A stretch of 64,000 bases of DNA, taken from NCBI GenBank assembly GCA_010093515.1, contig MU001705.1:132924-196923 (forward strand), written 5' to 3'. This document shows, piece after piece, positions 1 to 64,000 of the stretch (positions within the stretch are counted from its first letter, which is position 1; every line of letters starts with the position of its first letter). Below the pieces are notes generated by a model. The model made no database searches. It was not told the DNA's origin and was given only the letters and a program-made list of their open reading frames with translations. Source of the stretch: Lineolata rhizophorae. Lineage: Eukaryota; Ascomycota; Dothideomycetes; Lineolatales; Lineolataceae. The position numbers were made by a program, and so were the translations under genes.

Positions 1-113
1 CTAGAATTAGCAGCAGCCTCTACTAGTATTCGTAGGTCTACTTACGTTCTATACCACCAAACGCACTAGAATTAGCAGCAGCCTTGTATACTAGTATTCG
101 CAGGTCTACTTAC
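1..113. repeat. Short direct repeat at the left edge
   Basis: Two near-identical copies of a roughly 45-48 bp unit lie at 1-45 and 66-113. Both begin with CTAGAATTAGCAGCAGCCT and end with GGTCTACTTAC, and they are separated by about 20 bp. The second copy has a 3-4 bp insertion after the shared start. More copies may lie to the left of the window. No coding function is evident. It could be the edge of a minisatellite or a local duplication. Confidence 0.7.
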
Positions 114-1239
114 TTCCTAAAGTCATGTTAGTACGATATCTAGAATAACTCCTAGCATGTTTACCTTCTATGCTACACCGTTAGCTAAGATTACAAGGTC
201 TAGTTACTGTTGATTCCTACCTGGAACAAGGCGTCTTCCCACATTTCTTGGTCCATCGGAGTAAATTCAACTGCAGCGAAGAAATGACGATATAGTAAAC
301 CAGCTAGTGCAAGAAGGGTCCAACTCTTATGAACCTTAACTTCAGTTGCTTCTAGAGTTGCGCGACAATTGTCGGACCGCGGAGGCAGAGGTGGGGTCGG
401 CTGCTGCCTGCGCGGTCCGTTCTATAATTAGTCTTGAGTTAGGTCAGCTGATCGTTAACTTCGCCAGAACCAAGCAAAAATATTTCTCACAAAACAGCGC
501 AACTAGTGGTATTTACGGCAGACAACAAAAGCACAAAACACCTTAAACTCACCTCCACTAGCAGGGACGCCCGGCGACCTAGAGAGGGAATCAGTGGCGT
601 GACGCGGCTGCAGGGCTCAGGCAAGCAGCAAGAGATTGATCAGCGTTCACCAGGAGGTACTTTGGACAAAGAGGACCTGGAAGGGCTACAACAATGTAGG
701 AGCCGTGAAGAGTTGACTAAGTGGCGCGCTGACAGGATGCAAGAGAAAGACAGTTGAAGAACACGTGCGCAGCACGTAGGCCAGGCGACGGTCACGGGAC
801 CGGTCGACTCTGGCGCAATCAGAAATTAGTTCGAATTCTAGTTCTCAAGCAACTAGTCAACCAAATGTTTGAATTAATGCGGGGATCACTCGGGGTCTTC
901 TTAATTGAAGAATACTCATGACGCTTTTTAGGCGCGGTGTAAGACTTGATCTTCAAAGGGCGAGAGCACTTCAGGACTTAGACGAAGAGTGCATGTCTTG
1001 TGGCGGTATTCTATTGTTGCGGCTGGAACATCTCCAATCTTTCGAACTAAGCGGGCTTGATAGCCTCGCTTCACGGTAGGTCGACTTAGGAAACAGCCTT
1101 ATTAAGACACAGCAGTGGTTGGACTAGTATACTAGAGATATTCTGGGTGAAAGCGATAAAATTCTCATTGTACGCTTTGAGCTCGCTCATACCGTCGGAA
1201 TGTAACGAGATATTGAATTTAGCCCTCACTGATGTGCAT
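114..1239. other. Non-coding or decayed stretch left of the DUF3638 relic
   Basis: Only short, unconvincing open frames occur here, the longest being 83 codons at 506-757 on the + strand with no recognisable domain. Base composition is mixed. The right part (about 950-1240) may hold further, unrecognisable pieces of the large gene relic that begins at about 1240. Confidence 0.4.
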
Positions 1240-3480
1240 AATTCAAGCCGTTCCTGGAAAACTAGCGGAATTTGCGCGTGATGGCAAATATGGAGAGGAT
1301 ACCGTGGAGGACGGGCTTGACATCGAAGATCGTAAAGGAAGTAGTTCCCCACAAATTTGCATCTTGAATGAATTATCCGCAGGCAAAGATCTCACAACGT
1401 CCTTGGGAACGGAAATTTGTGCAAAGGGTTTGCCGGGTTTGCCGTTATCGAATCTTGACAAGAAGGGCCGAGCTGCGCTCAACAGTTACATTGGGCAATC
1501 GTACCTCAAAGAACGGGTCCCTAGACCGCTTATGATACTCTTTGAAAGCGAGTCCAGGAAAAATACCATTCTTCTCCTACGTGAGTTACTAGCGGGCGGT
1601 ATCCTATTTTCGTCCTCGGCACCAAGCGCTTTCGTGTTGACTACGGTCTTGATCCGTCAAGAACGATGCTCGCCGTGCCGTGTACGGAGAAAGATTTGCT
1701 AGCTCCGAAAGCGGAAGTCAGCCATTTCGACGTAACAATCGTGCTCACATTTCTCAGTCATTACTATTCTGGTCTTTCAGAGCAACAGCCCCGTCAAAAT
1801 TTCCATATTTTGCAAACTAGCGGATATTCCGAAGCAGAATTCGATAACTGGGTGAAAGACGCGGACGATATTGCCAACCCATTTCGGGAGCTAGCGGGAG
1901 TTAGCCTTTCAATGGTACGGAATTCCAGCAACAGATATACCCCGGCCTTCGGTTTGTAAAGCATGTGATTGACTACTTCTTATGCAACCACGTGTTTCCG
2001 TCTACGATGAAGGAATTCTCCAGCAACTTATCGGCGTCTGGCTGGAATATTGCCAAGAAAAAGTCTCACCCACTACTGGTTTCAGTGGAACGAACGATAG
2101 TGAATGCTTTTTGCCACTATCTATTCAGCAGAGCGATATCCAAGAACAGATCTCTACCAATGCCACTGTCTTAGCATGTCTCCCTGCACCTGTCAAATAT
2201 CTTTTATTCAATAGAAGCACCGGAAAAGGTAGCCGTTGCAACTACGGAAGCATTATTCGATGCAGTCATTGGCTTAAAGCCCGAAGTGCGATTCATCATT
2301 GATGTCGGTGCACAGATTCTCGAGTGGCACAATGAAACTTTTTCGCGAAAGTGGCTACAGTGGATGCTAGAGGCAAAAGTTCAGGGTGTTATTTAGTTCA
2401 ATGACGAGAACGAAATTATAGTCGTAGATCGCAAGAATTCAGCAAAGCCACTTTCAACTTCACCATTTTCCAACCTAATGGGCAAATGGGTAGTATATCT
2501 AGACGGAGTCCACACACGTGGAACAGACTTTAAGCTTCCGCAAGGTTTTCATGCCGCAGTGACCTTAACTCCTGGACTTGCAAAAGAACGTCTTGCGCAA
2601 GCATGCTTGAGGATAATAAAACTCGGCAAAGGTCAGAGTTTTGTGCTCATGGGCTCTCCCGAAGTTCAAGCAAAAATCAGTGCTCATGTTGAGAAGGATA
2701 AGGATGAGGGCATAACTATGCTTGATGTCCTTGATTGGTGCACGGCAACGACATGCGCATTTACCAAGATACGTGCTCCTCTTTGGTGTCGTCTAGGAAT
2801 TCGGTATTTACGACGGAGCATTTCCCAGTCCAATGCTACGCGGGATGACGACTTATCGGTTGTGGCAGCGAAAGGATCCTTAGAGCCCGACATCAAGTCA
2901 CTAGACGAGCGGTATGGCAGTCCGCGCCCTCGAAACTCCAAGGGAAGACCCGATATTACGCTTCTGGTAGTTCCAGGACCGGAACTGGAAGTTTCCGCTA
3001 TTCAGCAGAAACTAGACTTTTAATGCACGGCATGATAATGAAGCAGGACTCGATGAAGAGCAAGAGCGGGAGCTGAACCCGAAGAACGAAGAACGCCACA
3101 TGAAGAGCCGCCAGTGATGAAACCTCGGAAGCATTCGTTACATCGGACGGTAAGACAACCCGTCCAGAAAGGAAGTCTCCAGGCTTCATCGGACGCATTT
3201 ATACCCGCGTTTAAGAGCTTGGAAGAAACAATTGCCAAACGGCACCTGCAAGCGGCTTCGTGGCCCCAGGATCTCCTCGTTACCACTGATTTTACGAACA
3301 CAGTATGCTGCAAGACTAGAGAACAACAAGATTCATTTATTCGGCCAGTAAAATGGTTCCTCAGTCATAAGGAAGGGAGTACGATTCGGTTTGTGGTACT
3401 TAGCTCGTTTGAAGTTCAAGAACTCCTTGCAATCATAATACCAAGGACTACTAATGCGCATGTGATGTTTGTCCTCTAGT
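1240..3480 (+). pseudogene. Decayed DUF3638/DUF3645 family gene (C-terminal part)
   Basis: Several + strand frames in sequence match the C-terminal half of the very large (about 3000 aa) fungal DUF3638/DUF3645 proteins, which are often labelled ubiquitinyl hydrolase-like without proven function. Recognisable blocks are SYLKERVPRP (about 1480-1530), DYGLDPSRTMLAVP (about 1635-1680) with IVLTFLSHYYSGL next to it, SASGWNI and GFSGTNDS (about 2030-2100), DVGAQILEW (about 2300) and YLDGVHTRGTDFKLP followed by the AVTL...KERLAQAC...LGKGQS block (2495-2640). DLLVTTDF and SSFEVQELL (3275-3430) follow. The frame changes at about 1620, 1960, 2060, 2210 and 3020-3110, and an in-frame TAG lies at 2394-2396. 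No promoter or N-terminal half is visible. Short matches may continue to about 3890. Family identity is fairly sure from the motif order. Confidence 0.75.
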
Positions 3481-4324
3481 GAAATAGTTGCTAGTATCAG
3501 AACCAATGTTGACGAAATTTGATAAAGTCATTGTCAACTTTCTGGTTCGTTTGCTAAAATTGAAATTACAAACTCTAGTTTGCAAAGAGAAGATCCAAAT
3601 CCTGTATTTTCCCAAAGCCTCAATCCATGGCGTTGCTCCAATCAGAGACGTTTCCACAGTTAAGATTAGTCACAAGTTGTGAACAGGTCTGCATTCCTCA
3701 TATGCGTGAAGGCATTCCCTTTCCCAAGGTTTGCCTCCCCATGTCCACTTTCTCCCGATATCTCCATCTTCTCCAATCCAAGACTTGGAACACTTGTCCT
3801 GACAGACCAGAAATTAGAACGCGATTGGGAATACCAAACTCCAAACCTAATGCTTGATTTTATCAATCTTCTCAAAAAAATGACTTAAATGCTAGCGGTG
3901 ACAAAATCGGATCATCATTTCCGTCATAAATGACGACCACTCAGCCTCGACGCCTATTGGGCGCTAGAGACCGCGCAGTTCGAAATCAGGAGACAATTCG
4001 ATGAGATGTGATCTGTTCTAGGGCTGCGCCGAATCGTATGGAATCCTGAGGTGACATTGGAAGCTTGGAGATTCAAAGGCTAAAACAAACGGTGAGCATC
4101 TATTCCACGGCTATCGGAGTTGGGCACATTCGAGGGACGCGACCCAGCAGACGCCATCGATGTGGAAGATGGATACGGCGGATGCCTTTTTTGTCATGGA
4201 TTACCCACATCGACCCTCGAAACAGAATACACCAGGTTTTACGTCTCCTCTACACGCTGAGCCAATCATGCAACCTCGAAACTAACCAAAATAGACTCGC
4301 CTTGATTGGGTATATAAATGGAGT
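3481..4324. other. Tail of the relic and intergenic DNA
   Basis: Short + strand frames at 3488-3890 may be further degraded DUF3638-family sequence, but I cannot align them with confidence. From about 3890 to the 3' end of the methyltransferase gene at 4325 nothing recognisable is seen. Confidence 0.35.
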
Positions 4325-5944
4325 TTATAGTGTCGGTTTGCGCCCGTATACCACCGTCCTAGAACACCTGTTAGCGAACCAATCAACCATACTTGTCTAA
4401 GACCGCCATACTTACCCAGGAAGATAGCCGTGTGAGCTCGTATCTCGCAGCGCATGCCGCATCTGGGCCAGAAACACCTGGGCGCTTTCGTACGATTTCT
4501 GGGCTCCGACGTCAGCTTTCGGCACTCGGGGAGATCGCTGCGAAATAGAAAAAATTAAAAAGAATATGATAAACAGAAAAAGAGAACGCACTCCGCCCGG
4601 CCCGGTCAATAACCTGAGCATAAACCCCTCGATCCCATCATGCAGTCTCAACTGATTCCACTTGCCAAGCTCCTTCATCCTCGGCTCCTTACTCCACCCG
4701 TTCATGGGCCACTCGTACCTCACCTCGGCAACATCGACGTACCCCGCCTTGAGCAGCCTCTCCTTAGCCTCCCTCCAGATCAGGAACGTCTTGCCGAAGG
4801 CCTCGCCGCAGCTGACGACGGTGCGCCCCCACTCGGCGAAGAAGTGGCCCGGCCCGACCGTCTCGTCGCGCGAGACGGGCTCGACGCTGTGCTCGACGAC
4901 CTCGATCCAGCCGCCCGGCGCCGTGTGCGCGAAGCACTCGGCCAGGAACGCGTCCCAGTCCGGGATGCAGCCGAAGAGCTCGCGCACGTGGATGAAGTCG
5001 AAGTGGTCGGCCGGGTACGTCCAAGGGAGGGTGACGTCGTCGATTTCGAAGGTGCAGTTGGGCGGGACGAAGGCGGGTTGGATGGCGGAGAGGTCGACGC
5101 CCGTGACGTGGGCGGCGGGGTATTTGTCGGCCATGTCGCTGTGGAGTGCAAATTTTGTGTCTTAAGTGTTCTGAGGCCGTGTGGAAATGTTTGGTCTGGG
5201 TCTGCTTACATTGCCCATATCCCTATGGTTTGGGGAGGTTAACATTTAAGTTTGCAATGATCTCTCGGGCGCATTTGGGTGGGTTGGGCATGGAATTATT
5301 ACCTGTTCCTGTCCCGGCGTCAAGTATCTTCTGCGGTGGGTGACCACTATATCAATCAAATGCCAGTTTGAGGGCGAATTTAAGTCTTACCGCTGTGCTT
5401 TCAATCGGCGCAAGATGCAATCGTCCGTTCAGCGTTATCAAATACATGTGATGGGCAAGATCTTGCAATTCATTCGCGTGGTCGTCATTGGGCCCCTGGT
5501 GGAAATTTGACACTGGTGAGTGAAGTCAACTGATCTTGCGCTACAATTGCCCCGCACAGAGGACGAAACACCCGAAGACCCTCTAACCACTCATGGGACG
5601 GATAGGAAACGGCCACGCAATCTACGCACCCAGTAGCTGCCGGCGCGGTACGAATGGTACTGCCGGCCGTTCTCGTAGACGTAGTTTGTGATGTACGAAG
5701 TCAAGCTCTGGGTGTCGTCACCGATGAGCGAATCGGCGTCGTAGCCCGAGTCAGTCGTTGAATAGGCGTCGTCGGCCGCCGCGTCGTCGAGCTCTAGCGC
5801 CGTTGCCGCGGGGCCCGCGCCCACATGCGGCGGCTCGGAGGAGACGTCGAGCGCGCTGTCGTGCCCGGTCGAATGTGCACTGTCGGAGGGGACGACTGGC
5901 GGCGGGGCGTCGTAGCTCGTCTGGAGCTTCGGCGGAGAGGGCAT
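4325..5944 (-). CDS. LaeA-like SAM-dependent methyltransferase
   Basis: Predicted 390-aa class I methyltransferase of the large fungal LaeA-like family, whose members act in secondary metabolism or its regulation. The substrate here is unknown. Exons (- strand): 5944-5630, 5495-5391, 5330-5303, 5222-5210, 5138-4592, 4537-4416, 4367-4325; the sum is divisible by three. A Ser/Asp-rich N-terminus leads into the family signature SYITNYVYENGRQYHSYR and then NDLQD-like HHMYLITLNGRLHLAP. The SAM-binding motif KILDAGTGTGIWAID (residues 141-155) is spread over four exons. Then come TGVDLSAIQP, IDD, GGWIEVVEH and the C-terminal VVYGRKP. The start at 5944 has an AAAATG context. One intron (4591-4538) is 54 nt and stop-free. 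The gene is divergent from the FAD monooxygenase at 6910. Confidence 0.88.
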
Positions 5945-6909
5945 TTTGCAAGCAGCACCAGGAGGGCGGGATTCCGGATCGAGATTTCGAGCCGGCAGAC
6001 GGCGCGCTTTTGAGAACCTGGAACGGCTCAGAAACTGAAAAGTGCCGGGGCCCACCTCATGATAACAATTGCGCGCATTTGGCCCGGCGGGTTGGTCGAG
6101 CGGGTGCCGGGCTACCGAAGCGAGACGTGCACATCAATGCGTATCCGCGAATGTCGGCGCAAGGAAAATCGGCAGGTAAGAGAGGGAGGAAGGCCTTAGT
6201 TTCGTACGAAACGTATCTTGCAGAACCTTGCGCGAACCGCCTTTGTGCCGGATACATTCTGTAGGCGTCGCGCCCGCCTACATGCCCTGGCATGGCGGCG
6301 CTAGGCAGGTGGCTAACGGCCGAGCAAAAGCTAAGTCGGGACACGGCTCGAAGCGAGGCTTATTGCGACTAGTTGTTTTCTGTAGACGCACTCGCACAAG
6401 CGCATGCACGATGCTCCAATGCACCCTACTCGGGTCTGCCTGCCGGCGCGGCGCTCTAGCACGCAGGTCTCCCCACGGCCACCCGCGCCGCCTGCCTTTC
6501 CTATCTATCCCTGACCATCCGCGCCCCGGCGTATGCTTAAGACCGTCTTCGAGTGGGATGAGATTAGGTATTGAGAGATGGCTGTGGAGGGGGTTAAGGA
6601 AGGGCGTAAGTCCGCCTCGGCGCCCGGCCGGGTACTAGTATGTATTAGCAGCGCCTCGCGTCGTCGAACTCGGTCTGAACATCTCTTTGTACCCCCTCTT
6701 CGTTCCTTCTATCTAATCTGCAATTGCTCTGCCCCGCCCCAGGGCCGCTTTGCTGCTCGCTTGTTGAGTCCGGAGGTAGTACTACATATATAAGCTCCAA
6801 CGTTGGCGCCCCGTCCCGCGCGGCCCGAGCCTGTCCGTTTGTACGATCCGAGCCGGGTCCCCGGCGAACACGAACCACGGAGCCGTTCGCCGGTGCGTTG
6901 GCTGCTACC
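5945..6909. promoter_or_regulatory. Shared intergenic region of methyltransferase and monooxygenase
   Basis: About 965 bp lie between two divergent start codons. No open frame here resembles a gene; those present are GC-rich and lack domain similarity. The region must carry the promoters of both genes. Confidence 0.6.
6787..6793 (+). promoter_or_regulatory. TATA-like box of the FAD monooxygenase gene
   Basis: TATATAA lies about 117 bp upstream of the monooxygenase ATG at 6910. Spacing and orientation suit a core promoter with a short 5' UTR. This is a sequence match only. Confidence 0.45.
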
Positions 6910-7682
6910 ATGAGTTCGGCGGCTGTCGACGCCCCCGTCCTGATTATCGGTGCTGGTGCGACTTCCCGTAGCCCGCGGCCCCGCGCCCGCCCGCCCGTCT
7001 TGCGCTCTTACCCCGCCTCCCACACCACCGAGCCCTTTTTATCTCGTCCCTACGACCTCTACTTCCTAGCTTCAGCTGACTAAAGTGCCCAATGCTGCAT
7101 GTGACTAGGGAGTACGGGACTGGCGCTTGCCCAAGGGTTGCGCAAGGTGCGATTTTGTTGGCCTTGCCCCCTTTATTTGTCTCCTTCACTTTTCAAACTT
7201 CAGCTACATGCCCGACTCCTACACTGTGCTCCATCAACACATAGTCCCCATCTTAGCCACCCTCACTCACTTAGCACCTCCAATTAAATGAAGAACGACT
7301 CCTCTAACATGGCGCCCGACTTGCCCCGCGTTCCGAGGCTCTCTAGGCCAACATTCCCAGCATCGTCTTCGAAAAGCACCGCACCCTCACCTCAGAGCAC
7401 CGGCGCGACTGGAACATGGGCCTGCACTGGGGCGCGCCGCTGCTGCGCTCCTTGCTCCCCGCCTCCTCGTGGTCCCGGATCCAGACCGTGCAGGTGGACC
7501 CGCACGCGCCGACGCCCGAGCACGACCACCTCAACTTCCTCAACGCGCAGACGGGCGAGGTCATGAACGCGCTGCCCGTGAGCTTCTTCTACCGCCTCCG
7601 CCGCGCCAAACTGCGCTCGCTGCTAGCCGAGGGCGTCGACGTCCGCTTCGGGAAGCGCCTCGTCGGGCTGGATTACGACGAC

Positions 7683-7713
<31 letters not shown>

Positions 7714-8570
7714 AGCATGACGCCTCCGCAGACGCCCCCGGGACGAGCGCGCCGGGCACGAGCACGGTGACGGCGCGCTTCTCGGACGGGACGCGGGCGA
7801 CGGGCGCGGCGGTCGTCGGGGCGGACGGGGCGCGCTCGAAGGTGCGATCGCTGCTGCTCGGGCCGTCGGCCGGCACCCTCGACACGCTGCCGCTGGCCGC
7901 GACCTTCGTGCAGGCGCGCTACCCGCGCGACCGCGCCCTCTTCCTGCGCTCCTTCCACCCGCTCTACCTCGGCGGCATCCACCCGGGCGGCCACTTCGCC
8001 TTCTTCGGCCTGCACGACGCCGCCGCCGCCGCCGCCCCGGAGTCCTGGACCTTCTTCTTCTACATCAGCTGGCGGTGCGGCGACGACGAGGACGAGGGCG
8101 CGCGGCTCGGCTGGGGCGACAGGGAGCGCCTGGCCCAGGCGAAACGGTTCGCCGCCGGCTTCGCCGAGCCCTGGCGCAGCGCGTACGACTGGTTGCCGGA
8201 CGAGCATCCCGTCTGGTACATGCGGTTGACGGAGTGGGATCCGGGCGCGCCGGGCCACGGCTGGGACGGGCGCGTCGGACGCGTCACGCTGGCCGGGGAC
8301 GCGGCCCATGCTATGACGTACCAGCGGGGCCAGGGGCTGAACCACAGCGTCGCGGATGCGGACAAGTTGGTGGGCGCCGTGAAGGCGTTTGTTGGGGGAG
8401 AGGTGAGTAGGGCGCAGGCGATGGAGGCGTATGAGGAGGAGATGAAGAGGAGGGCGGGCGAGGAGGTCAGGACGTCGACTTTGAATAGTAAGATGTTGCA
8501 TGATTGGGAGAAGGTGCTGGCGAGCCCGTTGTTCAAGTCGGGAATGACGAAAACCGAGGGTAAGAAGTGA
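6910..8570 (+). CDS. FAD-dependent monooxygenase (PHBH fold)
   Basis: Predicted 435-aa flavoprotein monooxygenase of the salicylate/para-hydroxybenzoate hydroxylase type. It would use FAD, NAD(P)H and O2 to oxidise an aromatic or polyketide-like substrate. Exons: 6910-6955, 7109-7146, 7347-8570. The dinucleotide-binding GAGSTG motif (residues 14-19) is created only when the 38-nt second exon is spliced in, which also supplies GLALAQGLRK. The sequence then reads IPSIVFEK. Further signatures are VVGADGARSKVRS and the FAD/ribityl motif RVTLAGDAAH (about residue 340) followed by RGQGLNHS. A run of ten glycines (GGC repeats, about 7684-7713) sits in a loop before the GADG motif. The neighbouring divergent methyltransferase suggests a joint accessory pathway, but no backbone synthase is present. 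Class is sure, substrate unknown. Confidence 0.88.
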
Positions 8571-9366
8571 GTAGGACGAGGGGTAGGCTGGCATGCTAGG
8601 AATCTTAGTTGGGGAGGTTGTAGATGTTTGGTCTATCGAAGTCGCCTTGTATTGTTCTATTTGGTCCTGGGTATATGTACATGCTTCGCCCAATACAACC
8701 TAACACTTTCTTCTTCGTGGCAGACTGTCAATATAACCTTCTATTCCACTAGCCTTCCTATCTTGACCCTTGATGTTTGGCATAGCCATGCAGAGTACCC
8801 CGTTCATGCCTGTACTACTTGAACTACACCTCTAGCCAAGTTCTAATTTATAAAATATGTCCCCTAACGATCCCATTTCAATCGACGCATCTATTGTATA
8901 CGAACCTACTTCTTCTAGCCTCAGATAAACCAACTACCCTCCAATCAATCTAACACTTATCAAACGAGTCTTATCACCCCCTCAGAACCAGACCGTCTAC
9001 CAAACCTTGATAAATCCTCAGCATAAAGCCCGGCCGTGTGGCGCGTACAACAACCCCGTCCAGAAACAAGTACCTAATCACAAACACATAATTCAAGCCT
9101 TGGATGGTCAAAAATCATTATGTTTTACAATACTAATTACAACACGTCCCCGATACAAAATATAATACAACTTTCGCACTCCTTCCTCCATCACAACCCC
9201 ACCCAGAACTCCCCCAAGAAAACTCCCCCAGAAAAACTCCAAAAAAAACCCCCTCAAAGAAAAAAAGAAAAAAAAAACCGAAAACCATTCTAAACCCCCC
9301 CCCCCCCCCCCATCAGACAAACACCCCAAGAAAAAACTCCTGGGACAAACCCCCTCCCCCTCCCAA
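8571..9366. other. Intergenic region between convergent genes
   Basis: Presumed 3' UTRs of the monooxygenase and of the USB1-like gene. It contains a pyrimidine- and A-rich low-complexity block at about 9190-9330 with a run of C residues near 9294-9312. No gene seen. Confidence 0.5.
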
Positions 9367-11170
9367 TCACCCCAACACACCCCCCAACTGGGTCCCGGCC
9401 CCAGCCCCCTCCCACACGAGGCTCGCACCCCCAAAGTGGAGGTACGACACTTCGTTCCCGATGGACACCGTGACGCGGGACACCGGGACGGTGGCGCCCG
9501 CGAGCGGCGGTGGGAGAGGGTGGCTGCGGCGGTGGGCGTTCTCGGCGTCGCCCTGAACGGGGCCCGGGATGGTGTAGGCGGCGGCGTCAGGCGGGCGCGC
9601 GTCCTGGATGGCGACAGGCGCGCGCGCCAGCGTGACGTGGAAGGGGTCCTGCCACGCGAAACGATCATCCGGATTCTCAAGGCAAGAGGCACCATAAGTA
9701 GATTTTGCTATGCTCGAGGGATAGTCGCGGATATCAAGGGATAGGGTACTTACGGGGTGCTCGCGGCGGAGGTGATGCCGCCAGGCCGCCTCCAGCTGCT
9801 CGCGGGGCTCCGGACGCCCCGCCAGGTGCCGAGGGAGGGCGCGCTGCTGGCCTTCCGAGCGGAGGGTCGGCAAGCCCAGGGAGACGGCCGTCATGTTGGC
9901 GGCCCAGAGGAGGCGGGACATCTCGTGTCCACCAGACCGCCCCACCTGCAGGGCGAGCATCCACGCCGTGATCCGGCTGTTGTTGCTCCGGCGGGGCCAC
10001 CATTCGAGGCGCCCGAGAGGCACCTCGAACGGCGCCGCCACACGGACGCGACGCATGTTCTCGAGCAGCCGTTCCTTGAACACGGCGCGCTGCTCGCCCC
10101 GCAGGCGGAGGGTCACCGACAGCGAGATGTGGAGTCTTCGCCCTCCGTTCTGGGCCACCTCCACGTTGGACACGAACTCCGCCGAGCTGCTTCCCCTCAG
10201 CGCCCGGACCGCATCGACGACGCCCTCCAGGGCGTTGAACTGCTCCTCAGTGGGAGCCCCTGTGATAGGTTGCGTCGTCAGCGCCTGTTCTAAAGCAGTA
10301 GCGATAAATTGAAATGCGCGCCATGAACATTGCGACAGAGTCCAATCAACGCATGACAACCAATACGTGGAATGCGCAAAAGCGGAGAACCATACTGACT
10401 TAAGAGCAAGGAAGTATAAAGAGGGACGCGCGTAGGCAAGCGAAAATCGGATTACAGCCCGCGAAACGTGTGAGGCAGTTGTTGATGGACGTTGCGGATC
10501 CGTAGATCACGGCTACGTCAACACAGCGACCAAGCCAAAAACAGGGCAGATAACGACGTGGGTGGGGTGGGCGGAGGGCTAGGGGTCCTAGGCCCGAGCT
10601 AACGGTTCGCTCGCCAAACAAGCTTTGTGCGCGCGCAGCAACCTGAAACAGCTCGAGCTATCCAGAGCTCCAAATATAGCAGACAGCTTGAGGAAAGATG
10701 GATATCTCGCACTTATCCGTTCAGGAACGGCAGTAGAGGCAAAGAAAAACAAAAAGAAAGAGAATCGATAAGGCAGCGAAAGGAATGCACTTACACTCCA
10801 CCATGACGAAGGTCGGGTACATGCCTTCGGCATGCCCGACGTCGCGCTCCTGCCCCCCGTGGAGCTCCGGGTCGTCGGTTGTCGCGACCCGCCTGGGCAC
10901 CGCGTACGCAGTGTCCAAGTGGGCCGGTAAGGCCGGCAACGCGTCCCGCGACGGCGCTGCCGTAGACCCGGAGATGGATTGGGCGGGGACGGGAGCGGAG
11001 GAGGGAGAAAAGGTGGTGGTGGTGGTGGTCGGGGCGGGCGGAGCGGCGGTAGTGGAGGCGGGGGCGCCATTGGCGGCGACGTCCTCCATCTCGACGTCTT
11101 TCTCGACGCCGGCCGGCCGACTCTCTTCGTCGGACTCGGAGTCCGGGTACGCGACTAGCGACCCGGGCAT
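9367..11170 (-). CDS. USB1: USB1-like U6 snRNA 3'-phosphodiesterase
   Basis: Likely homologue of Usb1/Mpn1, the 2H-phosphodiesterase that trims and caps the 3' end of U6 snRNA in the nucleus. Exon 1 (11170-10795) has the fungal Usb1 start LVAYPDSESDEE, then LPALPAHLD and DDPELHGGQERDV. A downstream exon ending at 9754 carries the first catalytic motif, HISLS, followed by FEVPLGRLEW. The last exon (9675-9367) carries the second motif, HVTLA, and the typical C-terminal VSIGNEVSYL strand. The donor after VMVE (GTAAGT at 10794) is strong, but its acceptor is unclear. An acceptor near 10390 keeps the frame but adds about 25 untypical residues. The last intron (9753-9676, 78 nt) is stop-free and a multiple of three. 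Sequence is divergent from typical Usb1 between the HxS motifs. Confidence 0.7.
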
Positions 11171-11980
11171 TGGCCGCGGATGCGCTGGGAGAGGGTGAGA
11201 GGAGGAGGGTGAGGAGGGAAGAGAGTCGGCGGCGGCGGAGGAGGGGAAGGACGGAGGAAGAGGAAGAGGACGAGGACGAGGACGAGGACGAGGAGGACGA
11301 GGAGGAGGAGGAGGAGAAGAAAAGGAAAGGAGCTCTCCACGAGGCGGGAGGATGGTGGTGATGGTGGCGCGCAGCTTGGAAGATGGCGGCGTCGTTATCG
11401 TCGACAGTCGCTGCTGCTGCGGCCGGGCCTGCGTGGGTTGGAGCTCGAAGGAGGAAAACGGAATGTGTGCGCGGCGATCGGCAGAGTAGACGACATGGGC
11501 GGCGCGGCCGGCGCCCGGGCCTGCAGGGTCCGGGCGCGCCGGGGACCCGACGCCGGGGGCAGGCGCAAACCGAACTGAACCTGCGCGGCAGGCGCACGGG
11601 CCGGGTGGGGGGCACTGTGATGTCACTGGCTGGCTGCGTCAGTGATGGGCAGGCACGACCCATGGACTGTCCACGCGTCCCTATAAAGTCTACAGCCCCA
11701 CAAGGAAGCCGCCGGATACGCAGCTGCGGGAGCTTCCTTCCTCGTATATTTCGGCCGGGTCCTCCGCCCTTTCCCTCCCTTCCGTGCCGTTCACTTTGTT
11801 CCTCGCCTCTCGTCCATCTCTACCTCACCCTGGTCTTGGACACCGCACGTTGCAACCAACCCGTGGCGTCCCAGCCATCTCCGTTTCATCGCACGCTTTC
11901 ACTGCCATCCCCAACCGCCTAGGCAGCTTCACGTTTGCCATCTTGCTCCTGTCTAGGCCAATTCAAAGCACGCCGTCACC
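11171..11980. promoter_or_regulatory. Divergent promoter region USB1-like/Pal1
   Basis: About 810 bp lie between two start codons. A purine-rich GAG/GAC microsatellite on the + strand occupies about 11240-11335, close to the USB1-like start. A CTATAAA element at 11691-11697 is the best TATA candidate for Pal1, implying a 5' UTR of about 260 nt with pyrimidine-rich blocks. No gene seen. Confidence 0.5.
11256..11320. repeat. GAG/GAC purine microsatellite
   Basis: A nearly pure run of GAGGAC and GAG triplets on the + strand (CTC/GTC on the - strand) lies in the 5' region of the USB1-like gene. It makes long meaningless Ser-, Leu- or Glu-rich frames in all readings. It is a candidate length polymorphism. 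Confidence 0.75.
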
Positions 11981-13493
11981 ATGACAGCCGACAAGATCTG
12001 GGTACGAATCTCACCGAAATAGCTCCAGCCAATCCATTTGTCTCTCCATCACATGAGCCTCTCGTACCCTCCCGCCACCCGCCCGTCCCACCACAAACAA
12101 CTAATGTCGCACTCTTCCTCGCCAGGCCGAGCAAAATCTCGTCGAGCCTCTCATCGCGCCCGACCCTTTCGACGAAACCGGCCCCAATAGTCGCTTCCGC
12201 AGCACCTACGCCCCCGCCACACCGACCCCACCTCCTCCCCCCTCCGGCTCGCCGCAGAAGCAGCAGCTCCCGACGCCACCGCACTCAGCCTCGCCCAAGC
12301 GGACCGAATTCTCCTCCAACAACCCCTACGCCGCGCGTTCGCACAGCAAGTCCGGCAGCGGGGCCTCGTCGTACCCGAGCCCGCCCGGCAGCGCGAGCCC
12401 GCACCGCGCGCACTTCGAGCAGCCCAACCACCGCGCCGAAGCCTTCGGGGCCTACGGCAGCGCCGGCACCGACGGAGACAGCACCCGTGCGCCTCTGCCC
12501 CGCATGCGCAGCAACTCGCAAGGCGACCCGCCGCGAACGCACCGCCCCAGCGGCAGCGGCAACGGCAACGGCCGTGGCGGTCTTCCCCCCCACGCGTCGC
12601 CGTCGTCGTCGAAGCCGCTCGGGCGCGCCAACACGACGGCGGGCCCGTCGGAGCACCGCCGGCGGCAGCAACACCAGCAGCGCTCGCGCGGCGGCTCGCT
12701 GTCCGGGCGGTACCCGGGCGACGCGTCGCACCGGCCGCTGGAGGTGCTGCGGGCAGAGCAGCGCGCCGCGGCGCGCGAGGCGCGGCGCACGGCGCAGCCG
12801 GGCGCCGACGTGATCGATCGGCTGGATGCCACGGCCGGGGGCCCCCGCGGCTTCGGGTACTACCACCACGAGGGGCCGTACGATGCCGCGCTGGCGGTGC
12901 GCAATGCGGCGTGGGATAAGAGCCCGTTGGCGGCTGTTAGGGACAGCACGGACGAGGCGATTAAGGCGACGCCGCCGGAGCGGATCCTGGATGCGGTGGA
13001 GAGGCATAGGCCGTTGGAGGGGACGGCCAATGTGCCGCCGGGGGGGAGGGATCGGTTTGGACGGGTGTATGATTACATGGAGGGGGAGAATTTGATGGTG
13101 CAAGGGAAGGGGGGCGATTATAAGCGGTGGCCTGGCATCGTGAGTTTGTTTGTTCCTTTGTCCTTAGTGACAATGTGCTTGATTTTTCGAGACCCAGACA
13201 TGCTAATCCGTCTACGTTTGCAGGAATACAAACCCGAGGATATCAAAGGCAAGGGCGAGCCGTCATACACGATCGAGAAGGCGCTCAAGGACCACAAAGC
13301 CAAGGAGCGCGGCCAGGCCGACGAGGTCACGGGTAAGCCGAGGCGCACGAAGTCGATGCACGCGCGGTCGACCAAAGACGGCGGCGAGATCACTGAGGCC
13401 GAGGGAGTTGAGATGGTGGATTTGGGGAGAAGTGGATCAAAGAAGGGGGAGGGGTTGCGCAAGCGGTTTAGCTTGCGGAGGAAGAGGGATTAA
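11981..13493 (+). CDS. pal1: Pal1 cell-morphology family protein
   Basis: Predicted 434-aa Pal1-domain protein. In yeasts Pal1 family members sit at endocytic sites and growth zones and support polarised shape. Exons: 11981-12001 (MTADKIW), 12126-13139, 13224-13493. A disordered Ser/Pro-rich first half contains RSNSQGDPP, then the Pal1 domain with HRPLEVLRAEQRAA, GADVIDRLD, YHHEGPYDAALAVRN, SPLAAVRDSTDEAIKATPPE and the HRPLEGTANVPPGGRD segment, which matches the family's PLQGTAxVPPGxRD signature. The C-terminus is very basic (KRFSLRRKRD). The ATG is in a CACCATGA context. Intron 2 (13140-13223) is 84 nt, in frame and stop-free, so an unspliced reading would still look open; the conserved domain ends just before it. 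Family assignment is confident. Confidence 0.9.
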
Positions 13494-15117
13494 GGTGCCT
13501 ACTTTGCACTGCCGTCGGTTTGTCTGGCTCTACCAGTAGTTTTGGCTGTGCAGAGGGTCTGTCATAGTTTCTACAAGGCTAGAAAAGGCTGCGGGTATCG
13601 GGTGTGGGATGGGTTTAGAAGTAAGAATATACGCAACGTAGGAGGGTATGATATGGGTAGGTCAGCACATTTGAGGTCTTGTACGGGCCCATGACTGGTC
13701 AGCTGTACACGCAAGAGCTGGCCTGTATAACAGACAGGTTTGGACTATAAGGCGTGTATTTTGGCTGGCCGCCTTCTTTTCTCCAACGATGTATAAGTTA
13801 AAAATTGTTTTTCTTAGACATACGAATAGACGGTTTCAGTGTTATTTTAATGCAGAAAAAAAGGGCATGAGTGCTGCAGTCTGATAGATTTGGTCCCGTC
13901 GTTCTGGAAAATTCCCCAGCGCCGCCAGGGCACGTGGCTGGAGAGTCGGTGCCGCTGGGAACATTTACCAATGCGGGCATCGCGTACTCCGTATGTAGGC
14001 ATTGGGTACTACGTAGGCCATTGCCCAATAAACGGGCTGGATCCGCCAATTGATTAGAAACGTCGAAGTGTAGCATCCCGATTGACGATGCCCAGCTCTC
14101 ACGTCTTCACGGCGCGCGCCGATTGGGCTGGCGAGTCGAGGCCACGCTGGCCAACTCTGCGGCGGCTCGGCCGGCGCAGGGCGAGCGAGGCGCAGACGCC
14201 ACGAGCCGCACCCGCCCGTCGCCCGCCGCTCGCCATTGGGAAGAGGCCAGATCTGCCTTCGCCCTCCCCCTGCGGGGCCGGTGGCATGACAAACGGGCCA
14301 CGGCGAGAGACTTTGCGCCTCCTCGCATCTCGCGCCTCTAACTAATGACACAGCCCTCGTATCCCTACCGTCTTGTACCTTATTCCTCCACCCGTTTGCC
14401 GCGCGCAGCGGTCTACCGCCGTGATAAAAGGGTCGCGCCGAGCTCACGCTTTTCTCCTGCTTTTGCCGCCTTTCTTGACCTCGCACGCTCGTTCTTTTTC
14501 TTTCCTGCTTTACCCCGGGGCGCGCTTCTTTGTCTGCGTTCCGGATACGGCCGGCCAGCGACCCCTGCAGCAGCGCGCAATAAAGAATTAATTGATGACC
14601 TACAGGACCCCGGCGGGGCAAACACATCGCGACGGTCGGGAGTCCGCGAGCCTAGTTGCCGCTACGTAACGCTCAAACGGCTACGAGACCCGCCGTTGCA
14701 CCACCAAAACGTCCTGTCCACCTAGGTCCTTAGGTTAGGGCGCGCGTACCCTTGCCCGCCCCCAATCGACCAAGCTTTGAAATCATTTAGGTTATTAAGA
14801 AGAAGCCTAGAGGTGCCAGCAGGGGCCTTGCTTCAATATAACGCGTAGCCCGATTTGGAACATCTTCAAGTGAGTACACCTGGTCTCTTTCGCTACATAC
14901 CGCCTTTGTCGTCCCCAACCCGAGACGAGAGCTGCCAGCGCACTCAACTCTTCCTTTCATGGCACCACCTCCCCTCTCCTTTTCGCCGCACCGTGACTGC
15001 ACTCTGTCTCCTCCACAGTGCTGACATCTGGGTTGATCGCTCAAAGGGTTTCCATACGCACGTACTCCGAACAAGACTACGTAGTACAATCTCTCGCGCA
15101 AGCGGGACGACGCCACC
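13494..15117. other. Intergenic region Pal1-ERO1
   Basis: About 1.6 kb: the 3' UTR of Pal1, then a GC-rich stretch (14080-14760) and the 5' region of ERO1. Several frames of up to 220 codons occur on both strands between 13965 and 15260, but they overlap each other, lack domains and are compositional artefacts. No tRNA or snRNA was recognised. Confidence 0.5.
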
Positions 15118-17028
15118 ATGCGTCCCAAAGCGCATGTCTTCTATCTGGCCGTCTTCACCCTGCTACGGTCCTGCCACGCCTCCTCCGGAAGCAGCAGTAG
15201 GCAAAGCGGCGCCGCCAGTTCGACCAAGACCCGCGATCCCAGCCCAGATGTCTGCGCTGTAAGAGCACCCTCCTCTCCTTCCTCTCCCTCATCATCCCCT
15301 CCCGACTTCACGTCCCCTAACCCCCACCACCACCACCATCGCCGACGCAACATAACTCACCCGTTTACACCGCCACAGTTCGAACCCGGTGCCATCGTCT
15401 CCGACGCCTGCGCCTCGTACGCCTCGCTCGACGCCCTCAATGAAGCCCTGCACCCCTACATCACGAGCATAACCCAGCACACCGACTTCTTCTCGCACTA
15501 CCGCCTCAACCTCTACCACAAGGCGTGCCCGTTCTGGTCCGATGACAGCGGCATGTGCGGCAACATTGCGTGCGCCGTCAACACGCTCGACTCCGAGGAC
15601 GACGTGCCGCTGGTGTGGCGGGCACAGGAGCTGGGCAAGCTGGAAGGCCCGACGGCGCGGCATCCGGGGGGGCACCCGCCGGCGGGCGACAGGCCCCTCG
15701 GCGGCCAGCTAGGCGAGCACGTCGGCGAGAGCTGCGTGCTCGAGTCGGACGACGAGTGCGACGAGCGCGACTACTGCGTGCCCGAGGACGAGCGCGCCTC
15801 GGCCAAGGGCGACTACGTCTCGCTGGTGGACAACCCGGAGCGCTTCACGGGCTTCGCCGGCGAAGGGAGCAGGCAGGTCTGGGAGGCCATCTACCGCGAG
15901 AACTGCTTTTCGAAGCAGCCGTCGGCCGCGGCCGACGCGCAGGGCATGTCGGGCCTCAGCGACGCGCGCGGACCCTTGGGCGGGGCCGCCCTCAACGACT
16001 TCCAGGCCCAGGCCGCCCAGGACCTCCGCAACGTGATGCACTCGCAGCGGGTGCAGGCGGGGATCCAGTCGGCCATCGCGGCGGGGACGCCGCTCAGCCC
16101 CGCGGCGGCCGCCGCCGTCGACACGCTCGAGCTGGACGACGGCTGCATCGAGAAGCGCGTCTTCCACCGGGTGGTATCGGGCATGCACGCGAGCATCAGC
16201 ACGCACCTGTGCTACGAGCACCTGAACCAGACGACGGGGCAATGGGGGCCCAACCTGGCCTGCTACGAGAAGCGGCTCCGGGGCTTCCCCGAGCGCGTCG
16301 CCAACATGTACTTCAACTACGCGCTGGTGGCGCGGGCGGTGGGCAAGCTGCGGCGCCACGTGCGCGACTACGAGTTCTGCTCGGCGGACCCGGCGCAGGA
16401 CGCGCTGACAAAGCGGCTGGTGCTCAGCCTGGCCGAGGCGATCCCGCCGGGGGCCGACATCTTCGACGAGTCGGTCATGTTCCGCAGCGGCGACGCCGTC
16501 GGGCTCAAGGACGACTTTCGCTCCCGCTTCCGCAACGTGTCGCGCATCATGGACTGCGTCGGCTGCGACAAGTGCCGCCTCTGGGGCAAGCTGCAGACGG
16601 CCGGCTACGGCACCGCCCTCAAGGTGCTGTTCGAGTTCGACGAGGAGGACTCGTCCAGGGATCCGCCGCTCAGGCGCACCGAGCTGGTCGCGCTCGTCAA
16701 CACGTTTGGGAGGATCAGCCATTCGTTGAAGGCGGTGAAGGAGTTTGAGAGGTTGATTGCGGAGAGGGATGGGGAAGCGCGTGGGGGAGCGGCGGCTGCG
16801 ACGGCGGCGGCGGCGGCTACCGGGTTGCCGGGCGATGAGAGTGGTGGCATGGCGAAGTCGGGCGGCACGGTGGACGATGGGCTGCCCGAGGACTTCCCGA
16901 GAAGGAGGAAGAAGAAGCCTGGCGAGGGCCAGTCGTTTATGGAGGCGTTTTGGGAGGAGTGGAACCTCGTGTGGCGGACGTTTGGCTACGTGCTGCGTAG
17001 CTGGGTGGAGTTGCCGGGGAAGTTGTGA
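15118..17028 (+). CDS. ero1: ER oxidoreductin ERO1
   Basis: Predicted 596-aa Ero1, the FAD thiol oxidase of the ER lumen that reoxidises protein disulfide isomerase and passes electrons to O2. Exons: 15118-15258 and 15379-17028. An N-terminal signal peptide (about residues 1-23, hydrophobic FYLAVFTLL) is followed by the outer shuttle cysteines in MCGNIAC (C107, C112). The FAD-binding core has VWRAQELG, SLVDNPERFTGFAG, VWEAIYRENCF and SGMHASISTHLC. The active-site C-x2-C-x2-C motif CVGCDKC is at residues 440-446, next to KCRLWGKLQTAGYGTALKVL. The C-terminal part is Ala-rich, then basic, with a final FW..W segment that may associate with the membrane. The 120-nt intron (15259-15378) is stop-free and in frame; retaining it would insert about 40 Ser/Pro/His-rich residues. 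Confidence 0.95.
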   Translation: MRPKAHVFYLAVFTLLRSCHASSGSSSRQSGAASSTKTRDPSPDVCAVRAPSSPSSPSSSPPDFTSPNPHHHHHRRRNITHPFTPPQFEPGAIVSDACASYASLDALNEALHPYITSITQHTDFFSHYRLNLYHKACPFWSDDSGMCGNIACAVNTLDSEDDVPLVWRAQELGKLEGPTARHPGGHPPAGDRPLGGQLGEHVGESCVLESDDECDERDYCVPEDERASAKGDYVSLVDNPERFTGFAGEGSRQVWEAIYRENCFSKQPSAAADAQGMSGLSDARGPLGGAALNDFQAQAAQDLRNVMHSQRVQAGIQSAIAAGTPLSPAAAAAVDTLELDDGCIEKRVFHRVVSGMHASISTHLCYEHLNQTTGQWGPNLACYEKRLRGFPERVANMYFNYALVARAVGKLRRHVRDYEFCSADPAQDALTKRLVLSLAEAIPPGADIFDESVMFRSGDAVGLKDDFRSRFRNVSRIMDCVGCDKCRLWGKLQTAGYGTALKVLFEFDEEDSSRDPPLRRTELVALVNTFGRISHSLKAVKEFERLIAERDGEARGGAAAATAAAAATGLPGDESGGMAKSGGTVDDGLPEDFPRRRKKKPGEGQSFMEAFWEEWNLVWRTFGYVLRSWVELPGKL

Positions 17029-18155
17029 GTTTTTTTTGTTTTTTTTCTTTGCCCCTTTTCTCCGTTAACTTCCCTTCCCTCTCATTTCTCGTATTTCGGC
17101 CCCCGGGGATTTTCCCAGAAACGATTACTGATGTCGCCGCGGGATCGTAGCTGGCGCATCGCCGTGGTCGAGACGTCGCGTCTGTGGGATTTCTGGCTGG
17201 GGCTGCCGCCCCGGCCGCGCAGCTGGGAGTGGCGGGTCCCGGGGAGGGAGGAGCTGTAGAGCGTGGCGAGAAATGTGGGCTTGGTGTTATGGTTGTAGAT
17301 AAGGTTCGATACCTATTAGAGCGGTTTTTATTTGGTGGAGAATGTTGGCCGTGGTGGAATTTTGAGGGGCGAGAGGTATAGCTTGGCTGACTTGAGCTTG
17401 TGTACGGTGCTTTTGCCTGTGTTGATTGGCATGGAGCGATGGCGTTTGAAAACGTTAGGCATGCTGCTAGTGTCTTGTTGCCTATTTAGATCATTTGGCA
17501 TGGGTTGGAGTTGGTATTGCTGCTGATATTGAAGGGTGGTAGATAGTTTTGTGTGTATTGTGTAATATTAGCATATGCCAAGTAGTACCACGATGTAACT
17601 ATCTAGCTACTTTCCAGCTACGGAATGATGTCAAACTACTTTAATTGTGACAATTGTGTAGGTCGTTTGGTTTTAAAGAAGATTTATGATCGTGGTCACG
17701 TATAGTGACATATCCTATTGTTCTAAGTGACATATGATGAGAGCTGCCTTTTTTGCTGATCAAAGCCACGTTTCTTCGTCTAAAAAGAACCGACTTGAAA
17801 ATGAAAGTCGACCAGGGGTTGACCAAATCACCTCCGTCTCATCTAATGTATAAGGTTCTGTCAATCACTCCAGTATTTGTTACCTATTCACATACGGCTC
17901 TCCTTGCAGCACTTAAACTTTTATGATCCGGGGTAGCGGAGGCTGCCAGGTTGCACCCTCCCTATATAGGAGCGCATGAAATGTTGCAGCCTGCAGGCAG
18001 ATATATTTTTCTGGACGTTCTCTGCCTTTAAAACTTCAGAACTTCTTCCAACTCTTCACTTCTTCAATTCTCCTCTCTCAGCCTTCTTGTTCTCAAAACA
18101 CCGTCAAATTCCCACACGGGGTACCGTACTGAGAGCCCTGGTATACTCGTTCAGG
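17029..18155. other. Intergenic region ERO1 - DUF3716-like gene
   Basis: ERO1 3' UTR, then AT-rich sequence without recognisable genes. A TATATAG at about 17963-17969 lies some 190 bp upstream of the DUF3716-like ATG and is the likely core promoter. Short open frames here have no domain similarity. Confidence 0.45.
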
Positions 18156-19358
18156 ATGGAGCCACTTCCGAAATGGCCCGTTGAAATAGCTCTTTCCGAA
18201 ACCACCACGAGTCCTGCTTCGCAATTCCCAGAACCTGGCCGTCCCTTAGAACCGCCCGCCGGAGGCCAAGTTCGGGAAAGAAGACGCTCCAGTCGCGAAA
18301 GCCGTGCGGCGAGAGTTCCAAATGATGAGCGTACGCACATATCCCGTCTAATTTTCCTTTGATCTAATTACACTACGGTCTAACGGCGAATAGGAACCCC
18401 GTCAAACAGCGAAAACGTGTCAGTTGAGTCCGGTGTTGTCTTCGTGCCAAATAGGCGGATTAAAGACCTGGATCAAATGCTCCAGTTATCATCCGATTGC
18501 AACACCGCCATAGCCCGGGAACTCCTTCAGATGCCGAAGGTCAGAGATCTCGAAGTAAAGACCAAGGGCTACTCGATTAGCGGCCGGCAAGCGGTGACGA
18601 CCCGTCTCCACGAGTCTGCGCTGGCCCAAGTCAGAGGGCACGCCGTCGAAAAAGGTTGCGATGGCTGAGATACGGGCAAAACGCCGAGCTGCAGCCCGTT
18701 TACCACATGCGTCGTAGTCCCAGGGATTTTCAACAACTCCTGCGTTAACTGCGTATGGAGCGGCCGGCTCCGTAGGTGCAGCTTTTACAACAAAGAGATT
18801 CAGCATGAGAAAGACGGAAGCTGGCGCTGGAAACCGGCGGGCCGACCAGGGTGGTTGAGCATTTGTCAGGAGTCTACAACGTCCGACGAAGGTGCGGATA
18901 CCGGCGTCCGAGGCGCCGATCTGGCTCGGTATAATGGCACATATTATTACGGTCAAAATTCTCCGACAGTCACAAGCCCCTCTCGATATACTGTTGACAA
19001 CCTCGTTCATCGCACCCGCCGGGGCGCTCCTGAGGCAAACGATACACGCCAGGCTCCCATTCGCGGTTCTCGCCGAGATGCCGAGGACGAAGTAGAGGAC
19101 GGAAATCGCCATTTACCCTCCGCATCTAGTTCTGAGGTCGAAGCTAACGATGAAGGCGCAAATCAACTCTTTCCTGATCGCCAACGGGTCACTATGCCGC
19201 CCCCGCCTACAAGGCGGATGATGCAGGACGCGGCACGGAAGCTAGGCGGCGTGGCGCAGGACCTGGGTGACGCCTACGGGAAGCTATCTGACGCCTATGG
19301 GCACCTGGCTAAGTTGGAGAAGGGGGAGAACAGCGACAAAAGAAGGCGCATTGATTGA
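18156..19358 (+). pseudogene. DUF3716-like cysteine-motif protein, interrupted by one in-frame TGA
   Basis: Exon 1 is 18156-18330 and exon 2 begins at 18394 after an intron with a CTAAC branch site; the phases match. In the exon 2 frame a single TGA at 18666-18668 interrupts an otherwise open reading to 19358. Just after it comes FTTCVVVPGIFNNSCVNC and then RRCSF, the cysteine pattern typical of fungal DUF3716 proteins (C-VVxPG...C-x2-C...RCSF). The C-terminal part is Ser/Asp-rich and ends with a probable coiled coil (about 19210-19320) and the basic tail SDKRRRID. Without the stop the product would be about 380 aa. Either the gene is broken by one substitution or an intron around 18640-18690 was missed; I found no splice pair of suitable phase. 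Function of the family is unknown. Confidence 0.55.
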
Positions 19359-20639
19359 GATAGCTGCGGCTAGGCGGAAAGCGCAGGTTCCTGAGAGCGC
19401 AGCAATTCTTCTCTCTGATACGGTCCTTTAGCGGACATAGGCAAAATAGAGAGGAAAGGAAATTAAAAGTTCCATTCAATTCAAAACAATCTTCAGGTGT
19501 GATATGCTATCTTGCTAATATATTGTGGGCTAAGTTAGGTCACCTAGGACATTCAGACGTTTGACATAAGAGAGTATCAGTAATCAGTCAGTTGATTTTC
19601 TCTGGCTTCTGCAAATGGGATAGTCTTTAATAGGAGGCTATTCGGGAGTGCGATATTTCCATAAGACATTTTGTGGGAAAACTAGCACCGACATGTCCTT
19701 GGGTAGAAAAGTTTGGAATAGCTGGGCTTTTAAACGGATGGACACAAACGTGGTATTCCGAGAATGTTGAATTCCGTATTACGAACAAGTTACATTGAAC
19801 CACACTAAATGCATTGGAAAGACAATTGTAGTTTACGGAATGAACGCCTATCGATGGTGGAATATTGTTTTGGGCCCGGACAAATATGGAAACGCTAAGG
19901 CTCTTCAAGGATCTCGTATCCCATTGGATGACGACGATGGAAGGGGAATACTACAGACAAAAACCACGCATGAAAAAGGAGCGATATTCCAGCACCAGAA
20001 AATGCCGTGAGATCCCTCCACGAGTTCCGAAACGCCGTGGTACCGGAAAATGCCGTAGCACCAAAAGACATAGCAGCAACCGAAGACAATGGTCAAGCAG
20101 CCTATTGTGAAACACCAGAGCCAATTCTCGGCGATGGTTTAACGGCTCAGAAGCTCATGTGGCCCTTTACTCTCTTGACTTCCATATATCTAACTGGCTT
20201 TCACTTCCTTTTACGACTTTATTCAATACACACGCACCACTCACCACTCAAAATTAATTCCTCCGCCTTTCTTCTCTCATTAAACTAGAAAAGTCTAGCA
20301 ATTCAAATGCACGTGTTGAGCCACTGGACGTTCGCTCGCTGTAATGTGACGCAAGTCTAAGAGTTCGAACTGTTGAAGTTGTCCGCGGCACGACCAGAAA
20401 GAGTGCTTTGCCATACCGCACTATGACGCTATTCACGAGACAACACATTGCCTGAAGACGCCTTTGTCTCTGACTGGTATTTCTCCGTCCTAGCAGTCGA
20501 CCCCGAATCTAACCTTCATACCAGGTTTAAGAACAGTCGATGAACCACTCTGTGTTCATGGTTTGACGGTGGTGAATCAAAGTGGGAACGATAACGCCGA
20601 CGTATCCCTTCCTCTGATACAGAAACACTGGAGTTCTTA
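19359..20639. other. Intergenic region between convergent genes
   Basis: About 1.3 kb. A + strand frame of 93 codons at 20007-20288 and overlapping basic frames at 19795-20110 show no known domain. The 11-mer GAAAATGCCGT occurs twice (about 19998 and 20046). It could be a decayed small gene or the 3' end of MSH1 transcripts. Nothing certain. Confidence 0.35.
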
Positions 20640-23600
20640 TTATGTAGAATGGTTTTTCAACTCAGGTCGCTTTTTCAGCGAATCCAGCACCGTTGCAGCA
20701 ACTGCAATAGCCTCCTCTGGCATGCCTAAGGGAATATTAGCTATGGCAACAATTCCTGTCACATGGGGTCTTCTTACCAGCAAAGCGTGCGACTTTCAGT
20801 GCATGACTTTCCTTGTTGATTCCTTTCTGTAGCCGATGTACGTAGACAAAGCTCTCTTTCCCATCTTCTAGCTCTTCCACGTCTGTGCAGTAGCACGCTA
20901 CCTTCTTCCACTCCTTGGTCATATCTGCAAGAGCGTGGAAGTGGGTTGCAAAAAGTGTCCGGCACTGATTCACGTGGTATAAGTGGTGCAAACAGGCAAA
21001 GCCTACTGCAATTCCATCTTCCGGTGTAGTGCCTCGTCCGACTTCATCCATGATAACCTACCAATATATCAGTTACTGCTCGTCCAACTTAGGTTAAAAG
21101 GAAAAGCAACGTACAAATGAACGGCTAGTAGCCTGCTTGAGAATCTCTGCAGTCTCGAGCATTTCCACCATAAATGTCGACTGGTCTTGATACAAATTGT
21201 CTGCCGACCCAACGCGACTGAATATTTTGTCAACTAGGCCGATCTCGGCATATTCAGCAGGCACAAAAGATCCGGTCTGCGCTAAAATTGATATCAGAGC
21301 ATTCTGGCGCAGAAATGTGCTTTTACCGCCCATGTTTGGGCCCGTGATAAGCAAGACCTGCTGCTCAGCGCCGACAAAGCAGTCGTTTGAAGTAAACGTC
21401 CTCCCTTGTTGAGACAATCCACCTTCGACCATTGGATGTCGTCCGCCAACAATCTTGTGCTCTGTACCAGTATTCAAGATTGGCCGGACTAGCCCCTGTA
21501 TGTTCGCAACGGTGGCAAACGAGCAGGCAACGTCCAATTCGTCTAGAACAGACGCATTACGACGAAGTTTGACCAAGTTGCGTATTACTCGAGTTCGCAG
21601 CTTACCAAATACCCGCAGTTCCTCGGCGCGAATCCTGTGTTTTGACTCATCGATCCGAGACCCGAGATGAGTCCATTTCGGAAGATGAAATGAACGCGTC
21701 GATTTGCTAGAGCTCACGCTGCGCGCAGACGATCCGAGTTTCGATATCAAAGAGTTCATGTCTTTGCCCTTGACATGACATATATGCCCTAGGCCTGGAG
21801 TCCACCGTAATGTCAAGCTAGCGGCTCCGAATTCCTCTCTAAGTTTGACTGCAAGCGCCGCCTTCTCATCTTTCAGTTCTTCCAATTCGGCGTGGAGTCG
21901 TTGAAGCGTAGTACTCGCGTTCTTCCGCATAACCCAAATCTCATCTCTGCCAATATCGACATCCTTGGGACTTACGGTCTCGCTGTTGCGTTGCTGGCTA
22001 GCTTTGGCCCTGATTCTCTTTGGAACCCCCGGCACCGGCTCGCCTGGTGCTTCTTCATTTATAATATCCGCGGCCATGTTCACCATAGCAGCCGCTTCGT
22101 TCTCTTCTAGCCTATGCTGTTCCGAAAGTCCCTCCTCGTCTATTGCGTCTAGAATTTTTGTGGCCAGCTTTGTCGGATCTGCGAGATCCAAGCTGTCAAC
22201 GATGCTCTCCAAGCACCGATATGTCTCCCTCGCGATCTTGCTGCCCATTACATCACTACTGCTCTCTTGTTTGCGGGCTGTGATATGCCGCTTAAGCACA
22301 GAGGCAAGTTCGTTGGTAATCTGGATCGTCCTTGACAAACCAAGCAAGTCGTCGGCGTCTCCTCGGCCAAAGGAGAACTTCTGAACCAGACGAAGTGTGT
22401 CGAACGTTCTTCGCAAGAGCGTCACGACTTGCTCGCGTAACACCTCGTAGTCGATCATTTCGGTAACCAAATCGAGTCGCTTGTTGATGATTTCTAGCGA
22501 CATTGATGGAGACGCTAGGAAAATCAGCATACGGATGCCCACTAAGCAATTTAACTCAAAGCTTACTGAGCCGTTGGCTAAGGAGCCTAGCACCACTCTT
22601 CGTCACAGTCTTGCGCACCGCATGCAGCAAGCTTCCCTCCAACCATCCATCTCGCAACGTTGTCTTGATTTCTAGTGCTCTTAGGCTGTTCTTGTCAATG
22701 CTCATATACTCATTTGCTTGACGTCGTACAGGCGCCCTAAGTTTCGCCTGAACCCCTTGCAATTGAGTCTTCACATAGTGAAGGAGGAAACTGCCGGCGG
22801 AAACTTCTGCTGGCGAAAAGGACGATGTATCCACTGTCACCGAAACGTCTTCAAGCATTGAGGACCAGTCCGCAACCGAGTCCTGTCCCAATGCCGCAGG
22901 GTGATACGTGATAACGTGTCGGTCTTCCCTTAGCATTGAAATAATTGTATCATGCTGCCCGTCCTTTAAGGCATCGTCTAGAACGATCTCGCGAGGTCCT
23001 ATTCGGGCAATGGTTGACGGCAACGAGGTCATGTCTGTCTCTTGGGTGAAGAAATCACCGCTTGATAAGTCGAGCCAAGCAAGTCCCACTTTTGGTTTCG
23101 CAATTCGTTCAGATGAACCGCTTGGCGAAGGCTTGCCATCTGTCGTTCTTTGGCGTTCCAGTGGTTCGACGTAAATGCTCAACAAAAAGTTGTTCTCCCA
23201 CGGATCCATGAACTTTTCATCAATTAAGGTTCCAGGAGTGATCACGCGAGTAATTTTCCGATCAAACATAAGGCCGCCTGACTTCGCTCTTTCCGCAGGA
23301 TCGTTCGGGAATTCTTCGCTAATAGCGACATACTTGCCAAAGTCTTGAACAAGAACTTTAAGAAAGCGGTCAAGTTGGAAGAAAGGAAAACCAGCCTAGA
23401 CGATAAGTCAGATAGGACAATTCGCGCATACTATGAAAAGCTGTAGAACATACCATGTACACTGGGCCAGCGTTTGTCTTTTTCTGAGCGACCTTCAAGT
23501 TCAGCATAGGACCAAGCTCCTCGGCTTGCTCAAAATACAGCTGTGACATACTTATTAGAAACCAACCGATCCGGTTTTGAATGCCGGTGATGCATACTTC

Positions 23601-23963
23601 ATAGAAATTCCCGACACGCGTCAGGACCACGCAGTGGTTAAACTTCCGCATATTATTGCGCGCCTGCTGTACCACGGTCGGGTACGCTGGCCGGTTCTCC
23701 TCCGCATCTTCGCCGTTATTCTCTTCTGCTTCAACTGGAAGTAATCCTTGCGGAAGATCGTCCAGTTTCAACGTTGTGCGCTTCCTTGCGCCGCGGACCT
23801 GAGTCTTCTCATGCCACGGACTAAAAATGCGCGCTTGGAGCGACGCGCCATCGTAAAACGAAGGTGAAGACAAGCACGCCGCCAACGGAAGGCACAGAGT
23901 TCGAGACAGTCTAAACGCACTAATGGGGCGCCGTATACACGAATTTGCGAGTCCGATGTGCAT
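20640..23963 (-). CDS. MSH1: Mitochondrial DNA mismatch repair protein MSH1 (MutS family)
   Basis: Predicted 1015-aa MutS homologue that guards mitochondrial DNA. Exons (- strand): 23963-23598, 23540-23454, 23395-22567, 22514-21115, 21057-20778, 20725-20640; total is divisible by three. The N-terminus is Arg-rich and acid-poor (CIRRPISAFRLSRTL), as for a mitochondrial presequence. The mispair-recognition motif FYE in LTRVGNFYE is split from LYFEQAEELGP by an intron. Then AGFPFFQLDRFLKVLVQD, KITRVITPGTLIDEKFMDP, Walker A GPNMGGKSTFLRQ (about residue 818), Walker B VIMDEVGRGT (about 894-903) and LFATHFHAL. The final exon completes the usual ending KVARFAGMPEEAI. Intron 1 (23597-23541, 57 nt) is in frame and stop-free. 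The gene is head to head with the ChaC gene. Confidence 0.93.
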
Positions 23964-24172
23964 CGTCTAGATGCATGGCCGAGTCTCCCGAACCAATCGA
24001 GGTGTCAAGGTGTCACGTCGACGCGTGGTCACGCTTTCGCTCTTCACGGCCGGCGCCAAGTCCGCTGTAGCGCTAGCGCATTGATGGCGTATCTTGCAAG
24101 CTCGGACCACGTGCTTGCGTTTGTCACTTTGGGATGACTATAGACCTTTCTTTTTCAACTACAGTCCATAAC
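23964..24172. promoter_or_regulatory. Compact divergent promoter MSH1/ChaC
   Basis: Only 209 bp separate the two start codons, so both promoters and 5' UTRs must share or overlap here. No TATA element is evident on either strand. Confidence 0.6.
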
Positions 24173-25213
24173 ATGGCTTCAGAAATTCCCAACGATGCCT
24201 TTTGGCTCTTTGGATATGGGTATGCTAGGCCTTTACTGCAGATGCAAGATTCCATGAGGTCCCACAAAACTCATGAAATTTATGAACAACAGAAGCTTGA
24301 TATGGAAACCCCCACCCCATTTCGGTATACATGCGTCCAAGCAAAGATGGAATGCCCACTTTGTCTAACTTTCTACGGAAGATGAACGAGTCCCAGGATA
24401 TATAGAAGGCTACGTACGCCGCTTTTGGCAGGTATGTGTAGGTTGACAGGACTCACTCATTTCGTCCTCGGATTGGTATAGCTAAGATTTCCAGTAGGCG
24501 AGGTACTCTCACATGCTGTCCCCAACTTCAGTATTGTTGCTAAGCTGTAATGCATAGCGAGGATCATCGCGGTACTCCGGAAGCGCCTGGCCGCGTTGTT
24601 ACGCTCATCGATCGCACCCACTGGGACACTCTCACAGACCACGTACGATTGCGCGTGATCCCCTTAAGTCCAAGAAAATCATTTACTAACGAGGAGCTAG
24701 CATTCTTCGCCGACTGAGCGCGTCTGGGGCGCTGCGTATCACATCCCGTCCTCGAAAGTGGCTGAGGTGCGCGAATACCTCGACATCCGCGAGATCAACG
24801 GGTACAGCATCCAGTACACGCCCTTCCACGCGGCAGGTCCCGTTGCAAACTCAACAGGCTCGGGCCCGATCCAATGCTTGGTCTACATCGGGCTACCGAG
24901 CAATCCTCAATTTCTGGGCCCTCAGGACCCTGACGCGCTTGCGGCTCACATTCTCAAAAGCAAAGGGCCGAGCGGAGAGAACAAGGAGTATTTGTACATG
25001 CTAGAAACGGCGTTGTTGAATTTGAGCGAGGAGAGTAGCGATGAGCACGTCAGTGATTTGGTGCGGAGATGCAGGAGCTTGGAGAGCGAACGCGGAAGTC
25101 AGAGCTTTGATAATAGGGCGCCATCGAACCAGGGTAGCCCTGGAGAAGTTCGCGAAGAGTTGCACAAGATTGGGAGTACAGAAGAACAAGAAGAAGTTGA
25201 AAAGACTACGTAA
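24173..25213 (+). CDS. GCG1: ChaC-like gamma-glutamylcyclotransferase (glutathione degradation)
   Basis: Predicted 237-aa cytosolic enzyme that cleaves glutathione to 5-oxoproline and Cys-Gly. Exons: 24173-24219, 24293-24324, 24382-24431, 24498-24502, 24558-24642, 24719-25213 (714 nt). The product has FWLFGYGSLIWKPPPHFDER, the fold's substrate-binding GYGSLIW, then VPGYIEGYVRRFWQ, ASEDHRGTPEAPGRVVTLID, RVWGAAYHIP and YLDIREINGY, in which the Glu after Arg is the expected catalytic acid. The conserved residues AS between FWQ and EDHRG come from a predicted exon of only five bases, GCGAG, between a TAG acceptor and a GTACTC donor. Both flanking introns (66 and 55 nt) contain GCTAAG branch-like sites. 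The start at 24173 fits the family; an in-frame ATG lies at 24134. The last 50 residues are variable and charged. Confidence 0.88.
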
Positions 25214-26714
25214 CCTGCTTTGAATCGCTCGTTTAGAATTAGATAGAATTGAGGGTTTCTATTATTTGACCGAGAGTAACTTTCAACTCTTTCAGATAGC
25301 TCGTTAAACTTACGTAAAATATTCCAAATCGCCAGTCCTCCTAGATAGCAAGGCCACACTAGAAGCTAGATATACTAATGCTCCGTAGTTAGAAGATATT
25401 AAAGATTAGCGTATTTTATGTTTTATTGCTTTTGCTCTGCTTCCGAACTCGTGCAAATGTAGTTAACAGGTGGACTAATAGTGGATAGTAGTTGATATAT
25501 GCGGCATGTCTTTGAAGCAGATTTACAAATTTTCAGGATGAATACCGCTTTAAAGAAGGCATTGAGCTTTCGAATGCGGCCCTATAGCCGCAAGTGCAAC
25601 GGTGCCCCTTGAAAAGTAAAGTCCAATCAGTGATGCATTATTTCCCTCCAATGATAAATGAGAAGAGACCACACGTTTGGTTAGCATACATGTGGAGGGC
25701 TTACTGTATCACTTATATAAACCCGTGACATTCTAACGGAAATTGTAGAGGCCTCTCACTGATCCCATTTTGGGCGTCTTATACTGGAAGGTTTTCCGAT
25801 CAAAAGGAATGGCTTGAAGATTTCGAACCCATATGGCGTAATGCCACGAATCATTGCTCCTTGCATTCAGGTTTGAGTCAACACGGTTGAATGTTACCAT
25901 TCAATTGTTATCAGGCCTCTAACGGAAACTTGGGCCCAGTGAAACAACCCCTTACTATTCACGATATACATCTAGTGCCATAGACCCCTGTCTCAACTTC
26001 TGACTTTAGTTTGGTAGTTGTACGTAGTACTAAGCTGAATGTTACGGGAGAACTTGGTTGTTAAAACGTAGCTGGCCTCTCCCAAATGTCAGATGGCATG
26101 CCACATTATCGATCTAGTTGGTGTTTCACTTGCCTGTAGATGTATTGCTATTATCAGCGCCAAGTATAACCTTGTGGATGCTGCCCATCCTGAGGGATTC
26201 CAGTCTCAGTAAAGAGTACGAATTCTAAGAATATAATGACGTTTATAAATAGATATATGGACTCAGAAGGACCGCCTGTGACTTCTAATTCAAAAGTATT
26301 TAGCTTAGAATATTTAGTCGCCCAACCCTTCGCATGCCTATCACCCACAGAGCGATGAAGCGTGCAATGTGCTCAATGCGTCTACAAACCACAAAAGACT
26401 TATTAAGTTACTGCCATGTTACTTCTCCTAATTTCTAGCCTCTGAAACCTGCAAGTAAAGTTCACTGTAGGATAACTTGTACCAAACTAGGCTTAGCAGA
26501 GAACAGAATCTCAAAGAAAACCCTTTGGCCAAAGAGCTTCCAAGTTCTCTAATGTTGTTTAGTAAAGAGTACTTTTCACAATTACAAGAACAAAAAGCCT
26601 CTAAAACGATCTTTGAATGCCTAATTTAATTACACTTCGCAATTTTCTTTATATGAACATTCTAGACAAGCTTCACAAAGCAGGAGCGAGACAACTCGGA
26701 GTGAATCGAGCTTA
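25214..26714. other. AT-rich intergenic region between convergent genes
   Basis: About 1.5 kb of clearly more AT-rich sequence than its neighbours, without recognisable genes or long repeats. It could be long 3' UTRs plus decayed DNA. No TSDs or terminal repeats were found. Confidence 0.45.
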
Positions 26715-28592
26715 TTAATTCTGGAGCTTGATGCTTGCTAGATAAACAGAACGATCGAAAGGACTTCTATCTACTCTCAGTGCAGCCCACCCTCCATCCC
26801 CCGTCATAAAGGTCTCCTCCGGCTTGAATGGGCGTATCCTCGTACGCCGATCACCATTCAGGTAGCCCTCATGGATAGACTTGATGTCCTCATGCGCCGC
26901 CATTTGAGTTTCAATGTGACCATATAGCTCCATTGGGGAATTCCAATGGTACGAAGTCTGCTTTTGGTTCTGAGATGGCTGATGGTGGCCCTCAACATAC
27001 ACCGCAAATCGTCTCCGCCCGTCAGTGAAGATCAGTATTCCCGAACCTAAAAACACAAAAGGTTAGACAATGGTCTTTCCACACATACAATCAAAAGGGA
27101 ACTTACAGCGCGAGAATGCCTGCGACGCTAGACGCACGTGTAAACCATGATCTGTTCTTTGAAATAGAACTCCTTGTTCATGTGACGACATCCCGAGCGT
27201 TTCACACGCGATTTTTGGTACATCATCGAATATAAGCGTGGCTACAGAGTCGACCTTGTAGTGTTCCTGAGGGATTCTAATGAAAATCTCTTCTCGCGAC
27301 ATTTGAGATAGAGTACTACCGGCGGGAACGACGCCTTTTGTTCGGGGATCCAACAAGTACAGTTGATAAGACCTTGTTCGGCAAAATTGACGGATGCCTT
27401 CACTCGTCCCTGCAATTTGTTTGAGGTAGATACCGACGGCGGACCCGTCAGAGTGTCGGCAGTTGAGGATGGCGACCCAATAGCGGTCAAATTCGACCAG
27501 CGGGAGTGAAATACGGAGACCCTTATTACTGATTGATGAAGGAGTGATGTCCTTGACCGGTTCGTCGGTAATGAAGCATCCACCAAGGCCGTAATACTGC
27601 GCTGGACTTGAAGCTAGGAAGGAGCCATCGTCAGTCGCAAACATCGTGTTGGACTTCCACGCAAGGATGCTTTCGTCGTCTGACTGTTTGATGATTTCTT
27701 CCTGAACGCGCCTGAAAGCACGTTCGCCTTCTCCGTACAATAGTGGCATGTAAATCCCAAAGAGACCCAGAAGGCAATATGCCGTGTCCTCTATTCGCGA
27801 GGTTTGTCTTCCAGCAGCCCAGGACATCTTCTGTGCGGCGCAAGTTGGCGCGGTTCCAAACGCCAGGAGATTGGCCTCATTGATGCCCGTGATTTGGGAG
27901 AGCTCATGAACCAGTTCCACCTTGGTCCCGATGCGATGCCACGAAGAAGAATAGAAGACCACTTCTTGCGGCGCGAGGAGCTCCTGGAGCGTCCAACCGC
28001 GCGTGTGCCATCGACTCTTCGAAAACGTCTTGCTGTCCGGACCCGGTCTTTCCGTATACGGGTATGGCACGTCCTCCAAGAAGGCGTAGCAGACGTAGGC
28101 CTCGCGATACCAGGCGAACATGGAGTTGATGGCCTCGGACAGCTCGGCGCTGCTGGACTTGTCGATGCAGCAGGTGTCGATCCAGACGTAATTGAGCCCG
28201 TCCTTGCGCGCCTTGGCGCACGCGTTGTGGATCTTGAGCCAGCCCCGCATCGACCTCGCCCTGTCGAGGTCTTGGAAGTCGTCGAACGTAACTTCTTCCG
28301 CTCCCCACGTGTGCGATACTATCGCGTACTGCGGCTTGGAACGTCCCGGAAACACCTCCATCTCGAGCGAGGTGGTATTGATGAGCCGCATGGCGCCGAA
28401 GCCGATCCCTTGCAATATGGAATCGTGCGGACTGATGGCCACGCCCACTTGACTACTGGGCACGTCCGGAAGGGGTTTCGAAACTGTCACTCCCGTGTTG
28501 TTAGGCACGTCGGAGGGCGTGAGCGAGTTGTAAGACGCCCTCCGGGAGTCAAGCAGAGTGCTAGCCCGATCCGAGAATTGAGTAGAGCTCAT
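26715..28592 (-). CDS. HET-domain protein (heterokaryon incompatibility type)
   Basis: Predicted 605-aa HET protein. The HET domain is the TIR-like effector of fungal non-self recognition and cell death. Exons (- strand): 28592-27107 and 27046-26715, with the second exon completing the frame through a 60-nt intron. After a Ser/Pro-rich N-terminus of about 60 residues comes MRLINTTSLEMEVF. The three HET blocks follow: YAIVSHTWGAEEVTF (residues 89-103), NYVWIDTCCIDKSSSAELSE (134-153) with YVCYAFLEDV, and RWHTRGWTLQELLAP (194-208). Next is the usual SRIEDTAYCLLGLFGIYMPL and YGEGERAFRRVQEEI. The C-terminal part (residues 300-605) has no NACHT, WD40 or ankyrin repeats, so it is a HET-only type. 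An incompatibility role is inferred from the family. Confidence 0.92.
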
Positions 28593-28945
28593 GGAATCCG
28601 GCGAGAAATCTTTCTGGTTGAGACAGGGAGGGAGCAGGAGATTTCAAAAGAGTTTCCAACTTTCCCCACGGAGTAAATAAATAGATGGGCGCTGAGTGAT
28701 ACGACTGAAACAGAGAGGCCGCGGGATGAAACTGTTCCATCTCGACGTGGCGCACGTGCATCCCTCTTGCTTGGCTCCACTAGCCTGTTCCGGGTATTTC
28801 TAGAGGACTTGGCAAGGCAGACTTCGAGTAGTGTATTTGCATTAAGATTGGACGGTCAGAAAGCTAGATTTAATTGCAGTAATGGCCTTTTATCTCAATG
28901 TTCTTGCGACTCAGTCGCGGATAACAAATTTTGTCCAGCCCCTTT
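28593..28945. other. Spacer between HET gene and Gly-rich protein gene
   Basis: About 350 bp containing the HET gene promoter (- strand) and the 3' UTR of the upstream gene. No other feature seen. Confidence 0.5.
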
Positions 28946-29934
28946 CTAACGAGATAAGAACTTGCTCGCCATGTTGAGCAGTCCGCTAGCAGCGCCGCCG
29001 CCGCTGCTCCCACCGCCATGACTCCCGCCGCCCATCTCCGACTTCATGTACATCTTGAATGCCATCTGTGCTGCCGAAGCAACAGCGTCCTGCTTCGTGG
29101 CCTGAGGATGCTACACGGCCCGGACCGAAATGTTAGCACTCTAGACTTTTACCAAACTCCAAAAACAAAACCCCCTTCGCGACCATTTTTGCCACGGGCA
29201 GAAGAACCTACCGTCTTGCCCTGCGCGCTCTGCTGGTCAAACAGCTTCGCAGCCTGCCCCATAGCCATGCCGATGAACTCGCCCTGCGACCCGCCCTTGC
29301 CATGCCCGCCCGAGACCATCTTGAGCGCCTGCATGGCGGCCGCCGTCCCCAGCGCGCCCGAGCCGGCCTCGTGGCCGCCGGCTTCGTCCCCGTAGAACCG
29401 CTTGTGCTGGCGCACCGCGTCGTCCTCGTCCACATCCTCCTCCCGCAGCGACTGCTTCCGGCCGCCCAGCATCGCCAGCGCGCTGCCGAACAGCGAGTCG
29501 TCCCCGCTGCCCTCCGCGTAGCTCGACGCGTTGCCCTTCGCGTTGTCCAGGTCGCCGCCGTGCGCGCCCCCGCCGCCATACGACGTCCCCGTGCTGCCGC
29601 CGTACCCACCACCACCGCCGCCGCTGTTGCCAGTGCCGTATCCGCCGCCGTCGTCAAACCGCTCCGACCGATCGTAGTAGTTACCGCCCGCGGAGCCGCC
29701 GCCGCCATAGAGGCTGTTGTCCGGGCGGCGTCCGGAGCCGGCTTCGCTGGTGTAGGAGCTGGCGCCGTAGGCGTAGCCGCCGCGGTCCGCGCCGTATTCG
29801 TCGCCTCCGCCGGACGAGCGGTACTCAGAGGATCCGCCGGCGGTGGGGCGGTCGCCGTAGGCGTAGCCGCCGCGGGAAGGGTCCGAGCCGTACTCGTCGC
29901 GGGGGCGGTCGCCGTAGCCGGTGTTGTAGGACAT
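28946..29934 (-). CDS. Gly/Tyr-rich beta-flanking-type protein
   Basis: Predicted 292-aa protein of a fungal family usually annotated beta-flanking protein, with no established biochemical role. Exons: 29934-29212 and 29101-28946. The first 140 residues are low-complexity Gly/Tyr/Ser/Asp sequence with repeated GGYAYG and DEYG motifs. The conserved part follows: SLFGSALAMLGGRK, then a RQHKRFYGD segment, GALGTAAAMQALKM, EFIGMAMGQAAKLFDQQSAQ, GKT joined across the intron to ATKQDAVASAAQMAFKMYMK, and a Gly-rich linker ending in LLNMASKFLSR. The conserved half looks like amphipathic Ala-rich helices. The Tyr/Gly region is of the kind that can phase-separate, but that is inference. Confidence 0.8.
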
Positions 29935-32167
29935 CTTCGGAGATGGGTCGTAAGTGGTGCGGTGCTGGTGAGTAATGATAGTGAGTGAATGAGTGAGTGA
30001 GTGAGTGAGTGGGTGGGTTCAGTTGATTTGAGGTGGTGACTGCGTGGGTGATGGCGATGGGGCAGAGTGAAGAAGTTATGGCGTCATTACTGGTGTAATT
30101 GACAAAACAAGTTCAAAAAGCACGGATATTGGAACGTAAACGCAGTTTATCTCGAATAGAAAACTCAAACGGACACTTACCGTTCTTGCAAGCTCCGACG
30201 AACTCAAGAACAATCTTGGCAATGGAGCTCTCTCGAGTAAGAGCCAAGCTCAGTGACGATTTGAACGTGCCTTGGAAGACCAGAACAACAGAACATCATA
30301 TAGCAATCGACGTAATTTCCAGCTCGTTGCCAACGATCTCACCCCGCCATCCCTCTTCGAGCCAAGAGATTGGATATCCTCCATCCCGACCGCCGATCGG
30401 TCCGGAACCTCGATCAATGCTAACTGCTCGAGTACTAGCTCTCGCAGCACAAATACATAGCACACAGCCCACCTAGGTATGTACCTATGTGCACACCTCA
30501 GCCCACTGGCGGCCTACCCCGCCGCGCGCTTGGAAAGGTATGCAAAACCAAGGCACGACCCGAGCTAGCCCGGCCGCCTGCGCATTGCGTGTTCCTGATC
30601 GACTGGCCGACGAAAACGACCCAATCCCGGTGTCCGCTCCCGCGGCACGAAACGCGCAGCAACGACAAACGGGGTCCACCCGATGGCGCAACCATGACGC
30701 GCGAACACGGGCGCGTGTCGCCGGCCATTATTAGTTGGGGCGGGGACGGAGCCAACTGCTTACTTGCATACTGCTCAGTAGTGGAGCCAAGCGCGGCCTC
30801 GGTCAAGGCTGTGGCCTCACGGCTGAGTGCGTCCGGGAAGGCATCGGGCTGGTGCGAGGTGCTTCAAGGCATTGCGCCTCCTCGCCGAGAGGTCCCAAGA
30901 GGCCGAAGACCAACCCAGCCAACTCGGCGGGGCAGCCCAGAGCTGCGGGGCCGCGTGTCCGCCGCGCACAGTTGCGTGCGTCAAGCAAAAAACACATGCA
31001 AACTCGCATGTTTCCGATGGAGACGTACTACGTCCTTCTCGCAGTAGCACTTCAGTACCTTGCTTTGGTACTTGATTTCTTGGCTCCGCGAAACTTCCGG
31101 AGCATCTTTGTTTTCCCTGTCGATCTTCCCAAGCTATCCAACGGCAAGTTTGGAAGCTCCTGACCTGGGCCGAGCCCTAGGTTGGCGTAGAGATGTCCCA
31201 AGACCTCGATGTTCTAGACTTGAGTCCCATCCGTCCGCGCAGCCGCACACGCTAGAAAATCTCTTCGCGCAACGTGCTAAAGCAGTACGGAGTAGCCGTG
31301 GTGGGGAAAATGACAAAAGGCGAATCTTGGGAAGAAAAGTCACCGTCCCCCCGCCGCTGAAGTCACCGCCGCCACCATCATGTGCAACGCCCTGCGCGAC
31401 GGGACTTTCCAACCGGTCGCCAAGGCTTGCGGAGGAGCACCGAATACCACACAGCCACGCCCCCGCGCCACGATTACGGAATCGGGCTGCCGAAGAAGAC
31501 GGGCGGGCGTCGGGTCAGATGAGAATAGGTGTATAGAGATATTCGCGTATGGATCGATGATGCATTCGAGTCTCGGCAATCGGCTTCGTACAGTACGTGG
31601 GAGTCCCACAAATACCTCTGTATGTACCGGCCGAGATCCGAGGGCGACGAGCCGGGAACGCGCGATTAGCCGCCAATCGCTAAACCTAGACCCCAAGAGC
31701 CGAGGACGACGGGACGGGAGGCCATTCCATCTTACATCTTGTATGGTTCGGGAGGCTTGGGCAGGCAGTGCACGGTTTTTAGGCCGCGGTTGCGGGACCC
31801 GTGTCCATCATCGATAGCTGCAAGACCGGCTCTTGGGACCTCGCTACCTATGTATGTGCATACCACGGAATCGTTTGGCGGCGCCCAGAACACCAATGAG
31901 GACCGAACCGTGGCACTGGCAGAGCACGAACCGCATCATCACCGGGGCGTTTGAACTGCGCCTTCTCGGTCTCCCGTTACATGCAGTGCGTACGTAGCAG
32001 GTACGTAGATGGTAAACCGATTGATCTAGAGTGAGCCGCCAACCCGGTCCTGCCGCATCCAATGTCGCTCCAACCCGGCCCAAGAGGGCTCGTTTGCAGG
32101 TCCCGGCAACGTCTAGCGTTCCAGCGCACCTAGGTACTACTCACTCACTAGCACGCCGCACACCGTC
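29935..32167. other. Large intergenic region
   Basis: About 2.2 kb. It starts with a (GTGA)n tract at about 29980-30010, the promoter side of the Gly-rich gene, and ends at the cyclophilin 3' end. Frames of up to 186 codons on both strands (30487-31820) overlap, lack domains and reflect high GC. No RNA gene recognised. Confidence 0.45.
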
Positions 32168-33662
32168 TTACATCTCACCGCACTGGGCGATCACGACGTC
32201 CATGTTGGGCTTCTCCCTCGTCGTCCGCACGTTCTCCACCTTGCGCACCACGTCCATGCCGTCCACCACCTTGCCGAAGACGACGTGCTTGTTGTTCAGG
32301 TACGGCGTCGGCACCGTCGTGACGAAGAACTGGCACCCGTTTGTGTCCTTGCCGGAGTTCTAGAAAACCGCATGCAAAGCAAAATAATTAGGGGGTCTCG
32401 TTTCAGGAAGGGAATTTTTTTTTTTATCGATCGTCGCTGAACAGGTTTATTGGAGGACTGAATGGCAGAATCCTCCTGGTTTTCTAGAAAAAAAGGGGAA
32501 AGGAAGAGAAAGAGAGAGAGAAAGAGATAGCGTACCGCCATGCTGAGTAGTCCAGGCGTGTCGTGTTTCAGGAGGAAGTTCTCGTCGGCGAATGAGCGGG
32601 TGCCATAGATGCAAGTGGAGCCCGTGCCGTCGCCGTTAAGGAAATCACCACCCTACAATTTCTCTCAGTCAGATCATTTCTCAATTGCCCTTTTAGCAGC
32701 GCGCGCCTATAGCGCGTTATTTTTTTTTCTCCAAACCGGCCCCCGAGTAGACCACATTTTGCATGCGGCGAAGCCAAGAGGATGCATTTTCTTTGCGCGC
32801 AGCTTACCTGAATCATGAAATCCTTAATCTGTCATACCAGCCACGACCCGTGGTAAGCCGTTAGCGCCGCTCCACCTAAAAATCCCACCCCATGCTTTCA
32901 TCCCCCGCATACGGGTACCCAGCGCGATCGTGCAGCGTCCCTGGCGTGCCTGCGAGCGAACGGACGAGCCGCTCGCTAGCCGCCCGGCGCAAGTGTGCGC
33001 CCGCCAAGGCATGCAGTCTGGAGGACCACCTAGGTACCCACTCTAAGGAGAACACGACGGGTAAAAGATGGGATAGGAACTCACGACGCGGTGGAACTTG
33101 GAGCCCTTGTAGCCCTGGGGCCGGCCCTGGGGGTTCTTGGTCTCGCCGGTGCAGAAGCGGCGGAAGTTCTCGGCCGTCCGGGGCGTCACGTCGGCGAAGA
33201 GCTCCATCTTGACGCGGCCGAGCGGTTCGCCTTGAAGGTGTGCAGCCGGGTGGGCAAACAATTAATGTTTCATCTTGAAGGCGGCAGCGGACTCGTGACG
33301 TAGAGCACGGTCTGCCGCATAGTGCGTGATAGCGATGCGGTATAGGGTCTGGTGAACGAGGGGGACGGGTAGCGGACACTGCGCCCGTTTGCGACTGTTT
33401 GCGCTATAGTGGCGGGTGTGTTTGGTGGATAGGGTAAGTAGGCGAGAAACGCGCGTCCCGTGCATGTAAGGCGCGCATTGTACGGGGTACGGGCTTTTTT
33501 TTTGCATTTGGAATTTTGGGCTAAATCACTCAGGAAGGAGGGGTTGAGGCTGTGCAATTGGCGCAGACGACGAGCGGAAGCGACGGCAAAAATGAACTCA
33601 CCACCTAACGTGATGTCAAAGAAGACAATCGGATTCTCATTCGCGGGGGCAGGCGACGCCAT
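32168..33662 (-). CDS. PPIH: Cyclophilin, PPIH type (spliceosomal peptidyl-prolyl isomerase)
   Basis: Predicted 178-aa single-domain cyclophilin closest to PPIH (fungal Cyp3), a U4/U6-snRNP-associated peptidyl-prolyl cis-trans isomerase. Exons (- strand): 33662-33602, 33230-33085, 32828-32808, 32652-32536, 32359-32168 (537 nt). The product reads [40 protein letters not shown], the [10 protein letters not shown] active-site strand, IKDFMIQ from a 21-nt exon, [28 protein letters not shown] and ends IAQCGEM. Catalytic Arg (FHRV), Phe (CQFF) and His (NKHVVFG) are present. The substrate-loop Trp of PPIA is not retained. Introns are long for this window (371, 256, 155 and 176 nt). The gene shares a 1.9-kb upstream region with the RING gene. 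Confidence 0.95.
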
Positions 33663-35545
33663 GGCGAATGGGTGGATAGGTAGGGTTCGGCAGTAGCGTT
33701 GGTGCTATTGTTGTCGCAAAGGTCAGAAAGGATGGAGGCGCGGAGTGAGCATAGGTGCTCAGCCCGCAGGGCCCGCTAGAAAGAGAAGGGTCCAAAAAGC
33801 TAAGCGCGGATGATGCGATCTGCGCGACGCAAGTGGTCGTATCTAAGCAATAGGCGTAACGTACGGGAGCGGCTGATGCTTGTAGGGGACAGAAACGATG
33901 TGTGTGTGCGACCGTGAAGCGGTTTGGTGCGAGCGGAGGCAGCGCAGGTGTGGCGCACGCATGAAGGCCGTGTTTGTACTATTGCGCGCCCCAGGCTCGA
34001 AAGGGAAAAGCGCAGCGTGCTCTGCATCAGACAGAGGTGCGCACGCGGGGCCCATCCTTGCGGTGGCTGTTGTGTTGTTCCTGGACGGATGCCGTCTGTG
34101 TCTTGTGTCCTTGCAAACGGCGTTCAGAAACAGACCGGAGCTCCGGTCGCGGCATTGTCGTTTCTGTCCTTTGTCTCGTGGGTGAGAGCGACGGTTGCCA
34201 CGAGGTGTCAGAGGTCTGGGCGGAGATGTCTCTGTAAAGAGCACGAAGACCGCCGCTGTGCGCCGGAAAGCAGAGCGGCGGAGACCAGGTGGCTTGCTGC
34301 CTGTGGACGCTCGGGCGGGGGCCTCCCAGGCCCCGCCCAGCAAGGCAAGTCCAGCGCCCGGGCGCCCCTACCTCGCGGCTCGTCTCCGCACTGTGGAAGG
34401 CGCGGCGCGGCGGCCGTGCCTGCGATGGCGGAACCAAAGGGAAATCGCGCACCCGCTATTGCCAGCAAGTCGCTGCTACGTTCACGGGTTGCGCTTGGGC
34501 AAAACGGCGAAGAAGCTGCCAGCTCGACCGGTCCAGCCCTGGCCGCGTCGTCACATTGAGGGTGTTCGGGGCCTGGGCAGGCTTTGTTCCGCCGTGCGCT
34601 CCTGCCACTCGCGCAGCCCGCAGAAGGACCCCCTGCCGCCCCCAGCCCTTTTTTCGTTGCTCCCTCTCCTCTCACCACACCACACCACGCCCGAGCGCGT
34701 GCACTTAGCCGGCCGCCTGCCGTCACACTCATCACCATCGCCGACGACCCTTCTCGCGCCTCGTCGCGGGCCTCAACGCAGCACCAGCAGCACAGAAAGC
34801 GAAGCGTCGCGCCGCTCCCGCCCCGGCCCAGCGCCCGCCCGCCGGGCCCCGTCGATCAGCGGTCGCCTGCCCCGTCCCCGACCGGATCCCAGTCCCGCGG
34901 CTGCCGTAGTTGCCGCTTGCCGTCCGCCGGCCAGCCAACCCGAGCGTCGTGCCCTCCACCAGCGGCCCTGCTTCGACCACTCCGCCCGTTACGGCGTTGC
35001 CACTTTGAGTCGTCCAAACGCCCCAAGCCGTCACTCCCTCTTTACCATCCGCGCCCGTTGATAGTCCAATCCTGCTTTTCGCCAAATCCCCCCAAAGCCC
35101 CCATTCCACCGGACCAAAGTCCGTCGCCGCAACTCGGCCGTTCGCCGCGACCGGCCCCCTTCAGGCCCATGTCCTAGGCGTCATTATTCATCCGCCTCCT
35201 CCGCCCTACCAGCGAGCCCGTTTCCGCCACCATTCGCCCAGCCTCTGCAAACTTCGAGCGGAGCCGGTCGGAGCCTCGCCCAAGTACTAACACAGGCCTT
35301 TCGACGTTCCGCTCGACGCGTGGAGAGCGAGTGCGGCCCTGCCGATCCGGCGCCGGAAACTGAAATCATCGACCCGAGTTGGCCAGCTGACCCGCGCTGT
35401 CTCTGCGCGACGCACCCCAACCTCGCTCTCCCATACTTCTTGCTTAGGGAACCCGGCACCCCTCGCTCCTGCCCACCGGATGTCAATGGAAGCGTGCTGC
35501 AGCGTCATCTGAGCACCCCGACTCCCCCAACGCACGCACGACAAG
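33663..35545. promoter_or_regulatory. Divergent upstream region PPIH/RING gene
   Basis: About 1.9 kb between start codons. The part from about 34600 to 35540 is strongly pyrimidine-rich on the + strand and resembles a long 5' leader of the RING gene. Several overlapping frames (up to 288 codons, 34195-35061) are compositional and have no domain. It may include an unrecognised small gene or 5' UTR introns. Confidence 0.45.
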
Positions 35546-37133
35546 ATGGCATCCGCAACGGCCACGGAGCTGCCGCCCGCGCAGACTTCCCAGGGCAGCG
35601 ACGACCACGACAGCGGGCCGACCAGCTCGCCGCTTCTCTTCTTCGTCGCGCTCGGTTTTGGCGTCGTCTTCACAAATCTATGGTACGTTGGACCGTCAGC
35701 TGGACGTCATTCGCGGGCGGGACGGATGCACTCTTAATCTAACCACGTTTGTGTGACGCAGGATCATCGTGGGCGTCAAATACTGCTTCCGATACAACCA
35801 GCGTAATCGACAAGCGAGAGCAGCGCTTGATGGAGAGACGATCGATCTGAACGCCGTGCCTCGTCCTCACCGACGCCGACGAGAAAAGAAGTTGATGACG
35901 ATGGAAGAAGTGAATGAGCGATTTCCATTAACTAAATACAAGACTTGGAAAGCCGGACGAGAACAGGACGGCTTGCCGACGGCAGGAGGCATCACAACTT
36001 CGCCGAGTCGAGCTCCCAGCGTCAAGGACGTTGACGCCGTCACGGCAACGAACGAGACACGTCGCTCCGGCGACACAGCACGACCGGGAACGGCACACTC
36101 AAGTCGTGATTCGGATCAAGGAGGCACGGCCGAGCAACCACAACCCCAGCCGAGCCAATCTACGGAGCAACAGGGTACTGAAGCAGGACCTAAGCCTGAG
36201 GATAAACCGGAAGGCGAAAAGCCCTCGACAACCGCACATCTGGAGAAGGTCCAAACGGCCGTTAGCACCATCGCCGAGCCCAACCAGCAGCGCAACAGTA
36301 CCACCACCACGACTGCCGCCGAGCAACCTGCCGCCACCCAACGACAGGCTTCCACCGTCACCGACGGCGACGAGACCGACGACGACGACCCCATCCGCAC
36401 CGCCGCGGCGCCCGAGATGCTCGGCGAGCCCGGCGACACGTGCGCCATCTGCCTCGAGACGATCGAGGACGACGAAGACGTGCGCGGCTTGACGTGCGGC
36501 CACGCCTTCCACGCCTCGTGTGTCGACCCCTGGCTCACGTCGCGCCGCGCCTGCTGCCCGCTCTGCAAGGCCGACTACTACGTGCCGAAGCCGCGGGCCG
36601 AGAACTTCGACGCCGCCCTCGCCGCCGCCGCCGGAGTCGGCCCGGCCGACCCCAACGCAATGCCGACGGGCCGTCGTAACCCCGGCGGCGCGGGAATCTC
36701 GGTCGGCGGCCTCCGCGTCAACTTGCCCTCCCCGCCCCAGGTCTGGATCGGCTCGCGTACCGGCTTCAGCGGCGTCAGGCCCCGCATGCTGTGGTTGGTG
36801 CCCTCGTCGGCCTCGCCGGCCTCACCAGCCGCCGCGCGGCAGAGCACGGGCGCCCGTTCGCAGGCTGCTGTTAGCAGCAATAACAACTACTCGCTCGCGA
36901 CACCGCCGCCGCCGTCGGGGCAATCGGCGAACATGACGGGCGCTGCGTCGGGAGGAAATACCGCGTCGGCGCCGGCGTCGCAGCGGCAGGGGCGCCGCGC
37001 GAGGTTGTTCGGCTTGGGCGTGCCGCGCTTGCCGCGCATGCCGTTTCGGGGGGATCGGACGGGAGGGGCGAGCCCGGGCGAGCTGGAGGCGGGGAGGGCG
37101 ACACAGCGCGGAGCGACAACGACGACGTCATGA
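35546..37133 (+). CDS. Membrane-anchored RING-H2 E3 ubiquitin ligase
   Basis: Predicted 502-aa RING-H2 protein. Exons: 35546-35682 and 35762-37133; the 79-nt intron has a CTAAC branch and interrupts the single transmembrane segment PLLFFVALGFGVVFTNLW-IIVGVKYCF (about residues 28-54). Next comes a basic, conserved fungal stretch with RRRREKKLMTMEEVNERFP and a long disordered Ser/Thr/Pro region. The RING is at about residues 273-317: CAICLE, EDVRGLTCGHAFHASCVDPW and CCPLC, with C-H-H spacing of the H2 type. The C-terminal region is disordered with a basic patch (RQGRRARLFGLG). It probably ubiquitinates membrane proteins in the secretory or vacuolar system; the target is unknown. Confidence 0.88.
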
Positions 37134-40100
37134 CAACAGAGGAGTAGTTGGATTGCGCGCGTTTGAGACAGGGATCGTTGGTGTTGGTTCCTATCTCTGT
37201 TTCTGTGGGTTGACTGTTGGAGACATGATGTTGTCATCGTCTCCTAGTCCGCGGCACACCTTTTTTCCACTGGACTACTACTAGTATGGCGCTCACGACC
37301 ACATGCACGACGACTTGTTAGCACGAGTTCCTTACCTTTGCTATACCTTTGCCGTACCATACCCGATACCTCTATTTTTTTTTTCCCCCTGACTCTCCCG
37401 TCTTCTTGTGCCTAGTACCGCGCTACCAACCGCATTGGCGTTAATCGGCGATTTTCTTCCCATTCGGCGGCTGGTCTTTTTTTTTCCTCTGGCTCCAACC
37501 CCTTCAAGTCTGGATTAGCGGGTCATGCTCTCCCTTTTTTTCTTGCGCCAGGTTTGGGGGGTATTATAGTATTGGCAGGACTGGCTGGACGGACGGGCCT
37601 TGGGGTGTCAGAGCAGCCTAGCCTGGTGTGGTTTCTTGAGAGAGTTTTTCTTTTGGTTTTTGATTTTGCGACTTCCTTTTTCCCTCGCTTTGCGAGTACA
37701 GGCTGGCTGGCTTACATGTCGGGGTTTATCTTGGTTTGGGTTTATCTTGGACCTTTTTCTCCCTCTTCTTTTTTTGTTTGTGGCCCGAGTTCTTAGTATT
37801 TGGTATTGACCGTGTATTCTGAAGGACGGATGGAAATCGATTTGCAGCGGAGCTTTTCTGGACTTTTTTTTGAGGGGGGAGCATTCTCTCCTGCCTTTTT
37901 ATTTTGCTTTGGCCCCCTTTTTTGGCGAGGTCGAGCGCGGAGCGGGTGTGCCGTCGTTGGTGATGGACTCGGAAGAGACGCCTGCATGCGCCGTTCCTGT
38001 CATCGTGGCATGAGAAGAGACGACAGACGTCTGGACGCGCGTTGCAGCACCCGGGAGTCCTTACTCTTTGTGTTTTCGAGCCACCGCGGATTTTTTGCCT
38101 TCCTCTACAACTTCACCTCCTATGGCCTCACATATTCTCCGCTCTTTGCTCGTGTGCCCGCACATACGCCTGGTGTTTTCTGCCCTTGTTGTTCGGCAGA
38201 CGCGAGGCCGCACTGCGGCGCTTCTGGAACGCGCTCACTTGCGCCTGTTGCACGTCTGCCCCCCTGGCCCCAGCTTCTGGTGCGGCGTTGGCAGCGACGG
38301 GGGATTTGCCCCTAGTCAGCCCTTGTGTGCACGCGCGGCTGAGCGGGCGGGTAAGCGGGCGGTGCTTGTGGGAGAGTGGAGGCGTTGGGGACTGAGGAGA
38401 AGAGGATTGGGCGGGGCCTGGAGAGAGGTGGAGGATCCGAGACGATACGTCTTATAGTACATATGGTTTTTGGTTTTTTTTTTTTCTTTTTAGGGGTGGA
38501 GGCGGAGTGGATGCGGTGGTGCTTGCATGGGTAGATAGACGGGATTTGCGTTTATAAAAGATGTTTTTGCTCTTGTATGTTGTGCCTGTTGGGTGCGTGC
38601 TGTGTTCGGGGCGGGGTTTGTGATGTTGTGAATGGGATGTGGGTGTGGACTGGGGCGGTTTGGGGGGCAGAGAAGGTTTTGGAGGTGGGGGTAAGTAGGT
38701 CGAGGTGCGGTCAAGAGGAAGAATGGAAGAATGGGTGAAGGGAGGAGGCTAGTATTTGCCGGGGGCGTTGTCCACTAACTGCATATCTGCTACTACTTAC
38801 CCAATGATCACCGTTCCTGGATAGGATACGGAGCTCTCCGGTAAACTATGTCCGAACATGCTTCCTGTCAAATCCCCTGACAGCCCAGAACAACACTCAC
38901 TACCTAGTCCAGACTACCTCTGAAAGCAAAGGGTTGCCCAGATGGGACTTGGCAGAACTATGAGCGGAGCTTCTCAAACCAATGTCTAGATTGCCAAAAT
39001 CCTAGCACGTGGAATCGATGTCGGACCGACCTCCCACCCTACTAGGTAGACTGCCGATGGGCATGGGAAGCTGTTTTGCGTCCCGCCTGTCGCGGTATCT
39101 GCAATTGACGCGAGGGCTTTTTTTTTTGTTACTGATCGCCCGCTCAATTGCGTCTCGATCGACTTCTGCATTCGAAGATATCCGCTTTACACCCGGCCAT
39201 ATCGCGGGATTTGGAATCACCACGAGCGCCTTGGTGCCGGCCAACTATTCAATTGAGCTGCTACTCGATTCCCTCGTTCGTAGATCCTTATGCCGATCGA
39301 GCAATGTCTAACAGCAGCGATTGTCACCTGGGCTATCGTATGCCGGGCATCACTGCGTATTCCCGACGCTTCGGTGTGAGACCCCCCTCAATTGAGTTGC
39401 AGAAACCGCGTGGCCGTCTGGAAACAACGCTGACTCGATCAGTGTACGTGCCAAGCTACGGGCAGACAGTCTCTCGGGCCCCCCGTCTTTGACGCTCCGG
39501 ATTTCGGACTCTCGACATCCCCCCAACGGCAGCTTGTCATTCGTGCACAAGCAAGCTCATGGCACGTCGCTTCGGCGCCGGCATGGTGCTGACAAGAACT
39601 GCTCGGAGCGTGCTACGTCTGTGGTGCTGTCAAAAACGAAAGCGGCGTACCATTTACTCCAAACGGAAAAGTCGTGAAGCGTGGCTCTTCTGGAGGGATT
39701 TTGCCGATCACCGGTGAACACTACCGCCGCACGTGCGTTGCCTGCGAGATGCCCATCTGAAACTATCAGCCGCGGTGAAGTGCCTATGTATAAGCGGCAT
39801 CTGAGGAAGGCACGCAGGTCGTTTATTGGACGAAATGGAAATTAGAAATTGTTCTCGACGGGAAGTGGAGACTGTTATCTGCATGTCTTGCTGCGGGTAT
39901 TACTAAGGTTAACTGAGCTTATTCATTGGCCTGTTGGTCCCACGGGATGGACGGCTTAGTGATACTGAGAAAGTGAGACATTCTTCACGTGATACTCATT
40001 GAAGGCACCACGGGGACTCCAAACATGATACGATGCCGTGTTGGACTGGACAGACGTGCTTCCGCATTCTAAGACAAGCTCGGCGAGTCCGAGGAGCTTC

Positions 40101-40604
40101 AAGATCTTGGCGCGGGCTTGGGGAATATGGGACATCAAAGTACAGAGCATGTCCGTAGTGTTCAGAATCGCGGCGTGAATGATGAATTTGGAGGGCTTTT
40201 ATAATTCCATTGAAGCATTCAAAGTACATACATCGAATTAGATTGCCCGTTACGCAATGTCTAACCGTCTTAGTGCCCGCCCTAGATCCCTTCCGAGAAG
40301 GAATAAGTGCACAAAACCACGCTGTACTATGTACAGACAAATGTAATGACCCGGTCCAGCGAGACTTGCGAGACCGAAAACGCCATACCATGCAGGCCAC
40401 GTCTGATGATGGAGTACAAAAAAACCAGAAATGTAGAGTGATGAGCTCAGAACCTCAACGCGCCCCAAATATCAGAATTTGAGTTCGAATATCTTTTTAT
40501 ATCTCCAAGCAGCGCCTTACCTTTACCCTATATGCATTTTCCTGAGTTAATAATGCCACTCCGGAAAGGGAATCCAATATTCCCCGCGGTCGAAGCCTAC
40601 CTCT
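37134..40604. other. Large intergenic region between convergent genes
   Basis: About 3.5 kb. 37134-38760 is T-rich and GT-rich on the + strand and contains poly-T tracts (37370, 37480, 37870, 38470); it may be a long 3' UTR. 38760-40604 contains short frames up to 134 codons without domain similarity on either strand. No transposon ends, tRNA or rRNA recognised. A decayed gene cannot be excluded around 39000-39700. Confidence 0.4.
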
Positions 40605-42325
40605 TCATGCCCACGCACCCACCAGCGCCATCAATCCTGCGCCGGCTACCACGGACGCGCACGCCTCGATCCGGCGCCTCCCCCTCAAGCTCTCATAACT
40701 CGCGTCGCTCAGGAAGTCCTCAGCCAGCAACTCGACGAGCCCCGCAAACAGCAGCAACCCCGAGCTGATGGCGTTCATGACGCCGACGGTCAGCAGCCCC
40801 GTCTGGCTCGCCGGGTCGTAGAGGTTGTGGATGCCGAGGCCGATGGCCTGGCCGACGGGCGTGGTGGTGCCGTAGGCGAGCGCCATGAGCCAGGGGCGCG
40901 GCGATGCGGCGGGGAAGGAGAGCGCGGCGATGCGGGACCCGAGCGCGAGGCCCTCGAACGTCTGGTGGAAGGAGATGGCGACGAGGAGGATGATGAAGGG
41001 CGTGCCCGTCGACACGGACAGCGCCATGCCGATGAAGACGGAGTGGAAGAGGATGCCAGCCTCCAGAAGGAGGCATTGGAGAAGCATCTTGCGCTGCTGC
41101 GCGGCGGTGAGGGGTTGTTGTGAGGCGGTGCCGGGCGTAGCTGGGGCCTTGGGCACCGGGCGGTGGCGGTGACTCCCGTGTGCGAGGTCTAGAGCTCGAG
41201 GTCGGGCTTTCCGACTTGGCGCTAGCTCCGATAGCTCTAGGTCCGACTCCAAGTCGGAATCTAAGTCTGAATCTGAATTTCTGTCGGCTAACTCCGCCGC
41301 GTCTTCGGCGCCGAGCTCCGTTGAGCTACCTAATCCTCCTCGACCACTACGAGATGATCCTGCTTCCATTGACAGTAATGGTGATGCGCCTGCAACAAGG
41401 TTTTCGGAGGAGCCAGGGAGGCTGTTGAGTGCAATTGATGGGATACCTGAACCCGCAGCGGCCTGTTCATCTGGATCTCCACCAATTGGCGCCTGGCGAA
41501 AGCGCTTGAATGTGTCGCTACGAAACGAGGATGCCCGCGGCCGACCATTCGTAATATGACCATCTTCACCAGCGCCAGCGCCAGGCGTCACCACCAGCGT
41601 ATCGTACTCGGAGCCGTGTATGTGTCCGGCGCCGCGGGTCGCGAAGAACATCTCGATTCCAACGACTATGAGGACGGCCAACATGGCGATCAGCCCCGGC
41701 ATGGCCGGATAGCCCTCGTTCCAGAAAGGCGGGAGGCATTGGTCTGTCAGGGACACGAAGGCGGTAGGCAGGAGGTGGACGAATGCCGTTGCGATCAAGA
41801 CGCCGGTTCCGAAATGTCTAGACAGGAACAAGACTTGGTGCGGGACTGGCAGGCGCGGGAAGCGGCGCACAATTATGGGAAAGGAACATGCTGCACGTGG
41901 AAGTTCGCCGGAGTCGTTTCCGTCAGCCTTACGAGCCTGCGTGGAAGAGTTCCAGAACACAAGATGGGCTGAGGCGGGTGGCTTGGGGAGGGCAAAATGG
42001 GCCGATACGTGCAGATATATCAAGGGCTAATCAGCTCATACCAAGAGTGCTCAGGACGAGAATGAGGACCAAAGCAAAGACGTGCAGTGGTGTGTTGTAT
42101 GCCGCCCGGTTGGACCCGGAGCCGCACGGAGGCCGCCCATCGTGCTCCGACTGGCGTCGAAGGAGCTCCTGGCGAAGGAGCGCCGTCGGGATCTCCGCCC
42201 AGGAGTAACCAAAATCTGCAACGCAAGCCCGCGTTAGCCCGTGACGAATTGCAGTTCGTCGCTCGCGGCCGTCGTGACATACCGGGCGTTGGGGAATGGC
42301 CGGGAGCGTCAGGGCCAGCGGCCAT
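40605..42325 (-). CDS. ZIP family zinc/iron transporter
   Basis: Predicted 500-aa ZIP transporter that moves Zn2+ (or Fe2+) into the cytoplasm. Exons (- strand): 42325-42283, 42215-42042, 41890-40605. The first two short exons give the extracellular N-terminus (RRQSEHDGRPPCGSGSN) and TM1 (HVFALVLILVLSTLACSFPI). TM2 and TM3 follow with HFGTGVLIATAFVHLLPTAF and AMLAVLIVVGIEMFF. A long acidic and Ser-rich cytosolic loop carries a HGSHRHRP histidine cluster. The metal-binding helices are next: HSVFIGMALS (TM4) and HQTFEGLALGSRIA (TM5), then the final three helices ending LMALVGAWA. Intron 1 has a GGCTAAC branch site. Resembles plasma-membrane Zrt1/Zrt2 types, but the vacuolar type is not excluded. 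Confidence 0.93.
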
Positions 42326-43199
42326 CGCGCGCGGAGAGACCGGAGGTGCGGCGGCGAAGATGAGGCGGGTGCAGCAGCGCAAGGCGACTCAACATCGTCC
42401 TCGCACCGCGAGAGCCGACCCGGAAGGCGAGAATGAGGATGAAGACGCAGGCGACGACGCGGTAAAGGCGGAGGTAATCGTCGCGAGTACGGCGCGCGCC
42501 AGCGACTGGTCGCGCTCTTCCACTTCGAGCTTAAAGCCGTGCCAAGACTCCAACGACTATCGCGCCCCTCCCGGCACAGAAAAGTGAGCTCGGCGGGTTT
42601 CGGTGGCCATCTCTCCGCGACTGCTGGCCGTCCCCTCGGCGGTCGATCAGTTCTTCTGGCTGCGCTGTGACTTCGTCCGGCTTTAGGCCGATGTTTTATT
42701 CACTTCTTCGCCGTGCCGCTTTCCCCACAACAGAGCGTGGCCCCCGGGTCGTAGGCTGATTCACTCATGCGTACCAAGTCTCCGCTTACTGAGCGCCCGA
42801 AATTGCCTTTGTAATCGGCTCGCCACTCCGACAGCCTGGGATGCGCTAGCTAAACGGCTAAACATCGAAGATCCTCGTAATTTCGTTCTCGATTTCAGAT
42901 GATTACCGAGTACGTAGAGCTCTGGTCGCGAATTGGAGGCTTTAGCAATAGGGGTTGCCACAGACCGATGGACGCCCGCGTACGATAGTAAAAATACAGC
43001 CTGTGGCGCCGACGGCCAGTTCAGTCCGTTGCCTCGACGTTGTCTTGATTCCCGTATCCGGCGCATTGCTTGTGGTCCCAGAGGCCTCTCACGTTTCTCC
43101 TTCGCCATTCTGCACCTCGCTCTCCTGTGGCTGCTGCACCGTATTTTCCGTAGTCTGGTTTGCTTTTTTACGGCTCCTCAGTGCCCCGGGCAGCAAGTT
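42326..43199. promoter_or_regulatory. Divergent promoter region ZIP transporter/regulator
   Basis: About 870 bp between start codons of the ZIP gene (-) and the regulator gene (+). Open frames run through it from 42087 and 42933, but they have no domain similarity. I could not identify a Zap1-like element by eye. Confidence 0.45.
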
Positions 43200-45420
43200 A
43201 TGGATCGCTCTTCAAGGGACGAAGACATTGGCCATGATGGTGGATTGGATGACCAGACTGCTGTATCATCATCATCGTCGATAGACCAACCTGAGCCGAG
43301 CTTCATGTTCGTCCCATCGCCGTCGAGGCTCGGGAAGGCCCCGTCTGCAGGCCATCCTCGGGTCCGATCGTTCCTGATGCGCAACGCCCGTCGCCAAAAA
43401 GCTTGGACAACGGGGGCTTCGGGCGCTGCCACTGCCACTGCCGGAGCTGCTGGGGCGTTTGAAGATATTAAAAACACCGGCGGCGAAGGTGGTAGCGATA
43501 GCTCCCGAGCTCGTAGCCAGGAGTGGGCCGTGTCTGCGAATGAGGGGGCAAATCCCGCGCTCGACAGCCATTACTACTCCATTCCACCCACTCAGTCAGC
43601 AACTTCCGAGCGGCCGAGGACCAACTCCCTAGACCAACAATACGACTTGGCACAGTCAACTATGGCGACCTGGTTCCTATGCCCGCTTTGCTTGAGATTA
43701 ACGAGCCGCGTACCAGATGCGGTATGCTGGCAATGCTCAACGGTGCGCCGCGACAGCTCTGCACGTCCAAGGGTCGCTTCTAACTGGCTCTCTTCGGTCT
43801 CTCAGGGCCTGATAGACCCGTTTAACTCCATCGCAGTTAGACTAGACCGACGGACTTCTGAACTCCTGAGTCACTGTGAGTACCCTTTTTTCATAGCAAG
43901 GTCTTATGATTGCTTTATTTCGTGAGGAGATCGGGAATCAATATCCCTGCAGCTTTTGAACCACCATCCCACGAGATCACCAGATTTGCGTCCGTTTCTC
44001 AAATGCTGGAAAGGACGTGGCTGGAGAGTGAACTCAATCGAGAACAACTGCCAAGATTGTTAGGCACCCCAATACAGTGTAAGAATTCGACTAATAACAT
44101 ACAATCTAGACTTGCATGCGATGGCACCCACATCGGTGCCACTCGATCTCCGAAGTCAATCGCCTTTGATAAGAACAGATTGGCTGTCCAGTGCTCTTTC
44201 AAACAAGGCATTTATTCACTCCATGTTTTGTGCAGCTGCGATGCACATGTATGTCCTAGGCAAGGCCAGTGCCATTGATATCATGCACCACAGAGCCGAG
44301 GCTGTCGCGGCTCTGAGCTTGCTCCTGGCCGACTCTAACACCAGCCTTGCCGATTCCAACATTGCCGCTGTTTTTTCACTTCTTTGCGTCGAAGAGAGCT
44401 TGTCATCAGCGCCGTATTACTCCCCCCTCCACGCGGCTTGGGAAAAGAGCACCGATCAACGCGCCATTCACTACAACGGTTTGAATCGCATGATCGCACT
44501 TCGTGGCGGGTTGGGCAGCCTAAAGACCAACAAATGCCTTCAATCATTCATCCTGTGGTTCGTACCGTATCAGCCCTCCAAACACTCGAATATATCACTA
44601 ATCGCGCACTACCAGGCATCGCACAGTGCATGCCATAGCATTATGCCAGCGAGCAGACATCGATCTAGACTGGGTGACTGAGCAGGCGCTGTCACCCTCC
44701 GCACACCTGTCGCACCACCCAGGACAGCATAACTACATGGCGGAGATGTGCCGCGTGATAGGCATTGAACACGAGCTTCTCAATCTCGTCGTCCAGCTCG
44801 AGAGCTACGCCTACACCGTCTCGCGGTGGTACAGTAAGACGCCCAGCGATATGTGCCCCTGGGCACTGCAAAACGCCGCCTGCATCCTCGAGTGTCGTCT
44901 CCTCGACTACCTCTCCACCATATCCAGCATCGCTGGCGACAGCCCACCACGACTTAGCCCCGGCACCCCACCTCTCCAATATCAGCGCCCACCTTCGCCA
45001 TCGTCCCGCGCCCGCATCCACATGCTCGCCCACACCGCCCTCACCACCGCCCTCCTCACCTTCACCATCTGCATCTCCGAACCCCTCTCGCGCCCCTTCT
45101 ATTCCTTCCACATATCGCTCATCTCGCGTCTGCGCGACGCGCTCCAGTCGCTCTCGGTCGCGGACTTCGCCGCCGCTCCGGACGTATATTTCTGGATTCT
45201 GGCCGTGGGCGCCTTCGCGTCGCGCGGGTCGCGCGAGGACCGCTGGTTCAAGAGTACTGTCGATGGCGTATACGACGGGGTACGAGCGGGCCATGGGAAA
45301 ATTGGGGAGAGAGGGGGGGTGGAGTGGATCGTGGACAGGGCAAAAAGGTGTTTGTGGGTGGAGTTTGTGTTGGATATGTGGGTGAAGAAGTTAGTGGAGA
45401 GTCAGAGTAGTCTTAGATAA
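43200..45420 (+). CDS. Fungal_trans_2 (DUF3468) type transcriptional regulator without Zn2Cys6 cluster
   Basis: Predicted 684-aa protein. Exons: 43200-43875, 43953-44078, 44110-44557, 44616-45420. The N-terminal block FMFVPSPSRLGKAPS...RVRSFLMRNARRQKAW resembles the short conserved segment that replaces the Zn2Cys6 cluster in many Fungal_trans_2 proteins. A CPLC...CWQC pair at about residues 160-180 looks like a small zinc ribbon. The regulatory domain has PLDLRSQSPLIRTDWLSSAL, AFIHSMFCAAAMHM, RAEAVAALS and HYNGLNRMIALRGGL. Near the C-terminus are AHTALTTALLTFTI and DVYFWILAVGAFAS. The start 43200 is the first ATG near the conserved block, but an open frame continues upstream. Intron 2 would be only 31 nt (44079-44109), so that junction is tentative. 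DNA binding is inferred only from the family. Confidence 0.75.
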
Positions 45421-46399
45421 GTGAACAGCAGTGGAGGGAAGAGCGGGGACTTCTAGTTAGTGCGTATTATTCTTGTTGATACACATAGGGTTCGTTTTGC
45501 TTGGGCTGATACCCATGGGAAAAGGACACATTTCTTGTCTAGATTAGCGTTTGCATATTTGGGCCTTTGATTGAAGATTTTAAGCGCCACATATACTTCT
45601 GAAAACTCTGTTAGCGCGTAATGTTTCATTCAATAAGACATTGGCATTTTGCTGCTTTTTCTTTTAGCCGGGTTTCAGTATTGTTCCTAGAATAGTTTTG
45701 CGCTCGTATTTCGCTCTTTAACATGACGCGTGCATAGCGGGAGCTAGTGGCCAGCTCGAACAAGTGCTGTAGATCATTGATGATTTGCGCCCACATCAAA
45801 ATACTGTTTGGATAGTAAGACAACTTGTATTCTCTGTTTTTTGTTCGACTCGTGTTCTAGCATCGGACTATCTCTCAATACCTAATCGAAACCCAAGTAA
45901 ACGACTCGATTTGTGCCACTTGTGTAGAAATCTGTCTGATAGCGTCACGAATGGATTGGCACCTTAAAACCCCTTTCTTGCTCCATAGCTCCATCAAACC
46001 AAATTTACTAGTTCCCCTTGTCACCATGAAGTTCCTTCATACGCCGACATGCCCATTCCAAAACAGCATCACGAACGAATCCCCCCAAGAAATTAATGCC
46101 ACATGATAATATGATTTTATCGTACACTATACCGAGATGGTCAACCCTTTCCACCTCAACACCATCGATGCACTGTCCTACACCAAGCCATACTATCTCT
46201 ACCCGTGACCCGTCAACCCACCTAGCCGCGTCAAAACGCGATAGCCCATACCATTGCTTTCCCTAGCAGAAAACACACCCACACCGCATCATGTTAGAGC
46301 CCGACAAGACAAGACAGCCGACCATCCTTCCTGCCCTAAAGAACAACATTAAGTAATATCGACCACGAACCGTCTCATTTTCGCACTCCACCGCATCTC
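45421..46399. other. Intergenic region between convergent genes
   Basis: About 1 kb of 3' UTR and AT-rich spacer between the regulator gene and PTA1. No gene or RNA recognised. Confidence 0.5.
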
Positions 46400-49300
46400 T
46401 CATGACTCACTCTTAACCGCCTCACCTCCGCCCATAGTAACCATGCCGTTTGCTTCCCCACCCGCGCCGGCGCCGCCCTCTTGCGCCTGCTGCGCCTGTT
46501 GCTGCTGCAAGACCTGCGGCCGCCACTTCGCGAGATGCTTCGCTGCCGGCGCCCTCGCGTCCTCGTAGTTGCGCCACAGGTCCTCGAGCGCGTCGATGCA
46601 CAGCTCGCGAACGGGAGGGCGCAGCATGATGAGATATCTGCAAACAAAATCCAAGCCACGCGTTAGTAATTCTTCTACTCGATACGATGACCGGGAGAGA
46701 TAGAGAGAGGGAATGAAAAAATTGGGAACGTCACTCACAGCAGCGTATTCACCGCCAACCCCACCCTCTCCGGATCTCTCGCCAGCCTCTTCACCTTCTC
46801 CACCGCGCTCTTCTCCACCGCCGGCACCTCCGACAGGAACCGGATCAAAACCTTATCCCTAGCGTCTAGGTATGGCATGATGCCGTCCAGCACCCGCAGC
46901 ACCCACTTCTCGTACGTCGGCGTCCCACCACCTCCTCCTTTCCTGCCCGCGCCTTCCTTGCCCTTCTCCGTTTCCGCCATGCCCGCCACCTTCTCCACAT
47001 ACCACTCCTCGCACAGCCACGCGATCGCGACGTCGATCCTACGGCGGAAATCCTCCACCACGAACCTGCACAGTGCCTCTCTAATCATATTGGGTAGCGA
47101 GAATCCGCCCGATCCCCTCGCTGAGAACAAGTCGCCGCCCAACCCGCCCGCTCCTTCCTCGTTCTTTACGGCTCCGCCGACGCCGTCCTCGCCCCCCTCG
47201 CCGGGGATCACCCGCGTCGCCAACCGCGCCACCACCGTCACCCACGCGTCCCGATCGTAGCTGCTCGCCGCCAACCTGCTGAAGCCCTTGCCGAACGCGC
47301 CGGCGCCGGCCGCGCCGGCGCCCTTGCCCGCCTGCGGCGCCGGCTCTAGGCTCGTCATCAGGCCCAGCACGCGGTCCACGGTGCTGGAGCCCGCCTTGGC
47401 GGTTTCCTCCTCGTCCAGCGGCGGGGGCGGCGGAATCGCGAAGGGCCCTGCCGCGGGTACCGGTACCGTGACGCTGCTCGGAGTCGGGCCCGAAGGCACT
47501 GGTTCGGGGCCGGGGTCGGCTGGACCCGTCGGAGCGGGGGCTTCGGGCGGCGCCGCGTCCAGCTTGTTCATGATTTGCTCCGTGTCCTCTGCGGGCTGGA
47601 AGTCCGGCTCGTAGTCCTCGTCGTCCTCGTCGTCGATTCCCGCGGGAGCACCGGGGCCCTGCGCCTGTGCCTGCTGGGCGGCGGCGGCCTGCTGGCTGAT
47701 GGCCAGGTATCGCGCGCGGACGCTATTCACCGCGCTATCTAGCTGGGCGTGGTCCACCCGGCCCAGCATGGGCACCAAGATCCTGACGACCAGCTCCACC
47801 GGTATTTGCTGGACATCGAAATTGCGAGACCCTTGGTCGTTGGTCAGCGTATATAGCTGGGCGAAGCTGATGGGACTAGGCGGAGCGCCAGCTCCCCCAG
47901 CTGCGGCGGCGGCTGCTGTGCTTGGTGCATCGCCGGCGCCGAGGCGCTGGCGTTTGGCGGGGTCGAGGCCGTCGACGGGCTCGGCGGGGGCGGGCCGTTT
48001 AGTGCGCGAGGCGGCGGCAGATTCGTCGAGGAGTTCTGCGCGGGCTTGGTGGAGGCGCTCGAGGTAGGCGTGAATGCGGCCAGCAAGGGGGTGGTTTTGG
48101 TTCCTGTTCAGTGGACCAAGGGCGTTCGTGTTAGGACTTATATTTAAACAAGAAAGCAAGAAAACGAAGATATGTCGCGAGAATAACGAAGGGTAATGAG
48201 ACTAGGTAGGGACTCTGCATGGGCAAGGGTTAAATATACTTTTTGATAATGTTTAGTAGCAGCGCTTTAGTTGTGCGCTCCATGGACTTGACTATGACTC
48301 GATTGCGAGAAGAGATGGGCTGCTCGCCCGCTAGCTTGAGCGGATTGAAGTTGAGCACGGCGTTGACGATTTTCGTAGCCACCGAGGGGCGCGTCCGTAT
48401 CAGGCTGCCGATGCTGTTCAGAGTGGCTGTGACGATGAGCGCATCGGCTCCGTGATCGTGTAGATTGCTTAGCAGCCGATCTAGCAAGCCCGAGGCTTCG
48501 GCTTCGAGGTTCGGCGGCGGGATTAGCGGGTGGTCGCGCGGTACCAGTGCGAGAGAGATGTCGTTGTTCTCGGTCCTCTGCCAAATGTAATACCACTAGT
48601 TAGACATCGAAAGACATGTTTTTTCGAGAACAAAGTAACATGGGAGAAGTCAACGCACCCTAGGGTCAGCAATCAAGCCCGGCGTCTGGGTCTGTACGAC
48701 GCGCTGCACAAACTTGATACAGCAAATGCGGACACCCGGCGAGAAGCTGTCCATGCGCCGGAGAATATTTGACTTTATAGCGGCCATTTTTTGCCACGAG
48801 GACGCGTCGGAAGGATTATCGACACTGCACCGAGAAGGTTGGTTACAATCAGAACTCTGTCCGAAGAAACTGACAACATGGGCAATGGAGCACAAGGCAT
48901 CGAATAGCAGGCAAGTTCCCCCACACGTGCAACCCTGGACAGTCTGTGCCTTTCCCTGCCCATCCTAGAGAACCTACATCCTCAACTCTGTGATGCCGTC
49001 TCTATACTGCAAGGCCAAGCTGTGAAGCCCCCACACTACAAAACTCAACCCAACTAATGGAATCTACGGAAGGGTAAGAAATGGGACTCAATACTCACAT
49101 GTGCCTAAACACTAGCGGGTACACACTCGCCGCAGTCTGCACCGCACTCTTCGCAATACCCGTATCCACCTCATCAGTATTTCCATCCGCGCCCAAAAAG
49201 GCCTTCAGCGTGTCCAGCACCTTGAGCGCTAATCCCGTCTTGGCGTCGGCGCTTAACGTTGGGCTGGCGAAGGTCTCAGCTAGGAAATCGGCGCCCCAGC

Positions 49301-49529
49301 GCTTCAGCTCCAGCGCCGCCGCCGGCGCCCCGACGATTGGCAGCACCGATGGCACGATCTGGTTGTAGTAGGCGGCGTCCTCGAGCGTAAGGTTGCGCGC
49401 GTGCGTAAGCTGCTTGATGGTCTCGGCCGTGGCATTGGGGATGGCGTTGTTGGGGCCTGCGGCCGTGGAGGGGGTGGCCGAGGCGGCGGCGGCGTTCGCA
49501 GCTGCGTTGGATGCAGCCGCAGCCGCCAT
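46400..49529 (-). CDS. PTA1: PTA1/symplekin, mRNA 3'-end processing scaffold
   Basis: Predicted 845-aa symplekin homologue, a scaffold of the cleavage and polyadenylation factor. Exons (- strand): 49529-49099, 48824-48659, 48577-48240, 48103-46739, 46637-46400. The start is the ATG in ACCATGG. After an Ala-rich leader comes the HEAT-repeat N-terminal domain (DUF3453): KRWGADFLAETFASP, AVQTAASVYPLVFRHIVDNP, IKSNIL, PGVRICCIKFVQRVVQTQTP with GLIADPR, RTENNDISLALVPRDHPLIP, GSLIRTRPSVATKIVNAVLN with FNPLKL, VKSMERTTKALLLNIIKKNQ and NHPLAGRIHAYLERL. Then KRPAPAEPVDGLDPAKRQRL, typical of fungal Pta1, a disordered middle and a C-terminal helical part ending in LRPPVRELCIDALEDLWRNY plus a Gln/Ala-rich tail. 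Intron 1 is long (274 nt). Confidence 0.93.
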
Positions 49530-50183
49530 GGTGGTGGATGCGGATGACGGTTGCAAGTGCTGGGCTGAAGGGATGGAAAGCTAGCTATCTAGGTTGCCTC
49601 GAACGGAAGGAAAGCAGAGTGTGCAGATGGCAAATGGGCACAAGGTTGGGCCAATCGCAATGACGCCACGAGATTGCGTGTCTTCAGGATGGCTGGGAGC
49701 CTCGTGCTGCTGTATGAACGCCCGCGATGCGGCGCTTCTTTTAGTAGAGTTCGGCGCGCAGGCGCGGCAAGCCGCATTCCCCAGCTGATCAGTGTGGTAT
49801 TCCGGCAGAATACAAGTGAGCTTCAGCAGCGGCAAGAAAGGCCCGTATGTGGCGAGCTGTGTTGGGGACGTGTGTGGGAAAGACGTGGTGGAGGGAAGAA
49901 GCGTGAGAGCCGGCTGAGGCGGTTGTTGAGCGTCTTGAAAGAACGAGCGGGCCGGCAAGCGCGATGATGCTGGGTTGAAGCGCGCGTGCACAAGCGTAGT
50001 ACATATGCCTGACAAGCCACACCTCGGACCGTGCCTTTGCACCGCCACATGCGCCCATGCGCCTCACGGCTGCGGAGCCCCGTCGACCCACCTGCCGCCT
50101 CGCCGACTTGCTCGCGGCTCGTTCCCGCATCCTCACCTTTCCGTCCATCCAAGCCAATCCCCCAGCGGATCCTTACGCCCACG
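49530..50183. promoter_or_regulatory. Divergent promoter region PTA1/COA3
   Basis: About 650 bp between the start codons of PTA1 (-) and COA3 (+). No TATA box stands out. Open frames across it lack domain similarity. Confidence 0.5.
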
Positions 50184-50616
50184 ATGTTCGAGCAGTACGT
50201 GCGCAACTACGGCCCCAAGATATTCATATCTCGTCAGTGCTAACTCACTCTCTCCTCGCAGTCTCCCTCACACGTCCTACTACGACCGGCGTAACCGGCC
50301 CATGGGCGCGCTGCTGCGCGCCCGCCAGCCGTTCCTCGTCCGCAATGCGCTCAGCCTCGCTGGCCTCGCGGGGTGCACTCTCGCGATCTGTAAGCGCCCG
50401 CTTCCTCCGTTGGGATTCCTTTCGGTGGCAATGGTTCGGGAATTGGAAATGGGGATAGTAGGGTGCATGGCATGGCTAACGCCGCAGCGATGATTCTTTC
50501 CAGATTCGTATACCATAAGGGCGGTCTCTCAGGATGACTTCGAGGACGTCATCGTGCCGGATGCGCCGTCTAAGCCGGTGCAGCAACCGCCGCCGTCGAA
50601 GCAGCCGCAACCGTAA
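50184..50616 (+). CDS. COA3: Cytochrome c oxidase assembly factor COA3
   Basis: Predicted 83-aa inner-membrane protein that, with Cox14 and Mss51, couples Cox1 synthesis to cytochrome oxidase assembly. Exons: 50184-50194, 50262-50389, 50504-50616. The first coding exon is only 11 nt (MFE plus two bases) ahead of a strong GTACGT donor; the 67-nt intron has a GCTAACT branch. The product reads HTSYYDRRNRPMGALLRARQ, then PFLVRNALSLAGLAGCTLAI as the single membrane helix, and YTIRAVSQDDFEDVIVPDAP. This is the COA3 order: SYYD, LLRAR, LVKNA, then A-V-x-QDDF-x-DV-x-x-PD. It ends in a Pro/Gln tail. Too short for confident automatic prediction. Confidence 0.88.
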
Positions 50617-51098
50617 GATGACGGACGGGCGAAAGGGAGACTGGCCGGATAGACGGGAGTGTACTGACGGCATGACGGAGAGATACCGGATTAGAGAGAC
50701 GCTTTCGTTCATGTATCTATATTCACGGTTTATGGTTGTAGGCGTCAAACCCGATTTAACAGGGGTCTGGAATGCCTCATTAATTCTACGGCATTTGCAA
50801 CGGTGTAATATATCACATAGGAAAAGGGTGGAATACGACACTCCTCTTTGCCAGAGATCACAAAAACGTCACAAATTTGACAGGTAAGCCCTCGTTATTC
50901 AAGTCAACTGAGATCATTCCGTTATAAACTCCAGACAAACGGCTAGTAAATATGCATCCGTGAGCAACAGACTACATGAAGCGCCTCGCCCATTTACCAA
51001 AACCCAAGAGTACCTAATATAAGTACAATAATCTTTCGATGCAGCTCGACACAGATCTCTCCCTAGCATTTAACCGGGTTCCCCCATCCTCTATCAAA
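50617..51098. other. Spacer between convergent COA3 and TVP23
   Basis: About 480 bp holding both 3' UTRs. Nothing else seen. Confidence 0.55.
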
Positions 51099-51982
51099 CT
51101 AGCGGCTAAACATCCGACTAAACATTCCTCCCGCAATATTCCTAGCCAGGCCACTGCCATACACAGCGCTCGAGGCGATGTTGGTCGCATGACTAAATTT
51201 ATCGCAGCGGGAGAAGGCGAGTGTGTTGGTGATCGTGAGCACGAGGGCGATAGCTGCGAAAAACATCAGTCAACTCCTATTCTCTCGGCCCCCTCCAACA
51301 GATACCATTTCTAGCTCTGCCCTGATCTGCTTCCCCACCCGTCTGCAACAGGCCAAATTAGAGAATCAAACTCACCAACCAAACTCAACCAAATAAACTC
51401 CAACCACACAACCGCCACGATGGCCAACAGGACCCACAGGCACGGCTGCGCGTACAGAGCCAGCCAGAAGAAGCGGCGGTCCGTCTCGTTGATACTGCGC
51501 GTGTCCGGGTCCGCGCTCTCAAACACCCAGTGCGAATCGCCCGTGCCCGGATCGACCTCGTTCCACCAACGCAGCCCCACCAGCCGCCGGCCCGCAATGT
51601 TTTTCAGGTAGTAGAAGTCGACGGCGAGGAGCAGGATCGTGATGATGAAGATGAGGACGCTGTTTGTCGTTGTTGTGCGGCGCGAACGCGCGGCACCGTG
51701 GGTTAGGTCTCGTGTCCTCGGAATAGAAGGGAAGGGTAAGGAGGGGAGAAGTACAAGTTCTTCGTAAAGTACATGCCCAGCAGGTATACGAGCAGACTTG
51801 CTGTGTTGCCGTTGCTGTTAGCTTCTTTTCATCTTTTTCCTTGACTCACTTCGCGGGTGCCTAGTCTGGTTTGCGCGCAACGAAGCAAGTTACCCACCTA
51901 TCCGGAACCCGAGAAAGCATAGCAGCGTAATCGGGTGGCTGCTCAGCCGCCATGTGAGCATCCCTGGCCTCGGGTTATCCAT
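51099..51982 (-). CDS. TVP23: TVP23 Golgi membrane protein (DUF846)
   Basis: Predicted 189-aa four-helix protein of late Golgi/TGN membranes with a role in vesicle traffic. Exons (- strand): 51982-51898, 51800-51755, 51659-51376, 51253-51099. The product starts [20 protein letters not shown], then [57 protein letters not shown] with [12 protein letters not shown], then [20 protein letters not shown] and [20 protein letters not shown]. It ends [13 protein letters not shown]...[18 protein letters not shown]. All these are hallmarks of Tvp23. The total of 570 nt is in frame across all four exons. Divergent from the lyase gene at 52360. Confidence 0.93.
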
Positions 51983-52359
51983 CGCGGCACGGCAGTTGCT
52001 GGAAAAGTTAATTAAGAAAGGAGAGAAAGGAGCGTCGTTGCGGAAGTGTGAGTGCGGCCTGCTGGGAGAGCTCCCCCCATGCAGCAACGTTGCCCGTACG
52101 GAGTAACGAGGACGCCAAGACCGCGATCGCCCGCGGCTGGCATACGCCAATCACGTGCCGCACTGTTCCTTGGTTGCCCAGGGTCTGGACGAGCATGGGT
52201 TGCGATTGGTCGGCCTGCACTGGTGGAGCGGGAGCTTCAGGACCTCGGCCATGTGGGACTCGCTCCCATCTCGATATTCGGAGCTTCAATTGCGATTTGC
52301 TATCCTCCTTGAAGAATAACTATATTTCGAGCTTGGCTATGTAATTCTTCTTTGCAACC
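51983..52359. promoter_or_regulatory. Divergent promoter TVP23/lyase
   Basis: About 377 bp between start codons. No clear TATA box. Short frames here are not supported as genes. Confidence 0.5.
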
Positions 52360-53516
52360 ATGGCCTCACCCATCATCCGTCGGGCACTTCTCTACGGTAG
52401 TATCCCCCGATTCCCCATCTCATATCAATCTCAAGCTGCCCCCCACATGCCCTCAGAACTACGTGTGTACTAACAGCCCCTCGCTTTACACAGTGCCCGG
52501 CTCGTCCCCCAAAATGCTCTCCAAGTCGCGCGGCCTCGTCGCCGACAACGTAACATACGACCTCGAAGACTCGGTGACGCCAGGCAAAAAAGCCGAGGCG
52601 CGTGTCGCGCTGCGGGAGCAGCTTTCACAGCCACGAGCGGCCGGGGTCCGTGAGCAGGCAGTGCGCATCAACAGCGTGGACAGCGGGCTGGCACTGGACG
52701 ACCTAACGGAAGTGGTGCGTCCATTCCCATCGAGCACCGAACCCTTGTACGAGCCCTGATTTGGGACTGACGAATGCGCACACCCACCCTAAACCGCAGC
52801 TCAAAGCGCCACACCTTGACGCCGTCGTGGTTCCAAAAGTAAACTCCCCATCAGATCTGCACTTTATAACCGACGTGATCCGACACACGCTCCCCTCGCG
52901 GCATCCTTCCTCTCCCGCCACTTCGTCCTCCGCCACCGCCCGCCAACCACCCCTCCGCATCCTCGCCCTCATCGAGTCCGCCCTCGCCGTGACCAGCCTC
53001 CCCGCCATTTGCGCCTCCTCACCCTATCTCTCCGGCCTGATCTTCGCTGCAGAGGACTTCGCCCTCGACCTCTCTCTGACGCGCACGCCATCGCTCACCG
53101 AGTTCCTCTACGCGCGCAGCGCCATCGCAACCGCCGCGCGAGCCGCCAACCTCGCCTCGACCATCGACCTCGTCTGCACGAGCTACCGCGGCGAGGCGGG
53201 CGAGCGGGCGCTGCGCGACGAGTGCGCCGACGGCAAGAGGCTCGGCTTCAATGGGAAGCAGTGCATCCATCCGTCGCAGGTGGGCATCGTGCAGGAAATG
53301 TTTGGGCCGGGCGAGGGGGAGGTCGAGTGGGCGGTGAGAGTGGTGGTGGCGGATAGGAAGGCAGATAGAGCGGGGAAGGGCGCGTGGACGCTGGACGGGA
53401 AGATGATCGATAAGCCCGTGGTGGGGAAGGCAAAGGCGGTGGTGGAGAGGGCCACGGTGTGCGGCGTAAATGTGGAGGGTGTGATGGAGAAGTGGAAGGG
53501 GCAGGAGCCGGAGTAA
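52360..53516 (+). CDS. HpcH/HpaI aldolase family lyase (CLYBL/CitE-like)
   Basis: Predicted 324-aa member of the CitE/CLYBL family, Mg2+-dependent enzymes that cleave or form (3S)-malyl-CoA, citramalyl-CoA and similar compounds, often mitochondrial. Exons: 52360-52396, 52494-52714, 52800-53516. Conserved elements are RRALLYVPGSSPKMLSKS (start of the TIM barrel), NVTYDLEDSVTPGKKAEAR with the metal- and CoA-side acids, VRINSVDSG, LDAVVVPKVN, ILALIESALAV, LIFAAEDFALDL and the C-terminal GKQCIHPSQV motif followed by QEMFGPGEGEVEWA. Intron 1 has an ACTAACA branch. The substrate cannot be told from sequence alone. Its 3' end faces the NUFIP1-domain gene, with 136 bp between stop codons. Confidence 0.9.
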
Positions 53517-53652
53517 ATTCAGCGAGCGATGGTATGGTTGGCATGTACATAGTGTCATAAAATTCGCCCTGGATTGCAGTTAGATTCGACGCACATGGTG
53601 CATCCCTACGCTATAAAGAGGCTAGGCGTCCTGTCCGACGCATTCGTACCGT

Positions 53653-55143
53653 TCACTTCAGAAACCCCTCATCTCCCAACGCTTTGATGCACCTAAGTGC
53701 CAACAGGTCCGCCTGCTGTTGCTCCTGCTCCACCATCTGCACAAGCACTCTTAGCCCCGCGCGCATACAAAAGGATACGAAGGCTATACGCACCCGTTGA
53801 AATAAGCCCTTCCGCGGCGGTTCCTCATGCTTAAACCGACACTTCCTACCCTTTGGGCATTGTCGTCGTTGCTCGAAGAACTTGCACGGTGGCATCTCCT
53901 TCGCAGGTGACTGCTGCAATCTCTTGTCCTTTGGCCTCAGCTTCGCGGGTTTCGGATCCGAAGCGAGAGGTTGCTTCTGGCGTGTCGACTCGACCTCGGG
54001 TGCGGCATCGCTATCATCCACGTCGGACGTGTCATCGGAGCTAGAGTCAGTAGACAGGATAGAAGACTCCTCCGAGTTAGAACTAGACACCGACGAAGCC
54101 TCGCTCTCCGTTTCAGACTCATAGGCTATTCCAAGCGCCGCGTTCCTCTTTGATTTAGGCGTCTTCTTGGCTTCCTTTTCTGCACGCTCCTCATTCCCTT
54201 TTTTTACCTCTTTTGGCGTAGTATTCTCTTTTGCCTGCGTCCCTACCGCCTCTGCCAGCCTCCGCTCGCTTTTCTCCAATTCCCGTCTCAGCTTTTCCAC
54301 CTTCTTCCGTTCCTTCTCCACTTGATACTCCTTCCCTCGTGCCCCCCCAGCTTTTTCATTCCCCCTAGCCTTTCTCTTCTCCTCCTGCTCCTTCTCCAGC
54401 CGTCTTCGTAGCTCCGCCTTCCTTTTCTCGTTGACCCGCGCTTTTGTCGGCCATTTCCTCTTCCGCTCACTCACCCAGGCGGCTATATCGGCCGGCGTAG
54501 CGAGTTTCGTCGGAATACCATTGTATTCAAATGCGAGCAGACCCTTGAGGCTCGGTGCGGCATAGACCGCTTCCTCATCAACATCACTATCTTCGTGGTC
54601 AGAGCCAGCCGGCGTAAGACCGAGTTGGTTTGTCTTGCGCTTTTTACGAGAGGCGCTGGAATCATTCGTTGTAGCCGCTTTATTCGTATCATAAGTGGAG
54701 GCGACGTTGGCGGGAAGACCGGGAATGGGGAGGGTGAAGCTGGGGACTGAGGGCGCGGTAGCGACCGGCGGGTTTACAACGCGGGCTGGTTTGGAGGCTG
54801 GTGGTTTGGGAGGATGAACACCAGACGACTTCCAATGGTGGTTGCTGTTGCGATTATTAAAGCGAGTGTTACTATTGAAAGTCCGATGTCCTGGTTGGTG
54901 TTGGTGATGTCCGTCGTGCTGGTTATGTTGTCGCTGCTGCGATTGCTGAGAGGGAGTATGGTACCGTCGACTGGTCTGTCTACCGTGGTTGGAGGCGTTA
55001 TTATCGGGTGTGAAGTTGCCCTTTCGCTTTTGGCCCCCGTATGCTTGTGGCCCGCGGTTTAGCGGATATATAACGCCATGAGAAGGCGCCGCCGGCTTCG
55101 GGGGTGGCGGGGGAGGCGGAGGAAAGGTAAAAGGAGTTGGCAT
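53653..55143 (-). CDS. NUFIP1-domain protein with CCCH zinc finger
   Basis: Predicted 477-aa RNA-related protein. Exons (- strand): 55143-53794 and 53736-53653. An N-terminal Pro run and a disordered Asn/His/Gln-rich region with RG/RF elements are followed by LLAFEYNGIPTKLATPADIA and AAWVSERKRKWPTKARV. The latter is the NUFIP1 motif, which in NUFIP/Rsa1 proteins binds Snu13/15.5K during box C/D snoRNP assembly. Then a highly charged coiled coil (about residues 235-300), an acidic Ser-rich stretch and a CCCH finger: CKFFEQRRQCPKGRKCRFKH. The tail QQADLLALRCIKALGDEGF follows a 57-nt stop-free intron (53793-53737). The function (snoRNP or ribosome biogenesis) is inferred from the motif. Confidence 0.85.
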   Translation of the reverse strand: MPTPFTFPPPPPPPPKPAAPSHGVIYPLNRGPQAYGGQKRKGNFTPDNNASNHGRQTSRRYHTPSQQSQQRQHNQHDGHHQHQPGHRTFNSNTRFNNRNSNHHWKSSGVHPPKPPASKPARVVNPPVATAPSVPSFTLPIPGLPANVASTYDTNKAATTNDSSASRKKRKTNQLGLTPAGSDHEDSDVDEEAVYAAPSLKGLLAFEYNGIPTKLATPADIAAWVSERKRKWPTKARVNEKRKAELRRRLEKEQEEKRKARGNEKAGGARGKEYQVEKERKKVEKLRRELEKSERRLAEAVGTQAKENTTPKEVKKGNEERAEKEAKKTPKSKRNAALGIAYESETESEASSVSSSNSEESSILSTDSSSDDTSDVDDSDAAPEVESTRQKQPLASDPKPAKLRPKDKRLQQSPAKEMPPCKFFEQRRQCPKGRKCRFKHEEPPRKGLFQRVRIAFVSFCMRAGLRVLVQMVEQEQQQADLLALRCIKALGDEGFLK

Positions 55144-55449
55144 TATGGAAAATCGTGGAAATTAGCCGCAGTATAGGCTACCTTAGCTACAAACTATGCC
55201 GTTGTCGCATCCGGGAGGCCGTGGCTTAAACTTTGAAAATAAGAAGAGCTGCAACGGTGTCGTTTTTTGAGCCAAGGAAAATGGTGAGGTACGAGCTCTC
55301 TCGGCTGGAGCACTTCGAGGTGAGAATTCTGCCGCTGAATGCTTCACCGCCTTGCTCACCTCCTCAGAGTCCCGGGGGATATACGGCGATCTGTTGCCAT
55401 CAAGTCGACAAACTTCCTCTTGGTCTCTCGTCGCTGGCTCGAGGGCAAA
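55144..55449. promoter_or_regulatory. Divergent promoter NUFIP1-domain gene/RPC25
   Basis: About 306 bp between start codons. It serves two genes tied to RNA production. No shared motif could be singled out by eye. Confidence 0.5.
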
Positions 55450-56408
55450 ATGTTTATTCTGGTGTGCATGCTCCTTATCTTCTGCACTCACATTTCTGTA
55501 CCTAATTTGTCGTAGACGACAATCGCGGACCTAGTTCAAATCGCGCCTGAAGACTTCACCAAGCCTAGTGCTCAAGCGCTCGAAGATAACATCAACCGAA
55601 AATATGCGAACAAGGTTTGACATCCTCTCGAAACCATTATAAGCCATATACGCGACTAAGCAACGCGATTTACTCTTAGGTGATACAAAAAATAGGCCTC
55701 TGCATTTGTCTATATGATATCCTCACGGTTTCAGATGGTCTTATTGGCCATGGAACCGGTATTGTCAATGTAAACGGTGTGTCAAAAGCTCTTTGCCTGG
55801 CTTATCGTCAGAAATTTCTGCTGACTCCGAACGCTCCCAGTGGAGTTTCGCTTGGTCGTTTTCCGGCCTTTCAAGGGTGAAATACTGCAGGGGAAAATAC
55901 TTGGGTCATCTCACCTTGGGATTAGAAGTACGGCTTTCGGCGTTCGGAACTGCTTAGAGGCAGACTAACGTTTCGCTAGTACACATGGGATTTTACGAAG
56001 ACATTTTCGTGCCTGGTCCAGTAAATCTTTTCGAAGGGTCGGAATTGTGAGCAGCCTCGGTCATTCCGCAATACGCCAAAACGCCATGACTAATTTTACC
56101 TTAGCGACGTCGCCGAGCAAGTCTGGGTTTGGAAGGCAGAGGGCGAAAACGGCACCGAAGAACTCTATTTCGACACCAATGAAGTGGTCCGTTTCCGGGT
56201 CGAGGCCGAGGTCTGGCATGACCAGTCGCCGCAGGCGCCTATGGCCGATGACGCAAGCGATGAGGAACGCAAAACTCCTTATTCCATCATTGTAAGTTAA
56301 ATTTAGGTTCTTCTTAAAAAGCCTTGCAGCCCACCTTGACTTATCCTGATTTGTTTCGCCTAGGCCTCAATGCAGCAAGGTGGTCTCGGCCCTACAATGT
56401 GGTGGTAG
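55450..56408 (+). CDS. RPC25: RNA polymerase III subunit RPC25 (Rpc8)
   Basis: Predicted 197-aa Rpb7-like stalk subunit of RNA polymerase III, needed for tRNA and 5S rRNA transcription initiation. Seven exons: 55450-55461, 55516-55614, 55680-55776, 55841-55927, 55980-56046, 56105-56291, 56364-56408. The first coding exon is 12 nt (MFIL). The product reads TTIADLVQIAPEDFTKPSAQ, ALEDNINRKYANKVIQKIGL, CICLYDILTVSDGLIGHGTG, VEFRLVVFRPFKGEILQGKI, GFYEDIFVPGPVNLFEGSEF, EQVWVWK, VRFRVEAEVWHDQSPQAP, KTPYSII and ends QQGGLGPTMWW. All introns are 52-72 nt. Every junction restores the conserved sequence, so the model is secure although no single exon is long. Confidence 0.93.
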
Positions 56409-56941
56409 CTGAAGTCGCAGAGGTCGGCGACTGGGGCGGACTTATTATCGGGAAATCCTTCCCATCACGCTCCGTTTTGGGTATGGCGTTTTGGGGGGCA
56501 GAGGGCGGCTCAAATCAAAGGCGTTATGCAGGTCAGCAATCGCGCTGCGCACGGGTTGACTATCACCCACCTATTGACAATCGGAGAACGGTCCGAGGCA
56601 AGGCGTACCTACCTAGCGAATAATACCGATTCCAAGGCGATTCTCCAGAGTCCAGGCTGAGTATCGGGTAGCTCGTCTACCAGATTCGACTATAATATGC
56701 ACCCCACGTGCAACGCTGTAAACAAACGGTAACGAGGCTTTGACCGAATATTGCCATGGTTTTAAACTTCACAAGAAAAGCGCCACCGCGATGAGTAAAC
56801 GCAACCTCAATTGGCCAAAAGTACTTGAAAGCTACTATATAAGGGCAGGCATTACATCGACAGGTATGCTGAACGCTGCTCCCAGAATCCATTTGATTTA
56901 ACCAAGTGCCTTGTCTAGCACGCACGCGAGCACACAACAAT
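56409..56941. other. Spacer RPC25 - alcohol dehydrogenase
   Basis: About 530 bp: RPC25 3' UTR and the promoter of the alcohol dehydrogenase gene. No other gene seen. Confidence 0.5.
56836..56842 (+). promoter_or_regulatory. TATA-like box of the alcohol dehydrogenase gene
   Basis: TATATAA about 100 bp upstream of the ATG at 56942, in the right orientation. A strong TATA element fits an inducible gene. Sequence match only. Confidence 0.5.
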
Positions 56942-58070
56942 ATGGCCCTTCCAAAAGAAATCGTCGTCTTCAAGGGCTCGCCGTCAGGAAAGCCGGTGAA
57001 GACTTCCATCACGAGCAAGAGCAACCTCGAGCCGCATGAAGTCGCCATCCGAGTCACACACTCCGGAATTTGTGGCACTGACGAGCATTATCTCCAGATT
57101 GACATGGTGCTTGGTCACGAGGGCGTTGGTACTGTCGAAGCAGTAGGGTCCGGTGTGGCCGAGATCAAAATGTAGGCTTCCTTTTTGCGTTCCTTCACTA
57201 GCTTTGGTCCCCTTGCTTTTCTTACAACCCACCAGTGGCGACCGTGTTGGCTTTGGGTACGTGAGAGACGGTTGCGGCCACTGTTCATGGTGCATCCAGG
57301 GCCGGTATTACTACTGCTCTCAATCGCGGCAGTTCGGTGTCTCCGACTTCAATCAAGGATCATGGTCCAACTTCGCCATTTGGCCTGAAACCTTGATTCA
57401 GCGGATCCCGGACGATATTACCAGCGCAGAGGCTGCGGCGCTCATGTGCGCTGGCATCACCGGTTTCATTCCGCTAATGCGCAACGATGTGAGGCCAACA
57501 GATAGGGTAGGTATTGTCGGCCTTGGCGGTCTTGGCCACTTGGCCACACAATTTGCGAGCAAGATGGGCTGCGAGGTGGTAGTCTTTTCGAGTTCGGAGC
57601 GTAAGCGGGGAGAGGCAGTGAAGCTAGGGGCTACGGAGTTTCATCCTGTTAAGGACTTGGAGACGTCAAAACCGAAGGGGATCGATCACCTGATAACCAC
57701 GACGGCGAAGCATCCCGATTGGCGAACGTAAGTTGTATAGACATTAAGTTACAGGGTGCAATCCAGCGCTAATGACAGGGAATCCAGATTCTTAAACTTC
57801 ATGAACCCATTTGGGAAAGTCCATCTTCTCGCCGCATCTTCCGAAGATTTGGTGATCCCATATACGCCCGTGCTAACCAAAGAACTAAGTTTCCATGGAA
57901 GTTGCACATACACGCCTACAGAGTTCTCGAAAATGCTCGAATTTGCCGCGCGACACAGTATCAAGCCCTTGGTTGACCAGTTTCCAATGACGGAAGAGGG
58001 CATTTCGGAGGCACTGCGAAAACTCGGAAGCGGCGAAATCCGATATCGTGGCGTCGTCGTAGTCCAGTAA
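56942..58070 (+). CDS. Zinc-dependent alcohol dehydrogenase (MDR family, CAD/ADH6-like)
   Basis: Predicted 337-aa NAD(P)H-dependent dehydrogenase of the zinc MDR superfamily, acting on primary, often aromatic or branched, alcohols and aldehydes. Exons: 56942-57171, 57236-57727, 57779-58070. Catalytic-zinc residues are in HSGICGTDEHY and LGHEGVGTVEAVGSGV. Structural-zinc cysteines are in DGCGHCSWCIQGRYYYC. The Rossmann motif is GIVGLGGLGHLATQFASKMG. The C-terminal half has LNFMNPFGKVHLLAA and ELSFHGSCTYTPTE before IRYRGVVVVQ. The segment between the catalytic Cys and GHE is shorter than in ADH6, which may narrow the active site. Its stop lies 64 bp from that of the opposite-strand gene at 58135. 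Confidence 0.92.
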
Positions 58071-58134
58071 ATGGCTGCAAAAGTTCCCAAAAAGCTTTTG
58101 CAGCAAGTGTACATAAATCCAAAGGAACGAAACC

Positions 58135-60605
58135 TTAAAGCATCGGCATCTCAATTTCGCTCCGCTGATTCAGGTAAACGTCAGAAGAATCTGGTCCTAA
58201 CATCATGTATGCGATGACGAATAATGCTCGCAGTTCCAGCATGTCGGCGAGTTGTTGGAATTTCTTGTCCTGCTCTTCCTCGTCTCCGCCAAAGCCTGGG
58301 CGAGTTTCGAGCTTGGAATATTTCTTCAGGTAATATTTCAAGTCGGGGTAGCCGTCATCTAAGACGCCTTTTTCCCTGATTGCTTCCGGCGAACCTTCGG
58401 GAGTGCTAGCCTGTTTTAATTTGTCTGACTCGGAAGATGCCCCCTCGGCAATGGAAGGCGTAGCAGTTCTTACGTCTGACAACTCTATTTCCTCGGCCGT
58501 CGGCCCCTTGCTGGTATCGGGTGCAATGTCCGAGCCCTGTGAGGAAGTGCTCTTCAGTTTTCGCTCAACGACATTGTCAATCGGCTCGCGGCTCCACATT
58601 CGAACGATTGCTTCCACAACACCAATATCTTCTTGCTGCCATTCTCGACTCTTCGACTTGACGGTTTCGAGTTCGCCACGAACCATGTATTGAATGGCCA
58701 TATCCATTATGATGATCTGCGTCCATATCAATGCCACCAGCTCGAATCGTGGGTTGTTGTACACTTCCTCTTCAGCGAACTTTACCGCGCTCTTCGCAAG
58801 GTCGAAATGGCGTAGGATATACATGGACTCCGGGTACATGATGACGTTTGGGCATCCCGCCCATTCGCGATTACTCGTTGCCCCAAACACCTCGGCGCGC
58901 ACTTCCTCGGGCAGGCCGGCCCACACATGTTGCATTGGTGAGATGTTCCATCCATAGATGCGGTCGGTAGAACTACCTTCCCCGAAGGCGTCGAGGATAT
59001 AATAAGAATTTGTCCGGGCAAAATCAAGGCGGTCATCGCGGAGCGCAAGCCATACCGACCGTGATTCCTTGATGTATGGTGGTTTGCGGGCGTTGATCCG
59101 GCGAGCCGCAGTCTTAATCCATGGAATAAACGGTTCCACAAACGCTCTAGAAGGAAAGCCGCAGCACACGCCGTACAGACTTGTGAACATTGATGCGGCC
59201 CATATTGTTGGGACTCTTTTCTTAGTCTTGTTTGACCAAACATCCATACTAGAAAAGAGTATCTGTTCGAGAGTATGAGTTAGCTAAGCAGAGTCCGAAG
59301 CAGGAATGAAATCCAAAATTCGAGACGCAGGCCTTAAAGCAGAACAGAAGCACAGAAGCTGAGCGAAAGCCTAAACACAAGAACGCACCTTGGAAGGGTC
59401 TTCTCCTCCCATGGTGTTGCAAGACCGTCCATGCATCTCCGTAAAGAGTCTAGCTTCATGGCCAAGGATGCAAAGCGACATGTCCTCACTCCGGCCATAG
59501 GTAGCTATCCGGGCCTCCCGCAACTCCGTCTCAAAAGCGTCTGAGTCGAAGCCAGTTTTCGCCGCTTTCAATACGAGATGTAAGGGACAAACGACGTCGC
59601 ATTCATACGCCCCAAAGCTCAGATGTCCGGCGGCAAAGTAAAGTGCGGAAATTCTTTCAGTCGGATTGGCATTCTCCACCTGAGCAATGATTTGCCAGAT
59701 ATCGCCGTCAAACCGAATGATCTTGCCGTACTGCGGCATCTCTTCCGTCCGGATGGTAGCGAAGCGACTTTCAGCATAGAACTCCCGGTTACGAACATCA
59801 ATCCGAACGGTTGTAAATGCGCTAAAGAGCGCAAAGGTCCCGAGATCGAAGAGTTTAACTCGTTGGACGGCGGCGCTAACGGCGGACGGTATTCTTTCGG
59901 CATCCTCCCAGCGATAGCAAAGTGTTTTGGTATTCAAAAGCCCCATACAGACCAGCAACTGAGCCCAGGTAGCTCGCGGTCGAGTGATTCGGCTATGAGT
60001 GTTTCGTTCCCAAAACTTCCAGCGGAGGAATACTTTACGCTCCGCCCAGGTAAGATCGGACCAAGCAATAGGCTTATAACCGCCAGACGAGCCGCTCACG
60101 ATCAAAACACTGTAAGGGTCCCTAATATCATTGTTAACACCCGTCTGAACGCTATTACAAGCCACTTCCGCGCTAGCCATTCAGAGGCAACTTACCAGAT
60201 ATGGTACCATCTCAAGTCGTCCAATTCCTTGGGGAAAACGAATTTGCAAGATAGTCCTCGAGCCCTCCGCCGCTCCAGAAACGGATAAAATTTCTCAACG
60301 ATGTCATTGTTTCGCCGTTCGCGATAGGAATCCATAACCTTTTTCTGCGACAAATCTAGTACCGGGTACTGGACCTTGAGCCGCCATCCTTTCATGTTCC
60401 ACCCATATTTGACTAGCCGGTGAGACACTCCGATTGCCGCCTCGGTGCACTTGTCTCTTGTCGAACTGGAGCTAGCATACTCAAGGATCGCCTGCAGTGC
60501 AGCAACAAAGAATGCTCCCGCTGCTAGTACTAAAGCCCCTTGTGCCAGGCGGTTCGATTGCTGTTGGTCTGGATCATGAGTGGGGGCTCCTTCACCACTA
60601 CTCAT
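58135..60605 (-). CDS. Fungal membrane-anchored protein of unknown function (modin-like)
   Basis: Predicted 766-aa protein. Exons (- strand): 60605-60196, 60151-59389, 59262-58135. Intron 1 is 44 nt; intron 2 (126 nt) has a GCTAACT branch. One N-terminal transmembrane helix (LAQGALVLAAGAFFVAALQA, about residues 20-39) precedes YASSSSTRDKCTEAAIG and GWRLKVQYPVLDL, an arrangement seen in fungal proteins annotated modin or hypothetical. The large C-terminal region has no recognised domain. It includes YFAAGHLSFGAYECDVVCPL, RVPTIWAASMFTSLYGVCCG and YGWNISPMQHVWAGLPEEVR, then a disordered Ser/Glu-rich part and a final YMMLGPDSSDVYLNQRSE. Topology suggests most of the protein lies on one side of a membrane. 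Family placement is tentative; the gene structure is well supported. Confidence 0.75.
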
Positions 60606-61815
60606 GGCGCCAAGTCCTCAAGAATTCGGTTCAAGCTAAGCAGTAGGATAACAACAAGGAACAAAGACACGATAGCAATTGAAACAACGACGCTCTCTGA
60701 GCATCGCGACCTTATAAGCGAAAGTCTTCAGCCTCGCCCGATCTTAGCCCTATTACGTAGTATTGTCAGCCGCACGCACACCTCACTAAATCCCACGCTA
60801 TCGTTAGCCAAGCCCCAGCGCGTATTTGAGGCGCTGTGGCTGAGTGCCTGCATATTGCGGCTTTATCCCCTATTTAGTTAGCTTTCTTTCTGGTTGTTTT
60901 GACACCCTCTTCCTCAGCCAATCAGCTGCACGCAGTCCCGAACAATGCGTTAGCTGAGCCACACCTAGCTGTGCAACAACTCAGCGGCTGGCAAGAGGCG
61001 CAAGAAAGGTCGTCCACGAGAGTTGCAGTAGGGTGCAGTGGCGATACTCTCCGCTTGCCTTAGGTGTCGATACGCACGTATAGGCGTCCGACTTGGCATA
61101 TTCTGCGCATCTATTTGGCACCTACAGGCACGTTGTTACTAGTAACAGTGGGATTCGCCAGATCACGTGATACGATCCACATATCCCAGAGGTCCCAGGA
61201 CTAGGGGAATGCCTCGAACACTCGCGACTGACCAGGACAACCCGTATTTTTAGGTATATAGAGAGCAGAAGACTCGCTCGTTCGTCTCTTGCGTTCAACT
61301 CATGTTCTAATCTCCATTACTAGATAGGTATCTAACTTGACACTCTTATCCATTAATCTTCAGATACGCTACTTCACCAAGGCTCCTTGGCACTCCTTTT
61401 CAGGAGAATAGACCTATTATCTCGAATCACCAGTTCATAAAGATCGTAACACAATTCTCCAGAACGTACGGAGTTGAGCTACGTATGAAGATGGGTGTAC
61501 ATGAATACTTCTCGTGCGAATATCTACGTATGAACTTCCGGATCGTGCGAAAGGCTGTGTACAGACCTCTAGTTGATTGATTGATTCATAGACTGTCCCA
61601 GCCGCCCTAGTGGCAGCTATGCAGCGTTCGACTATAAATACAGCTGCCTCGCCCTTCGATTTCTGAAGCCAAGTCGTTCCTGCCAAGAACTGTTTCTCCG
61701 TCATTCTCAGAGCGTTTGCATTTCTGCTGATAGCCATTCTAGATGTTCTATGTCTCTGACTTGTCAGGCCCTTCCCGGCCCTCCTCTGCTTCTATGTGCT
61801 GGTATTCACTCAATG
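60606..61815. other. Spacer and probable LINE 3' region
   Basis: About 1.2 kb between the membrane-protein gene and the LINE stop codon. The part next to 61815 is probably LINE 3' UTR (it is on the 3' side of the - strand element). A TTGATTGATTGATTCAT tract lies at about 61571-61587. I could not place the element's end or a target-site duplication. No gene seen in 60606-61400. Confidence 0.4.
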
Positions 61816-64000
61816 CTATGTATATGCGAGTACTGTGGACGGGACCGCTCGGAAGTGCTTCAGGAGTCCCGTCCTGAGGATCATCTTGGCTGCTTGTACT
61901 GCCATTGTCGAGCTGCAGAGAACCTGCTTGATGTCCATGCATGGACGCTTGCCTGCCCACATCCGGTGTCGTTCGTCCGTCCAGTTCCGGCATTCCAGGA
62001 GAATGTGTCGTACGGACTGTCGTCCATATCCACATGGGCATTGGTCGGTGTCAGCCTTGTTGATGCTATGAAGATAGGACGGAAGGCCAATCTTGCCGGT
62101 GCGCATCTGGGTAATCACTGAGCTGATCGCCCGGTGTGTGCCAGCATGGGTTTTCAGTGTCTCTTTTCCTGGTTTGACCCCAAGTTTGAAGAGTTCTCGA
62201 CCATGCTTGGCCACTTCCCAAGACTTCTCCCAGTCGGATCGCATTGTTCGGCGGATGGTCGGTTTTGTGGTGGCCATGAGGATCGGCGGAGGGTCGGTTT
62301 CTGGTCCTGGTCCTAATTCTGGTCCTGATACCGGTCCTGGTTCCGGTCCTAGGTCCTGGACCGAGTTTAGGCCGGCCGCTTCCTTGGCTGCTCGGTCGGC
62401 TGCCTCGTTGCCTGGAACCCCCACATGCGCAGGAATCCATCGGAACTGTACTTCCCATCCTTGGCCTCGAAGCTCGTCGAGTGCCCGTATGGCCTCAAGT
62501 AAGAGGTACTGTCCCGATGGGCACTTGGGGTCTCGTATGGCTCGAATGGCGGCCTGGTTGTCGGTGAAGATGGCGCACTTCCCAGGCGTGGGAGACCTTG
62601 GGTGCACGTCGAGGAGTATGCGTAGCGCCAATCCGAGGCCCTTGAGCTCTGCAGCATACACGGTGGAGGTCGTAGCGAGACCCATGTACGCTGTTTGCTT
62701 GTTGCGGATGCCCTCGGTCAGGATCGCAGGTGCTATTGCAGCAGCCCCGACGTGGCCGTTGATGTCACTTCCGTCGGTGTAGATGCGGATCACTCCTGGC
62801 TCCGTGACGTCGTGTTCCTTGATGGCGAGGTCGGCTGATTCACTGATGCGGACGAATGGTGGACTCCACCATGGCGGTACCACATGTGGTAGACGTTTCT
62901 CGAGGCGGTCGAGCGGTACGCTGTACTTGCGTTCTAGGATGCTCGAAAATCGATCGAGGGCGCTCTGCTCGTTCCCTCCTCGGCACCCCCTCCTCAGAAG
63001 ACTAGTGCTGTTCTCCGGCCTTGCCATGTCATCGTATGTCGGTGTGGTCCTGATGCGCATGGTAGCCTCGAGCGCCGTTTGCTCGAGTTGCTGTTGTACG
63101 GGAAGCAGGTGTGCCTCCACGTCCACGGCAGCTCCTGCAGTGGTCCGAAAGGCTCCGGTGATGATTTGCGCTGCGCGTCTCTGGACTCGGGCGATTGCTT
63201 TGACCGTGGCGCTCCCTCTGCCATTGTTGATGTTGCCTGGGATGTGCCATGCTGAGCAACCGTACAGCATTTGAGGTACCAGCATCATTCTGTATACCTG
63301 TCGGAGATTTACCAGCCCTGTGCCCCATGTTGACGATGCCAGAGCCGACAGAGCCGAGAGCCGCTTCGTAGTTTTGATTTCGATCTTCTCACGGTGATAG
63401 TCCCACCGGAGCCGGGAGTCTAGGTGAACGCCCAGGTATCGGCAAGAGGGCGAGGCTTTGATGGTGCTGTGGGGTAGGCGGAGAGCATGTGAAGTGCTCA
63501 CCCTAGGGTCCCTGGTAAAATGCACCAGCTCGTACTTCGCAGGTGCAAATTGGGAACCATGTTGCCGCGCCCACTTCTCTGCCTTGCTGTGAATGGCCTT
63601 GAGGGTCTTGCAGTTGCGTTGTGGTGACGGGCCTACTGCAAGAATGGAGGCATCGTCGATATATCCGACGGCCTCCGTGTGTTCCGTGGTGCACACCTCG
63701 ATCAGGTCAGCATTGTAGAAGAGGTAGAGGATTGGAGAGAGTGGGGATCCTTGGGGTATTCCGGTCTGGATGGGAGTTGACGGCACGGTGTATTCCGGGA
63801 GTTTAAGTGTGGTGGATCGATCTTGCAAGAAAGATTCTATCCATCGTACCAAGGCATGGCTGACGTGCCGCTTCTTGAGGTTGTGTAGGAGTCGCTGGCG
63901 GCAGACGTTGTCGAAGGCTCCAGAGACGTCGAGCAAGAGCAATGTGGCTACCTTTCCCTCGACCCATGCCTGGTGTATGCGCTGGAGAAGGAAGTGTATG
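61816..64000 (-). mobile_element. Tad/I-type LINE, ORF2 reverse transcriptase-RNase H (open at right edge)
   Basis: A single frame of about 728 codons runs from the window edge to a stop at 61816-61818 without interruption, so the visible part looks intact and young. From its N-terminal side it shows the RT palm ([12 protein letters not shown], then [20 protein letters not shown] and the catalytic box YIDDASI), thumb ([16 protein letters not shown]), a connection region ([10 protein letters not shown]) and RNase [41 protein letters not shown] and [20 protein letters not shown], giving the D-E-D-D set. A Gly/Pro-rich insert follows (62297-62358). The end carries a zinc-knuckle-like [17 protein letters not shown]. 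Endonuclease and ORF1 would lie beyond 64000. RT plus RNase H place it in the Tad1/I group of filamentous fungi. Confidence 0.93.
62297..62358. repeat. Gly-Pro coding minisatellite inside the LINE ORF2
   Basis: On the + strand, six or more short units of GGTCCTG/GGTCCTA type follow each other; on the coding - strand they give alternating GP and EP/EL dipeptides. They lie between the RNase H domain and the C-terminal zinc knuckle and keep the frame. They probably form a flexible linker. Confidence 0.7.

Follow-up and report, generated by a model that had tools for sequence, protein, structure and literature searches.

A predicted five-nucleotide internal exon in the ChaC/GCG1 gene of Lineolata rhizophorae

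Introduction

Exons of 1-6 nt have already been reported in plants and fungi, and the exon described in this work is a further, very small case. In plants, the 1-nt exon of Arabidopsis APC11 has been proven to be constitutive (PMC4674806), and exons of 1 and 5 nt have been validated by RT-PCR in a study that also documented, for 1-nt exons, how difficult such short exons are for aligners (PMC8831610). On the fungal side, the lipS genes of Dactylellina haptotyla are briefly mentioned as having two exons of 3 nt (PMC5639578), and the shortest microexon of the P450 genes of Phanerochaete chrysosporium measures 6 bp (PMC1184071). Larger examples include the exons of 16-21 nt in ascomycete H4E genes (PMC10878826) and the glucose-dependent 20-nt microexon of Xlr2 in Trichoderma virens, whose authors present functional microexons as previously undescribed in filamentous fungi (PMC11121469). 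In the literature searched, we found no report of this exon in a fungal ChaC gene.

Here, we examine a gene of the ascomycete Lineolata rhizophorae in which the reading frame is interrupted between two well-recognisable exons. As judged from its sequence, it is very probably an ordinary fungal ChaC/Gcg1 gene with a constitutive 5-nt internal exon, GCGAG. The exon is taken to be constitutive because its skipping would shift the frame.

Results

The analysed stretch of 64,000 nucleotides, hereafter the window, carries at 24173-25213 on the forward strand a ChaC/GCG1 gamma-glutamylcyclotransferase gene that is read as six exons (Table 1). Once joined, these exons form a CDS of 732 nt including the stop, rather than the 714 nt of the initial annotation, and encode 243 amino acids without internal stops. 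The spliced protein matches the Pfam ChaC family (PF04752) with 195.5 bits over residues 11-196, for a curated cut-off of 21, and it also matches the chains of two solved structures, human CHAC2 (E 3.7e-40) and yeast Gcg1 (E 2.8e-36). By sequence, the gene product is thus a ChaC/Gcg1-type enzyme, for which glutathione cleavage is predicted from the family. A six-frame search for the family across the 31-Mb genome, in which introns were ignored and through which a copy split into short exons could slip, returned this single locus. The domain match stops at residue 196, and the protein continues with a C-terminal tail of 47 residues (25070-25213) rich in Ser and Glu.

Table 1. Predicted exons and introns of the ChaC/GCG1 gene (positions in the window)
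Feature	Position	Strand	Boundaries or basis
Exon 1	24173-24219	+	ATG to ...FGYG; Pfam match of the spliced protein
Intron 1, 73 nt	24220-24292	+	GTATGC...CAG
Exon 2 (SLIWKPPPHF)	24293-24324	+	rebuilds the GYGSLIW motif
Intron 2, 57 nt	24325-24381	+	GTATAC...AAG
Exon 3 (DERVPGYIEGYVRRFWQ)	24382-24431	+	ends in phase 0
Intron 3, 66 nt	24432-24497	+	GTATGT...TAG; tandem acceptor CAG (24492-24494) TAG (24495-24497)
Microexon 4, GCGAG	24498-24502	+	with the following C, predicted to encode Ala-Ser
Intron 4, 55 nt	24503-24557	+	GTACTC...TAG; weak donor
Exon 5 (EDHRGTPEAPGRVVTLI...TDH)	24558-24642	+	reading frame of the joined exons
Intron 5, 58 nt	24643-24700	+	GTACGA...TAG; TACTAAC branch-like site
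Exon 6, to stop TAA	24701-25213	+	reading frame; Pfam match

The neighbouring gene is divergent and lies on the reverse strand (22556-23966). Its frame at 22556-23395 matches MutS_I and MutS_II above the cut-off and MutS_III slightly below it, and the frame at 23370-23966, which has no Pfam match, is probably the N-terminal part of the same MutS-like gene. If so, about 200 bp separate this neighbour from the ChaC gene. We take the MutS-like gene to resemble mitochondrial MSH1.

The initial annotation had located the difficulty between exons 3 and 5, and its description of this interval holds: the exon ending in FWQ stops in phase 0, the next one opens with a C, the codon of which must take its first two bases from upstream, and TAG-GCGAG-GTACTC is present exactly where the five bases had been placed. 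If GCGAG is omitted, the frame is lost directly after FWQ; its inclusion restores both the frame and the conserved protein sequence. The rebuilt signature, FWQ-x-S-x-DHRG, is read as ...FWQ-Ala-Ser-EDHRG..., and the spliced protein contains the hallmarks of the ChaC family, i.e. the GYGSLI and FWQxSxDHRG signatures as well as the conserved Glu of the REINGY stretch. Alignment with CHAC2 and Gcg1 reveals G14-I19, Q43, S45, D47, H48, R49, G50 and E104 as invariant, the last one being the Glu of the REINGY stretch, which is presumably catalytic.

Further relatives were collected by scanning genome contigs with the three-sequence alignment, and the best 80 of the 579 found, all with bacterial titles, were kept; they inform the spacing of the protein only and not the conservation of introns. 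The arrangement Q-[G/A]-S-[H/T/E]-DHRG occurs with the same spacing in all 80, so that the Ala-Ser encoded by GCG-AG-C, as originally proposed, lies within the residue range of the family. Its Q belongs to FWQ in 78 and to FYQ in one of the 79 relatives that were scored by script among these best 80, and the 80th, checked by translation, reads FWQGSTDHRG. One of the two patterns used in the scan contained this motif; 58 of the 80 relatives carry only the other pattern and were therefore not selected for the signature. Protein-only scans of genome contigs and of viral contigs found no relative.

Splice signals were scored with a model self-trained on 264 kb of the genome, window included, from a guess at the fungal consensus, a start that may favour consensus sites. 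The fetched genome stretches contain 3,530 and 1,700 N, either withheld bases or gaps, which are unscored. The trained set comprises 114 introns, some of them doubtful, and 38 stricter ones, which are predictions and not RNA-confirmed introns, served as the reference. These span 45 to 127 nt (the selection rule excluded any above 130 nt) and display mostly GTRNGT donors, CTRAY-like branch sites and YAG acceptors. In the ChaC gene, GCGAG, which is well below the 15 nt taken as the upper limit for a spliceosomal microexon, is preceded by AG and followed by GT, and the flanking pieces have the annotated lengths of 66 and 55 nt and GT...AG ends, both within the sizes of the reference introns. Against the 38 predicted references, the splice total of intron 3 falls at the 34th percentile, an ordinary value; those of introns 1 and 5 rank at the 18th and 21st. 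Intron 4, with its donor GTACTC, scores 9.1, below all 38 predicted references, a value that 13% of 3000 randomly drawn GT-AG pairs reach or exceed. This weakness is not decisive because intron 2, which combines a weak donor GTATAC with an unusual AAG acceptor, also falls below all 38 references with an even lower score of 5.4, and its removal is required since read-through meets an in-frame stop.

The GCTAAG that had been put forward as a branch-like site is indeed present in both flanking introns (24481-24486 and 24539-24544), but its last base deviates from the CTRAY consensus, a G at that place being found in 4 of the 114 predicted branch sites. For intron 3, the model favoured a different branch site, located 43 nt away from the acceptor. 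The strongest argument against an efficient use of 24498 is the tandem acceptor of intron 3, CAGTAG (24492-24497). Splicing at the upstream CAG would place TAG in frame after FWQ, and a CAG/TAG-like tandem acceptor occurs in none of the 38 reference introns. The AG used is the first to follow the predicted branch site in 30 of these 38, and in 8 a further AG is located at most 20 nt upstream of it. The initial annotation mentioned neither this tandem nor the weak donor of intron 4.

We then compared the microexon with the other ways of reading the interval. Among the two-intron readings with GT-AG ends that keep the frame, a single one of 147 produces the signature, and its splice score is the highest of all; after admission of GC donors and of introns down to 30 nt, it is still the only one, now of 593. 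These totals, like the 38 readings of the shuffle comparison below, vary with the limits set on position, donor and intron length. The five-base exon is therefore the sole tested reading that gives the family sequence, and it does so with the best joint splice score, in agreement with the initial interpretation. The single-intron readings were listed for GT, GC or AT donors at 24390-24544 and acceptors up to 24624: 22 are in frame with GT/GC-AG or AT-AC ends, and none yields FWQxSxDHRG.

Three of the alternatives dispense with a separate exon. The first is a single intron of 130 nt (24432-24561) ending in GAG, with a protein reading FWQ-DHRGT without Ala-Ser-Glu. Such an intron preserves the frame, starts at the good donor GTATGT and reaches a splice total of 12.3, at the 8th percentile and inside the range of the predicted references. 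However, its GAG acceptor is poor (5th percentile), and it would delete the invariant Ser together with two neighbours from a spacing that CHAC2, Gcg1 and every one of the 80 retained bacterial relatives have in common; we regard it as very unlikely. The second alternative starts from contiguous removals of any kind, of which five restore FWQxSxDHRG, each of 121 nt. One of them begins at the strong donor GTATGT and would correspond to a single intron with a non-canonical acceptor (GT...TG, 24432-24552), the protein then reading FWQ-His-Ser-EDHRG or similar; an error of a base in the assembly could be invoked instead. Yet none of the five is GT-AG, and a His at the first x is absent from the relatives examined, which carry G, A or S. 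We regard this explanation as very unlikely too.

The third alternative treats the 126 nt as a single composite intron that is excised stepwise, a stwintron (nested twin intron). There is a resemblance, as two short introns are closely set at one place with almost nothing between them, like in the stwintrons of ascomycetes (PMC5639578). However, stwintrons are nested and leave no exon bases in the mRNA, whereas the ChaC interval would keep five. Moreover, the frame does not survive the removal of 24432-24557 as one piece, and no contiguous GT-AG removal yields the family sequence. We attach next to no probability to this reading of the interval.

The microexon reading was also confronted with chance by shuffling. 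The interval was subjected to 20,000 dinucleotide shuffles, of which 0.145% contained the strict pattern AG-GCN(AG/TC)-GT flanked on either side by 45 nt or more. The proportion rises to 0.7% with a less stringent choice of first residues and to 2.9% if any first residue is accepted. When the full search was repeated on shuffled intervals, FWQxSxDHRG with any residue at x was obtained in 288 of 2000 cases through one- and two-intron readings together (all 288 with two introns), and in 171 of 1500 through stop-free two-intron readings. Fits with any residue thus arise in 11-14% of shuffles, so that the signature taken by itself is less remarkable than it might seem at first sight. Restricting the first residue to A, G or S reduced the count to 23 of 1500, a family-like fit of this kind was the top-scoring reading in 3 of 1500, and only one of 1500 joined A/G/S with a splice score at least equal.

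These numbers bear on the possibility that the gene is a pseudogene in decay or carries a frameshift, in which case the five-base fit would be accidental. Several weak splice sites would be in line with decay, with introns 2 and 4 both under the whole set of 38 references, as would the frequency of family-like readings when any residue is allowed at x. On the other hand, the frame stays open elsewhere and retains conserved motifs, the gene is the sole ChaC match found in the genome, and the A/G/S fit with an equal splice score is as rare as stated above. Overall, the pseudogene explanation is highly improbable.

As to the origin of the two introns, the mature junction CAG-GCGAG-CGAGG has AG ahead of both insertion points, as expected of intron insertion sites. 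Introns 3 and 4 with a few exon bases align slightly better with each other than shuffles do (fraction 0.038 of 3000). A shared origin by duplication is not claimed, given that the introns alone score 19, inside the 12-24 range of the gene's other intron pairs. A second copy of the 141-bp region was searched for in the genome and none was found, which gives no support to a mobile (introner-like) origin.

Discussion

What can be read directly from the DNA is the frame, the fit of the protein to its family and the GT-AG boundaries of the microexon; from these we infer that both introns are removed, that each is recognised separately, that the exon is included and that it is conserved. Fungi generally pair splice sites across introns, a subject that a fission yeast study reportedly addressed. 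In the ChaC gene, introns 3 and 4 would each be recognised across the intron (intron definition), so that the 5-nt exon would need no recognition of its own. The removal of both introns would then join CAG-GCGAG-C and produce Ala-Ser. As skipping GCGAG or using the neighbouring AG would destroy the frame, inclusion must be the productive form.

The same fragility could be turned into a control. The microexon might operate as a gate on the sole ChaC enzyme found, with splicing efficiency setting the level of glutathione breakdown through the decay of faulty mRNA. The obvious mis-splicings would all be unproductive, the upstream CAG leading to FWQ-stop and skipping to a frameshift, and splicing efficiency could shift, for instance, under oxidative stress. 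We consider such a role very unlikely.

The constitutive microexon, if real, would be among the smallest internal exons proposed for a filamentous fungus and would offer a clean case of two introns that are dealt with independently, with hardly any exon sequence to separate them.

This gene also illustrates a practical issue for annotation. It had been anticipated that gene finders would call it truncated, and the self-trained finder did begin the gene at 24550, i.e. after the microexon. Since automatic models would tend to call the ChaC gene truncated or broken, conserved fungal genes that seem frameshifted merit a check for an exon of a few bases.

The closest described systems each share part of these features. 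The plant microexons are, like GCGAG, tiny, internal, missed by annotation, required for the frame and flanked by two introns; they are proven by cDNA, whereas the ChaC exon is predicted from sequence in one fungus (PMC4674806, PMC8831610). The P450 genes of Phanerochaete are, like the ChaC gene, fungal genes in which very short exons go with small introns, but they belong to a basidiomycete and were surveyed as a large gene family (PMC1184071). The lipS exons have in common with the ChaC exon a very small size and a filamentous ascomycete host, and differ from it by the gene concerned and by being even smaller than 5 nt (PMC5639578). Finally, the microexon of Xlr2 is four times longer than that of ChaC and depends on glucose, but both are frame-shifting microexons of filamentous ascomycetes, and that of Xlr2 was absent from the automatic gene model (PMC11121469).
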